Origin: Dickeya chrysanthemi NCPPB 402
Lineage (GTDB): Bacteria; Pseudomonadota; Gammaproteobacteria; Enterobacterales; Enterobacteriaceae
Direction of reading: 5' to 3'
Assembly: GCF_000406105.1 (NCBI RefSeq)
Contig: NZ_CM001974.1
Coordinates: forward strand, 4,377,536 to 4,441,535
Length of the DNA stretch: 64,000 bases
Shown: in pieces, positions 1-64,000 of the stretch
Layout: every line of letters starts with the position of its first letter
Position numbering within the stretch: position 1 is the stretch's first letter
Made by a program: the position numbers and the translations under genes
The notes under the pieces: model-generated
Seen by the model: the letters and a program-made list of their open reading frames with translations, nothing else
What the model was told of the DNA's origin: nothing
Databases searched by the model: none

Positions 1-63
1 GCTGAAGGAAAACGACCAAAGAATAGTGGTGATGATCAATAACGGCACGGCGTGGCTCACTCC

Positions 64-101
64 ATAGTGTGAAACAGGTGATATAGTGCGAAACAGGTGA
101 T
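64..101. repeat. 19-bp tandem direct repeat, two copies
   Basis: Two adjacent 19-bp units (64-82 and 83-101), of the form ATAGTGYGAAACAGGTGAT, differ at one base. They lie downstream of pagP's stop. Nothing else in bases 1-177 is convincingly a gene; a short open frame running in from the left edge and stopping at 65-67 could be the tail of an unseen gene. Confidence 0.8.
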
Positions 102-177
102 GCATTGTAATCGAGTTATGCGGCTGAATTTTCCTCAATATGGTTTACATCAGAGCAAAATATGTCCATTCGGTTAA

Positions 178-780
178 TCAGAATTGCCAGCGCAACCAGG
201 CAAAAAACACGTTGCCGTTGTTATAGGTGCCGGGAATATAGGTGGCCTGAAAAGACAGGCGCTGATAGCTGAGCGACGCCAGCGGCAAGAGCACCGGGAT
301 TGGGATATAGTGCCAGTTATCCCGCAGGGTTACGCCGGCGGTAAACCCCAGACCTAACTGGAAATCCTGGTCTTCCAGCGGTCGCCAGCGTTTCTCATAC
401 CCATAACCGCCGATCGGCTCCCACTTATTGAAGGAGTCTTTAAATGCCATCACGTACAGACTGTGCCAGTCACCATCACGATCCAGCCGGGATACGCCAT
501 AACCCGCGCCCCAGGGGCGCTCATTGTAGCGGTCCGTTTTCTCCTTATCGTAAGTCCAGCGGTTATGCCAGGTCATGACAGGCACATACAGATCCTGAGA
601 CTGCCAGTGATGCCAGGTATCCGACAGATTATCACCGGCACGCTGCCAGAGAGCCGCGGCCGTATTGGCTGGAGCAGCCTGCGCGGATAACACGTCAAAC
701 GTCGAAATGAACAACAGGGAAGACAACACAAAAAGGCGGCTGCGTGATGTCAGTGTTAATCGCATAAACCGTATTCCCAA
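178..780 (-). CDS. pagP: Lipid A palmitoyltransferase PagP
   Basis: PagP is an outer-membrane beta-barrel enzyme that moves a palmitate from phospholipid to lipid A, adding resistance to cationic peptides. The 200-residue protein has an N-terminal hydrophobic signal segment (about residues 15-36, ending near AQA-AP). The mature part carries family hallmarks: a WHHWQS stretch, TWHNRWTYD with the likely catalytic His, the [10 protein letters not shown] block with the Asp-Ser pair, and a C-terminal aromatic residue (WLRWQF) typical of barrel proteins. A second in-frame Met six residues in is an alternative start. It is monocistronic, with no partner gene close by. I looked for a PhoP box upstream and found no convincing one. 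Confidence 0.93.
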
Positions 781-1126
781 AAATCAAATCGCCAACAGCC
801 CGTTGAGGTTGTTTAGAGTACGTTTCCACATCATGTCGTGGGCTGAACACGGGTATACAACGATTCTTAGCGGATCCAATACACCTAAAACGAAACCAGC
901 AGGCTAATCAGATACTTTTGGGAAACTTCTTAGCTAAAACAGAGGATAAAACCGTCGGCGGCGCCGAAAAAAATGCGACAACTCGCGTGAACAGGAAACA
1001 CCGGAACAGGAAGAGTGGTCGCGTTCTGATATCGCGACACCGGCACCATCGGTCAGACCAGGAAAATACGGATTAACGTATCATCGACATACTATTCGGC
1101 TTACCGCTGCGGCAAGCTGAATAACA
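781..1126. other. Intergenic region upstream of pagP
   Basis: 346 bases between the start of pagP and the end of cysE, both on the minus strand. It must hold the pagP promoter and probably the cysE terminator. I see no gene and no strong hairpin with a T-run. The trmL gene that follows cysE in E. coli is not here. Confidence 0.5.
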
Positions 1127-1948
1127 TCAAATACCGTCGCCGTCTTCAAAACCGCGCAGTGAGCCGTTGAAATACTGGTCCATATCCAGCGAGGGCTTAT
1201 CGGTTTCCGGGCGGCCAACAATGCGTGCCGGCACACCGGCGGCGGTGGTATGCGGCGGCACCGGCTGCAACACCACCGACCCCGCACCAATCTTGGCGCC
1301 GCACCCCACCTCAATATTGCCCAGAATCTTGGCGCCTGCGCCTATCATCACGCCTTCACGAATTTTGGGGTGGCGATCGCCGTTGGTCTTGCCAGTCCCG
1401 CCCAGCGTGACCGATTGCAGAATAGACACGTCGTTTTCTACCACGGCGGTTTCACCGATCACGATACCGGTGGCGTGGTCCAGCATGATGCCGCAACCAA
1501 TGCGCGCCGCCGGGTGGATATCCACCCCAAACGACACGGAAATCTGGTTCTGCAGATAGATGGCCAGCGCCTGACGTTTCTCCCGCCACAACCAGTGACC
1601 GATGCGATAAGCCTGCAACGCATGAAACCCTTTCAGATAGAGCAACGGCGTCGAATATTTATCCACCGCCGGGTCGCGCAGTCGCACCGCCATAATGTCG
1701 CGTGCCGCAGACGCAATCATCTGAGGCTCAGCACGGTAAGCTTCTTCCACCACTTCGCGAATAGCAATGGCCGGCATAATGGCATTAGCCAGCTTATTCG
1801 CCAGCATATAGCTCAACGCACTGCCCAAATTCTCATGCTTTAGCAGCGTCGCGTGAAAAAAGCTGGCCAACATCGGTTCACACTCCGCCAGACTGCGCGC
1901 TTCTTCCTTAATGTGTTGCCAAACCAGTTCCAGCTCATCATTCGACAT
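1127..1948 (-). CDS. cysE: Serine O-acetyltransferase CysE
   Basis: CysE acetylates L-serine with acetyl-CoA to O-acetylserine, the committed step of cysteine synthesis, and is feedback-inhibited by cysteine. At 273 residues it matches the enterobacterial length. The N-terminal half is the helical SATase domain (starting MSNDELELVWQHIKEEA). The C-terminal half is a left-handed beta-helix of hexapeptide repeats, with the catalytic region MLDHATGIVIGETAVV and the GDRHPKI loop. It is the last gene of the minus-strand run yibN-secB-gpsA-cysE, but a terminator-like hairpin and about 150 bases separate it from gpsA, so it probably also has its own promoter. Confidence 0.97.
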   Translation of the reverse strand: MSNDELELVWQHIKEEARSLAECEPMLASFFHATLLKHENLGSALSYMLANKLANAIMPAIAIREVVEEAYRAEPQMIASAARDIMAVRLRDPAVDKYSTPLLYLKGFHALQAYRIGHWLWREKRQALAIYLQNQISVSFGVDIHPAARIGCGIMLDHATGIVIGETAVVENDVSILQSVTLGGTGKTNGDRHPKIREGVMIGAGAKILGNIEVGCGAKIGAGSVVLQPVPPHTTAAGVPARIVGRPETDKPSLDMDQYFNGSLRGFEDGDGI

Positions 1949-2059
1949 TGCGACACCTCTTTGAAAAACGGCTTACCCACCACTTCAACGCTAATGACTT
2001 ATTACTGCCGGCTGATTTACCGACGACGGCACGACTCACTATCAGAATAAAATAATAAC

Positions 2060-2081
2060 GGGCCTCCCGTGGGAAGGCCCG
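2060..2081 (-). terminator. Intrinsic terminator after gpsA
   Basis: On the minus strand, a CGGGCCT / AGGCCCG stem with an 8-base loop is followed by an AT-rich TTATTATTTT tract. It lies just past the gpsA stop and before cysE. Confidence 0.75.
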
Positions 2082-2096
2082 GTCAATGACTTGCCG

Positions 2097-3116
2097 TCAC
2101 AGGCTGGCGCTTTCGTCTTTGCGCGCCCGGCCTAACAGGCTCAACGCGGCTTCGCGCGCGTCTTTACCGCAATACAGCACTTGCCAGAGTTGCTCGGTAA
2201 TCGGCATCTCTACGCCGTAGCGCTGCGCCAGCGCCATCACTTCCTTGGTATTGCGATACCCTTCCACCACCTGACCGATCTGGTTCTGGGCGCTGACCAC
2301 ATCCATTCCTTGCCCCAGCATCATGCCGAAACGGCGGTTGCGTGACTGGTTATCGGTACACGTCAGCACCAGATCGCCCAAGCCCGCCATGCCCATGAAG
2401 GTGGTCGGGTCGGCGCCCAACGCCACGCCCAGCCGCGTCATTTCAGCCAGGCCGCGGGTGATCAGCGCAGTACGCGCATTGGCACCGAATCCCATACCGT
2501 CAGACATGCCGGCACCAATGGCAATCACATTCTTCACGGCGCCTCCCAGCTGTACACCGATAAAATCGGGGTTGCTGTAGACGCGAAAACTTTTGCCGCA
2601 GTGCAGCAGATGTTGCAAATCGTCGGAAAACGGCTGATCGGTCGATGCCAGCGCAATCGCCGTAGGCAGCCCCGCCGCCAGCTCTTTGGCAAACGTCGGC
2701 CCGGAGAGTACCGCCAGCGGGATGGTATTGCCCAGCGCTTCGCGGGCGACATCCTGCAACAGACGGCCCGTTTCCGCTTCCAGCCCCTTGGTCGCCCACA
2801 CCAGACGCGCATCCGCCCGTAGGTGAGGCTTTAACTGGCGCAGTACATCGCCAAACACATGGCTCGGCACCACCACCAAAATGTTGCGGCTGGCCGCCAA
2901 CGCCTGCGACAGGTCCGCTTCCGGTTGCAATGTATCCGGAAACGACACATCAGGCAGAAATGCCTGATTGCAACGCGCATCCTGTAACGCCTGAACATGT
3001 GCGGGGTCATGACCCCACAGCACCACACGATGGCCGTTTCGGGCCACCGTGATCGCCAGTGCAGTGCCGTAGGAACCGGCACCGATCACCGTCATTGCAG
3101 CGTCAGACTGGCTCAT
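2097..3116 (-). CDS. gpsA: Glycerol-3-phosphate dehydrogenase [NAD(P)+] GpsA
   Basis: GpsA reduces dihydroxyacetone phosphate to sn-glycerol-3-phosphate for phospholipid synthesis in the cytoplasm. The 339-residue protein starts with the Rossmann motif [10 protein letters not shown]. It contains the ATKGLE block, the substrate-lysine region [13 protein letters not shown] and the [11 protein letters not shown] signature. Its ATG overlaps the secB stop (TGATG), indicating translational coupling in a yibN-secB-gpsA transcription unit, the arrangement known in enterobacteria. Confidence 0.97.
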
Positions 3117-3586
3117 CAGGCATTCAGCGTCTGAGCGGCGCCGTCCTGGCCGGCCTGCTGTTCCAGGTAGTTCATGAACAGGGCGTCAAAGTTAACCGGC
3201 GCCAGGTTCAACTGCGGGAAGGTACCGCGGGAAACCAGGCTGGTGATGCACTCACGCGCATACGGGAACAGCACGTTCGGGCAGTAAGCGCCGAGGCAGT
3301 GAGCCAGTTGCGTCCCTTCGATGCCGGCAACGGTGAAGATGCCCGCCTGCTGTACTTCGCACAGGAATGCGGTTTCTTCGCCCAGGGTGGATGTCACGGT
3401 TACACGCAGCACCACTTCGTACACATCGTCAGCCAACTGAGTGGATGCGGTATCCAGGTCCAGTTTGACTTCCGGGTTCCATTCCTGCTGAAACACCTGA
3501 GGCGCGTTCGGCGCTTCAAAAGAAATATCCTTGGTGTAGATACGCTGGATTTGGAAAGTCATTTCGACGTTGTTTTGTTCAGACAT
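3116..3586 (-). CDS. secB: Protein-export chaperone SecB
   Basis: SecB is a cytoplasmic tetrameric chaperone that keeps preproteins unfolded and delivers them to SecA. I chose the ATG at 3586 ([20 protein letters not shown]) because it gives 156 residues, the family length. A longer frame adds 23 residues without resemblance to SecB. The family regions [17 protein letters not shown] and the acidic/hydrophobic C-terminal part ([13 protein letters not shown]) are present. The stop overlaps gpsA's start. In E. coli grxC sits directly upstream; here only about 100 bases separate secB from yibN and no glutaredoxin is encoded. Confidence 0.97.
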
Positions 3587-3662
3587 GTTGAATAATACCC
3601 TTTCGTTAGATTTCCTTGCGCGCTTCCCTTCGCCAGGAAGGACACGCCATAACACAAACAGA

Positions 3663-3682
3663 CTCCCCTTTACAGGGGCGTC
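3663..3682 (-). terminator. Hairpin between yibN and secB
   Basis: A short CCCCT / AGGGG stem on the minus strand, just after the yibN stop and followed by a T-rich stretch (GTCTGTTTGTG). It could be a weak terminator or an attenuating hairpin in the unit. Confidence 0.4.
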
Positions 3683-3685
3683 GCA

Positions 3686-4117
3686 TTACTTACCGCGCAC
3701 CAGCGGGAGGTTTTCACCACTCCAGCCGGCCAGTCCGTCTTTCAGGATCATGACGCGCTCAAACCCTGCTTTGAACAGGTTTTCCGCCGATTCACGAGAT
3801 GCCATGCCGTTAGCGCACACCACAATCACCGGTTGCGCTTTGTGTTTTTCCAGCTCGCTCAGGCTGCCGTTCTTGATGTCGTTCGGCACCAAGTTGATGG
3901 CGCCAGCGATGTGACCACGGCGGTAATCATCACGATTACGGGTGTCTACCACCACCGCATCTTCTTTATTAATCAGTTGGATCGCTTCACCACGAGCCAC
4001 TTCTTTTACCTTGGACAGTTTACTCTTCACCGTAAGCACAATGACAGCGACCAGCAGGGCAATCCAGGCCACGCTCAGAATCGGGTGTCGGCTGATGAAT
4101 GGCATAATCTCTTGCAT
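3686..4117 (-). CDS. yibN: Membrane-anchored rhodanese-like protein YibN
   Basis: The 143-residue protein has one N-terminal transmembrane helix (about residues 12-31, [18 protein letters not shown]) and a cytoplasmic rhodanese domain with the putative active-site loop CANGMAS and the DTRNRDDY motif near its start. Rhodanese domains transfer sulfane sulfur or act as binding modules; the substrate of YibN is not shown by sequence. It heads the yibN-secB-gpsA run and is divergent from envC across about 240 bases. Confidence 0.92.
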
Positions 4118-4354
4118 GGGGTGTAACGACTCCGAAATCAGTTAAGCAATTCAAATACAGGGTGTCTGAGTATACCTGTGCGATACCGCAATTACAGCCT
4201 GTAAGCCAACATCGCATCATGATTCTGCGCGGCGGCTTGCATTTATCCGTGTGATTCCTGGTTGTCGGCGCGCGGGCCGCTGTCATGGATGGAAATAGAA
4301 ATCCCAGACCGGACAACTGGTAAGGCGCGGTTCATCGTGGAATAATCCTTCGCC

Positions 4355-5629
4355 ATGAACAAAAAAGCGTTCTCTGTACCGTTCCCAACGGGTCGTGACA
4401 AACTGCTAATCCGGTGCGCCAGTGTGCTTTGTGTCGGCGTGCTGCTGTTGCCATGCCCCGGCTGGAGCGACGACAGTCAGCAGCAGTTGAAATCACTGCA
4501 ACAGGATATCGCAGAGAAGGAAAAAAGCGTTCGGGAACAGCAGCAGCGTCGCGGCGCCCTACTTGAGCAACTGAAAAAGCAGGAACAGTCGATTGCCTTG
4601 TCCACCCGCCAGTTGCGCGACACCCGCACCACCCTTGGCCGCCTTAATCAGGATATCAGCGGCCTGAACGCCTCTATCGCCAAATTGCACACCCAGCAGA
4701 GAACGCAGGAAACCCTGCTGGCGAAACAACTGGATGCCGCGTTCCGTCAGGGCCAGCACGGTGCCTTGCAACTGATCCTCAGCGGTGAAGAGAGCCAGCG
4801 CCGCGAACGCATCCTGGCCTACTTCAACTACCTGAATAAAGCGCGCGAAAAATCCATCACCGAGTTACAGCAAACCCGTACGCAGCTTGCCGGCCAAAAG
4901 CAGCAACTGGAACAAAAACAGACGCAGCAAAAACGCCTGCTCGGCGATCAACAGCAACAGCAGAACGCGTTGGAACAGGCGCAGAACGAACGCCAGAAAA
5001 CGCTGGGTGCACTGGAGAACGCGCTGGAAAAAGACCAGCAACAGTTGACGGAACTACGGCAGAACGAAACCCGTTTGCGCGACCAGATTGCGCGGGCGGA
5101 ACGAGAAGCCAAAGCGCGAGCCGAGCGTGAAGCCCGTGAAGCCGCCCGGTTGCGCGAAAAAGAAGAACAGGCCAAACGCAGCGGTTCCAGTTATAAACCC
5201 AACGAGCAGGAGCGCTCGCTAATGGCGCGTACCGGCGGTCTGGGCCAGCCGGCCGGCCAGTACGTGTGGCCGGTACGTGGCCGCACGCTACACCGTTTCG
5301 GCGAGCCGTTGCAGGGCGAACTGCGCTGGAAAGGGCTGGTGATCGGCGCATCCGAAGGCACCGAAGTCCACGCCATTGCCGACGGTACCGTGTTGATGGC
5401 CGACTGGCTACAAGGCTACGGCCAGGTCGTCGTGCTGGAGCACGGCAAAGGCGACATGAGCCTGTATGGCTATAATCAGAGCGCGCTGGTGTCGGTAGGT
5501 GCGCAGGTGAAAGCCGGTCAGCCGATCGCCTTAGTCGGCAACAGCGGCGGGCAGAATCAGCCCGCTCTCTATTTTGAAATTCGGCGTCAGGGACAGGCGG
5601 TCAACCCCTTGCCCTGGCTAGGAAGGTAG
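4355..5629 (+). CDS. envC: Murein hydrolase activator EnvC
   Basis: EnvC is a periplasmic divisome factor, recruited by FtsEX, that activates the amidases AmiA and AmiB for septal cell-wall splitting. The 424 residues comprise a signal peptide (cleavage probably near GWSDD), a long Gln/Glu/Arg-rich coiled coil (roughly 40-275) and a C-terminal LytM/M23 fold (roughly 300-424). The LytM metal site is degenerate: the usual HxGxD is replaced around WKGLVIGA and the HxH position reads LYGYNQ, as expected for an activator with no hydrolase activity. It is followed two bases later by yibQ. Confidence 0.95.
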   Translation: MNKKAFSVPFPTGRDKLLIRCASVLCVGVLLLPCPGWSDDSQQQLKSLQQDIAEKEKSVREQQQRRGALLEQLKKQEQSIALSTRQLRDTRTTLGRLNQDISGLNASIAKLHTQQRTQETLLAKQLDAAFRQGQHGALQLILSGEESQRRERILAYFNYLNKAREKSITELQQTRTQLAGQKQQLEQKQTQQKRLLGDQQQQQNALEQAQNERQKTLGALENALEKDQQQLTELRQNETRLRDQIARAEREAKARAEREAREAARLREKEEQAKRSGSSYKPNEQERSLMARTGGLGQPAGQYVWPVRGRTLHRFGEPLQGELRWKGLVIGASEGTEVHAIADGTVLMADWLQGYGQVVVLEHGKGDMSLYGYNQSALVSVGAQVKAGQPIALVGNSGGQNQPALYFEIRRQGQAVNPLPWLGR

Positions 5630-5631
5630 GT

Positions 5632-6561
5632 GTGCGTCCATTACTCCCTCGTCTGTTGACTTTCACTGGCGTATTGCTGGCGCTTCCCGTGTGGGCAGGC
5701 AAACTGGCGTTGGTGATCGATGATTTCGGCTACCGCCCGCATAACGAAAATCAGGTGCTGGCGATGCCTGCCGCCATTTCCGTAGCCGTTCTGCCTAATG
5801 CGCCGTACGCCCGCGAAATGGCGACGAAAGCCCATGCCCAGGGCCGGGAAGTGCTGATTCACCTGCCAATGGCGCCCATGAGCAAACAACCGCTGGAGCG
5901 CGATACGCTGCGCCCCGACATGAGCAGCGAAGAGATTGCGCGCATCCTGCGTGATGCCGTCAACAAGGTGCCTTATGCCGTAGGGCTGAACAACCACATG
6001 GGCAGCGCGATGACCGCCAGCTTGCCGGGGATGCAAAAGGTGATGCAGGCGATGACCGCCTACCGGCTCTATTTTCTCGACAGTATGACCATCGGCAGCA
6101 GCCAGGCCAGCCGGGCGGCGGCGGGCACCGGTATCAAGGTGCTCAAACGCAAAGTCTTTCTGGATGACACCCAAAACGTCGCCGATATCCGGCGACAGTT
6201 CAGCCGGGCCGTGGACATCGCGCAGCGCAGCGGGTACGCCATCGCCATCGGCCATCCGCACCCGGCCACGATTCAGGTATTGCAACAGATGTTGCCGACG
6301 CTACCGGCCGATATCGTGTTGGTTCGCCCCAGCCAGTTGCTGAACGAACCGGAGCCACGCTACCAACCGGTGCCGACGTACCTGGCCTCGCAACCGGTCG
6401 CCCCGGCACCGAAGCGCCTGCGCCCTATTCAGGTCTGCGCCGTCAAACAGCCTCTGCCGGCAATCTCTCAGCCTGAGCTGTGGCGACAACTTGGACATAA
6501 TCTGGCGACCAGCCCCGCCGTCAGCTACCTGAAACAGCACTGGCAGACCTGGCTAGGATAA
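5632..6561 (+). CDS. yibQ: Divergent polysaccharide deacetylase family protein YibQ
   Basis: 309 residues, starting at a GTG two bases after the envC stop, so translation is coupled. A signal peptide (LLTFTGVLLALPVWAGK) is followed by a divergent polysaccharide deacetylase domain (family 2): LALVIDDFGYR at the start, HLPMAPMSKQ, GLNNHMGSAMT and IAIGHPHPATI. This points to a periplasmic hydrolase/deacetylase fold. Its substrate is unknown, and the partnership with envC suggests envelope work. The C-terminal 60 residues are proline-rich and weakly conserved-looking. Confidence 0.9.
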   Translation: MRPLLPRLLTFTGVLLALPVWAGKLALVIDDFGYRPHNENQVLAMPAAISVAVLPNAPYAREMATKAHAQGREVLIHLPMAPMSKQPLERDTLRPDMSSEEIARILRDAVNKVPYAVGLNNHMGSAMTASLPGMQKVMQAMTAYRLYFLDSMTIGSSQASRAAAGTGIKVLKRKVFLDDTQNVADIRRQFSRAVDIAQRSGYAIAIGHPHPATIQVLQQMLPTLPADIVLVRPSQLLNEPEPRYQPVPTYLASQPVAPAPKRLRPIQVCAVKQPLPAISQPELWRQLGHNLATSPAVSYLKQHWQTWLG

Positions 6562-6566
6562 CAAAA

Positions 6567-6600
6567 CGCGCCGCTGTCCCACTTGGCGGGCGGCGCTTTA
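6567..6600 (+). terminator. Terminator between convergent yibQ and tdh
   Basis: A GCGCCGC / GCGGCGC stem followed by TTTA lies directly after yibQ and overlaps the 3' end of tdh by a few bases. It probably ends the envC-yibQ transcript. Confidence 0.6.
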
Positions 6601-7623
6601 CTCCCAGCTTAATATCACTTTGCCAGACTGGCCGGAGCGCATCACATCAAAGCCTTGTTGAAAATCGGCAATCGCATAGCGGTGGGTGATGATGGGCGAC
6701 AGGTCCAAACCTGATTGGATCAACGCTGCCATTTTGTACCAGGTTTCGAACATTTCACGACCGTAGATGCCTTTAATCACCAACCCTTTGAAAATGATAT
6801 CGCTCCAGTCTACCGCCACCGCTTCCGGTTGAATCCCCAGCATGGCGATACGGCCGCCGTGGTTCATCACCGATAGTAACGAGCGGAAGGCGACCGGCGA
6901 ACCGGACATCTCCAGCCCGACATCAAACCCTTCGGTCATCCCCAGCGCTCGCATCACATCGGTTAATGATTCCCGCGATACATTCACCGCACGGGTTACC
7001 CCCATCCGTTTCGCCAGCGCCAGCCGGTAATCGTTAACATCGGTAATGACTACGTGGCGAGCGCCGACATGACGGCACACCGCCGCCGCCATCACGCCGA
7101 TGGGCCCGGCACCGCTCACCAGCACATCCTCCCCGACCAGATCAAACGCCAGCGCGGTATGCACCGCATTGCCGAATGGATCGAAGATGGCGGCAATCTC
7201 ATCCGGGATCGCCGCCGGAAGGCGGAAAGCGTTATACGCCGGGATCACCAGATATTCGGCGAACGCCCCCGGCCGGTTCACGCCGACGCCGGAGGTATTG
7301 CGGCACAGGTGGCGACGCCCGGCACGACAATTCCGGCAATAACCGCAGGTAATATGCCCTTCCCCCGACACCCGGTCACCGATCCTGAACCCTTCCACTT
7401 CCTGCCCAATCGCGACGATTTCACCGACATACTCATGCCCGACCACCATCGGCACCGGAATGGTTTTCTGCGACCACGCATCCCAGTGGTAAATATGCAC
7501 ATCGGTGCCGCAAATCGCAGTCTTGTGAATCTTGATCATCACATCATTGTGACCCGGCGCCGGTACTGGTACGTCTGTCAGCCAGATGCCCGGTTCCGGG
7601 CGCAGTTTCGCCAATGCTTTCAT
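6598..7623 (-). CDS. tdh: L-threonine 3-dehydrogenase
   Basis: Tdh oxidises L-threonine to 2-amino-3-ketobutyrate with NAD+, the first step of threonine breakdown to glycine and acetyl-CoA. The chosen ATG gives 341 residues, the standard length; another Met lies one codon upstream. Zinc alcohol-dehydrogenase features are visible: [10 protein letters not shown] with the catalytic Cys, VVGHEYVGE, the structural-zinc cluster ([14 protein letters not shown]) and the Rossmann motif GAGPIG. It follows kbl by 10 bases, forming the kbl-tdh operon. Confidence 0.97.
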
Positions 7624-7633
7624 CATCCGGTCC

Positions 7634-8830
7634 TCACTTCACCACGTTCAGGCGGCGACCCACACGCACAAACGCCGCCACGGCCTGTTCAATCTGCGCC
7701 GTCGTATGCGCCGCCGACATCTGGGTACGAATGCGTGCCTGCCCATGCGGCACGACCGGATAGAAAAACCCGGTGACATAAATCCCTTCCTGCCGTAACT
7801 CAGCCGCAAATGCCTGCGCCAGTCGGGCATCACCCAGCATCACCGGAATAATGGCGTGATCCGCACCGGCGAGCGTAAAGCCCGCTTCGGTCATCCGCCG
7901 GCGAAACAGGACGGCGTTCCGCCACAAGCGCCGACGTAAATCCTGGCCGTCGCTCAGCAGCTCCAATACCTTGAGGGATGCGCTGACAATCGACGGCGCC
8001 AACGAATTGGAAAACAGATACGGCCGCGAACGCTGGCGCAACCACGCCACGACGTCACGCCGTGCGGCGATATAACCGCCGGAGGCACCGCCCAGCGCCT
8101 TACCCAGCGTACCGGTAATAATGTCGACACGTCCCATCACCTGGCAGTATTCGTGAGTACCGCGACCATTCTCACCGACAACCCCCACGGCATGGGAATC
8201 GTCCACCATCACCAGCGCGTCGTAGCGCTCGGCTAAATCGCAAATACCTTGCAGATCGGCAATCACGCCATCCATCGAAAACACGCCGTCGGTGGCGATC
8301 ATCAGATTGCGCGCACCCTCCGCCCGGGCTTGCTTCAGCCTGGCTTCCAACTGACGCATATCATTATTGCCGTAACGATAACGACGCGCCTTCGACAGAC
8401 GAATACCGTCGATGATCGACGCATGATTGAGCGCATCCGATATAACCGCGTCCTCTTCTCCCATCAGCGTTTCAAACAGCCCGCCGTTGGCATCAAAACA
8501 GGAGGAGTAAAGAATGGCGTCCTCTGTGCCGAGAAACGTCGCCAACTGACGTTCCAGCGTCTGGTGAATATCCTGCGTACCGCAGATAAAGCGCACCGAC
8601 GCCATACCAAAACCGTGGCTATCCAGCCCGGCTTTGGCCGCCTCAATCAATGCCGGATGGTTGGCCAGCCCCAGATAATTGTTGGCGCAGAAATTGAGCA
8701 GCTCGCCGTCACCTTCAACGCGAATTTGCGCTTGCTGCGCCGTGGTGATCGGCCGCTCGTTCTTAAACAGCCCGTCGTCATGTAGTGAAGCAAGCTGAGC
8801 AGTCAGTTGCTGATAGAACACCTCAGGCAT
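7634..8830 (-). CDS. kbl: Glycine C-acetyltransferase (2-amino-3-ketobutyrate CoA ligase)
   Basis: Kbl is a PLP enzyme that cleaves 2-amino-3-ketobutyrate with CoA to glycine and acetyl-CoA, consuming the Tdh product. The 398 residues match the family length. It has the alpha-oxoamine synthase core with [23 protein letters not shown] (PLP-binding Asp-x-His) and [15 protein letters not shown] containing the Schiff-base lysine. It is the first gene of kbl-tdh and is divergent from hldD across about 290 bases that must carry both promoters. Confidence 0.97.
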
Positions 8831-9073
8831 GGTGCGGATCTCCTTTTTGTCCGTTTGTCCGTCACAGGCATTGCCACCGGGTGGCGGCAGGTCTTATTGG
8901 GGTAACGCTCATGCAGGTAAAGGTAGTGGAGAAACGCGGGCAGGACTGGCGGATTAACCACAAAATACACAACAGTCACGCCGGAAATGCGAAGCGGTTG
9001 GCAAGAAAACGCTGGGAAAAGCAGCGCGGGATGTCGGTGATGCGCCGAAATGCTATGATAGCGCTCATCAGGT

Positions 9074-9092
9074 GTGGGGCACGGTGCCCCAC
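9074..9092 (+). promoter_or_regulatory. Perfect stem in hldD leader
   Basis: GTGGGGCAC and GTGCCCCAC are exact reverse complements around a single G, 25 bases before hldD's ATG. A TATGATAG sequence at about 9054-9061 could be the -10 of the hldD promoter. The role of the stem is unknown. Confidence 0.4.
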
Positions 9093-9117
9093 CAGCACGT
9101 TTAGCAAGGTAACTCCC

Positions 9118-10050
9118 ATGATTATCGTAACTGGCGGCGCCGGCTTCATCGGCAGCAACATCGTAAAGGCGCTGAATGATGACGGATACCGGGATATTCT
9201 GGTGGTCGACAACCTGAAGGATGGCACCAAGTTCGTCAATCTGGTCGATCTGGACATCGCCGACTACATGGATAAGGAAGATTTCATCGCTAGCATCGTA
9301 GCCGGTGACGACCTGGGCGATATCGATGCTATTTTCCATGAAGGCGCTTGCTCATCCACCACCGAGTGGGATGGCAAATACATGATGGATAACAACTATC
9401 AGTACTCCAAAGAGGTGCTGCACTACTGTCTGGAACGCGGCATCCCGTTCCTGTATGCCTCTTCCGCCGCCACCTACGGCGGGCGCACCGATAACTTTGT
9501 GGAAGACCGCCGCTACGAGCAGCCGCTGAACGTCTATGGTTACTCCAAATTCCTGTTTGACCAGTATGTACGCGAGATCCTGCCGCAGGCCGACTCCCAG
9601 ATTTGCGGCTTCCGCTACTTTAACGTCTACGGGCCGCGCGAAGGCCACAAAGGCAGCATGGCAAGCGTCGCGTTCCACCTGAACAATCAGATCAATCAGG
9701 GTGAAAACCCGAAATTGTTCGCCGGCAGCGAAAATTTCAAACGCGACTTCATTTATGTCGGTGATGTGGCCGCCGTCAATTTGTGGTTCTGGCAGCATAA
9801 TGTTTCCGGCATCTTCAACTGCGGCACCGGCCGTGCCGAATCCTTCCAGGCGGTGGCAGATGCGGTGCTGGCCTGGCACCACAAAGACAGCGTGGAATAC
9901 ATCCCTTTCCCGGAAAAACTGAAAGGTCGTTATCAGGCCTACACGCAGGCAGACCTGACCAATCTGCGCGCCGCCGGTTACGACAAACCGTTCAAAACCG
10001 TAGCTGAAGGGGTAGCCGACTATCTGGCCTGGCTGAACCGCAAAGCCTGA
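9118..10050 (+). CDS. hldD: ADP-L-glycero-D-manno-heptose 6-epimerase HldD (RfaD)
   Basis: HldD makes ADP-L,D-heptose, the donor for the inner core of LPS. The start at 9118 ([16 protein letters not shown]) gives 310 residues, the usual length; the open frame extends upstream without similarity. Short-chain dehydrogenase features are visible: the NAD-binding GGAGFIGSN at the very N-terminus and the catalytic YGYSK (Tyr-x3-Lys). First gene of the plus-strand LPS inner-core unit, 30 bases ahead of waaF. Confidence 0.97.
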
Positions 10051-10080
10051 TTTGCTTTGCCCTAAGGAAACTCGAACGGT

Positions 10081-11133
10081 ATGAAAATTCTGGTTATCGG
10101 TCCTTCCTGGGTGGGCGATATGATGATGTCGCACAGCCTTTACCGTACCCTGAAGGCCGAACACCCGGACGCCATTATTGACGTGATGGCGCCGGCCTGG
10201 TGTCGTCCGTTGCTGGCACGTATGCCCGAAATACGTCAGGCATTGCCCATGCCGCTCGGCCACGGCATGTTGGCGCTCGGCGAGCGGCGGCGACTGGGCA
10301 TATCACTGCGTGAGCAGCAATACGATCGCGCTTATGTGCTGCCCAACTCCTTCAAATCGGCATTGGTCCCCTTCTTTGCCAACATACCGCACCGCACCGG
10401 CTGGCGCGGTGAAATGCGTTACGGTTTGCTGAATGACCTCCGCGTACTAGACAAGCCGGCGTTCCCGTTGATGGTGCAGCGTTATGTGGCGCTGGCGTAT
10501 GACCAACAACGTATCCGGACCTCGGCTGATTTGCCCCAGCCGTTACTGTGGCCGCAGCTTACGGTAAAGGACGCGGAAATCGCCGATATCGCCGCCGCGT
10601 TTAATCTCACCGATACCCGGTCGATTATCGGTTTCTGCCCCGGCGCCGAGTTTGGCCCGGCTAAACGCTGGCCGCATTACCACTACGGCGCACTGGCGCA
10701 ATCGCTGGTTGAACAAGGCTATCAGGTGGTGTTGTTCGGCTCGAAAAACGACCATCAGGCAGGGGAAGATATACGACAGACCTTGAGCGATGAAGCGAAA
10801 GAGCATTGTCTCAATCTGGCCGGGCAAACCACGCTGGATCAGGCCGTCGTGCTGATCGCCGCGTGTCAGGCGGTTGTCAGTAACGACTCCGGGTTGATGC
10901 ATGTGGCGGCGGCACTCAATCGCCCGTTGGTGGCGCTCTACGGCCCCAGCAGCCCGGACTTTACCCCACCGCTGGCTCAGCAGGCCGAAGTCATCCGGCT
11001 TATCACCGGTTATCACCGGGTACGCAAGGGCGATGCCGAGCAGGGGTATCACCAGAGCCTTATCGATATTCAGCCGCAACAGGTGTTGGACGCCCTGTCA
11101 CGCTATTTGCCCGCCAAAGGGGAACCCGCATGA
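10081..11133 (+). CDS. waaF: ADP-heptose:LPS heptosyltransferase II WaaF
   Basis: WaaF adds the second heptose to the LPS inner core at the cytoplasmic face of the inner membrane. 350 residues, GT9 family: N-terminal MKILVIGPSWVGDMMMSHSLY, the donor-binding block FCPGAEFGPAKRWP, and C-terminal VSNDSGLMHVAAALNRPLVALYGP. The last codons overlap waaC by 4 bases (ATGA), so the two heptosyltransferases are translationally coupled. Confidence 0.96.
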   Translation: MKILVIGPSWVGDMMMSHSLYRTLKAEHPDAIIDVMAPAWCRPLLARMPEIRQALPMPLGHGMLALGERRRLGISLREQQYDRAYVLPNSFKSALVPFFANIPHRTGWRGEMRYGLLNDLRVLDKPAFPLMVQRYVALAYDQQRIRTSADLPQPLLWPQLTVKDAEIADIAAAFNLTDTRSIIGFCPGAEFGPAKRWPHYHYGALAQSLVEQGYQVVLFGSKNDHQAGEDIRQTLSDEAKEHCLNLAGQTTLDQAVVLIAACQAVVSNDSGLMHVAAALNRPLVALYGPSSPDFTPPLAQQAEVIRLITGYHRVRKGDAEQGYHQSLIDIQPQQVLDALSRYLPAKGEPA

Positions 11134-12101
11134 GGGTGTTGATTGTCAAAACGTCGTCGATGGGCGATGTGCTGCACACCTTGCCCGCCCTGACCGACGC
11201 CATGCAGGTGATTCACGGCATCCAGTTTGATTGGGTAGTAGAAGAAGGGTTTGCCCAGATCCCCAGTTGGCATCCGGCGGTTGACCGCGTCATACCGGTG
11301 GCTATTCGTCGCTGGCGCAAAAGCTGGTTCAGCCGTGAAACCCGTGCAGAGCGGGCGGCGTTTAAAAAACAGCTACGGGAAAAACGCTATGATGCGGTTA
11401 TCGACGCGCAAGGGCTGCTGAAAAGCGCGCTGCTGGTGACACGCCTGGCATTAGGCAACAAGCACGGCCTGGACTGGAAAAGCGCCCGCGAACCCTTGGC
11501 CAGTTGGTTTTACCAGTATCGCCACCCGATCGCCAGACAACAACACGCGGTAGAGCGTATACGGGAGCTGTTCTCCGTCAGCCTGAACTACCGTAAACCG
11601 GCGGAACAAGGCGATTATGCGATAGCAGCCCGTTTTTCGTCGGCACAACCTGCCGACAGTCAGCCGTATCTGGTCTTTCTGCATGCCACCACGCGAGATG
11701 AAAAACACTGGCCGGAGGCGCACTGGCGCGAGTTGATCGCACTGGCTGAACCTCGTGGCCTGCGCATCAAACTCCCCTGGGGCGCAGAACACGAGCACCA
11801 GCGAGCGCAGCGGCTGGCAGCCGGTTTTTCTCATGTGGATGTGCTACCCAGGCTTACCCTGGAACAGGTCGCGGGTGTGCTGGCCGGCGCTCGCGCCGTG
11901 GTCTCGGTGGATACCGGGCTCAGCCACCTTGCCGCCGCGCTGGACCGCCCCAACATGACGCTCTATGGCCCAACCGATCCGGGGTTGATTGGCGGCTATG
12001 GCCAAAATCAGCAGGTCTGCCGCCCGGCAGGTAGCCGCAATTTGGCCGACCTCCATGCCGCCGATGTGTGGCAGCACTGTGCTTCTCTATTGACTGAATA
12101 A
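11130..12101 (+). CDS. waaC: ADP-heptose:LPS heptosyltransferase I WaaC
   Basis: WaaC adds the first heptose to Kdo2-lipid A. 323 residues, GT9 family. It opens with MRVLIVKTSSMGDVLHTLPA, where the Asp-13-type catalytic residue sits in the SSMGD motif. The acceptor/donor region contains LHATTRDEKHWPE, and the C-terminal donor loop reads VSVDTGLSHLAAALDRPN. Overlaps waaF by 4 bases; waaQ follows after 11 bases. Confidence 0.96.
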   Translation: MRVLIVKTSSMGDVLHTLPALTDAMQVIHGIQFDWVVEEGFAQIPSWHPAVDRVIPVAIRRWRKSWFSRETRAERAAFKKQLREKRYDAVIDAQGLLKSALLVTRLALGNKHGLDWKSAREPLASWFYQYRHPIARQQHAVERIRELFSVSLNYRKPAEQGDYAIAARFSSAQPADSQPYLVFLHATTRDEKHWPEAHWRELIALAEPRGLRIKLPWGAEHEHQRAQRLAAGFSHVDVLPRLTLEQVAGVLAGARAVVSVDTGLSHLAAALDRPNMTLYGPTDPGLIGGYGQNQQVCRPAGSRNLADLHAADVWQHCASLLTE

Positions 12102-12112
12102 GGCGGTTTACT

Positions 12113-13198
12113 GTGACCTCACCGCGCAAGGTTGAACTCCGGCGAATTCTGATAACCAAGTTCCGCCATCATGGCGACGTATTGTTGACGTCGCCGCTGT
12201 TTTCCATTCTGCGCCAGCGTTACCCGGACGCCCAAATCGACGCACTGGTGTTTGCCGATACGGCGGAAATGCTGTCGTTGCACCCCGCGATTGACCATCT
12301 TTATACCGTCGACAAGAAATGGAAAAAACTCGGGGTGTTCGGTCATCTGGCAAAAGAGTGGGCATTGCTGAAGACGCTGCGGGCACAACGCTATGATGCC
12401 ATCATTCATCTCACCGAGAGTATGCGCGGTTTATGGATAGCGCGTCTCGCGGGTATCCCGCTCGGCGTGACCTTTCGCAACAGCGCACGCGATAAACTGT
12501 CATTCTGGAAAAAAACCTTTCAGTATCGCGTACCGCGTATCTCACGCCGCCATACCGTTGAATCCCATCTGGATACCCTGCGGGTATTAGGGATCCAGCC
12601 GGAGCTGGAAGAGCGCCGGTTACAACTGGTCGCCGGTGATGACGCCGATCAGGCGGTAGACCAGAAACTGCGGGCACAGCAATGGCAAGGGCAACCCTTT
12701 ATCGTGGTACATCCAACATCACGCTGGCTGTTCAAATGTTGGAAAAGCAGCGCCATGGCCCAAGCCATCAATACCCTGAGCGAACGCGGTTACACCATCG
12801 TACTTAGCGCCTCGCCGGCGGAAAGCGAGATGGCGATGATTGCCGATATCAAATCGCAACTGACCCGCCCCGTGCTGGATCTGGCCGGTCAGTTGACGCT
12901 GAAACAACTGTCGAGCCTGATCGGTAAAGCACAACTGTTGCTGGGGGTAGATTCGGTGCCGATGCATATCGCCTCTGCGATGCAAACGCCCGTGGTGGCG
13001 TTGTTCGGCCCTAGCGGAGAGACCGAATGGTCGCCGTGGATGACCGTCAACCGGGTTATCGTCTCTGACCGTCACCCCTGCCGACCCTGTGGTAAAGACG
13101 GTTGCGGCGGCAGTAAAATCAGCGACTGCCTGCAGCAAATCAGCGTCCAGCAGGTATTACTGGCTGTCGACTCCGCTCTGCTGGAGGCGCAGGGATGA
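12113..13198 (+). CDS. waaQ: LPS core heptosyltransferase III WaaQ
   Basis: WaaQ adds the side-branch heptose (HepIII) to HepII of the inner core. 361 residues, GT9 family, starting at GTG 12113. Typical elements are ILITKFRHHGDVLLTSPLFS near the N-terminus, VVHPTSRWLFKCW, LLLGVDSVPMHIASAMQ, and the WaaQ-like C-terminal Cys cluster (CRPCGKDGCGGSKISDC). Its stop overlaps the next gene by 4 bases. Length and order match waaQ loci of other enterobacteria. Confidence 0.92.
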   Translation: MTSPRKVELRRILITKFRHHGDVLLTSPLFSILRQRYPDAQIDALVFADTAEMLSLHPAIDHLYTVDKKWKKLGVFGHLAKEWALLKTLRAQRYDAIIHLTESMRGLWIARLAGIPLGVTFRNSARDKLSFWKKTFQYRVPRISRRHTVESHLDTLRVLGIQPELEERRLQLVAGDDADQAVDQKLRAQQWQGQPFIVVHPTSRWLFKCWKSSAMAQAINTLSERGYTIVLSASPAESEMAMIADIKSQLTRPVLDLAGQLTLKQLSSLIGKAQLLLGVDSVPMHIASAMQTPVVALFGPSGETEWSPWMTVNRVIVSDRHPCRPCGKDGCGGSKISDCLQQISVQQVLLAVDSALLEAQG

Positions 13199-14313
13199 AA
13201 CTGGCGATCGTGCGGCAAAAATACCGTCCTGACGGTGGCGCGGAGCGCTTCGTGTCCAGGGCGCTGGATGCGCTCAGCAATCACCGTTCGCTGGATGTCA
13301 GCGTCATCACCCGTAGCTGGGAAGGCGCTGAGCAGGCCGACCGCAATGTTATTATCTGTAATCCTCGCATTACCGGCCGTATCCAGCGTGAAAGCGCTTT
13401 TGCTCAGGCCGCTCAACAACACTTCGCCGGTTTCGACCTGGTGCAAAGCCACGAACGAATCCCAGGCTGCCATATTTATCGCGCCGGCGATGGGGTTCAT
13501 CAGGCTTGGCTGACCCAACGCTCACGGATTCTCAACCCGTTGCAACGGCGGCTGTTATGGTGGTCCGGTTTTCATCGTTACGTCATGGCTCAGGAACAGG
13601 CGATGTACCGGCATCCCTCGCTGAAAGCCGTTATCTGCAACTCGCAAATGGTCGCTGATGAAATTCGCCACTACTTCGGCGTACCCGCCGATAAAATTCA
13701 TCTGATTTATAACGGGGTCAATACCAGTACATTTACCCCCGACCTGCGTGCGGCGCATCGTTACGCCCTACGTCAGCAACTGGGGCTGGCAAATGATACG
13801 CCAGTCATGCTGTTCGTCGGTTCCGGCTTCGAGCGTAAAGGGTTAGCAGGCGCTATCCACGCCATCAGCGGCGTTCCCCAACATCCGCACCTGATCGTGG
13901 TGGGGAAAGATAAACACAGCCGTCGTTACCAGCGGTTGGCCCGGCGGCTTGGCGTCGCCGACCGGGTGCATTTCGTCGGTATGCAGCCGGACACCCGCCC
14001 TTATTATGGCGCAGCGGACATGCTGTTGCTGCCAACACTGTATGATCCGTTCCCCAACGTGGTGCTGGAAGCCATGGCCAGCGGGCTGGGTGTGATTACC
14101 TCGCAGCAGTGCGGCGGCAAAGAGTTTATCCAGTCAGGAGTGAACGGGTTTGTCTGCGATGCGTTGGACTACGATGGGTTGCGTCAGTCGGTCAGGCAGG
14201 CCTGCGAAACGGGATTCGCCGGATTTGGCGAGCAGGCCAGGGCAAAAGTAGAACGCTACGACCTGCGCTTTTTGAGTGACAACATGCTCAGTCTCTATGA
14301 GCAGTTGATTTAA
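13195..14313 (+). CDS. wabG: Core-LPS glycosyltransferase, WabG type (GT4)
   Basis: 372 residues of the GT4 (GT-B) fold. The N-terminus LAIVRQKYRPDGGAERFVSR and the segment VQSHERIPGCHIYRAGDGVH resemble Klebsiella/Serratia WabG, which transfers galacturonic acid to HepII, more than the glucosyltransferase WaaG of E. coli. The C-terminal EX7E-type region is PTLYDPFPNVVLEAMASGLGV. Coupled to waaQ by a 4-base overlap and last gene of the hldD unit. The WaaG annotation is the alternative; donor sugar cannot be read from sequence. Confidence 0.78.
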   Translation: MKLAIVRQKYRPDGGAERFVSRALDALSNHRSLDVSVITRSWEGAEQADRNVIICNPRITGRIQRESAFAQAAQQHFAGFDLVQSHERIPGCHIYRAGDGVHQAWLTQRSRILNPLQRRLLWWSGFHRYVMAQEQAMYRHPSLKAVICNSQMVADEIRHYFGVPADKIHLIYNGVNTSTFTPDLRAAHRYALRQQLGLANDTPVMLFVGSGFERKGLAGAIHAISGVPQHPHLIVVGKDKHSRRYQRLARRLGVADRVHFVGMQPDTRPYYGAADMLLLPTLYDPFPNVVLEAMASGLGVITSQQCGGKEFIQSGVNGFVCDALDYDGLRQSVRQACETGFAGFGEQARAKVERYDLRFLSDNMLSLYEQLI

Positions 14314-14350
14314 CGCGATGATTTGATTGCCCCGCTGTGCATTGTTAAAG

Positions 14351-14383
14351 CCGGGTTATGGGCGGACGCGGCTCATAACCCGG
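14351..14383. terminator. Hairpin between convergent wabG and waaL
   Basis: Ten-base arms CCGGGTTATG and CATAACCCGG around a 13-base loop lie between two convergent genes. There is no long T-run on either side, so it may be a weak bidirectional terminator. Confidence 0.55.
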
Positions 14384-14392
14384 TTGCCGGAG

Positions 14393-15601
14393 CTAGATAA
14401 AGCGCTGACGATCGTAACGATATTGGCTGAGCCACAACGCAAAACAGAGCATACTCAGGTTGGCATGCTCGTGATGGAATGTGGTATTAACCAACCCGAC
14501 CACCAGCGTCACCACCAGTGCGGAACACGCCGCCCCCCACGATAACCAGGAAACCGGCAACGCATGTTTCTTAGGTAAATAGCGTATCAGCGTCACACCC
14601 ATCGCGCCAAACAGGCCAAACACCCAGAATGCTCCCCAAATGCCATTTTCCGTTAGCACGTTGATAAATATATTATGGGCGTGAGAAACGTGTGTGAATA
14701 ACGGCTTGTCTTGCCATTTATTGATATCGATTTTCTCGAAATTCTCTTTACCGACACCGAATAGCGGATGTTGTTTCACAACATCAAAAGCTGATAGCCA
14801 AATAGTGTCGCGGTAGCTCAGCACATTATTATCTGAAGCATTTTGCTCCTGCTTTACCACCACCCGTGCATTACTGAGAACAGCGACCGCAATTAACCCG
14901 GCGATAAAAAATGCCGGCAGCAGCAGGAATTTTTTGCTTTTTCTGGCAAAGCCGACGCCCAGAATCAGCATCACCACCAAAATCGCACCGAAGGTCGCGC
15001 GGCTCTCGCCAAACGCGACATAAACCAGAGACAACGCCAGCATGGCAATCCACATCAACCGGCTAGCGACACTCAAAAGCCACCAGTAGCTGAAGAGAAC
15101 CGCGAGCGCCATCCCGCAAATAATCGCATTGTAGATGGCGGCGTGATTCACATGCCCCACCGAGTTGAGCGTCCAGTACGTCTCTCTGCCGAGGTAAAAG
15201 TGCTCCCACGCGCCATAAACCAGGCCGACAAACGTCCCAAACGTAGCCCAAAACACCAGGCCGATTTTCTGCTTTTCACTGAAACCGGCGCGATAGACAA
15301 CCCAGCCGAACAAGGTATAACGAGCCACATCCGTCAGTGCACTTAAATCGGTGTGATAGGCGGAAAACGGCAACCCGACTAAAAACGAAAGCATGTAAAG
15401 GGCGAAAAACAGATCCCATCCTGACCACTGACGCGCTTTTTTATTCATGACTGCCTGAACGATCACACACAGCAACAACAGCGCCATAGCGATATTCTTG
15501 GGTGCTTCAACCAGAGGATTAACGAAAATAGCCAGCGCACTAAAAAAATACAGGCCATGATTATCGGTATGTCTGGTACTAAACGATAATTGCGTTGTCA
15601 T
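14393..15601 (-). CDS. waaL: O-antigen ligase WaaL
   Basis: 402-residue polytopic inner-membrane protein with about ten or more hydrophobic helices and the large periplasmic loop of the Wzy/WaaL family (around GVGKENFEKIDINKWQDKP and THVSHAHNIFINVLTENG, with the conserved histidines). WaaL joins undecaprenyl-linked O-antigen to the lipid A-core in the periplasm. Its ATG overlaps the stop of the upstream GT9 gene (TAATG). Last gene of the minus-strand trio. Confidence 0.88.
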   Translation of the reverse strand: MTTQLSFSTRHTDNHGLYFFSALAIFVNPLVEAPKNIAMALLLLCVIVQAVMNKKARQWSGWDLFFALYMLSFLVGLPFSAYHTDLSALTDVARYTLFGWVVYRAGFSEKQKIGLVFWATFGTFVGLVYGAWEHFYLGRETYWTLNSVGHVNHAAIYNAIICGMALAVLFSYWWLLSVASRLMWIAMLALSLVYVAFGESRATFGAILVVMLILGVGFARKSKKFLLLPAFFIAGLIAVAVLSNARVVVKQEQNASDNNVLSYRDTIWLSAFDVVKQHPLFGVGKENFEKIDINKWQDKPLFTHVSHAHNIFINVLTENGIWGAFWVFGLFGAMGVTLIRYLPKKHALPVSWLSWGAACSALVVTLVVGLVNTTFHHEHANLSMLCFALWLSQYRYDRQRFI

Positions 15602-16707
15602 TAAATCTTTCTCAACAAATGGATAAAAGCCGACTGAATTTCAGGAAGGGTAATGTGCTGCATACACGCTGACTGCCCATCACAAAACTGCAGGCAGCGA
15701 GTCTCAGTCCGATTGCACCGTTCAAGCCAGGCAAGTTCGCGCCCAAACAAAGTGTGCTGATCACGACAGGAGATCGGGTGAAAACCGATATTGATAATCG
15801 GATTATTTTGCCAGAAACGGCCGGGACCAAACGCGACGGGGTTACCGGGACCATACAGCGTCATCGTCGGGGTATTTACCCATTTCGCCAAATGCGCCAC
15901 GCCGGTATCAGCGCAGATTAGCGCTTTCGCCCCCGCCAACAGCGTCAGCAATTGGGATAACGACAACTCACCGGCAAAACTGCGATAACGCCGTTGCGGA
16001 TCGATCGCATCAACGATATGGCGTTCGTTGCCGCCGCCGCTCCAGACCGGAGTATAACCCTGTGTCGTCAACCAGTCTGCCAGCGCCAGCCACTGCTCCG
16101 GCGGCCAGAAACGCACCGGGTTGCTGGCGCCGACATGCAGCACGACAACAGGCGACGTCGGCGGCGTGAAATCGCAGGCCGGCGCCGACCAACGCAAAGG
16201 CTCAGGCAACTCGCCGTGCGTTAACGTCGCCATGGCATCGCCCCACGCCATCGGTTCAGCGGGATAGTCATGATATTCATTGACCGGCCAGCTTTTGGCG
16301 TTATGCAACGCGGGGCAATGCGCAATAATCCAACGGCTGCCTGCAGCCAGCGCCAGCCAGCTGTAGCGATTGTCGCCTGGAATCAGCGCCAGATCATAAG
16401 GCCCGCTGCTCACGATAGCCGAGACCGACGCCGCCGACGACGGCTGATAAGGCATCGGCACTACGCCATACGGATTGAGGCGATAGACCTCGACAAACGC
16501 CGGCTTGCACAGCAGCACAATCTCTGCACGTGGATAATTGCGACGCAGTTTAGCCAGCAACGGCGTCAACATTACGGTATCGCCCAACAACAGATTGTGG
16601 GCGACCAGAATACGGTTGACCTCCGCCGGCGCACGGCGCCAGGGCTTTTTCAGCAACTGCAACAAGCCGCGGGGGAAAATCTTCAACCGGGCAGCAAATT
16701 TGCTCAT
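15601..16707 (-). CDS. GT9 family glycosyltransferase (heptosyltransferase-like), core LPS
   Basis: 368 residues of the GT9 fold: ILVAHNLLLGDTVMLTPLLAK near residue 33, VVLHVGASNPVRFWPPEQW in the middle, and ICADTGVAHLAKWVNTPTMT near the C-terminus, followed by a Cys-rich tail (five Cys in the last 75 residues). It lies between wabH and waaL, overlapping both, so it almost certainly adds a sugar to the LPS core. It is a distant relative of WaaQ, and the transferred residue is not clear. The SSAASVSAIVSSG stretch is low-complexity. Confidence 0.82.
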   Translation of the reverse strand: MSKFAARLKIFPRGLLQLLKKPWRRAPAEVNRILVAHNLLLGDTVMLTPLLAKLRRNYPRAEIVLLCKPAFVEVYRLNPYGVVPMPYQPSSAASVSAIVSSGPYDLALIPGDNRYSWLALAAGSRWIIAHCPALHNAKSWPVNEYHDYPAEPMAWGDAMATLTHGELPEPLRWSAPACDFTPPTSPVVVLHVGASNPVRFWPPEQWLALADWLTTQGYTPVWSGGGNERHIVDAIDPQRRYRSFAGELSLSQLLTLLAGAKALICADTGVAHLAKWVNTPTMTLYGPGNPVAFGPGRFWQNNPIINIGFHPISCRDQHTLFGRELAWLERCNRTETRCLQFCDGQSACMQHITLPEIQSAFIHLLRKI

Positions 16708-17828
16708 GAACGGGTAGACCGCAGGCTGTTGCGGAAAATCGTCGTCATTTTATCAAGCATGATATCCGCGCCGAACTGTTCAGAGGCCCGCTTCAGCGCC
16801 GCCTCGCTAAACCGGGCGCGCAATACATCATCACCCATCAGTTGCCGCAGTTTTTGCTCAAGCAAAGCAGTGTTTTTCGGCGCTATCAGATAACCGGTCT
16901 GTTCATTGACCACCGCCTCGTCAATGGCGCCGACATTGGTCGACACGACCGGCAAGCCGCAAGCCATCGCCTGCATGATGCTTTGCGGTACGCCTTCATT
17001 GCCATAAGACGGCAGAACAAACAGATCCATACTGTTCAGGCAGTCCGGAACGTCGTCACGGTTGCCCAGAAAAATCACGCCATCCGCCAGCCCCGTCGCC
17101 GCGACCTGTTGTTCCAGTGCCTGACGCTGCGGCCCATCGCCGACCATCAGCAACTGCCAGTCGGGAAAATCCTTCGTCAATGTCTGCCAGGCTTCCAGCA
17201 GGTAGGTATGCCCTTTCCAGGAACGCATGGTCGCCAGAATCCCCAGCGTCGGTCGGCTCGGAATACCGATGGTTTGTCGGGCCGTCTGCCGCGCAGACTG
17301 ACGATAAAAACTCAAGTCGATGCCGGTCGGCACCGAGGTCATGTGCGACAACGGGTAACGGTTATCCCGGTGCAGTTGCTGACGCAGCCGTTCACCGGTG
17401 GTGGCGATGTGACGGGTAGCAGTCATATATAGCCAGCGGGTGGTCAACGATCGGTTAATATCGGTGGAAACATGGCGGGTACGCACCATCTGCGGTACAC
17501 GTTTTCCCAACATCACGCCGGCGACCGCCACCAGCCAGGCATCGGTGGAACTGTGCGTATTGACGACATCGAACGCGCAACCGTGCTGACGCAACCACCC
17601 CATCAACGCCATCAGCGACGACAACCGTTTTTTCTCAATCGGCAGCCCCACAACGGCAATGCCGCGCGCCTGTGCTTCACGATAAATAGTCGAGTGAGGA
17701 CAACACAGAATAGTGACCTTGTGGCCACGCTTCATCATTCCCTGAGATTCCGTAAGAATACGAATTTCCTGCCCGCCCCAACCACAAGAGGACTCGGTAT
17801 GTAATATATTTAAAGATGTGTCTAACAT
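16704..17828 (-). CDS. wabH: Core-LPS glycosyltransferase, WabH type (GT4)
   Basis: 374 residues, GT4. The N-terminus (NILHTESSCGWGGQEIRILTE) and the NTHSSTDAWLVAVAG and RTRHVST blocks resemble WabH of Klebsiella and Serratia, a GlcNAc transferase of the outer core. The C-terminal EX7E region reads PSYGNEGVPQSIMQAMACGLPVV. First gene of the minus-strand unit wabH-GT9-waaL, with 4-base overlap to the GT9 gene. Its promoter must lie in the 640-base AT-rich gap before waaA. Confidence 0.8.
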   Translation of the reverse strand: MLDTSLNILHTESSCGWGGQEIRILTESQGMMKRGHKVTILCCPHSTIYREAQARGIAVVGLPIEKKRLSSLMALMGWLRQHGCAFDVVNTHSSTDAWLVAVAGVMLGKRVPQMVRTRHVSTDINRSLTTRWLYMTATRHIATTGERLRQQLHRDNRYPLSHMTSVPTGIDLSFYRQSARQTARQTIGIPSRPTLGILATMRSWKGHTYLLEAWQTLTKDFPDWQLLMVGDGPQRQALEQQVAATGLADGVIFLGNRDDVPDCLNSMDLFVLPSYGNEGVPQSIMQAMACGLPVVSTNVGAIDEAVVNEQTGYLIAPKNTALLEQKLRQLMGDDVLRARFSEAALKRASEQFGADIMLDKMTTIFRNSLRSTRS

Positions 17829-18471
17829 CTTTTATACCTATATCAGATAAGCCTTAAATCATAAACCGCCTATAATACATGAAGGATGACGAAGAATCCT
17901 GTACAAAATGCATTCTTTATATACCCTAAATAATCCGAGTTGCAGGACAAAACGCGTTGCGTTTTAAACAACGCAACGCGTTGGCCCGTCAGGACAAGGC
18001 TCATTGAGCCTTATCACGCGGCAAGAGAGTGACAAATTCGTTGGGAACGAATTTGATCAGCCAACGGCTGGCCTCCGTTGAGAGACAGGATGTCTCTTAT
18101 TTCATCCCGATAAGCTGACTCAGGCCAGTGATTCGGGTGAAAGCTCGCAGCCAACACGCCTGCAACTTGAAATATGGCGGATATATCAATGAATAAATAT
18201 ATTTTCTAAAAATAAGAACGAAGAAAAATATATATTTCACTCACTCTTTAATATTAATTAACGCCTCATTCATTCTGCCTACCGGCCCACGGTTGATGAA
18301 TAATCGGCTTTATCATCAGGCATTAATACAACGCGCAACCCTACGAATTTCAGCGCTAATTCCCTGTTTCTCTGGCAGAAATAAGCGTACCGGCCATACC
18401 CGGTTAAAATGATAGATTTAGCCGCTATAAATATATAGAATTCGCTATCGCCGACTCTAATACCGATGATT
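17829..18471. other. AT-rich divergent intergenic region with ERIC element
   Basis: 643 bases between wabH (minus) and waaA (plus). The first third contains an enlarged ERIC. Bases 18186-18471 are AT-rich, with no ORF of note, and presumably carry the waaA promoter. I see no JUMPstart/ops element. Confidence 0.6.
17920..18185. repeat. ERIC element with two internal insertions (266 bp)
   Basis: The ends match the other two ERICs here (TATACCC...GAGTTGCAG at the left; CTGCAACTTGAA near the right). The central ERIC core is recognisable (ATCCCGATAAGCT, AGTGATTCGGGTGAAAG). Two blocks of about 70 bases are inserted. The first follows the left end and is itself an inverted repeat (AACGCGTTGCG / CGCAACGCGTT). 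The second interrupts the GCGGCAAGAGAGTGA arm and carries AATTCGTT, CAGCCAACGGCTGG and AGAGACAGGATGTCTCT palindromes. Confidence 0.85.
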
Positions 18472-19748
18472 ATGTTACAAACGCTGTATACCTTTCTGTT
18501 TTACATGATCCAGCCGCTTATCTGGCTGCGTCTATGGCTCCGGGGTCGAAAAATCCCCGCTTACCGCAAACGCTGGGGAGAGCGCTACGGCTTCTACCGG
18601 AATCAGGTAAAACCCGAAGGCATACTGCTGCATTCCGTCTCTGTCGGAGAGACGCTGGCCGCAGTGCCGCTGGTTCGCGCCCTGCGTCATCGTTATCCGT
18701 CTTTACCCATTACCGTCACCACCATGACGCCGACAGGTTCCGAGCGAGCTTTATCCGCATTCGGCAAAGACGTTTACCATGTCTATCTGCCCTACGATCT
18801 GCCCGGTGCCATGATGCGCTTTCTCGATCATGTCCAACCGCGTTTGGTGATCATCATGGAAACCGAGTTATGGCCGAACCTGATTACCGCTTTGCATCAA
18901 CGCAACATCCCGCTCATCATCGCCAATGCGCGTTTGTCCGAGCGCTCGGCTAACGGCTACCACAAACTCGGCCGCTTTATGCGCACGTTGCTGCGCCGCA
19001 TCACCCTCATCGCGGTACAAAATGAGGAAGACGGCGAGCGCTTTATCAATCTGGGGCTGAAACGTTCGCAGTTGAATGTGACCGGCAGCCTGAAATTCGA
19101 TATCTCCGTCACGCCGGAGCTGGCTGCCCGCGCCGTCACGCTACGTCGTCAGTGGGCACCGCAGCGACCGGTGTGGATCGCCGCCAGTACTCACGACGGC
19201 GAAGAAAAGATCATCGTCGACGCCCATACCGCATTACTGAAAACCTTTCCGACCCTGCTGCTGATTCTGGTGCCGCGCCACCCTGACCGCTTTGACGACG
19301 CCAAAGCCATTGTGCGCAAAGCCGGGCTGGAATACACCCTGCGCAGCGCAGGTACGGTTCCTCCCGCCTCATCGCATGTGGTGATTGGCGATACCATGGG
19401 TGAACTGATGCTGCTGTACGGCATCGCCGATCTGGCGTTTGTCGGCGGCAGCCTGATTGAACGGGGCGGACATAATCCGCTGGAGCCGGCCGCGCACGCC
19501 ATACCGGTGTTGATGGGACCGCATACCTTCAACTTCAAGGATATCTGCGCCCGATTACAGGAATCCGACGGGTTGATCACCGTGCGGGATACCGCCTCAC
19601 TGGTGGGACAGATCACCACACTCTTGTCGGACGATGATTATCGCCGTTATCACGGCCATCACGCCGTGGACGTACTGCATAAAAACCAGGGTGCGCTGCA
19701 AAGCCTGCTGACCTTGCTGGAGCCCTATCTGCCGCCACGGAGCCAGTA

Positions 19749-19749
<1 letters not shown>
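18472..19749 (+). CDS. waaA: Kdo transferase WaaA (KdtA)
   Basis: WaaA attaches two Kdo residues to lipid IVA and is essential in most enterobacteria. I chose the ATG at 18472 ([18 protein letters not shown]), which gives 425 residues, the E. coli length; another ATG lies two codons upstream. An N-terminal membrane anchor precedes the GT30 domain ([34 protein letters not shown]). The C-terminal lobe has [22 protein letters not shown] and [11 protein letters not shown]. Its stop overlaps waaE's start. Confidence 0.97.
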
Positions 19750-21009
<1,260 letters not shown>

Positions 21010-21056
21010 AGACAGCGCTCGCATTGTTCCAGCGTTGAAACCTTGGGTGAAGGTCG

Positions 21057-21866
21057 CTAACGCTGGCAGCGCTTGCAGAAGAAGGTACTGCGCTGCCCCT
21101 GCCTGATGCTGTCGATCAGCGTGCCGCAGTGGTGACAAGGCTGGCCGCCGCGGCCATAGACCTGCAACTCCTGCGCGAAATAACCCGGTTTTCCATCAGA
21201 CTGCAGGAAATCCCGTAACGTGGTGCCGCCCTGCTCAATGGAACGCTGTAATACCTGTTTGATGGAATGCACCAACTGGTCCGCTTCCGCTTGCGACAGT
21301 GAACCGGCCAATCGTTCCGGCAGAATACCGGCATTAAACAATGACTCGCTGGCATAAATATTACCGACGCCCACCACCAGCTTGTTATCCATAATCCACA
21401 ACTTGACCGGCGTCTTACGGCCGCGAGATTGCTTAAACAGATAATCACCGGAAAAATCGTCGCTCAGCGGCTCCGGCCCCAGATGTGCCAGCACTGAACT
21501 GGTCGCCGGGTCATCACACCATAACCAGGCACCGAAACGACGCGGATCGGTATAGCGCAGCACTTTACCGCTATCCATGATCAAATCGACATGGTCATGT
21601 TTCTCCGGTTCACAGTATTCCGGCAATACCCGCAGACTACCGGACATCCCCAGATGGACGATTATCCAGCCGGTCGGCAGCTCAATCAGCAGGTATTTGG
21701 CGCGCCGTTGCACACTCAGCACCGGCATATCGCTGAGCGACAGAATTTCAGGGGAGACAGGCCAGCGAAGACGCGCATTGCGTACCTCAGCATACAAAAT
21801 GGTATGACCGACCAGCCAGGGTGAAATACCGCGGCGACTGGTTTCTACTTCCGGTAATTCGGGCAT
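21057..21866 (-). CDS. mutM: Formamidopyrimidine-DNA glycosylase MutM (Fpg)
   Basis: MutM excises 8-oxoguanine and other oxidised purines and nicks the DNA. 269 residues begin MPELPEVET, which supplies the catalytic N-terminal proline (after Met removal) and Glu. The C-terminal zinc finger is intact: [16 protein letters not shown] followed by FFCKRCQR. It is downstream of rpmB-rpmG but separated by a strong terminator, so partly independent expression is likely. Confidence 0.97.
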
Positions 21867-21931
21867 ACATCCTCCTGAGCGCTATCTTGCTGAAGTCACG
21901 GGTAACCTGAGTTTTATTGAAGCGATAAAAA

Positions 21932-21955
21932 AACCCGGCCGAAGCCGGGTTTTTC
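21932..21955 (-). terminator. Intrinsic terminator after rpmG
   Basis: On the minus strand, an ACCCGGC / GCCGGGT stem with a short loop is followed by seven T residues, 15-30 bases after the rpmG stop. It has the form of a strong rho-independent terminator. Confidence 0.88.
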
Positions 21956-21968
21956 AGATCCACTAAAA

Positions 21969-22139
<171 letters not shown>

Positions 22140-22147
22140 TCAGTTCC

Positions 22148-22405
<258 letters not shown>

Positions 22406-22450
22406 TCAGCTCGAGCTTCGTAGAAGGTGTTGGCCGCCTCGTCAGGCTCT

Positions 22451-22517
22451 AGAGCCCATCTCAGCAACTTCACTGAAAAGACTCTGTCATCAGGATAAAC
22501 CTGCTGAGATAGGCTCT
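22451..22517. repeat. Long inverted repeat upstream of rpmB
   Basis: 16-base arms AGAGCCCATCTCAGCA (22451-22466) and TGCTGAGATAGGCTCT (22502-22517) pair with one mismatch around a 35-base loop. There is no adjacent T-run on the rpmB-directed strand. It could be a leader structure, a radC terminator or a small palindromic repeat element. Confidence 0.65.
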
Positions 22518-22622
22518 TAACGCCACACCCAAGATTCTCAAAGGTGGCGTAGTATACGCTCTGAAGCGTATGCGCTCAAGTCCCGAACAACTAAAGATCC
22601 CCCAGGATCGCGGAAATATCTC

Positions 22623-23288
22623 TTAAATCCACCCTCGCTCGGCAAAAGAAACGTACTCGCCACGTCCAATGACCAGGTGGTCGAGCACCCGAATATCCAG
22701 CAACTGACAGGCTTGCACGATTTTTCCGGTGATGGAACGGTCAGCCTTACTGGGCTCCGCCCGTCCGGATGGATGGTTATGCGCCAAAATCAGCGCAGCG
22801 GCGTTAGCTTTGAGCGCTTCTCGTACAATTTCGCGCGGATGCACCTCCACGCTACTGATCGTACCGGCAAACATCTCCTGATGACGAATCACCCGATGCT
22901 GGTTATCCAGAAACATCACCAGAAAAACTTCTCTCTCCTGATGCGCCAGCAACAATTGCAGATACTGCTGCGTCACCTCGGAATTCAACATGGCATCTTC
23001 CCGCGCCAGATGGGAAGAAAACAACCGCCGGGCAAGTTCCGCCACCGCCTGCAACTGGGTATATTTGGAGATACCAACCCCCCGAACGCCATTAAACGCC
23101 ACCCAGTCGGCCGTCATCAATTGGTATAACGAACCGAACTGCTGCAACAGATTTTGCGCCAGTTCCATCACATGAATGCCTTCCACTCCTGTGCGTAGAA
23201 AGATCGCCAACAGTTCGGCATCACTGAGCGCTTCTACGCCAAGGGACATCAGTTTTTCACGCGGTGCGCAACCGTTATTCCATTCCAT
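22623..23288 (-). CDS. radC: RadC family JAB/MPN domain protein
   Basis: I chose the ATG at 23288 ([13 protein letters not shown]), giving 221 residues, close to E. coli RadC (about 222-224). An upstream ATG at 23315 exists because of a short duplicated segment. An N-terminal helix-hairpin-helix-like region ([20 protein letters not shown]) is followed by the MPN/JAMM metal motif EVHPREI...[16 protein letters not shown]. Despite the name, a DNA-repair role is doubtful in the literature and the function is unsettled. Divergent from coaBC. Confidence 0.93.
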
Positions 23289-23313
23289 ATGATAGCCGTT
23301 CCATATGATAGCC
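23283..23313. repeat. 15-bp direct repeat at radC start
   Basis: TTCCATATGATAGCC occurs twice, one base apart, exactly over the radC start region. The duplication creates a second in-frame ATG upstream of the expected one. Confidence 0.75.
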
Positions 23314-23616
23314 ATTCCCTGTAAATAGCCGCTCGCAGTGCTCTACACAGCCGGAGTAAGCGCTATCATCACATAGCAGAGACGTGGCATCGACAGGCGC
23401 ATTCACAACGTGCGAAACCGCTCGCAATGATCGCTGCAACAGGAAAGAAAACCCGCTGCTGGCCTTCCAACACTGCCGGTAACACCGCCTGCACGCTACA
23501 CTCACCATCATCAGTGCGGCGCCAACCGGATGGTGATGAAAAACGTACCATCAGGGCCGACTTCCCCTACTTATGATAAAATGCCGACTCTTTTGGGCTG
23601 ACAAACGGACATAACG
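23314..23616. promoter_or_regulatory. Divergent radC/coaBC intergenic region
   Basis: About 300 bases with no gene. A TATGATAAAAT sequence at about 23573-23583 is a good -10 candidate for coaBC. No clear operator was seen. Confidence 0.45.
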
Positions 23617-24873
23617 ATGACAGATTCTTCCAGTCTGCACGGGCTTTCCGGCACATCGCTTGCGGGAAAACATATCGTACTGGGCATCAGCGGCGGCATC
23701 GCCGCCTACAAAGGCCCGGAACTGGTGCGACGCCTGCGCGACAGGGGCGCTGAAGTACGCGTGGTCATGACGCCGGCGGCCAGCGCATTTATCACGCCGT
23801 TGACGCTGCAGGCGGTATCCGGCCATCCGGTATCGAACGATCTGCTCGATCCCGCCGCCGAGGCGGCGATGGGCCATATCGAGCTGGGAAAATGGGCGGA
23901 CCTGGTGATCCTGGCACCGGCATCGGCGGATTTAATCGCCCGTCTGGCGGCCGGCATGGCCAACGACTTGCTGACTACCGTCTGTCTGGCGACGCCTTCC
24001 CCTATCGCCATCGCCCCGGCCATGAATCAACAGATGTACCGTGCGGCGGCAACACAGCACAATTTGGGCGTGCTGGCGGCTCGCGGCGCGTTGATCTGGG
24101 GCCCGGACAGCGGCAGCCAGGCTTGCGGCGATATCGGCCCCGGCCGGATGATTGATCCGTTGGCGATTGTCGCGCACGCCGACGCGCACTTTTCTCATGT
24201 CAATGATCTGCAACACCTGAATATTATGATAACGGCAGGGCCGACGCGCGAAGCACTGGACCCGGTGCGGTTTATCAGCAATCACAGTTCGGGGAAAATG
24301 GGGTTTGCCATTGCCGCCGCCGCCGCCGCGCGCGGTGCCCGTGTGACGTTGATAGCCGGCCCGGTGCATTTGCCGACGCCGGATCATGTCAACCGTATCG
24401 ACGTCATCAGCGCGCTGGATATGCATCAGGCGGTCATGTCGTGTGCTGCACGGCAGCATATCGTGATCGGCTGCGCCGCCGTGGCGGACTACCGGGCGCA
24501 CGTTATCGCCGACGAAAAGATCAAAAAGCAGGGTGATGAAATCAGTGTCGCTCTGGTCAAAAATCCGGATATCATCGCCGATGTGGCGGCAATGATCGAA
24601 AACCGGCCTTATGTCGTCGGGTTTGCCGCCGAAACCAGTAATGTGGAAGAATACGCGCGCCAAAAGCTGGCCCGCAAACAGCTGGACCTGATTTGCGCGA
24701 ACGATGTATCCCTTTCCGATCAGGGATTTAACTCGGAAAATAATGCATTACACCTTTTCTGGCCGGGTGGAGACAAGCGTCTGCCGCACGGCAGTAAACA
24801 CCTGTTGGGCCAACAGTTAATTGACGAGATTGTCAGCCGTTATGATGAAAAAAATCGACGTAAAAATTCTTGA
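23617..24873 (+). CDS. coaBC: Bifunctional phosphopantothenoylcysteine decarboxylase/synthetase CoaBC (Dfp)
   Basis: CoaBC joins cysteine to 4'-phosphopantothenate and decarboxylates the product in CoA synthesis. 418 residues: the N-terminal flavoprotein CoaC domain (about 12-200) has [10 protein letters not shown], the catalytic-His segment [11 protein letters not shown], the PAMNQQMY motif and the active Cys in [10 protein letters not shown]. The C-terminal CoaB domain (about 205-410) has [18 protein letters not shown] and [17 protein letters not shown]. The N-terminus is about 12 residues longer than E. coli's. It overlaps the dut start, forming coaBC-dut. Confidence 0.96.
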
Positions 24874-25300
24874 TGCACGTATCGGGCAGCAGTTCCCTCT
24901 GCCGACCTATGCGACGCCGGGCTCCGCCGGGCTGGATTTACGCGCCTGTCTGGACAACGCCATCGTGCTGGCCGCGGGAGAAACCACACTGGTGCCGACC
25001 GGTCTGGCTATCCACATTGCCGACCCGTCGCTGGCGGCGGTGATCCTGCCCCGCTCGGGTCTCGGTCACAAACACGGCGTGGTGCTGGGTAATCTGGTGG
25101 GATTGATCGATTCCGACTACCAGGGGCAGTTGATGGTGTCCGTCTGGAACCGCGGCAACCAGCCGTTCACCATTGAACCCGGTGAGCGCATCGCCCAGAT
25201 GGTGTTCGTGCCGGTGGTGCAGGCCGAATTCAATCTGGTTAACGATTTCGTCGACAGCGAGCGAGGAGAAGGTGGTTTCGGCCATTCCGGCCGCCACTGA
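24845..25300 (+). CDS. dut: dUTP diphosphatase Dut
   Basis: Dut hydrolyses dUTP to dUMP and PPi, keeping uracil out of DNA and feeding dTMP synthesis. The chosen start ([10 protein letters not shown]) gives 151 residues, the E. coli length; a Met one codon upstream is equally possible. The five dUTPase motifs are visible, including [39 protein letters not shown] and the C-terminal flexible [12 protein letters not shown]. It starts inside the 3' end of coaBC. Confidence 0.97.
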
Positions 25301-25406
25301 TACACGTTATCCCAGCACCCAGGAAAACTATAAAGCCACAGCGTGAATGCGACTGTGGCGCTATCGGGTGTTTGTCCGTCCACATTTATCAAGGGTCTTT
25401 TCCGAC

Positions 25407-26003
25407 ATGGCAGAGAAAGAAAATACGAAAAGGAACCGCCGCGAGGAAATTCTGCAGGCACTGGCGCAAATGCTGGAATCCAGCGACGGCAGTCAACGTA
25501 TCACCACCGCCAAACTGGCCGCCACCGTCGGCGTTTCAGAAGCCGCGCTTTACCGGCATTTTCCCAGCAAAACGCGGATGTTTGACAGCCTGATCGAATT
25601 TATTGAAGACAGCCTGACCACCCGCATCAACCTGATCCTGCAGGATGAAAAAGACACCTTTAATCGGCTGCGGCTGATTTTATTGCTGATTCTCGGCTTT
25701 GCCGAGAAAAACCCCGGTTTGACGCGCATTCTCACCGGTCATGCGCTGATGTTCGAACAAGACCGGCTGCAAGGGCGCATCAACCAGTTGTTTGACCGCA
25801 TTGAATCTCAGTTGCGCCAGGTACTGCGAGAACACAAGCTGCGCAGCGGCGAAGCGTTTCGCCATGATGAAACGCTGCTGGCCAGCCAGTTACTAGCGTT
25901 CTGCGAAGGGATGCTCTCGCGCTTTACCCGCTCCGAGTTCCGCTCCCTGCCGACGCAGGATTTCGAAACCCGCTGGCCATTACTGGCCGCCCAGCTTCAG
26001 TAA
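25407..26003 (+). CDS. slmA: Nucleoid occlusion factor SlmA
   Basis: SlmA is a TetR-family DNA-binding protein that blocks FtsZ assembly over the chromosome. The start at 25407 ([17 protein letters not shown]) gives 198 residues as in E. coli. The helix-turn-helix ([21 protein letters not shown]) sits at about residues 30-50 and the rest is the helical dimerisation/FtsZ-binding domain. Located between dut and pyrE, its conserved position. Confidence 0.97.
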
Positions 26004-26010
26004 ACGCACT

Positions 26011-26029
26011 GCGTGGCGCATCGCCACGC
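26011..26029. terminator. Hairpin between convergent slmA and pyrE
   Basis: A GCGTGGCG / CGCCACGC stem just after the slmA stop, with a modest T-rich tail (CGCTTATTTC). Probably a terminator for slmA. Confidence 0.5.
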
Positions 26030-26049
26030 CGCTTATTTCAGGCCCGGTT

Positions 26050-26691
26050 TTATACGCCGTACTGCGCACGATAGGCGTTTACTGCGTCCAGATGTGCGGC
26101 CATTTCCGGTTTTTCCGCCAGCCAGCTAATCAGATCCCCCAACGTAATGATCGACGTGACGTTGCACTGGTAATCGCGTTCGACTTCCTGAATCGCGGAT
26201 AACTCGCCGCGTCCGCGCTCCTGACGGTCCAACGCAATCAACACACCAGCCAGCGTTGCCCCTTGTGCGGCGATGATGTCCATGGATTCGCGGATAGCGG
26301 TGCCCGCGGTAATCACATCATCCACCAGCATAATGCGGCCTTTCAGCGGGCTACCGACCAGATTGCCGCCTTCGCCATGATCCTTGGCTTCTTTACGGTT
26401 GAAACAGTAAGGCACATCACGGTCATGGTGTTCCGCCAGCGCCACCGCCGTCGTGGTCGCAATCGGAATGCCTTTGTAGGCAGGCCCGAACAGGACGTCG
26501 AACGCCACGTTGGCATCCACCAACGCCTCGGCATAGAAACGCCCCAACAACGCCAGATCGCGCCCGGTATTAAACAGCCCGGCATTAAAGAAATAGGGGC
26601 TGATGCGCCCGGATTTCAGGGTAAATTCGCCGAACTTCAGAACCTGCTTGCTGAGTGCGAATTCGATAAACTGACGCTGATAGGCTTTCAT
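26050..26691 (-). CDS. pyrE: Orotate phosphoribosyltransferase PyrE
   Basis: PyrE makes OMP from orotate and PRPP in pyrimidine synthesis. The ATG at 26691 ([20 protein letters not shown]) gives 213 residues, the standard length. The PRPP-binding motif reads [28 protein letters not shown] and [12 protein letters not shown] are characteristic. It lies downstream of rph with an attenuator between them, so rph-pyrE is one regulated unit. Confidence 0.97.
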
Positions 26692-26751
26692 GACTCCCTC
26701 TCCTGTCACGGTGGTGGAATGGTGGTGGAATATTGCATAAAAAACGATGGC

Positions 26752-26782
26752 ATAAAAAAGCGACCACCGGGGTCGCTTTAAA
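26752..26782 (-). promoter_or_regulatory. pyrE attenuator
   Basis: On the minus strand, AAAGCGACC / GGTCGCTTT arms with a short loop are followed by a run of T residues, placed between the rph stop and pyrE start. This is the known enterobacterial pyrE attenuator, where UTP level sets the coupling between translation of rph and transcription into the terminator. Confidence 0.88.
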
Positions 26783-26786
26783 AAAT

Positions 26787-27503
26787 TTAATCGGCCAGTG
26801 CGGCCTTCTGCGCTCGAACAATGTCTTCAATGCCCTGACGCGCCAGCGCCAGCAACGACAGCAGCTCGTCGTGGCTGAACGGCTCGCCCTCGGCGGTGCC
26901 CTGCACCTCAATCATACGGCCGTCTTCGGTCATCACCACGTTCATGTCGGTTTCCGCCGCGGAGTCTTCCACGTATTCCAGGTCGCACACCGCTTCGCCC
27001 TTGACGATCCCGACCGATACCGCCGCCACCATGCCTTTCAGCGGGCTGGCTTTCAGCTTGCCACCGGCCACCATGCCGTTGAGCGCATCGGCCAGCGCCA
27101 CGCAGGCGCCGGTGATGGAGGCGGTACGGGTACCGCCATCGGCCTGCAACACATCGCAATCCAGCGTAATGGTGTATTCACCCAGTTTGTTCAAATCTAC
27201 GGCGGCGCGCAGCGAACGGGCGATCAGCCGCTGGATTTCCAGCGTACGGCCGCCTTGTTTACCTTTCGCGGCTTCACGGGCGTTACGGCTGTGGGTAGAA
27301 CGCGGCAGCATACCGTATTCCGCCGTGATCCAACCTTGTCCCTGACCTTTCAGGAAACGTGGAACCCCTTCTTCCACCGTGGCGTTGCACAGCACTTTGG
27401 TATCGCCAAACTCCACCAGTACCGACCCTTCGGCGTGTTTGGTGTAGTGGCGGGTGAATGTAAGAGGGCGAATTTGCTGGGCACTTCGGCCTGTTGGGCG
27501 CAT
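26787..27503 (-). CDS. rph: Ribonuclease PH
   Basis: RNase PH trims tRNA 3' ends by phosphorolysis. 238 residues, intact to the C-terminus (…RAQKAALAD), unlike the frameshifted rph of E. coli K-12. It begins [20 protein letters not shown] and has [21 protein letters not shown] and [19 protein letters not shown]. First gene of rph-pyrE; its full translation is part of the pyrE attenuation mechanism. In E. coli yicC is its divergent neighbour; here 22 kb separates them. Confidence 0.97.
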
Positions 27504-27687
27504 GGCTCGTCTCCGGGCAGGTTCATTAAACTGGCGCGCATTATACGGTCTTCCCCCTGCCCTGCCTACCGCCAGTCACGATTAAAATTTCATCAATTTT
27601 TTCGTCGCCACCCGCTTCGCCGGCTGGAGAGCCGCCGCCCGGCCATGTAGAATACGGGCATTGTCTATCCGCTGGCCGTTGATGCCC

Positions 27688-28074
27688 ATGAGTGACCCCG
27701 CTTCTTCACCGACGTCGCCCGACAAGAGAATCCCCTGGCAGCAGCAAGGCTCGACGCCGGATTACCGTTTTTCGCTGGCCAACGAGCGCACTTTCCTGGC
27801 CTGGATCCGCACCGCGCTGGCTTTTTTGGCGGGAGCCATCGCCATTGACCAGTTTGCGCCCACGCTGGCGCCCCCTGTCATTCGGTCCGGTATTGCTGCG
27901 TTTCTGGCGCTGGCGGCGGCGCTGTTGGCCTGGATGGCTTACCGGCGCTGGGCAGACAACGAACGGGCGATGCGCACCGGCCAGGCGCTGCCTTATACCC
28001 GTCTGTTGATTGTCATCGCCAGCAGCGTGAGCGCTATTTCCGTTGCGCTGGCGCTGATTATCCTGTTGCTGTAG
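27688..28074 (+). CDS. yidH: DUF202 membrane protein, YidH-like
   Basis: 128 residues from the ATG at 27688; an ATG two codons earlier is possible. It has the DUF202 signature (RFSLANERTFLAWIRTALAFLAG) and three hydrophobic helices (about 40-60, 70-90 and 105-126). Similar to E. coli YidH, an inner-membrane protein of unknown function. It precedes a YidG-like gene by six bases, reproducing the yidG/yidH pairing, though here the YidH-like gene comes first. Confidence 0.85.
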   Translation: MSDPASSPTSPDKRIPWQQQGSTPDYRFSLANERTFLAWIRTALAFLAGAIAIDQFAPTLAPPVIRSGIAAFLALAAALLAWMAYRRWADNERAMRTGQALPYTRLLIVIASSVSAISVALALIILLL

Positions 28075-28080
28075 GCCGCC

Positions 28081-28413
28081 ATGACCGCCCCTGCCGCTCC
28101 CCCGCCGCGCGATCCGGGCCTGCAACCGGAACGCACCCGGCTCGCCTGGTCGCGTACCGCCTTCGTGTTATTGATCAACAGCGTATTGCTGCTGAAAGCC
28201 GGCTTGATGAAAAGCCAGCCGCTGATGCTGGCAACCGGGCTGTTGCTGCTGATGATGACCCTGATCACCTACCTCTGGTCGCGCCTGCGGTGGCGAGCGC
28301 TGCGGCACAGCGGCTATCCCTGTACCCCGCAATCGATGTGGATGATGCGGCTGCTGATGTTAACGGTGATGGTGACCGCATTAAGCTTGCTGGTGGGTTT
28401 CATCAACGGTTAA
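28081..28413 (+). CDS. yidG: DUF202 membrane protein, YidG-like
   Basis: 110 residues with the second DUF202 variant (DPGLQPERTRLAWSRTAFVLL) and about three membrane helices. Its partner is the preceding YidH-like gene, six bases upstream, suggesting a two-subunit membrane complex. No function is established. About 250 AT-rich bases follow before dgcN. Confidence 0.82.
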   Translation: MTAPAAPPPRDPGLQPERTRLAWSRTAFVLLINSVLLLKAGLMKSQPLMLATGLLLLMMTLITYLWSRLRWRALRHSGYPCTPQSMWMMRLLMLTVMVTALSLLVGFING

Positions 28414-28663
28414 ACGCGATCGCTGCGCGTGTTTGTCGTCAATGCAGAAGATTTTGATCTGCCTGCCCCGGCATAACCCACAGGCATACCCGCAGGCATT
28501 TAAAAAACAAAATACTTAAATAACAATTAGTTATTGATTAACAATCCTATAACACAAGGTTATACCCTACCGATAAACAAGCATTCGTCAGAGAAAAAGC
28601 ATCGTGGAATAGTCTTAAACATCTTCTTTTATGCCATCACTACGCAACCACGGATAAGACATC

Positions 28664-29671
28664 ATGCTGATTCCACAACCTTACCTGCTTTTTCTTGGCG
28701 ACGTGACCGACCCACTGGCGGTGAAAACGGCACGCGGCATTCACACCTGGCGCCCCGAACAATGCGTAGGTCAGCTACGCCTGGCGGGCAGCACGGTGTC
28801 GCTGGGGCTCGATGATCTGGATATCCCGGCCGCCGTGGCGCGCGGCGCCAAAACGCTGGTGCTGGGCACCGCCAACGCCGGCGGTTTCCTGCCGCCACAC
28901 TGGCTGGACACCGTGCGTACCGCCATCGAGGCCGGTATGAATGTTGCCAATGGTCTGCACCAACGGCTGATTGACGTTCCCGGTTTGCAGGAACTGGCGG
29001 AACGGCATCAGGTACAGTTGTTCGATATCCGCCACATGCGCCCGGCACTGAGCGTCGGCAGCGGCAAGAAACGTAGCGGCAAACGCGTACTGACCGTCGG
29101 CACCGACTGTTCGGTCGGCAAAATGTACACTTCGCTGGCGCTGGAAGCCGCCATGCGCGCACAAGGTATGAAAGCTGATTTTCGCGCCACCGGCCAAACC
29201 GGGGTGCTGGTTGCCGGCGACGGTATCGCCATTGACGCGGTAATCGCCGATTTTATCGCCGGTGCCGCCGAAGCGCTGTCACCCGCCAATGACGACGATC
29301 ATTGGGATATCGTCGAAGGTCAGGGGTCGCTGTTTCACCCGTCTTATGCCGGGGTCACCACCGGTCTTATCCACGGCGCTCAGCCGCACTGGCTGGTGAT
29401 GTGCCATGAAATGGGTCGCCCGCACATGCGCCACCTGCCCCATCAACCGATGGTGGAGTTAGACGACTGCGTGGATGCCTGCCTGCGCGCCGCCCGTGTG
29501 ACCAACCCGGATGTGCAACTGGCGGGGTTCGCCATCAACACCTCCAACTATGGCGAACAGGAAGCGCGTGATTACTGCCGTGGCCTGCGCGAACGCTTCG
29601 GCGTGCCCGCCACCGACCCGATCCGCTTCGGTATCGATGACATTGCGACGCTGCTGAAAACCCGGGGATAA
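28664..29671 (+). CDS. dgcN: D-glutamate N-acetyltransferase, DgcN type (DUF1611)
   Basis: 335 residues of the DUF1611 family. The N-terminal part is Rossmann-like, and the C-terminal domain carries a P-loop-like segment (VGTDCSVGKMYTSLAL) near residue 145 and EGQGSLFHPSYAGVT. Members called DgcN acetylate D-glutamate with acetyl-CoA as the first step of a D-Glu degradation route described in marine bacteria. The next gene is the matching racemase, four bases away, which supports this assignment over the older 'uncharacterised DUF1611' label. It heads the first peptide block. Activity is inferred from family and pairing. Confidence 0.8.
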   Translation: MLIPQPYLLFLGDVTDPLAVKTARGIHTWRPEQCVGQLRLAGSTVSLGLDDLDIPAAVARGAKTLVLGTANAGGFLPPHWLDTVRTAIEAGMNVANGLHQRLIDVPGLQELAERHQVQLFDIRHMRPALSVGSGKKRSGKRVLTVGTDCSVGKMYTSLALEAAMRAQGMKADFRATGQTGVLVAGDGIAIDAVIADFIAGAAEALSPANDDDHWDIVEGQGSLFHPSYAGVTTGLIHGAQPHWLVMCHEMGRPHMRHLPHQPMVELDDCVDACLRAARVTNPDVQLAGFAINTSNYGEQEARDYCRGLRERFGVPATDPIRFGIDDIATLLKTRG

Positions 29672-29675
29672 CCCT

Positions 29676-30641
29676 ATGCGACAGATGCAAATTGAAACCG
29701 TGGAACTGCCGCTGGCCCGTCCGTTCGCCATTTCCCGCGGCACGCGTACCTCGGTCACCGTGGTACGGGTGACGCTGGAAGAGCGCGGCTTTATCGGCCG
29801 GGGGGAATGCACCCCGACTGCGCACTATCAGGAAACCGCCGACAGCGTGGCCCGTCAGTTGGAAACCGTGCGTCGGGTGGTGGAAAACGGCGTCGGTCTG
29901 GACGCGTTGCAGCGGTTGCTGCCGCCCGGTTCGGCCCGCAACGCGCTGGACTGCGCCCTGTGGCGGCTGAACGCCGCGCTCGCCAGACAAACGCTGTGGC
30001 AGCACCTCGCCATTGCGCCGCCGCAGTCGATCGTCACCGCTGAAACCCTGAGCCTCGACAGCGTGGACAACATGGCGAACGCCGCCAAAGACGCGGTTTC
30101 CCGCGGTGCGCTGCTGCTGAAAATCAAGCTCGACCGAAACCAGATTCTGGAAAAAGTGGCGGCGATTCGTCAGTCCGCGCCCAACGTCACGCTGATTGTC
30201 GATGCCAACGAAGCCTGGAGCGGGCTGGAGCTGGAACCGCTACTGCGCCAGTTGGCCGCGCATCGCATCGCGATGGTGGAACAGCCGCTGCCCGCCGGGC
30301 AGGACGGCGAACTGGCGACGTTTGAGCACGCCATTCCGGTGTGCGCCGACGAAAGCTGTCATCACCGTGGCGACATCGCCGCTCTGCGCGACCGTTACGA
30401 GATGATCAACATCAAGCTGGATAAGTGCGGCGGGCTGACCGAAGCGCTGGCGATGGTGGCACAAGCACGCCAGTACGGCCTGCGCATCATGGTGGGCTGT
30501 ATGCTGGGTTCCTCGCTGGCGATGGAAGCGGCCATGCCGGCGGCGCTGGCGGCCGAACATGTCGATCTGGACGGCCCTATCTGGCTGGCCGCCGATAGCT
30601 CGCCGTACCTGACGTATAACCTTGGCCGCATCTGGCTGTGA
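29676..30641 (+). CDS. dgcA: N-acetyl-D-glutamate racemase / dipeptide epimerase, DgcA type
   Basis: 321-residue enolase-superfamily enzyme with the muconate-lactonising fold. The catalytic set is visible: a KxK (LLKIKLDRN), metal ligands in VDANEAW, EQPL and CADES, and a second lysine in NIKLDKCGG. The same subfamily contains L-Ala-D/L-Glu epimerases (YcjG), which act on murein peptides. Pairing with DgcN favours racemisation of N-acetyl-D-Glu; Ala-Glu epimerase is the main alternative, and both fit D-Glu use. Four bases after dgcN, 20 before the ABC gene. Confidence 0.8.
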   Translation: MRQMQIETVELPLARPFAISRGTRTSVTVVRVTLEERGFIGRGECTPTAHYQETADSVARQLETVRRVVENGVGLDALQRLLPPGSARNALDCALWRLNAALARQTLWQHLAIAPPQSIVTAETLSLDSVDNMANAAKDAVSRGALLLKIKLDRNQILEKVAAIRQSAPNVTLIVDANEAWSGLELEPLLRQLAAHRIAMVEQPLPAGQDGELATFEHAIPVCADESCHHRGDIAALRDRYEMINIKLDKCGGLTEALAMVAQARQYGLRIMVGCMLGSSLAMEAAMPAALAAEHVDLDGPIWLAADSSPYLTYNLGRIWL

Positions 30642-30661
30642 CAGAACCTACCGGAGTGACG

Positions 30662-32584
30662 ATGACGGATACCCTCTCAACCGCAATCCCTGCTGCGATC
30701 GCGTCCAACCCGGCGCCGCAACCGGTGCTGGAGATCGATGACCTGAGCGTGAGCTTCAGCGGCCGCTCCGGTACGCATCTGGCGCTCAAAGGCGTCTCTT
30801 TCAGCGTTAATAAAGGGGAAGTGGTCGCCGTGGTCGGCGAGAGTGGTTCCGGCAAGTCGGTCACGTCTCTCACAGTGATGGGGCTGCTGGCCGCATCCGC
30901 CCGCATTGAGCGCGGCGGTATCCGCTTTACCGATAGCGCCGGCCGCCGCCACGACCTGCTGGCGATGAAAGACGACGCCCGTCGCCGGCTACGCGGCCGC
31001 GACATGGCGATGATCTTTCAGGAGCCGATGACCTCGCTCAACCCGGTGCTGAAAGTGGGCGACCAGCTCACCGAAGCGCTGCTGGACCACCAGATGTGCG
31101 ACGCCGCCGGCGCCGACCGTAAAGCGCGCGAGTTGCTACGCAAGGTACGCATCGCCGACATCGACCGGGTGATGAACAGCTATCCGCATTCGTTATCCGG
31201 CGGTATGCGCCAACGGGTGATGATAGCCCAGGCGCTCGCGTGCGACCCACAGTTGCTGATCGCCGACGAACCCACCACCGCGCTGGATGTGACGGTACAG
31301 GCGCGCATTCTGCAAATCCTGCGCGACCTGCAACGCCAGAGCAACATGTCGGTGTTGTTCATTACCCACGATATGGGCGTGGTGGCGGAAATCGCCGACC
31401 GCGTGGTGGTGATGTACCGCGGCGAGGTGGTGGAGCAAGGCACGGTCGAGGATATTTTCAACCGCCCACAGCACGACTACACCAAAGCGCTGCTGGCAGC
31501 GGTGCCGCGCCTGGGCGACATGCGCGACAGCGCCTGGCCTAAGCGCTTCCCGCTGCTAGGGCAGCAAAGCGCAACCGCGGAACCGCACCAGATGACCGCG
31601 CGTTACGATGCACCGCCGCTGCTCGATATCCGTGGCCTGAAAGTCTATTACCCGATACGCAGCGGTATTTTCTCTTCCGTTACCCATCGGGTCCATGCGG
31701 TGGAGCAGATCGATTTCGCCGTCTGGCCGGGGGAAACGCTGGCGATTGTCGGCGAATCCGGTTGCGGCAAATCCACCACCGGGCGGGCATTGCTGCGCCT
31801 GGTAGAAAGCCAAAGCGACAGCCTGCTGTTCGACGGGCAGGAAATCGCCGGTTTGCGCGACCGCGACTTTCAGCCGCTGCGCCGCAAAATGCAGATGGTG
31901 TTTCAGGACCCGTACGCCTCGCTCAACCCGCGTCTGACCGTTGGTTTCACCATCGCCGAGCCGTTACTGCTGCACGGGCTGGTGAAATCACTGGAGGAGG
32001 CTACGCCGCAGGTGCAGGCGCTGCTGAAAAGCGTCGGCCTGCAACCGGAGCACGCGCAACGTTATCCGCACGAATTTTCCGGCGGCCAGCGCCAGCGTAT
32101 CGCCATCGCCCGCGCCATGGCGTTGCAACCGCAGGTGATCATCGCCGACGAAGCGGTGTCGGCGCTCGATGTGTCGATTCAGGCGCAGGTGGTCAACCTG
32201 ATGATGGATTTACAGCAGAAAACCGGCGTGTCGTGGATTTTTATCTCCCACGATATGGCGGTGGTGGAACGCATCGCCAACCGCGTGGCGGTGATGTACC
32301 TCGGGCAGATTGTAGAAATCGGCCCGCGCCAGTCGGTGTTCAACAACCCGCAGCATCCGTATACCCGGCGCCTGCTGGCCTCGGTGCCGATAGCCGATCC
32401 AAGCCGCCGCTATGCGCGCGAACTGGACGACAGCGAAATCCCCTCGCCGCTGCGCAAGGCGAACGAGGTGGTGGAAAAAGCCCGTTACCGCGAAGTCGCT
32501 CCGCACCATTGGGTGAGCGAAGCCGGACTTGAGCCGTCCGTCAGTAGCAGTAAACCGTCGTCAGTAGTGAACAATAGTCAGTAG
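30662..32584 (+). CDS. gsiA: Peptide ABC transporter, fused double ATP-binding protein (GsiA-like)
   Basis: 640 residues from the ATG at 30662 (a GTG eight codons upstream is possible). Two complete ATPase modules are fused: Walker A GESGSGKS, signature LSGGMRQR and Walker B LLIADEPT in the first; GESGCGKST, FSGGQRQR and VIIADEA in the second, each with the oligopeptide C-terminal region. This matches GsiA of the glutathione importer. It energises the GsiBCD-like proteins encoded next. The 3' end contains a 17-bp tandem repeat that includes the stop codon. Confidence 0.92.
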   Translation: MTDTLSTAIPAAIASNPAPQPVLEIDDLSVSFSGRSGTHLALKGVSFSVNKGEVVAVVGESGSGKSVTSLTVMGLLAASARIERGGIRFTDSAGRRHDLLAMKDDARRRLRGRDMAMIFQEPMTSLNPVLKVGDQLTEALLDHQMCDAAGADRKARELLRKVRIADIDRVMNSYPHSLSGGMRQRVMIAQALACDPQLLIADEPTTALDVTVQARILQILRDLQRQSNMSVLFITHDMGVVAEIADRVVVMYRGEVVEQGTVEDIFNRPQHDYTKALLAAVPRLGDMRDSAWPKRFPLLGQQSATAEPHQMTARYDAPPLLDIRGLKVYYPIRSGIFSSVTHRVHAVEQIDFAVWPGETLAIVGESGCGKSTTGRALLRLVESQSDSLLFDGQEIAGLRDRDFQPLRRKMQMVFQDPYASLNPRLTVGFTIAEPLLLHGLVKSLEEATPQVQALLKSVGLQPEHAQRYPHEFSGGQRQRIAIARAMALQPQVIIADEAVSALDVSIQAQVVNLMMDLQQKTGVSWIFISHDMAVVERIANRVAVMYLGQIVEIGPRQSVFNNPQHPYTRRLLASVPIADPSRRYARELDDSEIPSPLRKANEVVEKARYREVAPHHWVSEAGLEPSVSSSKPSSVVNNSQ

Positions 32585-32606
32585 TGAACTGTAGTCAGTA
32601 GTAAAC
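32560..32606. repeat. 17-bp-period tandem repeat over the gsiA stop
   Basis: Three copies of GTCAGTAGTGAAC (the last with one change) start at 32560, 32577 and 32594. They span the end of the gsiA-like gene, so the C-terminal Ser/Val/Asn residues are repeat-encoded. The gap to gsiB is unusually long (175 bases) for this operon. Confidence 0.8.
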
Positions 32607-32759
32607 AGTAGCATCGTCCAACACCAGGGACACCTCACGTCACCGTGAGCGATAACCCGCCGTCACACATGAACGGCTGATGAAATTAAAAAATAAAAAC
32701 AAAGAGTTAATACAAAGCAGCAACACAACCAGCAACACACACCATTTACAGGAGACACC

Positions 32760-34316
32760 ATGAAACCGTTACTATCCGCAGTAACTTCACGCCGTTCCGC
32801 CGTCGCTCTTGGGCTGTCATTGTGTTTGGCCGCTGCGGCTCAGGCGCAGGATCTGCGCATTTCCATCTATGCCGATATCACCGGGCTGGACCCGCACGAC
32901 ACCTCGGATACCCTGAGCTACTCCATCCAGAGCGGGATCTTCGAGCGTCTGTTCCAGTTCGACAACCAGATGAAACTGGTGCCGCGGCTGGCTACCGGCT
33001 ACACCGGCAACGCCGACGCCACCGAGTTCACCATCACGCTGCGCGAAGGCATCACCTTTCAGGACGGCACGCCGTTCAACGCCGATGCGGTCAAAGCCAA
33101 CCTTGATCGTCTGGCCGACCAGACCAAAGGGCTCAAGCGCAACAGCCTGTTCAATATGATCAAGAGCGTGACGGTGGTGTCGCCGACGCAGGTCAAAATC
33201 GAGCTGAATAAATCGTTCGGCGCCTTTGTCAACACCCTGGCGCACCCGTCGGCGGTAATGCACAGCCCGACGGCGCTGAAACAGTACCCGGACGAAGCCC
33301 AACTGCGCGTGCATCCGGTCGGCACCGGTCCGTTCACGTTCGCCGAATGGCAGCAGGGTAAAGACGTCAAGCTGGTGAAATACGACAACTACTGGCAGAA
33401 AGGCTGGCCGAAAGTCGACAGCGTCACCTTCTACCCGTCGCCGGAAGACGCCACCCGCGTCGCGGCGCTGAAATCCGGCCAGTCCGACGCTATCTACCCG
33501 CTGCCGTCCGATCTGATCAAAACCGTTGAAGACGACGCCAAGCTGGCTATCCAGCGCGACCCGAGCATCTATCTGTTTTATATGGCCATCAATACCCAGC
33601 ACGGCCCGCTGAGCGATGTGCGTGTGCGTCAGGCGCTGAACTACGCCATCAACCGCACCATCTGGCTGAAAGTCGGCTTCGCCGGCATGGGCCTGCCTGC
33701 CGCGTCGGTCATGGCGCCGCGCGTGCAGTTCTTCGCCAGCCAGAGCGAGCCGAACTACACCTACAGCCCGGCCAAAGCGAAAGAGTTGTTGAAAGAAGCC
33801 GGTTATGAGAACGGGCTGGAGCTGAAGCTGTGGACCACCAACCGCACGGACTATATCCGCAGCGCCCAGTTCTTCAAGCAGCAGTTGGAGCAGGTCGGCA
33901 TCAAAGTCACCGTCACCCCGATGGACTCCGGCGCACGCAACGAAAAACTGTTCGGCGTGAAAGACCCGAAACAGGCCGAGTTCGACCTGTACTACGGCGG
34001 CTGGTCACCTTCTACCGGTGATGCCGACTGGGCGCTGCGCCCGCTGTTCGCCACCGAATCCTGGGTGCCGAAAGCCTACAACGTCTCTTACTACAGCAAC
34101 CCGGATGTGGACAAAGCCATCATGGCCGGCCTGGCGACCCCGGATAGCGACAAACGCGCCGCCGCCTATGCCGACGCCCAGAAACTGATCTGGAAAGACG
34201 CGCCGATGGTGTTCCTGGGCGTGCCGGACAACCTGGTCGGTAAAGTGAAAAATCTGTCCGGCGTTTATATGCTGGCGGACGGTTCGCTGATCTTCGATCA
34301 GGCTGAGTTCAAGTAA
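32760..34316 (+). CDS. gsiB: Peptide ABC transporter substrate-binding protein (GsiB-like)
   Basis: 518 residues of extracellular solute-binding family 5. A Sec signal peptide (LGLSLCLAAAAQAQ) ends near residue 30 and no lipobox is present. Mature protein begins DLRISIYADITGLDPHDT; LREGITFQDGTPFNADAVKANLDRL and HPVGTGPFTF are family landmarks. It delivers peptides to the GsiC/GsiD permease. The ligand cannot be read off, but the surrounding D-Glu and D-/iso-peptidase genes argue against plain glutathione as the only substrate. Confidence 0.93.
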   Translation: MKPLLSAVTSRRSAVALGLSLCLAAAAQAQDLRISIYADITGLDPHDTSDTLSYSIQSGIFERLFQFDNQMKLVPRLATGYTGNADATEFTITLREGITFQDGTPFNADAVKANLDRLADQTKGLKRNSLFNMIKSVTVVSPTQVKIELNKSFGAFVNTLAHPSAVMHSPTALKQYPDEAQLRVHPVGTGPFTFAEWQQGKDVKLVKYDNYWQKGWPKVDSVTFYPSPEDATRVAALKSGQSDAIYPLPSDLIKTVEDDAKLAIQRDPSIYLFYMAINTQHGPLSDVRVRQALNYAINRTIWLKVGFAGMGLPAASVMAPRVQFFASQSEPNYTYSPAKAKELLKEAGYENGLELKLWTTNRTDYIRSAQFFKQQLEQVGIKVTVTPMDSGARNEKLFGVKDPKQAEFDLYYGGWSPSTGDADWALRPLFATESWVPKAYNVSYYSNPDVDKAIMAGLATPDSDKRAAAYADAQKLIWKDAPMVFLGVPDNLVGKVKNLSGVYMLADGSLIFDQAEFK

Positions 34317-34333
34317 TCGCACAGGGGATCGCC

Positions 34334-35254
34334 ATGTTTGCTTATATCGTCCGACGTTTGCTGGAAATGATCCCGGTTTTGCTGGTGATCTCCCTGTTGG
34401 TGTTCGGTTTTATCAAACTGTTACCGGGTGACCCGGCGCGGATCTACGCCGGCCCCGACGCCCCCATCGAGGCGGTGGAAGCCGCCCGTGAGCGTTTGGG
34501 GTTGAACGATCCGCTGCCGCAGCAGTACCTCAACTGGCTGGATGGGCTGGTGCACGGTGATCTCGGCATCACCTACCGTACCCAGCAGCCGGTGCTGACC
34601 GTCATCCAAAAAAGTTTTCTGCCGACGTTATGGCTGGCGCTGGCCGGTTTCGCCTGGTCGGTGATCCTCGGGTTGCTGATCGGCGTGTTTGCCGCGCTGA
34701 AACGCGGCAAATGGCAGGACTGGTCGCTGATGAGCCTGGCGGTAGGCGGCATTTCGATGCCGCCGTTTTGGCTCGGCCTGTTGCTGATCCAGTTCGTCGC
34801 CATGCCGTTCGGCGTGTTCTCGGTCAGCGGCTACAACAAACCGACCGACATCATTCTGCCGGCGCTGACGCTGGGTGCCTCGGTGGCCGCCGTGATGGCG
34901 CGCTTCACCCGTTCGGCGTTTCTGGAAGTGATGCAGGAAGATTATGTGCGTACCGCCCGCGCCAAAGGGCTGCGCCAGCGGCTGATCGTCTGGAAGCATG
35001 TGATGCGCAACGCGCTGATCCCTGTTATCACCATGCTCGGGTTGCAGTTCGGTTTTCTGCTGGGCGGTTCGATTGTGGTGGAAAGCGTATTCAACTGGCC
35101 GGGGCTCGGCTGGTTGTTGATCGAATCGATCAAAACGCAGGATCAGCCGGTGATTCAGGCGCTGGTGATGCTGTTCGTGTTTGAATTTATCCTGATCAAC
35201 CTGCTGGTCGACCTGCTGTACGCGGTGGTGAACCCGGCCATTCGTCTGCGTTAG
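34334..35254 (+). CDS. gsiC: Peptide ABC transporter permease (GsiC-like)
   Basis: 306 residues, the same length as E. coli GsiC and closely similar in the segments I can compare ([47 protein letters not shown]). Six membrane helices and the EAA loop ([12 protein letters not shown]) that docks on the ATPase. Inner-membrane partner of the next gene. Confidence 0.94.
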   Translation: [306 protein letters not shown]

Positions 35255-35262
35255 GAGCTGCG

Positions 35263-36165
35263 ATGAACACTTCTCAAGAGCCGACCGCGGCGACCTCTTC
35301 CGCCCTGAACGACAGCACGATTCGTTCGCCGTGGCGCGATTTTCTGCACGCCTTCATCCGCAACCCGATGGCGCTGGTTTCAGGCGGTTTTGTCCTGCTG
35401 CTGGTGCTGATGGCGGTATTCGCCCCCTGGCTGGCGCCCTGGAGCCCGATGGAGCCGGACTGGATGGCGCTCGGCGCAGCACCTTCCGCCGACCACTGGA
35501 TGGGCACCGACGATCTGGGCCGCGACGTGATGAGCCGCATTATTTACGGCGCACGTATTTCACTCTACATCGGCATCGTTTCGGTCACGCTGGGTATGCT
35601 GGCGGGCATCGCCCTCGGCTTACTGGCGGGCTATTATGGCCGCAGCATCGATATGCTGATCATGCGCGGCTGCGACGTCTTGTTCGCTTTTCCCGGCATG
35701 TTGCTGGCGATCGCGGTCGTCGCGATCCTCGGCCCCGGTCTGAATAACGTGATTATCGCGGTGGCGGTGTTCAGCGTGCCGGTGTTCGCCCGTATCGTGC
35801 GCGCCTCCACGCTGTCGCTCAAACAGGCGGCCTACGTCGAAGCGGTGCGCTGCGCCGGTGCGCCGGACCGGGTGATCCTGCTGCGCCATATTCTGCCGGG
35901 CACCCTGTCGAACGTGATTGTCTATTTCACCATGCGCATCGGCACCAGTATCCTGACCGCCGCCGGCCTGAGTTTCATCGGTCTGGGGCCGGAACCGGAC
36001 GTGCCGGAATGGGGCAACATTCTGGCGATGAGCCGTAGCATGATGATGGCAGGGCAATGGCACGTCAGCGTGTTCCCCGGTCTGGCTATCTTCTGCACCG
36101 TGCTGGCGTTCAACCTGCTGGGTGATGCGCTGCGCGACACGCTGGACCCGAAACTGAAAAGCTAA
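35263..36165 (+). CDS. gsiD: Peptide ABC transporter permease (GsiD-like)
   Basis: 300 residues with an N-terminal cytoplasmic tail, first helix VSGGFVLLLVLMAVFAPWLAPW, the HWMGTDDLGRDVMSRIIYGARISL motif of DppC/GsiD proteins and an EAA loop (AAYVEAVRCAGAPD). Pairs with the GsiC-like permease nine bases upstream. Confidence 0.94.
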   Translation: MNTSQEPTAATSSALNDSTIRSPWRDFLHAFIRNPMALVSGGFVLLLVLMAVFAPWLAPWSPMEPDWMALGAAPSADHWMGTDDLGRDVMSRIIYGARISLYIGIVSVTLGMLAGIALGLLAGYYGRSIDMLIMRGCDVLFAFPGMLLAIAVVAILGPGLNNVIIAVAVFSVPVFARIVRASTLSLKQAAYVEAVRCAGAPDRVILLRHILPGTLSNVIVYFTMRIGTSILTAAGLSFIGLGPEPDVPEWGNILAMSRSMMMAGQWHVSVFPGLAIFCTVLAFNLLGDALRDTLDPKLKS

Positions 36166-36176
36166 GCGAAGAGACC

Positions 36177-37231
36177 ATGACACCTTATCAACAGGCACGG
36201 CTGGCGCCGCTACTGCAACGCTGGCGCACTGAGCGGCAGCTCGGCACGCCGCGCCTGCCGTCTGGCCCGCACAACCGTCTGAGCGACGTAGCCGGCGTAC
36301 GGGTCGGCCACCATACGCTGGCGCACGGCGAAATTCAGACCGGCGTTACCGCCATCGTGCCGAACAGCGACAACCTGTTTACACAACCGTTGCCCTGCGG
36401 CGCGGCGGTGCTCAACGGCTTCGCCAAACCGGTGGGGCTGGTGCAGATTGAGGAACTGGGGCGCTTGCAGACGCCGATTCTGCTCAGCAACACCCTGTCG
36501 GTCGGTACGCTGTTTACTACGCTGGTGCGCGATGCGATCAACCGTAATCCGGAGCTGGGCCGCCGTTTGCCGACCGTCAATCCGCTGGCGCTGGAGTGCA
36601 ACGACGGCTGGCTCAATGATATTCAGGCGCTGGCGGTGACCGAAGCGATGGCGCGTGCGGCATTGGATAACGCCACGGCGGATTTCGCCCGCGGCAGCGT
36701 CGGTGCCGGGCGCGGCATGAGCTGCTTCGCGCTCAAAGGCGGCATCGGCACCGCCTCCCGGCGGATGCGGAACTGAACGCCACCCTCGGCGTACTGGTGC
36801 TGGCTAATTTCGGCACGCTGCCGGCCCTGACGCTGGACGGCGTGCAAGTCGGCGAAGCCATCGCTCCCCTGCTGCCGGAACTGACGCCCCAGCACGACGC
36901 CGGTTCCATCATTATTATTATGGCCACCGACGCCGCGCTCGACGCCCGCCAGTTGACCCGCATCGCCCGCCGCGCCGGTGCCGGACTCGGGCGGCTCGGC
37001 AGCTATTGGGGACACGGCTCCGGCGATATCGCGGTGGCCTTTTCCACCCAGCCCACGCCGCAGCCGCCGGAAGACGCACAACTGGAACCGCTGCTCAACG
37101 CGGCGGCCGACGCCACCGAACACGCGGTGCTGGATGCATTATTGCAGGCCGAGGCCGTCACCGGTTTTCGCGGCCACCATCGCCCGGCCCTGACGCAGGT
37201 GCTGGACCGTCTGGCACAAGATTTCGCATAA
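36177..37231 (+). pseudogene. P1/DmpA family aminopeptidase, one-base frameshift
   Basis: Read as two frames this is a complete P1 (DmpA/BapA) peptidase of about 351 residues. The first frame runs to a stop at 36776, past VGAGRGMSCFALKGGIGTASRR. The second resumes with AELNATLGVLVLANFG and carries the DAGSIIIIMATDA block, where the Ser after Gly is the expected autoprocessing nucleophile. One base is missing near 36757-36764 (CCCGGCGG). P1 enzymes release N-terminal L- or D-residues from short peptides and amides. The rest of the gene shows no decay, so a sequencing indel or very recent mutation is likely. Confidence 0.85.
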
Positions 37232-37264
37232 CCGCCTGATGAGACAGGCGATAAGGACGCTGAC

Positions 37265-38086
37265 ATGAAAGTATTTATTTCTGCGGATATCGAAGGCATC
37301 GCGGGCGTGATGCGCCCGGAACAGTGCAGCCCCGGCACACCGGAATACCAAATCGCCCGCGGGCTGATGGAGCAGGAAGTGAACGCCGCCATCGAAGGCG
37401 CATTCGCCGGCGGCGCCAGTGAGGTGGTGGTGGCCGACAGCCATGCCGCCATGACTAACCTGCGCGCTGAACATATCGACCCGCGCGCCCGGCTGGTGCA
37501 AGGCAAACCACGCGGCCTGTCGATGGTGGAGGGCTTGCAACAGCAACAGTTCGATGGCCTGATGTTCATCGGTTACCACAGCGCCGCCGGCGAACACGGC
37601 GTGCTGGCGCACACCATTAACGGCCGGGCGTTTTACCGGGTGCGCATCAACGGCGAAGTGATGGGTGAAAGCGATATCTACGCCGCCGCCGGTGCCGAAC
37701 TGAACACCCCGTTATGGCTGGTGAGCGGCGACGATACGCTGCAAGGCTGGATCAACCGCTACTACCCGGCGGCCGACTACGCCTGCGTAAAACGCGCCAT
37801 TTCCCAGACTGCGGCGGAGTCGCTGAGCCCGGAAGCGGCGCGCAACGCGATTCGGCTGGCGGCGACCCAGGCGGTGCAAAAGGCGCATAAAGAAACCACC
37901 AGCCGTTTGCAGCCGCCGTATGAACTGGAGCTGATGGTCGCCAAGCCGGTGCTGGCGGACCTGTTCTGTTTGATTCCGGGCGTCGTTCGCAAAGACGCCG
38001 TCACCGTGGGTTACCAGTCTCCGACCATTGCACCGATCGTCAGCCTGCTGGGCGCTTTTTCCTATCTGGCGACCACGCAGAATTAA
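37265..38086 (+). CDS. M55 family D-aminopeptidase (DppA-like)
   Basis: 273 residues opening with MKVFISADIEGIAGV, the zinc-binding Asp/Glu motif of M55 peptidases (Bacillus DppA). ADSHAAMTN and GEHGVLAHTINGRAF carry further expected His ligands and catalytic residues. DppA is a decameric, D-specific aminopeptidase that splits D-Ala-D-Ala. Position between the P1 peptidase and the isoaspartyl peptidase, in an importer operon, suggests cytoplasmic hydrolysis of imported D-peptides. Confidence 0.9.
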   Translation: MKVFISADIEGIAGVMRPEQCSPGTPEYQIARGLMEQEVNAAIEGAFAGGASEVVVADSHAAMTNLRAEHIDPRARLVQGKPRGLSMVEGLQQQQFDGLMFIGYHSAAGEHGVLAHTINGRAFYRVRINGEVMGESDIYAAAGAELNTPLWLVSGDDTLQGWINRYYPAADYACVKRAISQTAAESLSPEAARNAIRLAATQAVQKAHKETTSRLQPPYELELMVAKPVLADLFCLIPGVVRKDAVTVGYQSPTIAPIVSLLGAFSYLATTQN

Positions 38087-38116
38087 CCGCCCCGAACATA
38101 AGGAAGCACATCCAAG

Positions 38117-39058
38117 ATGAAACCGGTCATTGTGATTCATGGCGGCGCGGGCGCGCTCAGCCGCTCGGCGATGGACAGCGCGAAAGAACAGCGCTATCGC
38201 GCCGCGTTACAAGAGATTGTCGCTCGCGGGCAGGCAATCCTGGCCGCCAACGGCAGCGCGCTGGATGCGGTTACCGAAGCGGTGCGTCTGCTGGAAGAGT
38301 GCCCACTGTTCAATGCGGGCAAAGGCGCGGTGTTTACCCACCTCGGCACCCACGAACTGGACGCCAGCATCATGGACGGCCGCTCGCTGGAGGCGGGTGC
38401 CATCGCCGGAGTTAACCACATCCGCAACCCGATTCTGGCGGCCCGCGCGGTGCTGGAACGTAGCCCACACGTGATGTTCACCGCCGACGGTGCCGAAGCG
38501 TTCGCCCGCGAGCAGGGGCTGGAGATGGTCGAGCCGGACTTTTTCTCCACCGACGAGCGCTACCAGCAGTTGCTGAAAGCGCAGGCGGGCGACGGCCGGA
38601 TCCTGCTGGATCACGACGGCGATCCGCTCGATCCGGATCGCAAATTCGGCACCGTCGGCGCGGTCGCGCTGGACGCGGCCGGTAATCTGGCGGCGGCGAC
38701 CTCCACCGGCGGCATGACCAACAAACGTGCCGGACGTGTCGGCGACTCGCCGATCATCGGCGCCGGCTGCTACGCCAACAACCGTACCGTCGCCGTCTCC
38801 TGCACCGGCACCGGCGAAGTATTCATGCGCACCGTTGCGGCCTACGACGTCTCAGCGCTGATGGAATACGGTAACCTGCCGCTGTCGCAAGCCGCCGATA
38901 CCGTCGTGATGGAAAAAGTGCTGGCGCTGGGCGGCAGCGGCGGGCTGATCGCCGTTGACCATCAGGGTAATATTGCCTTGCCGTTTAACAGCGAAGGCAT
39001 GTACCGCGGCTACGGTTACGTCGGCGAGGAAGCCGTGGTGGGGATTTATCGGGATTAA
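38117..39058 (+). CDS. iaaA: Isoaspartyl peptidase / L-asparaginase (IaaA-like, Ntn hydrolase)
   Basis: 313 residues of the type-2 asparaginase family. The nucleophile Thr follows the autocleavage site in RKFGTVGAVALD, and ATSTGGMTNKRAGRVGDSPIIGAG is the conserved downstream block. Begins MKPVIVIHGGAGALSR. The precursor cleaves itself into alpha and beta subunits and hydrolyses beta-aspartyl dipeptides. E. coli has iaaA directly in front of gsiABCD; here the same partner is at the 3' end, which supports the Gsi relationship. Last gene of block 1. Confidence 0.93.
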   Translation: MKPVIVIHGGAGALSRSAMDSAKEQRYRAALQEIVARGQAILAANGSALDAVTEAVRLLEECPLFNAGKGAVFTHLGTHELDASIMDGRSLEAGAIAGVNHIRNPILAARAVLERSPHVMFTADGAEAFAREQGLEMVEPDFFSTDERYQQLLKAQAGDGRILLDHDGDPLDPDRKFGTVGAVALDAAGNLAAATSTGGMTNKRAGRVGDSPIIGAGCYANNRTVAVSCTGTGEVFMRTVAAYDVSALMEYGNLPLSQAADTVVMEKVLALGGSGGLIAVDHQGNIALPFNSEGMYRGYGYVGEEAVVGIYRD

Positions 39059-39245
39059 CGCGGCCGCCGTATCTGCATAGTTCGCGCCTGCCCAGTTCGT
39101 ATCTGCACACCGGGCAGTGAACAATAGCGGCGACCCAGCTCACAATGAGTGATTAAACCCACAATAAGTAACATGTTGTTACTATGATTAAATAAAAAAT
39201 TGAAATACATTTATAGCATTTATTTACGAGAATAAAGGATTAGTC

Positions 39246-40565
39246 ATGCCTCGTATTGTTTTTCACCATATTAATAAGTGCGCAGGCACATCGCTGCTAA
39301 AGTATTTGCAAAACCTTTTTCCGTCCGACGAATGTATTTATTTAGAAGAACACTTCGATTGGATGAACGTCGGCGATAGTGAACTTGATCCAAACCGGCT
39401 GGCACGGGCGCGTTTTATTCATGATCCATTCGGCAGTTGGTACTGGTCTGAAAAAATATCAAACGTCGCGACCATATGCTTTTTACGAGATCCGCTGGAC
39501 AGGGTGGTGTCTAACTGGTGGATGGTGCACCGTTGGACTGACGAGGAAGTTGCCGTTATACCTGATGGCGAGCTTATTCGTGATTTGGCCCGCCATGATC
39601 AGGTAGCATTTTTCAGCCACCCACAATGCCAATACATTAACTGGAACCAAATTACCTGCCAGTTGGCCTGTGCACCGGGGGAATACCGCCAAGCCTGGCA
39701 AACGGGTTCCCCCAATAATCCGGACTTCCGGGCTTTCGTGCGGCAACGGGCGGAGAAAACGCTGCGCTCACTGTCTTTTATCGGTTTCCAGGAAGATTTT
39801 AAGCGTTCGTTATCCGCGCTGCAATTATGGCTGTCGCTCCCTCCAGACCAGCCGCAGCCGCTAAATATCCACGCCAGCAAACAGCAAAAGCCGAGCTTAA
39901 GCGAAGAGGCGATAGCCGCAGCCAATCAACTGATTGATCTCGATCGGGAAATCGTTGCGATTGCTCGTGAACTTTACGACGAGCAAATGGCCCGCTTCGA
40001 GGCGACCTATGGCATGGATTTTGCGAGCGCAGCTGAAGACAACTATCACAAGGCGTTGATTCGCCCGGCCGGCTGGACGGTTGTGGACATGTCACAACCA
40101 TTAAACGGCACAGGGTGGCACTGCCGTGAGCAGAATGAACGCAAATTCAGCCGTTGGATGGGTCCGACGCCGACAGCAACCATCGATATTCCATTCCGTA
40201 AGGACCGGGATCTTCTGGTGAGATTTAGGGTCACGAATATACTGTCTGCCCGTCAGGTCGATGAGCTCACCTTGAAAGTTGATGATTACGCAGCCCTCTT
40301 GCATCAATGGTCAGAAAGCACGTTCGTTGTGGTATTTGACGCCGTCATACCACAGCAGGAACTCAACCACGCTAACGACATTCTGCGGCTGACGATTGAC
40401 TGTGCCGAAACGATTACCATGACCACGCCAGGCGATGGTCGCCAGCTCGGTCTTGAGATCTGTGAGATTGAAGTCGGTCCATCGGATGCTTTCATACTCC
40501 AGGCACCAGGTACACCTGCCGCCTCACTCGGTCTGAGGGGTATCGCCTCCAGCAGGAATGATTGA
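39246..40565 (+). CDS. Sulfotransferase-family protein with C-terminal extension
   Basis: 439 residues. The N-terminal half resembles carbohydrate (type 2) sulfotransferases: a PAPS 5'-phosphate loop-like FHHINKCAGTSLLKYL at residues 6-21 and a 3'-phosphate site-like ICFLRDPLDRVVSNWW near residues 77-92. The C-terminal 170 residues look like a beta-rich module of unknown role (WTVVDMSQPLNGTGWHC, IDIPFRKDRDLLVRFRVTN). No signal peptide and no PAPS synthesis genes adjoin it. It stands alone between the two peptide blocks. A glycan is the likely acceptor by family; nothing here identifies it. Confidence 0.72.
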   Translation: MPRIVFHHINKCAGTSLLKYLQNLFPSDECIYLEEHFDWMNVGDSELDPNRLARARFIHDPFGSWYWSEKISNVATICFLRDPLDRVVSNWWMVHRWTDEEVAVIPDGELIRDLARHDQVAFFSHPQCQYINWNQITCQLACAPGEYRQAWQTGSPNNPDFRAFVRQRAEKTLRSLSFIGFQEDFKRSLSALQLWLSLPPDQPQPLNIHASKQQKPSLSEEAIAAANQLIDLDREIVAIARELYDEQMARFEATYGMDFASAAEDNYHKALIRPAGWTVVDMSQPLNGTGWHCREQNERKFSRWMGPTPTATIDIPFRKDRDLLVRFRVTNILSARQVDELTLKVDDYAALLHQWSESTFVVVFDAVIPQQELNHANDILRLTIDCAETITMTTPGDGRQLGLEICEIEVGPSDAFILQAPGTPAASLGLRGIASSRND

Positions 40566-40931
40566 TGTAACGCCATTGCCACACCCACAGGACATTCCCC
40601 CATGCTGCCGCATGGCGCTCACGCCTGTTCTGCCAATGAACAGGCTATCTCGTTTTTTCAACGCCATATCGCACTTTTGTTCACGGAAGATCCTCCAGGT
40701 CGTCGCCAATAGAGCGATACTACACAGAAGATGATTCTGGTAATGTAGTGCTCCTCGAAATGCGGTGCAGGCAAAAACCGACGTCCATAATAATGCTAAT
40801 CGTTAGCCTGACAGCGGAAGAGATATCTCTTTTGCTGTCAGGCATCAATAGTGCCACCACACTTTGCAGATAAGTTGGGTCGTCACAAGCTGACGCCTTG
40901 ATAGCTAAAATCAACCGGAGCCACCTCACAC
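40566..40931. other. Intergenic region between sulfotransferase and D-aminopeptidase-like gene
   Basis: 366 bases at the junction of the two convergent blocks. I see no convincing gene. It contains a GCTAATCGTTAGC short palindrome and the 38-bp palindrome listed separately. Confidence 0.5.
40805..40842. repeat. 38-bp near-perfect palindrome
   Basis: Arms GCCTGACAGC / GCTGTCAGGC enclose a second palindrome AAGAGATATCTCTT, with only a GG/TT mismatch between. No T-run follows on either strand, so a classical terminator is not obvious. It could still end both convergent transcripts or be an operator-like site. Confidence 0.7.
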
Positions 40932-42443
40932 TCACTCACGCCGATACCGCACCACCCGGCTGCGATTAAGCAGCAGCGTCAGGTAGCCGTCTTGTACCAA
41001 CAGCGAGAAGCGTTTTTCCCACGGCCCGTCTTGCACCGTCGCCAGCGCACGGCCATTGCCGAGCGATTGCACAGAGCCGGCGATCGCCGCCGGGCCGGGG
41101 CCCATCACGATACGATCGCCGTCAATCACCAGTTCGCTGCGGGTATCCGGCCAGAGCCAGCGGCCTTGCAGCCGCGCCACGCTATCGTCGGCTTCCACCG
41201 GCAGAAAACGGCACGGCGCGTGGCCGATTTCTCCGGCTATCGCCATGCCGTCCTGCCGTAATTTCATTGGCAGATGGCTGGACAATGACACCGCTACATT
41301 TGGCTCTTCGCCGCGATACAGCGTTTCCGTCGCCCCCAGCCAGCAGGCGCCTGGGCCTTTCACCTCCAGCCAGTGCCCGCCCTGCTCTGCAACATACAGC
41401 CCCGGCGTCAGGTCATGGCCGCGCGTGGGCAGTGGCTGGCCCAGCAGCGCCGACATCACCCGCAGCACACTGTCGTAGGTAGCGACATCTTCGCGGTTAG
41501 CGACCAGCGCTACCCCCGCCTGCGATGCCGGGTCGAGCAGGAAGTAACTCTTGTAACCGGCGTGGGAGCCGCCATGCCCTACCAGTTGTGCCGACCCAAT
41601 GCGGCTGTGCGCCACGCCGAGCCCGTAGCCAGTCACACGGCCATCACGCAGGTAGCGCGGCTGGGACAACCGTGCCAGCACACCCTCACCCGGCCCCTGA
41701 TTCATCAGCAGCGCTTGCAGCCAGACCGTCAGATCGCGCACGCTGCCGGTGACGCAGCCGGAGGTGGACAGATGCAGCCCGGCGCAGGATAACTGCCAGC
41801 CCTGCGGCGATCGCCAGTAGCCCGGCACCAGTCCGGGGACGATATCAAACCAGGTTTCCGGCGCGCTGAGGGCAATCCCCAGCGGCTGGTTGATGTGCCG
41901 GTGCAGCAGGTCGGCAAAATAAATACCTTTGGCTTTCAACGCTTCTTCCACCAGCCGATAGCCGGTGTTGGTATAGGAGATCTCGCTGCCCGCCGGGTAG
42001 TTCAGCTCGCCGTTCTCCGCCAGAAACGCCAGCAGGCTGTCGGCCGGGGTGGCGTTGTACACCGACAACCCCAGCAGCGACAGGCTCTCGCGCACATCCG
42101 GCAAGCCGGATGTCATGTCCAGCGCCTGCCCGATAGTCACCTTGCCGTTTTCGCCGGTCAGTTGCGGCAGATGTTGCTCGAGACGGTCGGTCAACGCCAG
42201 CGCCTGACCGGCGGCGCCCGTCACCAGCGAGGCGAACAGATGCTTGGTGACCGAAGCGAAACGCACCACACTCTGGGTGGTAAACGGGGTATTCTGCGCC
42301 AGATCCGCCAGCCCGCCACAACAGGCGGCGCGGATCTGCTCGCCGTCAAACAGCGTAATGGCGCCGCCCGGCTCGCCGGGTTGATGCCAGGATTGCGCGA
42401 TCGCACGCGCCTCATCAATGGCGCGTTGCCAGTGTAATGTCAT
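40932..42443 (-). CDS. Serine hydrolase of the S12 family, D-aminopeptidase-like
   Basis: 503 residues: an N-terminal penicillin-binding/beta-lactamase fold (about 1-340) with the SxxK nucleophile in FASVTKHLFAS, a YTNTGY (Tyr-x-Asn) motif and HGGSHAGYKS as the third motif. Two C-terminal beta-barrel-like modules (about 345-503) follow. This architecture fits bacterial D-aminopeptidase (DAP) and relatives that release N-terminal D-residues. No signal peptide, so probably cytoplasmic. It overlaps the upstream ABC ATPase gene by 4 bases, tying it to peptide import. An esterase is the alternative. Confidence 0.82.
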   Translation of the reverse strand: MTLHWQRAIDEARAIAQSWHQPGEPGGAITLFDGEQIRAACCGGLADLAQNTPFTTQSVVRFASVTKHLFASLVTGAAGQALALTDRLEQHLPQLTGENGKVTIGQALDMTSGLPDVRESLSLLGLSVYNATPADSLLAFLAENGELNYPAGSEISYTNTGYRLVEEALKAKGIYFADLLHRHINQPLGIALSAPETWFDIVPGLVPGYWRSPQGWQLSCAGLHLSTSGCVTGSVRDLTVWLQALLMNQGPGEGVLARLSQPRYLRDGRVTGYGLGVAHSRIGSAQLVGHGGSHAGYKSYFLLDPASQAGVALVANREDVATYDSVLRVMSALLGQPLPTRGHDLTPGLYVAEQGGHWLEVKGPGACWLGATETLYRGEEPNVAVSLSSHLPMKLRQDGMAIAGEIGHAPCRFLPVEADDSVARLQGRWLWPDTRSELVIDGDRIVMGPGPAAIAGSVQSLGNGRALATVQDGPWEKRFSLLVQDGYLTLLLNRSRVVRYRRE

Positions 42444-43180
42444 GCCGGTTCCTCCAGCGTCATGCTTAAATCATACAGTTCCGCGGTGTGAGGATGATGC
42501 AGGTTGCGTACCCGCAAATCTTCCACACTGAGCTGTTCCACCATTTCACCCTGCTGCATCACGCCGACGCGCCGGCATAGATGCGACACCACCGCCAGAT
42601 TATGGCTGACCATGATATACGTCAGCCTACGCGCCTGGCGCAGGTCCGTCAGCAGGTTGAGAATTTCCGCCTGCACCGACACATCCAGCGCCGAGGTCGG
42701 TTCATCCAGCAGCAGCACTTCCGGTTCGGCGATCAGCGCACGGGCAATCGCCACCCGCTGGCGCTGGCCGCCGGAGAGCTGATGGGGAAAGCGAAAGCGC
42801 GCCGTAGCAGGCAACCCCACCTCTTCCAGCGCCCGGGTGATACGCTGTTCGGCACGATCGAAGCGGTGCACCAACAGCGGCTCATGCAAAATGCGATCGA
42901 TGGTCTGGCGCGGGTGCAGCGATCCGTACGGGTCCTGAAATACCATCTGTACCTGGCGGAAAAAGCTGCGATCCCGCCGCGGCAGCTGTGCCATGCCGCC
43001 AAACTCGATGCGCCCCTGCCACTGGGTATTCAACCCGGCCAGCGCACGCAAAATGGTGGACTTACCGGAACCGCTTTCACCCACCATGCCGAAGCTGCCG
43101 CCGCTCTCCAGCGCGAAAGACACCCCTTTCACCACCTCGATGCCGCCAAAGGCGATACGCAGGTTTTCTACTTTAATCAT
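42440..43180 (-). CDS. Oligopeptide ABC transporter ATP-binding protein (DppF/OppF-like)
   Basis: 246 residues with Walker [11 protein letters not shown]-loop FQDPYGSLHPR, signature LSGGQRQR and Walker [13 protein letters not shown]. Shorter than E. coli OppF/DppF (about 330) because the C-terminal peptide-transporter region is reduced, a form common in nickel/peptide subfamilies. Partner of the DppD-like ATPase encoded 28 bases upstream. Overlaps the D-aminopeptidase-like gene. Confidence 0.93.
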   Translation of the reverse strand: MIKVENLRIAFGGIEVVKGVSFALESGGSFGMVGESGSGKSTILRALAGLNTQWQGRIEFGGMAQLPRRDRSFFRQVQMVFQDPYGSLHPRQTIDRILHEPLLVHRFDRAEQRITRALEEVGLPATARFRFPHQLSGGQRQRVAIARALIAEPEVLLLDEPTSALDVSVQAEILNLLTDLRQARRLTYIMVSHNLAVVSHLCRRVGVMQQGEMVEQLSVEDLRVRNLHHPHTAELYDLSMTLEEPA

Positions 43181-43208
43181 TCATTCCACCCATCATGCGT
43201 TTTCCCCA

Positions 43209-44039
43209 TCACGCTTCCCGCCAGGCCGGGTCGCGCTGCAACACCGGCAGCCGATCGCGCGGGTGTTTCAGCGACGGCAGGCAAGCCAGCAGCCCCTGCG
43301 TATAGGGATGCTGTGCCTGTAACAGTTCACTGGCCTGCAACAGTTCGACTATCCGCCCGGCGTACATCACCGCCACGCGATCGCAAAAGTGCGACACCAG
43401 CGGTAGATCGTGACTGATCAGGATCAGCCCCATGCCGCGCTGCGATACCAGATCGTCGATCAAACACAGGATCTCCGCCTGTACGGTGGCGTCCAGCGCC
43501 GAGGTCGGTTCATCGGCAATCAGCAACTCCGGGTCGGGCGCCAGCATCATGGCGATCATCACCCGTTGCCCCATGCCGCCCGACACCTCATGCGGATAAC
43601 ATTTCGCGACCCGCTGCGGGTCGCGAATGCGTACCTGATTGAGCAGGTCAATGGCGGCGTCCATCGCGGCGCGGCGGCTACCGCCTTTGTGCTCGCGCCA
43701 GGCTTCCGCCACCTGTTGGCCGATGGTCATTACCGGGTTTAGCGAATACTTCGGGTCTTGCAGAATAAAGCCGACCCGCTTGCCGCGAATCTGCCGCAAC
43801 GTTTTCTCGCTGGCACCGCGCAGGTCGATACCGTCAAAACTCAGTTTGTCGGCCTGAACGCGGGCGCTGCCCGGCAGCAACTGCATCAGGCTACGGGCGG
43901 TCAGCGACTTGCCTGAACCACTTTCGCCGACGATGGCAAACTTCTCTTTGCCGACGCTGAAGCTAACGCCGCGTACCGCCTCAACCGTTTCCGTTCGGCT
44001 GGCGAACGCGATACGAAGGTTCTCGATTTCCACCAGCAT
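43209..44039 (-). CDS. Oligopeptide ABC transporter ATP-binding protein (DppD/OppD-like)
   Basis: 276 residues: Walker [14 protein letters not shown]-loop [10 protein letters not shown], signature VSGGMGQRV (one unusual Gly in place of Arg) and Walker [16 protein letters not shown]. The C-terminal peptide-transporter tail ([19 protein letters not shown]) is present but short. Its start lies immediately after the permease stop, so it is translationally linked in the operon. Confidence 0.93.
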
Positions 44040-44942
44040 TTAGCGCTCCTTCGGATCCAGCACGTCACGCAGGCCGTCACCCAAAAAGTTGAAGGCCAGC
44101 GAGGTAAGAAAAATGGCGATACAGGGCACCAGCGGCACCCACCAGGCGTTGAACAGGAAACGACGCGCGGTGGCTATCATCGTGCCCCACTCCGGCGACG
44201 GCGGCTGCGCGCCCATGCCGAGAAACCCGAGGCTGGCGGCGGTGATAATGATGGAGCTCATATCCAGCGTCACCCGCACAATCAGGCTCGGCACGCACAG
44301 CGGCATGATGTGGCGCAGAATAATGCGCAGCGGCGCGGCGCCGGTCAGGCGGCAGGCGGCGATAAAATCGGTATGACGGAATTGCAGCGTTTCCGCCCGC
44401 GCCAGCCGTGCATACGGCGGCCAGGCGGTCAGCGCAATCGCCAGAATGGCGCTTTCCACCCCCGGTTTCAGCGCCGCCACAAACGCCAGCGCCAGCACCA
44501 GTCGCGGAAAGGCCAGAAAGATATCGGTCAGCCGCATCAGGATTTTATCCAGCCAACCGCCGGCATAACCGGCGATACAGCCGACCAGCAGGCCGATGGG
44601 CGCGGTCAGCGCCACCACCGCAAGCACCATACCCAGCGTGGTGCGCCCGCCGTAGACGATACGGCTGAACACATCGCGCCCCAGTTCATCGGTGCCCAGC
44701 CAGTGCGCCGCAGACGGCGCGGCCAACCGGTTAGACAGGTTCTGAAAACCGGGGTCGTAAGGGGCCAGCCAGGGTGCCGCCAGCGACAGCAGCATCACGA
44801 CGGCGATGATGATCAACCCTAACACCGCCAGCGGATTGGCGCGAAACCCCAGCCACAGGCGGTAACGCTGCCCCCACACCGCCTGACGGCGCGTGGCGGG
44901 CGTTTCGTCGAGCAACCAGGCTCGTGAGACCAAAAAACTCAT
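44040..44942 (-). CDS. Oligopeptide ABC transporter permease (DppC-like)
   Basis: 300 residues with about six helices, the AHWLGTDELGRDVFSRIVYGGRTTL motif and the EAA loop (TDFIAACRLTGAAPL). The N-terminal cytoplasmic segment includes RRQAVWGQRYRLWLGFRANP. Overlaps the DppB-like permease by 4 bases. Confidence 0.93.
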   Translation of the reverse strand: MSFLVSRAWLLDETPATRRQAVWGQRYRLWLGFRANPLAVLGLIIIAVVMLLSLAAPWLAPYDPGFQNLSNRLAAPSAAHWLGTDELGRDVFSRIVYGGRTTLGMVLAVVALTAPIGLLVGCIAGYAGGWLDKILMRLTDIFLAFPRLVLALAFVAALKPGVESAILAIALTAWPPYARLARAETLQFRHTDFIAACRLTGAAPLRIILRHIMPLCVPSLIVRVTLDMSSIIITAASLGFLGMGAQPPSPEWGTMIATARRFLFNAWWVPLVPCIAIFLTSLAFNFLGDGLRDVLDPKER

Positions 44943-45949
44943 GTTACGCGGGGATCCAAAAGTCGATAGAAAATATCAGCCAGCAGGTTCAGCAGCACGT
45001 AGACCGCGCCTACCAGCAACGTAGCGCCCACCACCGGGTTCATGTCTGCGTTGAGCAGCGCGGTGGTGAGGTATTGGCCCAGCCCCGGCCAGGAGAAGAC
45101 GTTTTCCGTGACCACCGCGCCTTCCAGCAACCCGGCGTAGGTCAACGCCAGTACAGTGACCAGTTGCACCGCCACCGTGGGAAACGCGTGCCGCCAGATC
45201 ACCCGGCGGGACGATAACCCTTTGGCGCGGGCGGTGATCACGAACTCGCCGCTGAGCGCGTTAAGCATGAAGGTGCGGGTCATACGGGTGATGTAGGCCA
45301 TACTGAAATACGCCAGAATCAGCACCGGCTGCACCATGTGCGCCAGTGCATCGCGCAGCGCGTCATAGTCGCGCGCCAGCAGCGCATCCACCGTCAGCAA
45401 CCCGGTCACGTGCGGCACCATATCCTGAAAGAGGATGTCCTGCCGCCCCGGCCCCGGCGCAATGCCCAGCACCGCGTAGAAAATCAACAGGCTGAGCAAC
45501 GCCAGCACAAACACCGGCAGCGAATGGCCCGCCAGACAGATGACGCGGATCACCTGATCGACCCAGCGCCCCTGCCGTACCGCCGCCCACACCCCGAGCG
45601 GAATGCCGACCAGCGCCGCGACGATGATCGCGGCGGTCGCCAGCTCCAGCGTGGCGGGGAAATACCGGCCAATATCGCTAGTGACCGGGTTAGACGTCAG
45701 CACCGAGCGCCCCAAATCGCCGTGCAGCACCTGGTTCAGGTAGTGGCCGTACTGTATCCACAGGGGCTGATCCAGCCCCATTTCCTGACGCACCCGTTCC
45801 ACCACCGCCTGAGGCGCATTGTCCCCGACGGCGGCCAGCACCGGGTCGGTCGGCATAATTCGACCGATGAAGAAGGTCAGTACCGAAAGCCCCAACAGGG
45901 TCAACAATAGGCTGCCGAGCGTACTGCAAAAACGAGTCAGTATCTGCAT
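44939..45949 (-). CDS. Oligopeptide ABC transporter permease (DppB-like)
   Basis: 336 residues from the ATG at 45949 (MQILTRFCSTLGSLLLTLLG), which overlaps the stop of the binding-protein gene (TGATG); the open frame extends 25 residues further upstream without similarity. DppB family features: GLSVLTFFIGRIMPTDP, the large periplasmic insert (GIAPGPGRQDILFQDMV) and the EAA loop (GEFVITARAKGLSSR). Confidence 0.92.
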   Translation of the reverse strand: MQILTRFCSTLGSLLLTLLGLSVLTFFIGRIMPTDPVLAAVGDNAPQAVVERVRQEMGLDQPLWIQYGHYLNQVLHGDLGRSVLTSNPVTSDIGRYFPATLELATAAIIVAALVGIPLGVWAAVRQGRWVDQVIRVICLAGHSLPVFVLALLSLLIFYAVLGIAPGPGRQDILFQDMVPHVTGLLTVDALLARDYDALRDALAHMVQPVLILAYFSMAYITRMTRTFMLNALSGEFVITARAKGLSSRRVIWRHAFPTVAVQLVTVLALTYAGLLEGAVVTENVFSWPGLGQYLTTALLNADMNPVVGATLLVGAVYVLLNLLADIFYRLLDPRVT

Positions 45950-47544
45950 CAGGCTTTCTTCACCTGCTGGTAGGGCACCTTGCTCAAGACCGTCATGGTG
46001 ACGCCGCTGAGATTCTTGCGGCAAGCCAGCGTTTTCTCATCCTGCATCATCAGCGTGAACGGGCTCTGTTCGCGGTGATTGCGTTGCAGAGTTTCATACA
46101 GTGCGATGCGTTTGGCCGGGTCCTGCTCATGCAGCGCCTGCTCGGTCAACTGATTGAATTTTTCGTCCGACCAGTTGCAGCGCCACGCCAGCGTGCGGTT
46201 ACGGGCGCCGTCGCTGTTGTCGGTGTTGATGCAGAAGGCTTCGGCGTTGGAGTTCGGGTCGAAATAGTCAGCGCCCCACGCGGTCAGCGCCAGTTGCTGC
46301 TGGCGGGCGCGCATTTTGGTCAGCACCTGACGGTTTTCCGCCGCAATCAGTTTCACCCGGATGCCGATGGCGGCCAACTGGGTCTGGATCGCCTGCGCGA
46401 TATCCGGGTATGGCTGGGCGGAGTAGTGATCCAGCGTAATGTCGAAGCCATCCGGATAACCGGCGTCTTTCAGCAACGCTTTGGCTTTGGCGACATCCAG
46501 ATGAAACGGGGTATCGTCCAGCGCCGCCGGGAAGCCGCCCGGCAGGAAGCTCTGATGGACTTTGTGCGTGAGCGGCAGAATATTTTTCTGAATACCGTCA
46601 TAGTCCAGCGCCCATTTGATGGCCTGCCACACCTGCGGCTTTTTCAGGAACTCGTTGGCGGTGTTGCACGACAACAGCATCACGCTGGCGATGCTCTGGC
46701 GCACCAGATGGTAGTTGCTGTCGTTCACCAGCGGGCGAATTTGCTCGGTGGTCAGGTTGCGGGCGATATCTACGTCCCCTTTTTGCAGCATCAGCAACTG
46801 GGCGGACGGGTCGACAATGTGCTTGAGCAGCACGCGCTTAAAGGCGTTATCCGCCGGGAAGTGATCGTTTTTCTGCAGGATAATACTTTCGCTGGCTTTC
46901 CAGCTCACCAGCGAGAACGGGCCGGAACCGGCGCTGTTCTGCTTCAGCCACTGGTTACCCAGATCGTTATTTTGCTGGTTAGCCAGCGCGGCTTTTTTCT
47001 GTACGATGCTGCCCACCGGGGCCGACAGGCAATACAGCAGGAAGGTTTCCGCCGCCGGTTTGTCGAGGCTTATCACCAGCGTTTTTTCATCCGGCGCGGT
47101 AACGCGCTGCTCCACGTTGTCTTTGGTAAAACCGAACTGGTTGATGATGAACGCCGGGCTTTTATCCAGCTTGACCGCGCGTTGTAACGAGAAAACGGCG
47201 TCGTCGGCGCTCACCGGTGTGCCGTCGGCGAATTTAGCTTGCGGATTGAGATGGAAAGTGAAGGTCTTGCTGTCGTTGCCGACTTCCCAACTGGCGGCCA
47301 GATCGCCGATCACCTCTTGCGGGTTGGCCGGGTTCGGCATCACCAAACGTTGGTACAGGTTACCGATGATTTCGGTTCCCACCGCCTCAAACCCTTCCTG
47401 CGGGTCAAGACTGGTCATGTTATCAAGCTGCATCGCCATCGCCAGCATCGATGGCGGCGTATCGGCGAACGCGGTGTTCAAATTAAGCCAGGACAAGACA
47501 GGCACGGTAGCACAACCGGCGAGAAAGCGTCTTCTGGTAACCAT
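45949..47544 (-). CDS. Peptide ABC transporter substrate-binding protein, Tat-type signal
   Basis: 531 residues, solute-binding family 5. The N-terminus MVTRRRFLAGCATVPVLSWL is a twin-arginine-like signal (RRRFLAG); the LAGC tetrad resembles a lipobox but lies too close to the N-terminus to be sure. Family landmarks are SWEVGNDSKTFTFHLNPQAKFADGTPV and SAGSGPFSLVSW. First gene of the second importer operon, divergent from the dipeptidase gene across a 200-base promoter region. Confidence 0.92.
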   Translation of the reverse strand: MVTRRRFLAGCATVPVLSWLNLNTAFADTPPSMLAMAMQLDNMTSLDPQEGFEAVGTEIIGNLYQRLVMPNPANPQEVIGDLAASWEVGNDSKTFTFHLNPQAKFADGTPVSADDAVFSLQRAVKLDKSPAFIINQFGFTKDNVEQRVTAPDEKTLVISLDKPAAETFLLYCLSAPVGSIVQKKAALANQQNNDLGNQWLKQNSAGSGPFSLVSWKASESIILQKNDHFPADNAFKRVLLKHIVDPSAQLLMLQKGDVDIARNLTTEQIRPLVNDSNYHLVRQSIASVMLLSCNTANEFLKKPQVWQAIKWALDYDGIQKNILPLTHKVHQSFLPGGFPAALDDTPFHLDVAKAKALLKDAGYPDGFDITLDHYSAQPYPDIAQAIQTQLAAIGIRVKLIAAENRQVLTKMRARQQQLALTAWGADYFDPNSNAEAFCINTDNSDGARNRTLAWRCNWSDEKFNQLTEQALHEQDPAKRIALYETLQRNHREQSPFTLMMQDEKTLACRKNLSGVTMTVLSKVPYQQVKKA

Positions 47545-47603
47545 TAATCCCCCAAGTGTCTGATTTTAAAATAGAATAGAAGATATTTTTTTCTTTCTGC
47601 GGC

Positions 47604-47633
47604 TTGACAGACATCGCGGGCGCTGGCTTAAAT
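47604..47633 (+). promoter_or_regulatory. Candidate promoter for dipeptidase gene
   Basis: A consensus TTGACA at 47604-47609 is followed after 18 bases by TTAAAT, a plausible -35/-10 pair reading towards the dipeptidase gene and ahead of the palindromic site. Confidence 0.4.
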
Positions 47634-47670
47634 GGTGACGCGGTGAACAAAATTTCTCCGCCTGAATATC

Positions 47671-47687
47671 TGCACCAGTAAGGTGCA
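47671..47687. promoter_or_regulatory. Palindromic site in divergent promoter region
   Basis: TGCACC-AGTAA-GGTGCA is a perfect 6+5+6 palindrome between the divergent binding-protein and dipeptidase genes. It has the T-N11-A form typical of LysR-family sites, and a LysR gene lies downstream of the dipeptidase. It would sit in the dipeptidase leader, about 57 bases before its start. Confidence 0.55.
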
Positions 47688-47744
47688 AGTCAGGTTCCAT
47701 CTCAGAAAATCATTTTCTTTCAATCCAGTATCGGTACTTCATCC

Positions 47745-48827
47745 ATGTCAGATTCGCCTGTGTCAGACAAGCCGCTTGAACATCACGCCGCGCTCCCTGT
47801 CTTTGATGGTCACAACGACGTGCTATCACGCCTGTGGCGGCTTCATCGCGATAATCCGACCGATGCCTTCCTCAATGGTCCGTCGCAAGGTCATATTGAC
47901 CTGCCCCGGATCCGGCAGGGCGGATTCGCCGGCGGCCTGTTCGCCACCTACGTTCCCTCGCCCAGAAGCGATGCAACATCCATACCAGATAGCAACGTTT
48001 CATTAACCACGCCGACCATGGCGCAGGCGCGTGACATCAGCTTCTGGATGCTGGCCACCCTGTTGCGCCTTGAAGCGGAGTCTGCCGGGCAACTGCGGGT
48101 ATGCCGCACGGTAGCGGAGATTCGCCGTTGCATGGCGGACGGCGTGGTGGCGGCGGTGATGCACATTGAAGGCGCCGAGATGCTGGATGCCGAACTGGAC
48201 CTGCTGGATATTCTTTACGCCGCCGGGTTGCGCAGCCTGGGGCCGTTGTGGAGCCGACCGAATCTTTTCGGTCAGGGAGTGCCCTTTCGCTTTCCTTCTT
48301 CGCCGGACACCGGCGACGGCCTGACCGAAGCCGGGCTACGGCTGGTACGCGCCTGCAACGCCAAACGCATTCTGGTGGACCTCTCCCACATGGATGAAAA
48401 AGGCTTCTGGCAAACGGCGGCGGTTTCCGACGCGCCATTGGTGGCCAGCCACTCCAACGCGCACGCGCTGTGCGCCCAATCGCGCAACCTCACCGACAGC
48501 CAGCTGGCGGCGATCCGCGAGCGCGACGGGTTTGTCGGCGTCAATTTCGGCACCGCCTTCCTGCGCGCCGACGGCCAGAAAGACCCGTCCGCCACGGTGC
48601 AGGAGATCGTCCGTCATGTGGAGTATCTGCTGGAAAAATTAGGGGAAAATGGCGTCGGTTTCGGTTCCGATCTGGACGGCACCACCCTCCCCGCCGACCT
48701 GAAAGACGTGGCGGGTTTCCCCATTTTGGTGCAGGCGCTGGCCGAACGCGGCTACTCACGCACTCTGTTGGAGAAAATCTGTTACGGCAACTGGTTGCGG
48801 GTGCTGGAAGCCACCTGGGGAGAATAG
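47745..48827 (+). CDS. Membrane-dipeptidase family (M19) dipeptidase
   Basis: 360 residues of the renal-dipeptidase family, a zinc amidohydrolase fold that cleaves dipeptides and accepts D-residues at the C-terminal side. Metal motifs are visible: FDGHNDVLSR (HxD), MHIEGAE (bridging Glu), SHSNAHA and GSDLDGT. No signal peptide, so it is cytoplasmic here. Divergent from the second peptide importer, which presumably supplies its substrates, and followed by the LysR regulator. Confidence 0.93.
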   Translation: MSDSPVSDKPLEHHAALPVFDGHNDVLSRLWRLHRDNPTDAFLNGPSQGHIDLPRIRQGGFAGGLFATYVPSPRSDATSIPDSNVSLTTPTMAQARDISFWMLATLLRLEAESAGQLRVCRTVAEIRRCMADGVVAAVMHIEGAEMLDAELDLLDILYAAGLRSLGPLWSRPNLFGQGVPFRFPSSPDTGDGLTEAGLRLVRACNAKRILVDLSHMDEKGFWQTAAVSDAPLVASHSNAHALCAQSRNLTDSQLAAIRERDGFVGVNFGTAFLRADGQKDPSATVQEIVRHVEYLLEKLGENGVGFGSDLDGTTLPADLKDVAGFPILVQALAERGYSRTLLEKICYGNWLRVLEATWGE

Positions 48828-48955
48828 CAGGCGGGCGCGGGTTTGCCGCTATCCGGCGGCATTTTCAACAATATGGCGTAGATCTTGCTTATTTATACGT
48901 TGGATCGCGCTCAACGGAGCCGGTCGCGAACACACCACAAAACAGGACTCAGGTT

Positions 48956-49864
48956 ATGCGTTTACGCCACATCGAAGTCTTTCAGGCGATCGTTCAGGCC
49001 GGCACCATCAGCGGCGCAGCACGGCTACTCAACGTTTCCCAGCCCAACGTCAGCCGGGTGCTGAATCACGCTGAACAGCAACTGGGGTTCGCCCTGTTCG
49101 AGCGGCGTTCGCAAGGGTTGGTGCCCACGGTGGAAGGGCAACGGCTGATGCCGGAGATAGACCAGCTTTACCGCCAGTTGCAGGCGATTTCCCGCCTGAC
49201 CGAGAACATTCGCCAGGGCCAGTGCGAAACCATGCGGCTCGGTGCCGCCCACGCCTTCGGCCAGATGATCGTCGCCCCGGCGATGGTGGAGTTTCAGCAG
49301 CAGGTGCCGCTCATGAACATCGAGCTGGTGACCGAACACTTCAGCACCCTGTGCCAGAACATTCAGCAGCAGCAGCTCGACCTGGCGCTGGTGTTCGGCC
49401 AGCAGGTGCCGCCGGATTTGCTGGCCGAACCGCTGTGCCAGTCGCGCATGGTGGCGATTCTACCGAAAGACAGCCCGCAGCAGGGGCCGGTATCGCTGGA
49501 ATGGTTGTGCCGCAACAACCTGCTGATGATGCAGCAGCAAGACCCGTTGGGCCAGGTGGTGCACCGTGCGCTGCGCGACCGTCGCCTCACACCGGCGGCT
49601 TCGCTGTACATTAAGACTTATTCGGTGATCGCCGATATGGTGTTGGCAGGCGGCGGTACCGGCATCGTCGACCTGTTTACCGCCCGCCGTTACGCCGACC
49701 AGCTCAAAATCGTGCCCATCAGCCAGCCGTTGCCGTTCGAGGTGATGCTGATAAGCCGCCGCGATATCCCGCAATCACGCGAGATCCTGCAACTCAAACA
49801 GGTGCTGAAAAGCAAGTGCCGCGAACTCGCCAGCCAGTGCCAGCCGCTGCTGGAAGCAGCATAA
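48956..49864 (+). CDS. LysR-family transcriptional regulator
   Basis: 302 residues from the ATG at 48956 (MRLRHIEVFQAIVQAGTISG). N-terminal winged helix (GAARLLNVSQPNVSRVLNHAEQQLG) and a C-terminal periplasmic-binding-like effector domain. A longer frame open upstream only shadows the dipeptidase gene. By position it probably controls block 2, sensing a peptide or amino acid; the TGCACC palindrome is a candidate site. Confidence 0.92.
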   Translation: MRLRHIEVFQAIVQAGTISGAARLLNVSQPNVSRVLNHAEQQLGFALFERRSQGLVPTVEGQRLMPEIDQLYRQLQAISRLTENIRQGQCETMRLGAAHAFGQMIVAPAMVEFQQQVPLMNIELVTEHFSTLCQNIQQQQLDLALVFGQQVPPDLLAEPLCQSRMVAILPKDSPQQGPVSLEWLCRNNLLMMQQQDPLGQVVHRALRDRRLTPAASLYIKTYSVIADMVLAGGGTGIVDLFTARRYADQLKIVPISQPLPFEVMLISRRDIPQSREILQLKQVLKSKCRELASQCQPLLEAA

Positions 49865-49993
49865 TCGCTACCACCGATTTCCGGCTACCGCGCGATTCGG
49901 CCGGAAGCCGTGATTTGTCAGTCCGTTACCGCTGTCGCTTTTGGCAAAGCGCTCGTTATAATTACCCCATCACTTCTTAACAGGTATGCACCG

Positions 49994-50857
49994 ATGATTC
50001 GTAGCATGACCGCTTACGCCCGGCGAGAAATCAAGGGTGACTGGGGCAGCGCCGCCTGGGAGTTGCGCTCCGTAAACCAGCGTTATCTGGAAACCTACAT
50101 CCGTTTACCCGAACAATTCCGAAGCTTAGAGCCGGTAATCCGCGAACGCATCCGCAACCGTCTGACCCGCGGCAAAATCGAATGCGGCCTGCGTTTTGAG
50201 CTGGACCCACGTGCACAGGGGCAACTCATCCTCAACGAACAACTGGCTAAACAGCTGGTAGCGGCGGCGAACTGGGTGAAACTGCAAAGCGACGAAGGCG
50301 AAGTCAACCCGCTCGACATCCTGCGCTGGCCGGGGGTGATGTCGGCACAAGAGCAAGATCTGGACACCATCAGCGCTGAACTGATGCAGGCGCTGGAAGC
50401 CGCGCTGGACGACTTCATCCTCGCCCGCGAAAGCGAAGGCAACGCGCTCAAAGCGCTGATTGAACAACGGCTGGTCGGCGTCAGCGCCGAGGTCGCCAAA
50501 GTCCGCGCCCACATGCCGAACATTCTGCAATGGCAGCGGGAAAAACTGCAAAGCAAGCTGGAAGAGGCGCAAGTGCAGCTCGACGGCAACCGGCTGGAAC
50601 AAGAGCTGGTGTTGATGGCGCAACGCATCGACGTGGCCGAAGAACTCGACCGGCTCGAAGCCCACGTGCGGGAAACCTACAAAATCCTCAACAAGCAGGA
50701 AGCCGTCGGCCGCCGTCTGGACTTTATGATGCAGGAATTCAACCGCGAGTCGAACACGCTGGGTTCCAAATCCATCAACGCCGACGTCACCGCCTCCGCC
50801 ATCGAACTGAAAGTGCTGATCGAGCAAATGCGGGAACAGATTCAGAATATTGAGTAA
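49994..50857 (+). CDS. yicC: YicC/YloC family endoribonuclease
   Basis: 287 residues from the ATG at 49994 (MIRSMTAYARREIKGDWGSA). The YicC N-terminal domain is followed by the DUF1732 C-terminus (RLDFMMQEFNRESNTLGSKS). Recent work assigns endoribonuclease activity to this family. In E. coli it is divergent from and adjacent to rph; here it is separated from rph by the peptide island but keeps its orientation. Confidence 0.94.
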   Translation: MIRSMTAYARREIKGDWGSAAWELRSVNQRYLETYIRLPEQFRSLEPVIRERIRNRLTRGKIECGLRFELDPRAQGQLILNEQLAKQLVAAANWVKLQSDEGEVNPLDILRWPGVMSAQEQDLDTISAELMQALEAALDDFILARESEGNALKALIEQRLVGVSAEVAKVRAHMPNILQWQREKLQSKLEEAQVQLDGNRLEQELVLMAQRIDVAEELDRLEAHVRETYKILNKQEAVGRRLDFMMQEFNRESNTLGSKSINADVTASAIELKVLIEQMREQIQNIE

Positions 50858-50894
50858 CACCTCACAACGCATCACCCACCATCAAAAAACCAAT

Positions 50895-50920
50895 AAGCCC
50901 GCCGCATAGCGGGCTTTTTT
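50895..50920 (+). terminator. Intrinsic terminator of yicC
   Basis: AAGCCCGC / GCGGGCTT stem followed by six T residues, about 40 bases after the yicC stop. Confidence 0.9.
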
Positions 50921-51050
50921 GTTATCATGGGCTATCATCAGGAAGCAACAAAGCGCATGATAATGAAATAAAAAAGCATAAAATATACTCTGTATGATAT
51001 ACATCATTTTTATCTCGGCGGCTACTAATTAGTCAAAAAGATAAGTGGTA

Positions 51051-51177
51051 TATACCCAAAATAATTCGAGTTGCAGGAAGGCGGCAAGAGAGTGAATCCC
51101 GATGAGCTTACTCAGGTAAGTGATTCGGGTGAACGAACGCAGCCAACACACCTGCAACTTGAAGTATGACGGGTATA
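51051..51177. repeat. ERIC element, full length (127 bp)
   Basis: Exactly 127 bp from TATACCC to GGGTATA. The core GTGAATCCCGATGAGCTTAC and GTAAGTGATTCGGGTGAACG correspond to the conserved ERIC halves, forming a long imperfect palindrome. It is the uninterrupted version of the other two copies in the window. Confidence 0.93.
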
Positions 51178-51333
51178 GTCGATATAGCTCAGGAATACAG
51201 CGGTAAAATAGTTAATCTGTTATCAATGATAGTTTTTTATTTCTTTGATAAGAAAAACCGCTTAGGTATATATTATACACCTCTATTATAATGGCCGGTT
51301 GTATCATGATAAAAGTAGTCGATTATTAATATA

Positions 51334-51512
51334 CTAGGGTGTGTCCCGTAACTATTTTTTTTACAGTTCAGCATTGTTATAACTGTGCAAAAAAAACGCT
51401 TTAAGCGATAAAGAACGACTAAAAACGATCAATGTTTAACCAAGAATCATATTTCGGAAATGATTCTTGCAGCACTTTTTAGCGTGTAGGGAGGTTAAGG
51501 GACAGACCCTAG
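51334..51512. mobile_element. MITE-like element with 19-bp terminal inverted repeats
   Basis: Left end CTAGGGTGTGTCCCGTAAC (51334-51352) and right end GTTAAGGGACAGACCCTAG (51494-51512) are inverted repeats matching at 17 of 19 positions. The 179-bp interior encodes nothing but contains a strong hairpin (AAGAATCAT / ATGATTCTT at 51442-51468). The CTAG ends would fit TA-type target duplication. It looks like a non-autonomous element or the collapsed ends of an insertion sequence. It ends about 48 bases before the retron RNA. Confidence 0.65.
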
Positions 51513-51560
51513 GATTAACTAAGCATTGATTTATAAAAAAAACCTTGTTAGCATAAATTC

Positions 51561-51685
51561 GGGCCTATAGAAAGATTTTGTATCATGTTTCGTGATATGT
51601 GAAAAAAAAGTTAGAGGCAACGCCCTAAGTATGCTCGGTTATGAGGAACTACCTCACGCCCTGCTAAAGAGTTTCTATAGTGCCC
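51561..51685 (+). ncRNA. Retron msr-msd RNA
   Basis: The outer a1/a2 inverted repeat is GGGCCTATAGAAA (51561-51573) and TTTCTATAGTGCCC (51672-51685), pairing over 13 bases with one bulge. Directly after a1 comes GATTTTG, like the GATTTG following a1 in retron Ec67, so G51574 is the candidate branching guanosine. A hairpin TATCATG-TTT-CGTGATA (51581-51597) has the UUU loop typical of msr stems. The following segment (about 51609-51671) folds back on itself (TTAG...CTAA, TGAGG/CCTCA) as expected for msd. Length 125 nt, close to Ec67. The reverse transcriptase starts 26 bases later. Confidence 0.82.
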
Positions 51686-51710
51686 TTTATCAATTCTATT
51701 AGAGAGTCAT

Positions 51711-53389
51711 ATGAGCTTCCTGGCTAAACTAAAAGAATCTCAGAACATTTCAGATATTGCAAATCTGCTTGGTTGCTCACCAAAATCATTAGCATATACT
51801 ATCTATAAAAGCCAAAATAATTATATAACATTTAAAATTAGTAAGAAAAATGGTGGTCACAGAGATATTAAGGCACCAGCAAAAAAACTTAAGGAGTTGC
51901 AGCGGCGGCTTGCTAAAGGATTACAAGAGTGTATCGAAGAGATACATGGTAAAAAAATAAAAAGATATCCTCGCATGGTTATACAAAAGGAAAATCAATT
52001 TTTACGAATGCTTATGAGCATAAAAATAAAAATCTTGTACTAAATCTTGATTTAGAGGATTTTTTTGACAGTATCAATTTTGGAAGAGTCAGAGGATATT
52101 TTATCCACAACAAAAATTTTATGCTTCCAGAAAAGACAGCAACGATTATTGCCCAAATTGCTTGCCATGAGAACAGTCTTCCTCAAGGCAGCCCCTGTTC
52201 CCCTGTAATATCCAATATGGTTGCTCAAATATTAGATGTAAAACTCAGTGCATTAGCAAAGAAAAACAAATGTTTCTATACTAGATACGTCGATGATTTA
52301 ACTATATCAACCAATAGAAATGTCTTTCCTATTGATATTATGGAATTACATGGCCACAACCCTATTATTGGGAAATCATTAATAAATGAAATAAAAAGAT
52401 CTGGTTTCACGATTAATGATAATAAAACAAGAGTCCAACGTAAGAATTCAAGACAGGACGTTACAGGATTGATAGTAAACAAAAAAGTTAATGTCAAGTC
52501 TGAGTTCAAACATCTTGCCAGAGCAATGGCCAATAATTTTTTCAAAAATAATCAAGCATTCATGTCCTTAAGCGGAGAAAAAACGCCTATAAGCCTTGAA
52601 AAACTTAATGGGATGTTAAGTTTCATATATCAAATAAGAAATAGAATGGATGTGCAAAATGCCAATGATCAACCTAGAAAAGCACATGACTCATTTGAAA
52701 AAACTTATTCTGATTTTTTGTTTTATAAAAATTTTGCAGCAAATAGTAGAACAGTCGTAATATGTGAAGGTGAAACCGATAACATATATTTGAATTATGC
52801 TTTTAAAAACTTGGTAAGTTATTATCCTGAACTACAGAACTATGGAAAGGGAATCAAAAAAAGAATAGACATTCATTTGTTCAAGCAGACCAAGTTACTT
52901 TCTCGATTATTAAATATTACCGATGGAACAGGGAATAACATCAAATTATTAAACACTTATCAGAAAAGAATGAGTAGATTTTCATCTCCCCCGAGAAAGT
53001 TTCCAGTTATATTGCTACTTGATAACGACAGCGGATCAGTTAGCGTTGAAGGAGTGATCAACAGAGAATTTATGGAGACTCGGGAAATACTCGATGGTTT
53101 TATTTATGTATGTGAAAACTTTTATGTTGTTAAAACCCCTTTGATATTTGATATGAAAGAAACAAAAATAGAGGATTTTTTCGACACAAAAACTTTGTCT
53201 AAAAAATTAGGAGAAAAAAGTTTTACAACCAACAATAAATTTGACAAAAATCTTTATTTTGGCAAGAAAAAATTTGCAGAAATAATTGTTAAACAGAATC
53301 ATAGAGATATTAATTTCTCAAAATTCAAGATGATTATTGATTTATTTCAAAATATTATTATTGATTATAGACGTAGAATGGATATATAA
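51711..53389 (+). pseudogene. Retron reverse transcriptase-TOPRIM fusion (Ec67-like), interrupted by -1 frameshift
   Basis: Joined across one frameshift this is about 559 residues; Ec67 RT has 586. The first frame (51711 to about 51960) encodes the N-terminal RT part (FKISKKNGGHRDIKAP). The rest is in the -1 frame: the retron X motif NAYEH, NLDLEDFFDSINFGRVRGYF, PQGSPCSPVISN, the catalytic YVDD and the Y-region VTG (DVTGLIVN). A TOPRIM domain follows (VVICEGETDNIYL, then LLLDNDSG). RT makes msDNA from the adjacent RNA; TOPRIM is the presumed toxic effector in type I-C retron defence. The shift lies at A7-T-A5 (51951-51963), where one added A restores the Ec67-like sequence. Possible sequencing indel, inactivation or slippage. 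Confidence 0.85.
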
Positions 53390-53390
53390 A

Positions 53391-53894
53391 TCACATACGT
53401 AATCTAAATCGACCGTTTGCTGGTGCTTTTGACTTGAAATTTGGCTGAGCCATTAATATAATATTACTCTCATTGAGAGATTTTATTATTGATTTATGCC
53501 TAGGCCGTAACTTGGCTGCCATTCTATCGGAAATTCTATCCATATCTTTCCATCGTTTAGTATAAGAATCATAACTTTCATCGTATATTATCCTTAATAG
53601 ATCATCAGTGAATTCACTTTCTTCATTTTGATGTAGCTCTTTCGCTATCTCAGAAGCTATATCATAAATCCTAGCAATGACCTCCATATCGGTATCGACA
53701 CCATGAAGTTCATTAGTTGCTAACCAAAAATACTCCTGGTGCAACTCTCCTAACTTAAGCATTAACTGATACTCAGATGCTCTTAGCTTGCTCGTTGCCT
53801 CAGAGTGCATTTTTATTTTATGATTTATAAAAGCAGCAATTAATGAAACAAGAACACCGCTTATAAATCCAAAGAAAATTGAATATATGTTCAT
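53391..53894 (-). CDS. Small membrane-anchored protein of unknown function
   Basis: 167 residues from the ATG at 53894 (MNIYSIFFGFISGVLVSLIAAF); ten more codons are open upstream. One N-terminal membrane helix (about 3-23), then a mostly helical, charged cytoplasmic region with no motif I recognise. Its stop is two bases from the retron stop, so the two genes converge, and it shares the retron's AT-rich composition. It diverges from the first XRE gene across the paired operators, so it may be under that repressor. Not a known retron effector as far as I can tell. Confidence 0.6.
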   Translation of the reverse strand: MNIYSIFFGFISGVLVSLIAAFINHKIKMHSEATSKLRASEYQLMLKLGELHQEYFWLATNELHGVDTDMEVIARIYDIASEIAKELHQNEESEFTDDLLRIIYDESYDSYTKRWKDMDRISDRMAAKLRPRHKSIIKSLNESNIILMAQPNFKSKAPANGRFRLRM

Positions 53895-53987
53895 AACTAA
53901 TCTACAATTGCTAAAATAAAGCACATGACATTCAACATAACTAATGTATACCTACAACGCCAGCATAAAATAATACATCAACTATAA

Positions 53988-54036
53988 CTACGATAATCGT
54001 AGTATCTAAACCCCCTCATGACTACGAATATCGTAG
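53988..54036. promoter_or_regulatory. Paired palindromic operators before first XRE gene
   Basis: CTACGATAATCGTAG (53988-54002) and CTACGAATATCGTAG (54022-54036), both CTACGA-N3-TCGTAG, have centres 34 bp apart. The second ends two bases before the chosen XRE start codon. The same arrangement recurs upstream of the second XRE gene, which implies autoregulation. Confidence 0.82.
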
Positions 54037-54038
54037 CC

Positions 54039-54371
54039 ATGAATACTTCCCAACAACGCCACGATGTTTTCAGCCAACGTTTAAAGGATGCCCGCTTATT
54101 GCGTGGGCTGTCCCAGAAAGGGTTGGGTATCGCTGCCGGAATCGATGAGTTTGTTGCCAGTGCACGCATTAATCGCTATGAAAAGGGTGTGCATGAAGCG
54201 AATATCGTGACCGCGAAGCGTCTTGCAGAAGCGCTCAATGTCCCCCTGGCTTACTTCTATGCTGATGATGACAATCTGGCAAAAATGATCCTGTTGTTTG
54301 CCGATTTACCCAGAGAGCAGCAGGAAAAAGTGCTGGCATCGTTAGACAATAACCAGCCTGAAACAACGTGA
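54039..54371 (+). CDS. XRE-family transcriptional regulator (first copy)
   Basis: 110 residues from the ATG at 54039 (MNTSQQRHDVFSQRLKDARL). I chose this start by comparison with the second copy, where the ATG also follows the operator by two bases; an upstream ATG at 54018 would place the operator inside the gene. Helix-turn-helix at about residues 13-65 (RLLRGLSQKGLGIAAGIDEFVASARINRYEKG). The C-terminal part may dimerise. No room for a normal ribosome-binding site is left between operator and ATG. Roughly two-thirds identical to the copy at 54.7 kb. Confidence 0.85.
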   Translation: MNTSQQRHDVFSQRLKDARLLRGLSQKGLGIAAGIDEFVASARINRYEKGVHEANIVTAKRLAEALNVPLAYFYADDDNLAKMILLFADLPREQQEKVLASLDNNQPETT

Positions 54372-54378
54372 AACGTGC

Positions 54379-54636
54379 TTAACACGATTTCGTTCTTATC
54401 CTGATTTTACGATCAATCAATTCACCATCCTGACCGTAATACCGGCTCGGCCATATCTCGGCAGGGTGAATTCCCAGCGCTTCGGCAACCAGCCATTCCC
54501 CCTTCGGCCAGGGCCTGACCAATACATTCGCCAGTGTTGATGCACTCAAACCCGCAGAGCGGGAAAGCGCTGCCATCGAGGTACGTTGCTTGTGCAGAGC
54601 GGCGATAATATCTGCCTGATGCCAATCCTTTTTCAT
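54379..54636 (-). CDS. Nlp/Ner-type DNA-binding regulator (SfsB-like)
   Basis: 85 residues from the ATG at 54636 (MKKDWHQADIIAALHKQRTS). It matches the Nlp/Ner lambda-repressor-like fold: WHQADIIAALHK, SMAALSRSAGLSASTLANVL, RPWPKGEWLVAEALGIHPAEIWPSRY. Relatives are phage Ner proteins and E. coli Nlp (SfsB). It sits in opposite orientation between two XRE copies and its promoter region holds the second operator pair, so the second XRE protein probably represses it. Confidence 0.87.
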   Translation of the reverse strand: MKKDWHQADIIAALHKQRTSMAALSRSAGLSASTLANVLVRPWPKGEWLVAEALGIHPAEIWPSRYYGQDGELIDRKIRIRTKSC

Positions 54637-54683
54637 CCAGCCTCCTGACTCGTCACCGTTATGAAGAATAATTACAGCAAATA

Positions 54684-54732
54684 CTACGTTATTCGTAGTA
54701 TCTCGCTCAAGCAAAAACTACGATTCTCGTAG
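54684..54732. promoter_or_regulatory. Paired palindromic operators before second XRE gene
   Basis: CTACGTTATTCGTAG (54684-54698) and CTACGATTCTCGTAG (54718-54732) share the CTACG/CGTAG arms of the first pair and have the same 34-bp centre spacing. They occupy the divergent nlp/XRE promoter region; the second site ends two bases before the XRE ATG. Confidence 0.82.
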
Positions 54733-54734
54733 TC

Positions 54735-55055
54735 ATGAAAGCAAAACCAAACTACCATGACGTTTTCTGTCAACGGCTTAAGCAAGCCCGGCTGGCAAAA
54801 GGTTTGTCACAGAAAAAACTCGGCATCGCTGCCGGAATTGATGAATTCGTGGCAAGCCCCCGTATTAACCGCTATGAAAAAGGCGTGCACGAAGCCAGCA
54901 TCGATACCGCTCAGCAACTCGCGGACGCACTTGATGTCCCGCTGGCATTCTTCTATACCGCAGATGACCAACTGGCTGAATTGATGCTGGCGTTTTGGGA
55001 GATGCCGCCAGAAAAACGGGCAGAGATTTTAGCGTTAGCGCAAACAGGTGAATGA
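54735..55055 (+). CDS. XRE-family transcriptional regulator (second copy)
   Basis: 106 residues starting MKAKPNYHDVFCQRLKQARLA. The helix-turn-helix (GLSQKKLGIAAGIDEFVASPRINRYEKG) is nearly identical to the first copy, including the recognition region, so both proteins should bind the same CTACGA sites. The C-terminal half differs more (FFYTADDQLAELMLAFWEMP). The start codon is two bases after an operator, leaving no space for a standard ribosome-binding site. Confidence 0.87.
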   Translation: MKAKPNYHDVFCQRLKQARLAKGLSQKKLGIAAGIDEFVASPRINRYEKGVHEASIDTAQQLADALDVPLAFFYTADDQLAELMLAFWEMPPEKRAEILALAQTGE

Positions 55056-55142
55056 TATTCCGCACATCCAGAAAAGAGCGCTCTTAACGGTGTATGGCGC
55101 TAAAACGGCGGGTTTACAGCGGGCCGGAAGACGTTGAAGCAA

Positions 55143-55179
55143 CATCGCCGCCCCCATCATACGGCAGGGGGCGGCGATG
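55143..55179. terminator. GC-rich hairpin downstream of aguA
   Basis: Perfect 13-base arms CATCGCCGCCCCC and GGGGGCGGCGATG with an 11-base loop, between the convergent second XRE gene and aguA. No T-run, so termination is probable but not classical. Confidence 0.55.
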
Positions 55180-55182
55180 AGA

Positions 55183-56280
55183 TTAGCGGTGTGCCGCCGG
55201 GATTTGCTGGGTAATACAGTGGATGTTGCCGCCGCCCAACAGGATTTCGCGCGCCGGTACGCCGCTTATCAGGTAGTCGGGGAACATCTGTTGCAACAGC
55301 GTATGCGCCTCGCCGTCGGTGCGTTCGTCCAGTAGCGGATAAATAATCTGCTTATTGCTGATCAGAAAATTGACGTACGAGCCCGCCAGCCGTGACCCGG
55401 CGTTGCGTTCAATCGCGTTGCCCTCGGTCACGCCCGCCGCTTCTTCCGGTGTGGCGTACAGCGGGCCCGGTGCCGGCAGTTTCCAGATTTTCAGCGACCG
55501 GCCCTGGGCGTCCTTCACCTGCGACAACACCTGATACGCCGCCTGAGAGCGGGCGTACTGCGGGTCGTCTTCGTCGTCCGTCCAGTGCAGCGCCACTTCG
55601 CCGGGGCGGATAAAACAGCACATGTTGTCGATGTGGCCGTCGGTTTCGTCGTTATAGACGCCCTCTTCCAGCCAGATAAACGCCGACACGCCGAGATAAT
55701 CCCGCAGGTGTTGCTCAATCTGCGCTTTGCTCAGATGCGGATTGCGGTTCGGGTTTAACAGGCACTCGGCGGTGGTCAGCAGCGTGCCTTCGCCGTCGGT
55801 ATGGATGGAGCCGCCTTCCAGAATCAGCGGTGCGGCGTAGCGTGCATCGCCATGATGCGCCAGCACCTGCGCCGCGACTTTCTCGTCACGGCGCCAGTCT
55901 TCATACAATCCGCCAAGCGCGCCGCCCCAGGCGTTGAACTGCCAGTCTACGCCGCGGCGTTCACCGGCATCGTTCAGCACCACGGTTGGCCCGGTGTCCC
56001 GCACCCAGGCATCGTCGCTTTCCATCTCCACCAGCGTCACGCCAGCCGGCATCACGCTTTTGGCCAGCGCCATTTGGTCACGCGGCACGCCCATGATAAC
56101 CGGCGTAGTCTGTGCAATGGCGGCGGCGACGGCGGCAAAGGTGCGCTGTGCCGGAATCGCATCGCCTTGCATACGCCAGTTGTCGCGGCGGTACGGCCAC
56201 AGCATCCACACGGCGTCGTGCGGCACCCATTCCGCTGGCATGGAGAAACCGTCCTGCAACGGCGTGGTCAGTTCAGACAT
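55183..56280 (-). CDS. aguA: Agmatine deiminase AguA
   Basis: AguA converts agmatine to N-carbamoylputrescine and ammonia, the route from arginine decarboxylation to putrescine. 365 residues from the second Met ([20 protein letters not shown]). Guanidino-group modifying fold with [33 protein letters not shown] and the catalytic Cys in [14 protein letters not shown]. It follows aguB by three bases, forming the operon aguB-aguA. Confidence 0.96.
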
Positions 56281-56283
56281 CAC

Positions 56284-57168
56284 TTATCTCCAGGTCTTGC
56301 CGTCAGAGGTGCCGATGACGCCGTACATGTCCGGACGACGGTCACGGAACAGGCCCCAGGAGGCGCGCTGCGCGGCAATGGCATCCAAATCGAACTCGTG
56401 TACCAGCACCGTTTCATCGGTCTTGTTGGCTTGCGCCACCAACGCACCGGTTTGATCGGCAATGAACGACGAGCCGTAGAAGGTCATTTCCAGACCGTCG
56501 AGGTATTTGCTGGCTTCGGTGCCGATACGGTTGGAAGCGATAACCGGAACCAGGTTGGCGGCGGCATGGCCCTGCTGGACGCGGGTCCAGTGCGGCTGGC
56601 TGTCGATGTCCGGATACGCCGGTTCGGAACCGATGGCGGTCGGGTAGAAAATCAACTCTGCGCCTTTGAGCGCCAGGCAACGGGCAGTTTCCGGGAACCA
56701 CTGATCCCAGCAGATGCCGACGCCCACTTTGGCGTAGCGGGTTTGCCACACTTTGAAGCCGGTATCGCCCGGAATGAAGAACTGTTTTTCCTGATAGGCC
56801 GGGCCGTTAGGAATATGGGTTTTGCGGTACACGTCCAGCACGCTGCCGTCGGCGTCAATCATCACCAGCGAGTTGTAGTAAGCGTTATTGGCGCGTTCGA
56901 AGAAACTCAGCGGCAACACCACTTCCAGTTCAGCCGCCAGGGCGGAAAAGTGTTTGATAAGCGGGCTGGTTGCCAGTTCCTGCGCCAGCGCGTAATGCTC
57001 CGGGCTCTGGTCGATGCAGAAATAAGGCGCAGCAAACAGTTCCTGAATCAGAATGATTTGTGCCCCCTGAGCATGTGCCTGACGCACCAGCCTTTCGGCG
57101 TTTTCGATATTTTTTGGCAAATCCCAGGTGCAGGCCATCTGCGTGGCGGCAACGGTAACTTTTGTCAT
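56284..57168 (-). CDS. aguB: N-carbamoylputrescine amidase AguB
   Basis: AguB hydrolyses N-carbamoylputrescine to putrescine, CO2 and ammonia. 294 residues, nitrilase superfamily with the Glu-Lys-Cys triad visible: the Glu in IQELFAAPYF, the Lys in YRKTHIPNG and the Cys in GVGICWDQWFPE. Upstream partner of aguA. A 600-codon open frame on the opposite strand across aguAB is a GC-driven shadow. Confidence 0.97.
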   Translation of the reverse strand: MTKVTVAATQMACTWDLPKNIENAERLVRQAHAQGAQIILIQELFAAPYFCIDQSPEHYALAQELATSPLIKHFSALAAELEVVLPLSFFERANNAYYNSLVMIDADGSVLDVYRKTHIPNGPAYQEKQFFIPGDTGFKVWQTRYAKVGVGICWDQWFPETARCLALKGAELIFYPTAIGSEPAYPDIDSQPHWTRVQQGHAAANLVPVIASNRIGTEASKYLDGLEMTFYGSSFIADQTGALVAQANKTDETVLVHEFDLDAIAAQRASWGLFRDRRPDMYGVIGTSDGKTWR

Positions 57169-57479
57169 GCGAAAACCTCAATAATTTCTGTATGGGTGCT
57201 CATGCCTGCGCCACCAGCGCATGGGAATAGCATGAGACGGGTAAAAAGTGTAGGTCAACAACTCACCCGACGCCCGGTGAACCAACGCCATCAGGCGTTG
57301 CCACCCAGAGCGACGACATTATGCCAGCGAATGATGACGGTGAGGATGTTCGTTTCTCCTCTCCATCAACGACTGACGCGCACACGGTTCACCGAAAGGC
57401 GTCGTTTTCTGTTTCCCAATAAGAAATCCCGCCCAAAAGGGCGGGATTTGCTTGTTCAGCCCGGCATGACGGGCCGGCA
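57169..57479. other. Intergenic region aguB-pfkA
   Basis: 311 bases holding the aguB promoter and the pfkA terminator. No further gene seen; the periplasmic sulfate-binding gene that follows pfkA in E. coli is not here. Confidence 0.5.
57424..57449 (-). terminator. Intrinsic terminator of pfkA
   Basis: On the minus strand, AAATCCCGCCC / GGGCGGGATTT arms with a short loop are followed by CTTATTGGG. A second smaller stem (GCCCGGCATGACGGGC) precedes it near 57459-57474. Confidence 0.75.
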
Positions 57480-58441
57480 TCAGAACAGCTTCTTGGCGGT
57501 ATTCAGCCAGTCGCCTTTGAACGGACGCTTCATGTTCTCGATGGCGTCGATAATATCATGGTGGACCAGTTTTTCATTCTGGATCCCGACGCAACGGCCG
57601 CCGTAGCCCTGCTGCAACAGTTCGATGGAATACGCGCCCATGCGGGAGGCAAGAATGCGGTCATACGCTACCGGCGAACCGCCGCGCTGGATGTGCCCCA
57701 GCACGGTGGCGCGGGTTTCGCGTTCGGTTTCCGCTTCAATATAGTGCGCCAGCTCATCCACGTCGCACACCAGTTCGGTAATCGCCACAATGGCGTGTTT
57801 TTCCCTTTGGCGATACCCGCTTTGATCTCTTCCACCAGGTCTTCTTTTTTGAAGTCGACTTCCGGCAGCACGATGAACTCACAGCCCCCGGCGATCGCCG
57901 CGGCCAGCGTCAAATCGCCGCAATGACGCCCCATCACTTCCACAATGGAAATACGCTGATGGGAAGAGGAGGTATCGCGCAGGCGGTCAATCGCTTCCAC
58001 TACGGTTTCCAGCGCGGTGAAGTAACCGATGGTGTAATCGGTGCCCGCCACATCGTTATCAATGGTGCCCGGCAAACCGATGCAGGGGAAACCCATTTCG
58101 GTCAGGCGCTTGGCCCCCATGTAGGAACCGTCGCCGCCGATGACCACCAGCGCGTCCAGATCACGCTTTTTCATGTTTTCTACGCAGACCTGGCGCACCG
58201 CTTCTTCGCGAAACGCCGGGAAGCGGGCAGACCCGAGGAAAGTGCCGCCGCGGTTGATCACATCCGATACGCTGTAGCGGTCCAACTGCACCATGCGGTC
58301 TTCGTACAAACCCAGATAGCCGTCATAAATGCCGTATACGTCCAGGTTTTCCGCTAACGCGGCACGCACCACACCACGAATGGCCGCATTCATCCCCGGC
58401 GCATCGCCACCGCTCGTCAGTACTCCGATTTTTTTAATCAT
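57480..58441 (-). pseudogene. pfkA: 6-phosphofructokinase PfkA, one-base frameshift in the sequence as given
   Basis: PfkA is the committing step of glycolysis. Reading through one frameshift gives exactly 320 residues, the E. coli length, with [28 protein letters not shown], the catalytic [12 protein letters not shown] and the C-terminal [16 protein letters not shown]. The first frame goes wrong after AGIAKGK. The correct continuation [19 protein letters not shown] is in the next frame. One base is missing from a five-base T run on the plus strand (57798-57802). All motifs before and after are perfect, so a sequencing indel is the most likely cause; otherwise the strain would depend on a minor phosphofructokinase. 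Confidence 0.92.
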
Positions 58442-58883
58442 GACAACCTCTGGATTTGTAGATGTAAATTCGCAGATTTTTCTATCTTAAGATTTAAAGC
58501 TTACAGGACAACGCCTGATTGTTTATCAACATATACCCGTCATACTTCAAGTTGCAGGTGCGTTGGCTGCGTTCGTTCACCCGAATCACTTACCTGAGTA
58601 AGCTCATCGGGATGAAATGAGAGACATCCTGTCTCTCACCAGAGGCCAGCCTTTGGCTGGTCAAATTCGTTCCCGACGAATTTGTCTCTCTCTTGCCGCC
58701 TTCCTGCAACTCGAATTATTTTGGGTATAGTATAACAAATACACCTAGCTGAATTGATTCAGGTCAGGCATCAAGCCCCATAAAAATCTATTGCCTATCA
58801 CATTTTTACAACACTTATTGATACCGGCAGTGTTCCCCGCCGTGTTATTCATCGCTCACAGCACGCGGACGCGTACTACGGTT
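58442..58883. other. Intergenic region pfkA-fieF with ERIC
   Basis: 442 bases between fieF and pfkA, both on the minus strand. It contains the pfkA promoter and a 198-bp ERIC. No other gene seen. Confidence 0.55.
58532..58729. repeat. ERIC element with one internal insertion (198 bp)
   Basis: In reverse orientation to the 127-bp copy, and nearly identical to it outside one 71-base insertion. The insertion interrupts the GGATTCACTCTCTTGCC arm. It carries the GAGAGACA/TGTCTCTC, CCAGCCTTTGGCTGG and AATTCGTT...AACGAATT palindromes also found in the second insertion of the 17.9-kb copy. Confidence 0.92.
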
Positions 58884-59786
58884 CTACAGTATCCAGCGGC
58901 CACGCTGTTCCTGCGGCACCACCGACACCGGGTCCTGGTGAATGATAATGTCTGAACCGGGGAAACGTTTGAGCAACGCCTGCTCCAGCTCGTCCGCAAT
59001 TTGATGTGATTCAACCAGCGGCAGGTTATCCGCCATTTCAAGATGCAACTGGATAAAGCGAGTCGGGCCGGAACGGCGGGTGCGCAACTGATGTGCGCCG
59101 CTCACGCCCGGCCACGAAGACACGATATTGACGATTTCCTGTCGTTCCTCATCCGGCAGGGCCCTATCCAGCAACATCTGAATCGCGTCGTAAGCCATCC
59201 GTAGCGCGCTGCCTAAAATATAGATGCCAATCCCCAGCGCGAATACCGCATCGGCCCAATTGATACCCTTCCAGCTTAATACTAACGATAGCAAAATAGC
59301 GCCATTCATCAGGACGTCGGACTGGTAGTGCAACATATCCGCCCGTACCGCCTGGCTATGCGTTTTGCGAATCACCCAACGCTGGAAACTCACCAACAGA
59401 CCGGTCACCACCAGCGCGATAATGGTAATCCACATCCCCAGTTCAGGCCCTTGCAACGGCTGCGGGTTAATCAGATGTTGGGTGCCGGTCAATAATAAAA
59501 ACAGCGCCGAACCGGAAATGAACATGCTCTGCGCCAATGCCGCCAGCGACTCGGCCTTGCCATGCCCGAACGCATGTTCCGTATCGGCGGGTTGCAGCGA
59601 ATAGCGCACCACCAGCAGATTGACCAGTGACGCCGCGATATCCACCAGCGAATCCACCAGCGACGCCAGCAAACTGACCGAACCGGTGTACCACCAGGCG
59701 TACATTTTCAGACCAAACAACGATAACGCCGTGGCGGTAGCCAGAAAAGCGGCTGTCGTCACCAGACGAGCGTAATGAGAATTCAT
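58884..59786 (-). CDS. fieF: Ferrous-iron/zinc efflux pump FieF (cation diffusion facilitator)
   Basis: 300 residues, six-helix CDF antiporter that exports divalent cations in exchange for protons. Metal site residues are visible: DSLVD in helix 2 (Asp-x3-Asp) and HYQSD in helix 5 (His-x3-Asp). A His-rich stretch [10 protein letters not shown] follows helix 2, and the cytoplasmic C-terminal domain ([20 protein letters not shown]) is intact. Located upstream of pfkA as in E. coli; the cpxP gene normally next to it is not here. Confidence 0.96.
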
Positions 59787-59914
59787 ACACTATTCCATTC
59801 AAACGAGGGGGCCAGTATACCGAATTCCGCACGTGGGAAACCGTGACACTTTATTTCCATTTTGGCGTTACTACCGGTTTTTCGGCATCAACACGGCGTT
59901 CAGCGACGACAAAC

Positions 59915-60385
59915 TCAAGGCTTGCGCAGTATTTTCTGCAGCCGCTCCTGTTCCCAGCGCGACCAGCGATCGCGCAGCCAGAAAATCCGCGCCGCCCGCA
60001 GCGCCAGCACACCGCCCCAAATCAGCAACGGCCATAAAAACCAATGGGTTTGCGGATTAACCAGCAGATTGGTGACAACCAGCAGGCTATTCACCAGTAC
60101 AAACAGCAGCAGACTGCGCCAGAAACGGCTTTCCTGCCCAACCTGCGTTCTGGCTTGTTCAATACGTTGCGCCAGCGACTCACCGCTCGCCGCCTGCTCG
60201 CCGTCTTCCGTCATCAGCGCCGCCACGTTGATGCCGAATGCAGCGGCAAGCGCGCTGAGCGTTTCCAGACTGGCGCGCTCCCCGTTTTCGATCCGCTGGA
60301 TGGTTCTGACGCTCAACGCAGACAGTTCAGCCAGTTGTTCCTGAGACCAGGCGCGGGCAAGACGCTGTGATTTAATTGCATTCAT
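59915..60385 (-). CDS. XRE-family regulator with C-terminal two-helix membrane domain
   Basis: 156 residues from the ATG at 60385 (MNAIKSQRLARAWSQEQLAEL). The N-terminal helix-turn-helix occupies about residues 5-60 (SALSVRTIQRIENGERASLETLSALAAAFG). The C-terminal part has two hydrophobic helices (SLLLFVLVNSLLVVTNLLV; FLWPLLIWGGVLALRAARIF), a 2TM module, so the protein is probably a membrane-tethered DNA-binding regulator. Targets are unknown. Upstream GTG/ATG codons extend the frame but do not resemble the family. Confidence 0.82.
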   Translation of the reverse strand: MNAIKSQRLARAWSQEQLAELSALSVRTIQRIENGERASLETLSALAAAFGINVAALMTEDGEQAASGESLAQRIEQARTQVGQESRFWRSLLLFVLVNSLLVVTNLLVNPQTHWFLWPLLIWGGVLALRAARIFWLRDRWSRWEQERLQKILRKP

Positions 60386-60600
60386 GATGTACTCCTGCTT
60401 AATGGAAACCTGTCGGCAGACTGCTGCAACTCCCCGAGAAACACCACGACAGCAGCCTGACGGCAACCCGACAAGTACCCGACACACTCCGGAAATCCCG
60501 CCATCACGCCCACGTCACCGCCCCACATCGACATGGCGCAGAGGACAAGGGAAAATATAAGGGAGAATAGTAAAGACTCAGATATACACCGGGAACCCTT

Positions 60601-61080
60601 ATGAAACGACGACCTGCTTCACGCCTGCTGATCCTCGATCCTGAACAACGGGTGCTGTTATTTCTGTTCCACCATACTCAGGATGCCCTTGCCGGACAGC
60701 GCTATTGGGCAACACCGGGCGGCGCAGTGGAGGAGGGAGAAACCTTTGAGCAGGCAGCGGTGCGGGAGCTGTGGGAGGAGACCGGCATTCGCCGTCAGGA
60801 CCCCGGCCCTTGCCTCGCCACCCGCACCTTCACCATGACGATGCCCAACGGAGACACCGTACTGGCCGATGAACGGTTTTTCGTCATCCCTATCACCGAC
60901 AGCGCCATCCACACCGATGCCTGGACGGCGCATGAACGGGAAGTGATGCGGGAGCATCGCTGGTGGAGCCGCGATCAACTGCTCGCCACGCAGGATAAGG
61001 TCTACCCGGAACAGTTGGTCGAAATGCTGTGGCCGGGCAAGCCTTACCCCGTCAAGCAACCAGGGGAGCGGGCCAGGTGA
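60601..61080 (+). CDS. Nudix hydrolase
   Basis: 159 residues with a complete Nudix box: GGAVEEGETFEQAAVRELWE followed by ETGI, at about residues 40-63, providing the metal-binding Glu residues. Such enzymes hydrolyse nucleoside diphosphates linked to another moiety; the substrate is not predictable. Stands alone beside the phage region. It is preceded by an AT-rich promoter-like stretch (AAGGGAAAATATAAGGGAG). Confidence 0.9.
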   Translation: MKRRPASRLLILDPEQRVLLFLFHHTQDALAGQRYWATPGGAVEEGETFEQAAVRELWEETGIRRQDPGPCLATRTFTMTMPNGDTVLADERFFVIPITDSAIHTDAWTAHEREVMREHRWWSRDQLLATQDKVYPEQLVEMLWPGKPYPVKQPGERAR

Positions 61081-61135
61081 GATTTCTTAACGACGAAGAC
61101 CCGGTTTCCTGTCCTGACGGTCTGTGTAGATATCG

Positions 61136-62263
61136 TCACGCGGCCCTTACGATGTAGTTAAAGGCGATATTGCGGGGGCGATTTTCATTAGCCGTTGGTA
61201 CAACGCGCGAGGCGTCAAAGTAAATCCTCTCACCCTGTGAAGATGCGGATGCGCTTCCAACTGGGGGGGCATTCAAAATGTTCGAATTGTCTTCATACAC
61301 GCCTTCGTTAGAGTTTTTACCATTGTTGTAAAATACCCCGTTAGATTTACCGTTATACGCTACAACAAGCGACTGCTCACCTATGAGGTTCCTGATTGCG
61401 TCGCCTTGCAATGAAAGCAGCGCTCGCGCATTGTCAGCCCCTCTCCCATCATCCCAGCCGCGAATAAATTCGCCGCGCAGATCCGGCAGCACGCCTGACG
61501 GGTAAACCTGCGCCAACCGTGGATAGCGGCTTTTATCAAATGACTGGCCGTTACATTTCAGCCAGCCATCCGGCGCTGTGGCTTGTGGCCACGGCTGTGG
61601 GATACCCACGATGTCATTAATATCCAGTTTGAGTTTGGTGCTGCTATCAATAGCGCTAGCAACAAACGCCGTGGTGGCCAGTTGTGTCGTATTGGTTCCT
61701 GCTACGGCGGTCGGCGCGATGGGGTTACCGCTAAACACCGGGCTTTCCAGCGGCGCATACTGCCTGTGCGGATTCGCCGCGGCGATATGGTCAGCCAGCA
61801 AGGTATCCGCATAACGCCGTGTCGCCAGCGCCACCGTCGGGTCAAACTTCAGTGTCACCGCATCGGTACGGCTGACAATCAGGACCATACGCACCGTCTG
61901 TACCCGACCAGACCCCTCTTTCAGTTCCGGTTTATAGGTTTCCGGGCAGTTGCCGACGGCTATCAGATCCCCATCCACGTCGTACAGACCGATTTCACGC
62001 AGCCAGAACCCGCCTTCATGTTCCGGGATCACCTGCTCGGCAATCATTTGGTTGGTGTTATCCCGGTCAACCGTGAGCGCATTGATCCCCCCACGCCGCC
62101 TTTCATTCACCAGGCTGGTTTGTAACGGATCCGGGGTGGGGAGTAGGCCGTTGCCATCGCCCACCCCCATTTGCACCAGCTCCAGCACTTTTCCTGCGGC
62201 AATGGCTGCCGCCAGTTTTTTCTCACCCGTCTGGGTGAGCAAGGTAAAGTATTTAGCGCCCAT
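61136..62263 (-). CDS. Phage tail fibre protein, P2 gpH-like (second copy)
   Basis: 375 residues from the ATG at 62263, preceded by a GAGAGA ribosome-binding site. The N-terminal baseplate-attachment domain (MGAKYFTLLTQTGEKKLAAA, VGNCPETYKPELKEGSGRVQ) is of the P2/tailocin type. The middle resembles a short-fibre repeat (NPHRQYAPLESPVFSGNPIAPTA). The C-terminal collar/receptor region contains PWPQATAPDGWLKCNGQSFD and ends RPRNIAFNYIVRAA. It is a paralogue of the partial fibre gene at the right edge, differing in the tip region (about residues 290-350). Confidence 0.88.
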   Translation of the reverse strand: MGAKYFTLLTQTGEKKLAAAIAAGKVLELVQMGVGDGNGLLPTPDPLQTSLVNERRRGGINALTVDRDNTNQMIAEQVIPEHEGGFWLREIGLYDVDGDLIAVGNCPETYKPELKEGSGRVQTVRMVLIVSRTDAVTLKFDPTVALATRRYADTLLADHIAAANPHRQYAPLESPVFSGNPIAPTAVAGTNTTQLATTAFVASAIDSSTKLKLDINDIVGIPQPWPQATAPDGWLKCNGQSFDKSRYPRLAQVYPSGVLPDLRGEFIRGWDDGRGADNARALLSLQGDAIRNLIGEQSLVVAYNGKSNGVFYNNGKNSNEGVYEDNSNILNAPPVGSASASSQGERIYFDASRVVPTANENRPRNIAFNYIVRAA

Positions 62264-62500
62264 CGATTCTCTCATCAGCATGAATATAAAGGAAAAGGTC
62301 AGGCAGCCGTAGGGAAAACCGGCTCACGCAAGCGCTCACGGTCCTGCCTGCCTTGTGACAACTATTATGCTGATAGCCCGTCAAATCACCCGCGTATACG
62401 GGTGTCACGGCGATGGCACAACAGGGTATGAGTATGGCGGCAAGCCACATGAGAATTTGATAAGACAGAGGAGGCGGGAGTCTGCATTGAATAAAAAACA

Positions 62501-62540
62501 ACCCGTTCGGAATAACCGCATCTCGTTATTCCGAACGGGT
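62501..62540 (-). terminator. Strong intrinsic terminator after fibre assembly gene
   Basis: Perfect 16-base arms ACCCGTTCGGAATAAC and GTTATTCCGAACGGGT with an 8-base loop. On the minus strand the stem is followed by TTGTTTTTTATT. It ends the first fibre/assembly transcript and isolates the second fibre gene. Confidence 0.9.
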
Positions 62541-62551
62541 GCAGCATCTCA

Positions 62552-63175
62552 TCAGTGTGATGGCGGGGTCGGCCAGTCGATATCCGGCAGTAAAGACAGG
62601 TCGATACGACTTAACTGCACCAGATAGATTTTCCAGTCCTTCAGCGACTGCGTTTCCTGTTCAGTGGCCATATCCAGTTCCTGCGCATAGGTCAGCTCGC
62701 GAATACGGTCATGTGCCGTCTGGCGACGGGTTTCACACTCCTGTTGGGCCGCCTTTAACAGGCTTTCCTGATACGCCGCGGTATCCGTTATCCAGTGTTC
62801 GCCATCCCAACGGTCAAACGCACCGGCAGGCGGCTGCAAGGTCAGATGGACGGGTAGCGGCCCCAGTTCATTCACGCCCTGTGGCTGACGCGTTTTCGTG
62901 TCGTAAACGGTCTGCCCACGCAAATCCGGCACCCATTCCCAATGCAGGCCATCAGACGAACGCCTCAGCGCCTGCCCTTCTGCTGCTGGCTGCGGCGGCT
63001 CATCGGCATAACTGTGAGCGGGGATCCCCGTTCCTGCCATCAGGTATTCATCACTGTAGCCATCGTATTCACGGGTTAGCGCATCCACATGGTACACCCG
63101 TAACCAACCTGCCTGAGCAGCCAGCCCATCCGCCGCCAGCACGGCGCGCATTTCCGGTGTCGGTGTCATCATCAC
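62552..63175 (-). CDS. Tail fibre assembly protein (Tfa / P2 gpG-like)
   Basis: About 207 residues; the start is one of three consecutive Met codons overlapping the stop of the preceding fibre gene. The N-terminal part (GWLRVYHVDALTREYDGY, GTGIPAHSYAD) and the C-terminal helix-rich tail (ECETRRQTAHDRIRELTYAQ) are typical of tail-fibre chaperones of the Tfa family. It helps trimerise and attach the adjacent fibre. Confidence 0.88.
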   Translation of the reverse strand: MMMTPTPEMRAVLAADGLAAQAGWLRVYHVDALTREYDGYSDEYLMAGTGIPAHSYADEPPQPAAEGQALRRSSDGLHWEWVPDLRGQTVYDTKTRQPQGVNELGPLPVHLTLQPPAGAFDRWDGEHWITDTAAYQESLLKAAQQECETRRQTAHDRIRELTYAQELDMATEQETQSLKDWKIYLVQLSRIDLSLLPDIDWPTPPSH

Positions 63176-64000
63176 GCAGCCCTCACGATGTAGTTGAATG
63201 CGATGTTGCGGGGGCGGTTTTCGTTGGCAGTAGGTACAACTCTTGATGCATCAAAAACAACATTGAAGCCCTTAGTGCCTCCAGTGGTTGAATTAGCATC
63301 ATATGCAATTTGAGAGCTTGGAAACATCGCTCCGGTTGGAGCATTGATGGTAACAGTCTGATCATCCATGACAAACGAAGCAACAATATTTCTGATCGTA
63401 TCCCCTTGTGATGAAAGCAGACCTCTATTGTTATCCACCCCTCTCCCATCATCCCAACCACGAATAAACTCACCACGTAAATCTGGCAGCACACCCGACG
63501 GATAGATCTGTGCCAGCCGCGGATAGCGATTTTTATCAAACGCCTGACCGTTACATTTCAGCCAGCCACCTGGGGCAGTAGCCTGCGGCCAGGGCAAGGG
63601 AATGCCCACAATGTCATTAATATCCAGCTTGAGCTTGAAGTTGTCGTCAGTTTTACCGGACAAGGAATCAACAGCGCCGGCCACAAATGCCGTGGTTGCC
63701 AGCTGTGTGGTACGGGTGCCGGCCACCGCTGTCGGTGCCGTAGGGTTCCCGGTCAATACCGGACTTTCAATCGGCGCATACTGCTTGTGCGGGTTCGCGT
63801 TGGCGAGGTGTTTCGCCATCAGATCATCGGCGTAGGCTTTCACCTCAATCGCCTTGTCATCAACCGACTTACGGGTTGCCAGCACTACCGACGGGTCAAC
63901 TTTCAGGGTGACCGCACTGGTGTTACTGACCACCAGAATCATACGTATGGTTTGTACACGTCCCGAGCCTTCCTGCAACTGCGGTTTATAGGTATCCGGG
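63172..64000 (-). CDS. Phage tail fibre protein, P2 gpH-like (first copy, 5' end outside window)
   Basis: Partial: the frame runs off the right edge (the visible part begins PDTYKPQLQEGSGRVQTIRM), so about 118 N-terminal residues are missing compared with the paralogue at 61.1-62.3 kb. The visible part has the KQYAPIESPVLTGNPTAPTA repeat block, PWPQATAPGGWLKCNGQAFD and the same C-terminal NIAFNYIVRAA. The tip region (FVMDDQTVTINAPTGAMFPS) differs from the second copy. It is followed at once by the assembly gene. Confidence 0.88.
   Translation of the reverse strand, partial: PDTYKPQLQEGSGRVQTIRMILVVSNTSAVTLKVDPSVVLATRKSVDDKAIEVKAYADDLMAKHLANANPHKQYAPIESPVLTGNPTAPTAVAGTRTTQLATTAFVAGAVDSLSGKTDDNFKLKLDINDIVGIPLPWPQATAPGGWLKCNGQAFDKNRYPRLAQIYPSGVLPDLRGEFIRGWDDGRGVDNNRGLLSSQGDTIRNIVASFVMDDQTVTINAPTGAMFPSSQIAYDANSTTGGTKGFNVVFDASRVVPTANENRPRNIAFNYIVRAA

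Follow-up and report, generated by a model that had tools for sequence, protein, structure and literature searches.

A moved Ec67-kind (RT-Toprim) retron with a broken reading frame between yicC and aguA of Dickeya

A retron of a known kind in the yicC-aguA interval

We analyzed 64,000 nucleotides of the Dickeya chrysanthemi NCPPB 402 genome (referred to below as the window; the genome, G000, comprises 4,700,353 bases in 21 contigs) and found in it a retron belonging to a known kind already solved in E. coli. An msr-msd RNA of this kind lies at 51561-51685, in an A+T-rich stretch between yicC and aguA, the RT motifs and most of the mapped Toprim residues are present in the coding region behind it (51711-53389, plus strand), and the unit has moved. 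Taken as a whole, the locus is very probably best explained as an Ec67-kind (Retron-Eco2) retron that was acquired by horizontal transfer and works by an Eco2-like mechanism. The first-pass annotation had placed an Ec67 (RT-TOPRIM)-type retron at 51561..53389, and this assignment is borne out by the best PADLOC and NCBIfam families and by a solved Ec67 homologue. It did not foresee that the reading frame is broken, that the copy of a related genome (G198) is broken as well, or that the site behind yicC is variable; it spoke of a "frame correction" solely in its refutation clause.

The retron RNA

The elements of the RNA, all on the plus strand, are as follows.

51561..51573, plus: a1 arm, pairing with a2 in a helix that covaries over 11 retrons
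51574, plus: branching G, predicted from alignment with the E. coli S10 Eco2 locus, in which its homologue is rG15
51580..51598, plus: msr hairpin with a UUU loop at 51588-51590
51610..51670, plus: predicted msd template of 61 nt, with its ends placed as in Eco2 (rG52 and the dT1 template)
51672..51685, plus: a2 arm, with one bulged base at 51681

The a1/a2 inverted repeat and the UUU-loop hairpin announced by the first-pass annotation were thus both found, and alignment with the Eco2 locus points to 51574 as its candidate branching G. In order to identify homologous positions, the Eco2 locus of E. coli S10 was read directly as a reference, at the coordinates given in the available text of PMC8934634. 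Its branch G15, rA49-rU51, rG52 and 67-nt msd agree with the positions in the available text of PMC12405507, and on this numbering the homologous sites here would be the branching G at 51574 and the msd template at 51610-51670. The region 51555-51700 folds with an energy of -40.6 kcal/mol (z -3.38), equalled by 2 of 200 shuffles. The self-complementarity ascribed to the msd was the weakest part of the original observation, since the predicted msDNA by itself folds barely above shuffled sequences (z -1.26, with 26/200 equally good). The RT start at 51711 does adjoin the RNA, although at 25 bases from the end of a2 and not the 26 claimed. The locus has the layout of a retron, an msr-msd RNA with an a1/a2 helix adjoining an RT, the branch itself being predicted by analogy with Eco2.

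We then built a covariance model of 20 pairs from the RNA regions of nine retrons from other genera, namely, Lelliottia (L004), E. coli (L072, L073, L075 and L076), Proteus (L074 and L079), Shewanella (L078) and an acidobacterial MAG (L005). Left out of training were L077 and L080, which are copies of L073 and L074, L029, which comes from the same genus as the window, and L002, L003 and L006-L011, whose RNA had been missed by the motif scan. The model scored window positions 51558-51689 at 90.6 bits (E 9.1e-24), while the runner-up in the 64 kb reached 11.5 bits and the eight adjoining 20-kb stretches of the same genome gave a single match of 10 bits. The RNA of G198 scored 90.0 bits, Eco2, which was outside the training set, 72.8 bits, and all eight RT-Toprim loci missed by the motif scan were recovered at 47.5 to 91.9 bits. 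The earlier suggestion to check whether an RNA model recognizes 51561-51685 was thus answered positively with our own model, while Rfam found no retron in the window at either gathering or permissive thresholds. Three E. coli loci of the Ec67 family likewise gave no retron match in Rfam, so its silence on the window says little.

Over 11 sequences including the window, both sides had changed in 13 of the 20 pairs, and 84.5% of the cells paired. The covariation score was 0.527, compared to 0.226 in shuffles (0/500 as high), and dropped to 0.063-0.208 when the partners were slid. Further pair types in the 11-sequence alignment were not above shuffle level (278/500 as high); these counts are depressed by three sequences with longer loops and by four outermost pairs drawn with the bulge of the window. 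Promoter-like sites were at chance level (16 versus 15.3 expected), and we therefore claim no promoter.

The RT-Toprim protein

The coding region behind the RNA contains the following features.

51711..52043, plus: ORF with the RT N-terminus; follows P0001 over residues 1-82 and then leaves the family frame
51951..51957, plus: run of A in which the RT frame is lost
52007..52021, plus: NAxxH motif, upstream of the first ATG of the second ORF and in its frame
52121..53389, plus: second ORF, 422 aa, with the remaining RT and the Toprim domain; begins at family residue 138
52286..52297, plus: YVDD catalytic motif
52460..52468, plus: VTG motif
52751..53386, plus: Toprim domain, by alignment to Eco2 369-586
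52766, plus: Toprim glutamate codon
53021-53029, plus: Toprim DND

The family frame is split between two ORFs that part in the run of A at 51951-51957. PADLOC gave RT-Toprim_I-C as the best family for both pieces (5.9e-27 and 3.4e-146), and the first NCBIfam match of both was retron_Ec67_fus (3e-24 and 2.5e-134); the respective scores, 85.4 and 448.8 bits, each lie below the 450-bit cutoff, which is set for the whole protein. By its best family model, the protein is therefore assigned to the RT-Toprim class, I-C or Ec67, the PADLOC label I-C presumably being the published type I-C. The protein database holds an unbroken form of 559 aa (P0001; 7 member sequences, 2 contigs) to which the second ORF is 100% identical across its 422 residues, and residues 6-554 of P0001 match the solved Retron Ec67 chain at 4.9e-111. 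The fusion of RT to TOPRIM claimed at first holds for P0001, while the window gene reads as two ORFs. Similarly, NAxxH, YVDD and VTG are all present as claimed, but in the frame of the second ORF and not in that of the start codon at 51711, a break on which the earlier reasoning was silent. By sequence, the RT with NAxxH and VTG expected of a retron is found in the frame of the second ORF. A dN/dS of 0.135 against G198 over 538 codons (0.107 over 284 codons for yicC) indicates that the RT-Toprim protein was under selection until recently.

Aligned with Eco2, the protein keeps F46, K66, R70, NAxxH, Y-DD, VTG, E374, G375, D378, D460, D462 and E515; differences include R184, T249, R264, H281, R332, S513 and the alanine of YADD. 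Five of the six mapped Toprim metal-site residues are thus kept (E374, D378, D460, D462 and E515), while S513 is replaced by K486. H281 corresponds to N275, and R332, which is needed for Eco2 defence according to the available text of PMC12405507, corresponds to K324, although this position falls in a loop with gaps and its alignment is not secure. K562, as printed in the same text, is an aspartate in the deposited Eco2 chain and lies outside the six mapped residues.

The break in the reading frame

Because the break in the RT-Toprim frame falls close to the N-terminus, the copy in the window is expected to make no msDNA, provided that the base calls are correct. The cause may be an indel in the assembly or a fresh mutation. 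We give an even chance to the reading in which the break is an indel error of the assembly and the organism has a working retron. The break sits in a single-base run, and P0001, unbroken and identical over the second ORF, comes from a record whose longest contig is 105,682 bases, compared to 4,669,628 bases for the contig of the window. Window ORFs that are whole in relatives are split at three sites (36767, 51953-51965 and 57788-57824), so that two further genes share this fate, the pfkA-like gene at 57788-57824 (whole in G203, G198 and G204) and the gene at 36767 (whole in G198 and G204). However, the 36767 site has no long run, and the excess of splits is small: a comparison of 224 kb of the same genome with G203, run without the overlapping-ORF filter, gave one split in 150 matched ORFs, as did its reverse control (1/150), and the reverse controls with G198 and G204 gave one each, that of G198 being its retron. 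These similar counts indicate that the assembly is not grossly faulty. Four further splits against G203, found with a lower identity limit (1969, 9106, 56281 and 56286), were dropped as antisense or divergent ORFs.

At slightly under an even chance, the break is real and recent, and the retron of this strain is a new pseudogene, as the G198 copy may be. The latter has a separate break in its Toprim part (L029, 7196-7226) and several more indels in its convergent gene, and a split N-terminus occurs in 2 of the 18 listed records of one E. coli group (L081 and L082). Against a pseudogene stands the state of the gene elsewhere. The RT frame is continuous in 9/9 other Enterobacterales loci found with the RNA model (from residues 1-7 to 442-491 of P0001, the stretch examined), and among 60 listed of 525 matching E. 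coli records, 57 are annotated as one retron gene, while one of the other three is split by IS1 and two have an unannotated fragment. Unbroken frames are thus the norm.

It is highly unlikely that programmed slippage in the run of A joins the two frames or that the run serves as an on/off switch for the system. The window break does lie in a run of A and the G198 break in a run of C, but the two are at different places, P0001, G198 and the Lelliottia L004 protein read continuously through the position of the window break, and the frame was split in none of 22 other loci over the stretch examined. The broader idea that single-base runs in RT-Toprim genes act as on/off switches, with Dickeya lineages toggling a costly defence by slippage so that a broken copy would be reversible rather than decayed, is in our view extremely improbable.

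Transfer of the retron unit and the variable site behind yicC

The retron lies between yicC, which ends at 50857, and aguA (55183-56283, minus strand), whose product has its best named matches in Dickeya dadantii (95%) and then Brenneria (85%). The unit shared with G198 is

50962..53944, no strand: unit common with G198 at the same locus, minus 51044-51510 (two repeats and the intervening bases), which occurs in the window only

As stated at first, it is rich in A+T against GC-rich neighbors, with a G+C content of 0.22-0.39 across the unit compared to about 0.55-0.68 in the flanking genes. The proposal of transfer was upheld, and the comparison with related Dickeya genomes suggested along with it showed the same unit in G198, also between yicC and aguA (window 50962-51043 and 51511-53944, the latter at 90.3% over 2,436 aligned bases). 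A full-length match to the retron protein was found in 2 of nine genus genomes (G000 and G198); three of the remainder had partial matches at 33-39% identity and four had none. When the two carriers are compared, identity is 97.5 and 95.1% in the RT pieces and 98.4% in the msr-msd, compared to 91.3% in yicC and 89.8% in aguA. With dS at 0.14 in the RT pieces and at 0.31 in yicC, the retron is less diverged than its flanks, which favors exchange after the species parted, although this low divergence does not extend to the convergent ORF (74.7%).

In each of the eight other genus genomes, homology to the window behind yicC stops at 50855-50961, and the content behind the yicC 3' end varies among the nine. 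G204 carries a SIR2-like gene and a PD-(D/E)XK gene, G202 a PDC-S67-like gene, G097 a phage-type integrase, and G199 a set of three genes, one of them of NA37 type, followed by the same regulator pair as in the window; G200 and G203 have other genes. In G201, a 164-aa gene that matches PDC-S09 weakly, and that we take to be a nucleotidyltransferase, is accompanied by a 142-aa gene and by a 206-aa gene equal in length to the LysE-type gene examined in G198. The terminal bases of yicC occur twice in G202, as at an integrase target. According to the available text of PMC8409611 and PMC8978831, islands integrate at the yicC 3' end. In 3 of the nine genomes (G000, G198 and G201), yicC and aguA are close together, and they lie far apart or on separate contigs in the other six, making the yicC side the likelier integration site.

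Two observations concern the same region. The separation of yicC and aguA in 6/9 genus genomes suggests a rearrangement end within window 50857-55183. The G199 set (L033, 2615-6804) encodes proteins of 471, 523 and 347 aa, the last being NA37-like; it had no PADLOC match and is a candidate defense set.

Neighboring genes and repeats

One gene adjoins the retron in both genus copies:

53391..53894, minus: convergent ORF, 167 aa, predicted to be all-helical; indels in G198

Searches with it used 53391-53891, the first Met being excluded. Its fold model, built on three sequences, had a mean pLDDT of 71 and was judged too weak for a structure search. The gene has a relative in Photorhabdus (P0122), which as a query matched 1 of 394 genomes of the order, that of the window itself, and it is unrelated to the gene beside the E. 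coli retron L072.

Upstream of the retron lies a MITE-like element (51331-51515) with 22-base inverted ends and 10 matches in the same genome; it is not found upstream of the G198 retron. A palindromic repeat at 51046-51180 has at least 44 matches in the genome (40 of 208 candidates scored) and weakly matches Rfam V_AS5 and Ysr49; both matches begin at 51050, on the repeat, and were rejected as retron RNA. Two similar HTH regulator genes (54018-54371 and 54735-55055) flank an SfsB-like gene, and the two regulators also follow different cargo in G199 (L033), with one copy in G200 (L032). The minus-strand gene 57480-58441, frame-shifted at 57788-57824 and whole in G203, G198 and G204, is presumably pfkA, and the gene split by a frame shift at 36767, whole at 351-362 aa in G198 and G204, looks to us like a DmpA-type peptidase.

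Proposed mechanism and significance

By analogy with Eco2, reverse transcription of the retron RNA would start from the branching G at 51574 and yield an msDNA of about 61 nt, which with the RT-Toprim protein would form an inactive complex. Damage to the msDNA by a phage nuclease would then release the Toprim domain to cleave RNA, and this cleavage would halt phage growth. Synthesis of msDNA, complex, trigger and RNase activity are all carried over from Eco2, whose antiphage activity through an RNase effector is shown in the available text of PMC12405507; tRNA is the target according to that of PMC12956279.

The finding leaves the understanding of retrons unchanged. Its contribution is an RT-Toprim retron whose msd is shorter and whose metal site has one altered residue; the literature searched on retrons in Dickeya and Dickeya solani, a scope outside which subscription journals mostly fell, gave no description of it for this genus. 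In addition, our covariance model recognizes the RNA from acidobacterial MAGs to E. coli, whereas Rfam is silent on the window and on three E. coli loci, and the locus shows an exchange of defense-like cargo behind yicC.

Distribution and comparison with known retrons

A protein search at E 1e-30 matched 3 of 198 family genomes, and the RNA model 10 of 394 order genomes, the window's own included in both; an RT-Toprim frame follows the RNA in the other nine. With P0001 or P0005 as the query, no related loci were found in viral contigs. Phage records gave no DNA match and 52 protein matches, of which one covered 80% of the query, with 34.6% identity. Among plasmids, 12 records matched by DNA, without any of them covering 80% of the query, and 199 by protein, 18 of them over 80% of the query and all of these below 60% identity.

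The G198 retron is the same unit at the yicC-aguA locus, but its frame break lies inside the Toprim part, and a tyrosine integrase gene and two genes of transposase type are present there as well. A group of RT-Toprim proteins 64-65% identical (P0002-P0005 and that of Lelliottia sp. V86_10, L004) shares a nearly identical msr and a similar msd and protein start. Unlike in the window, the L004 frame is unbroken; its stretch lacks a relative of the convergent gene, and none of its 8 ORFs of at least 90 aa resembles yicC.

Compared to Retron-Eco2 (Ec67; E. coli S10; PDB 9lm3 and 9i2f), the msd is shorter (about 61 nt versus 67 nt), the hairpin loop is UUU instead of AAU, the catalytic motif is YVDD instead of YADD, S513, H281 and probably R332 are replaced, and the protein has 559 aa (P0001) versus 586 aa, its frame being broken in the window. 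In common with Eco2, the RNA runs in the order a1, branch G, GATTT(T)G, one hairpin, msd and a2, and a single RT-Toprim protein (P0001) goes with it.
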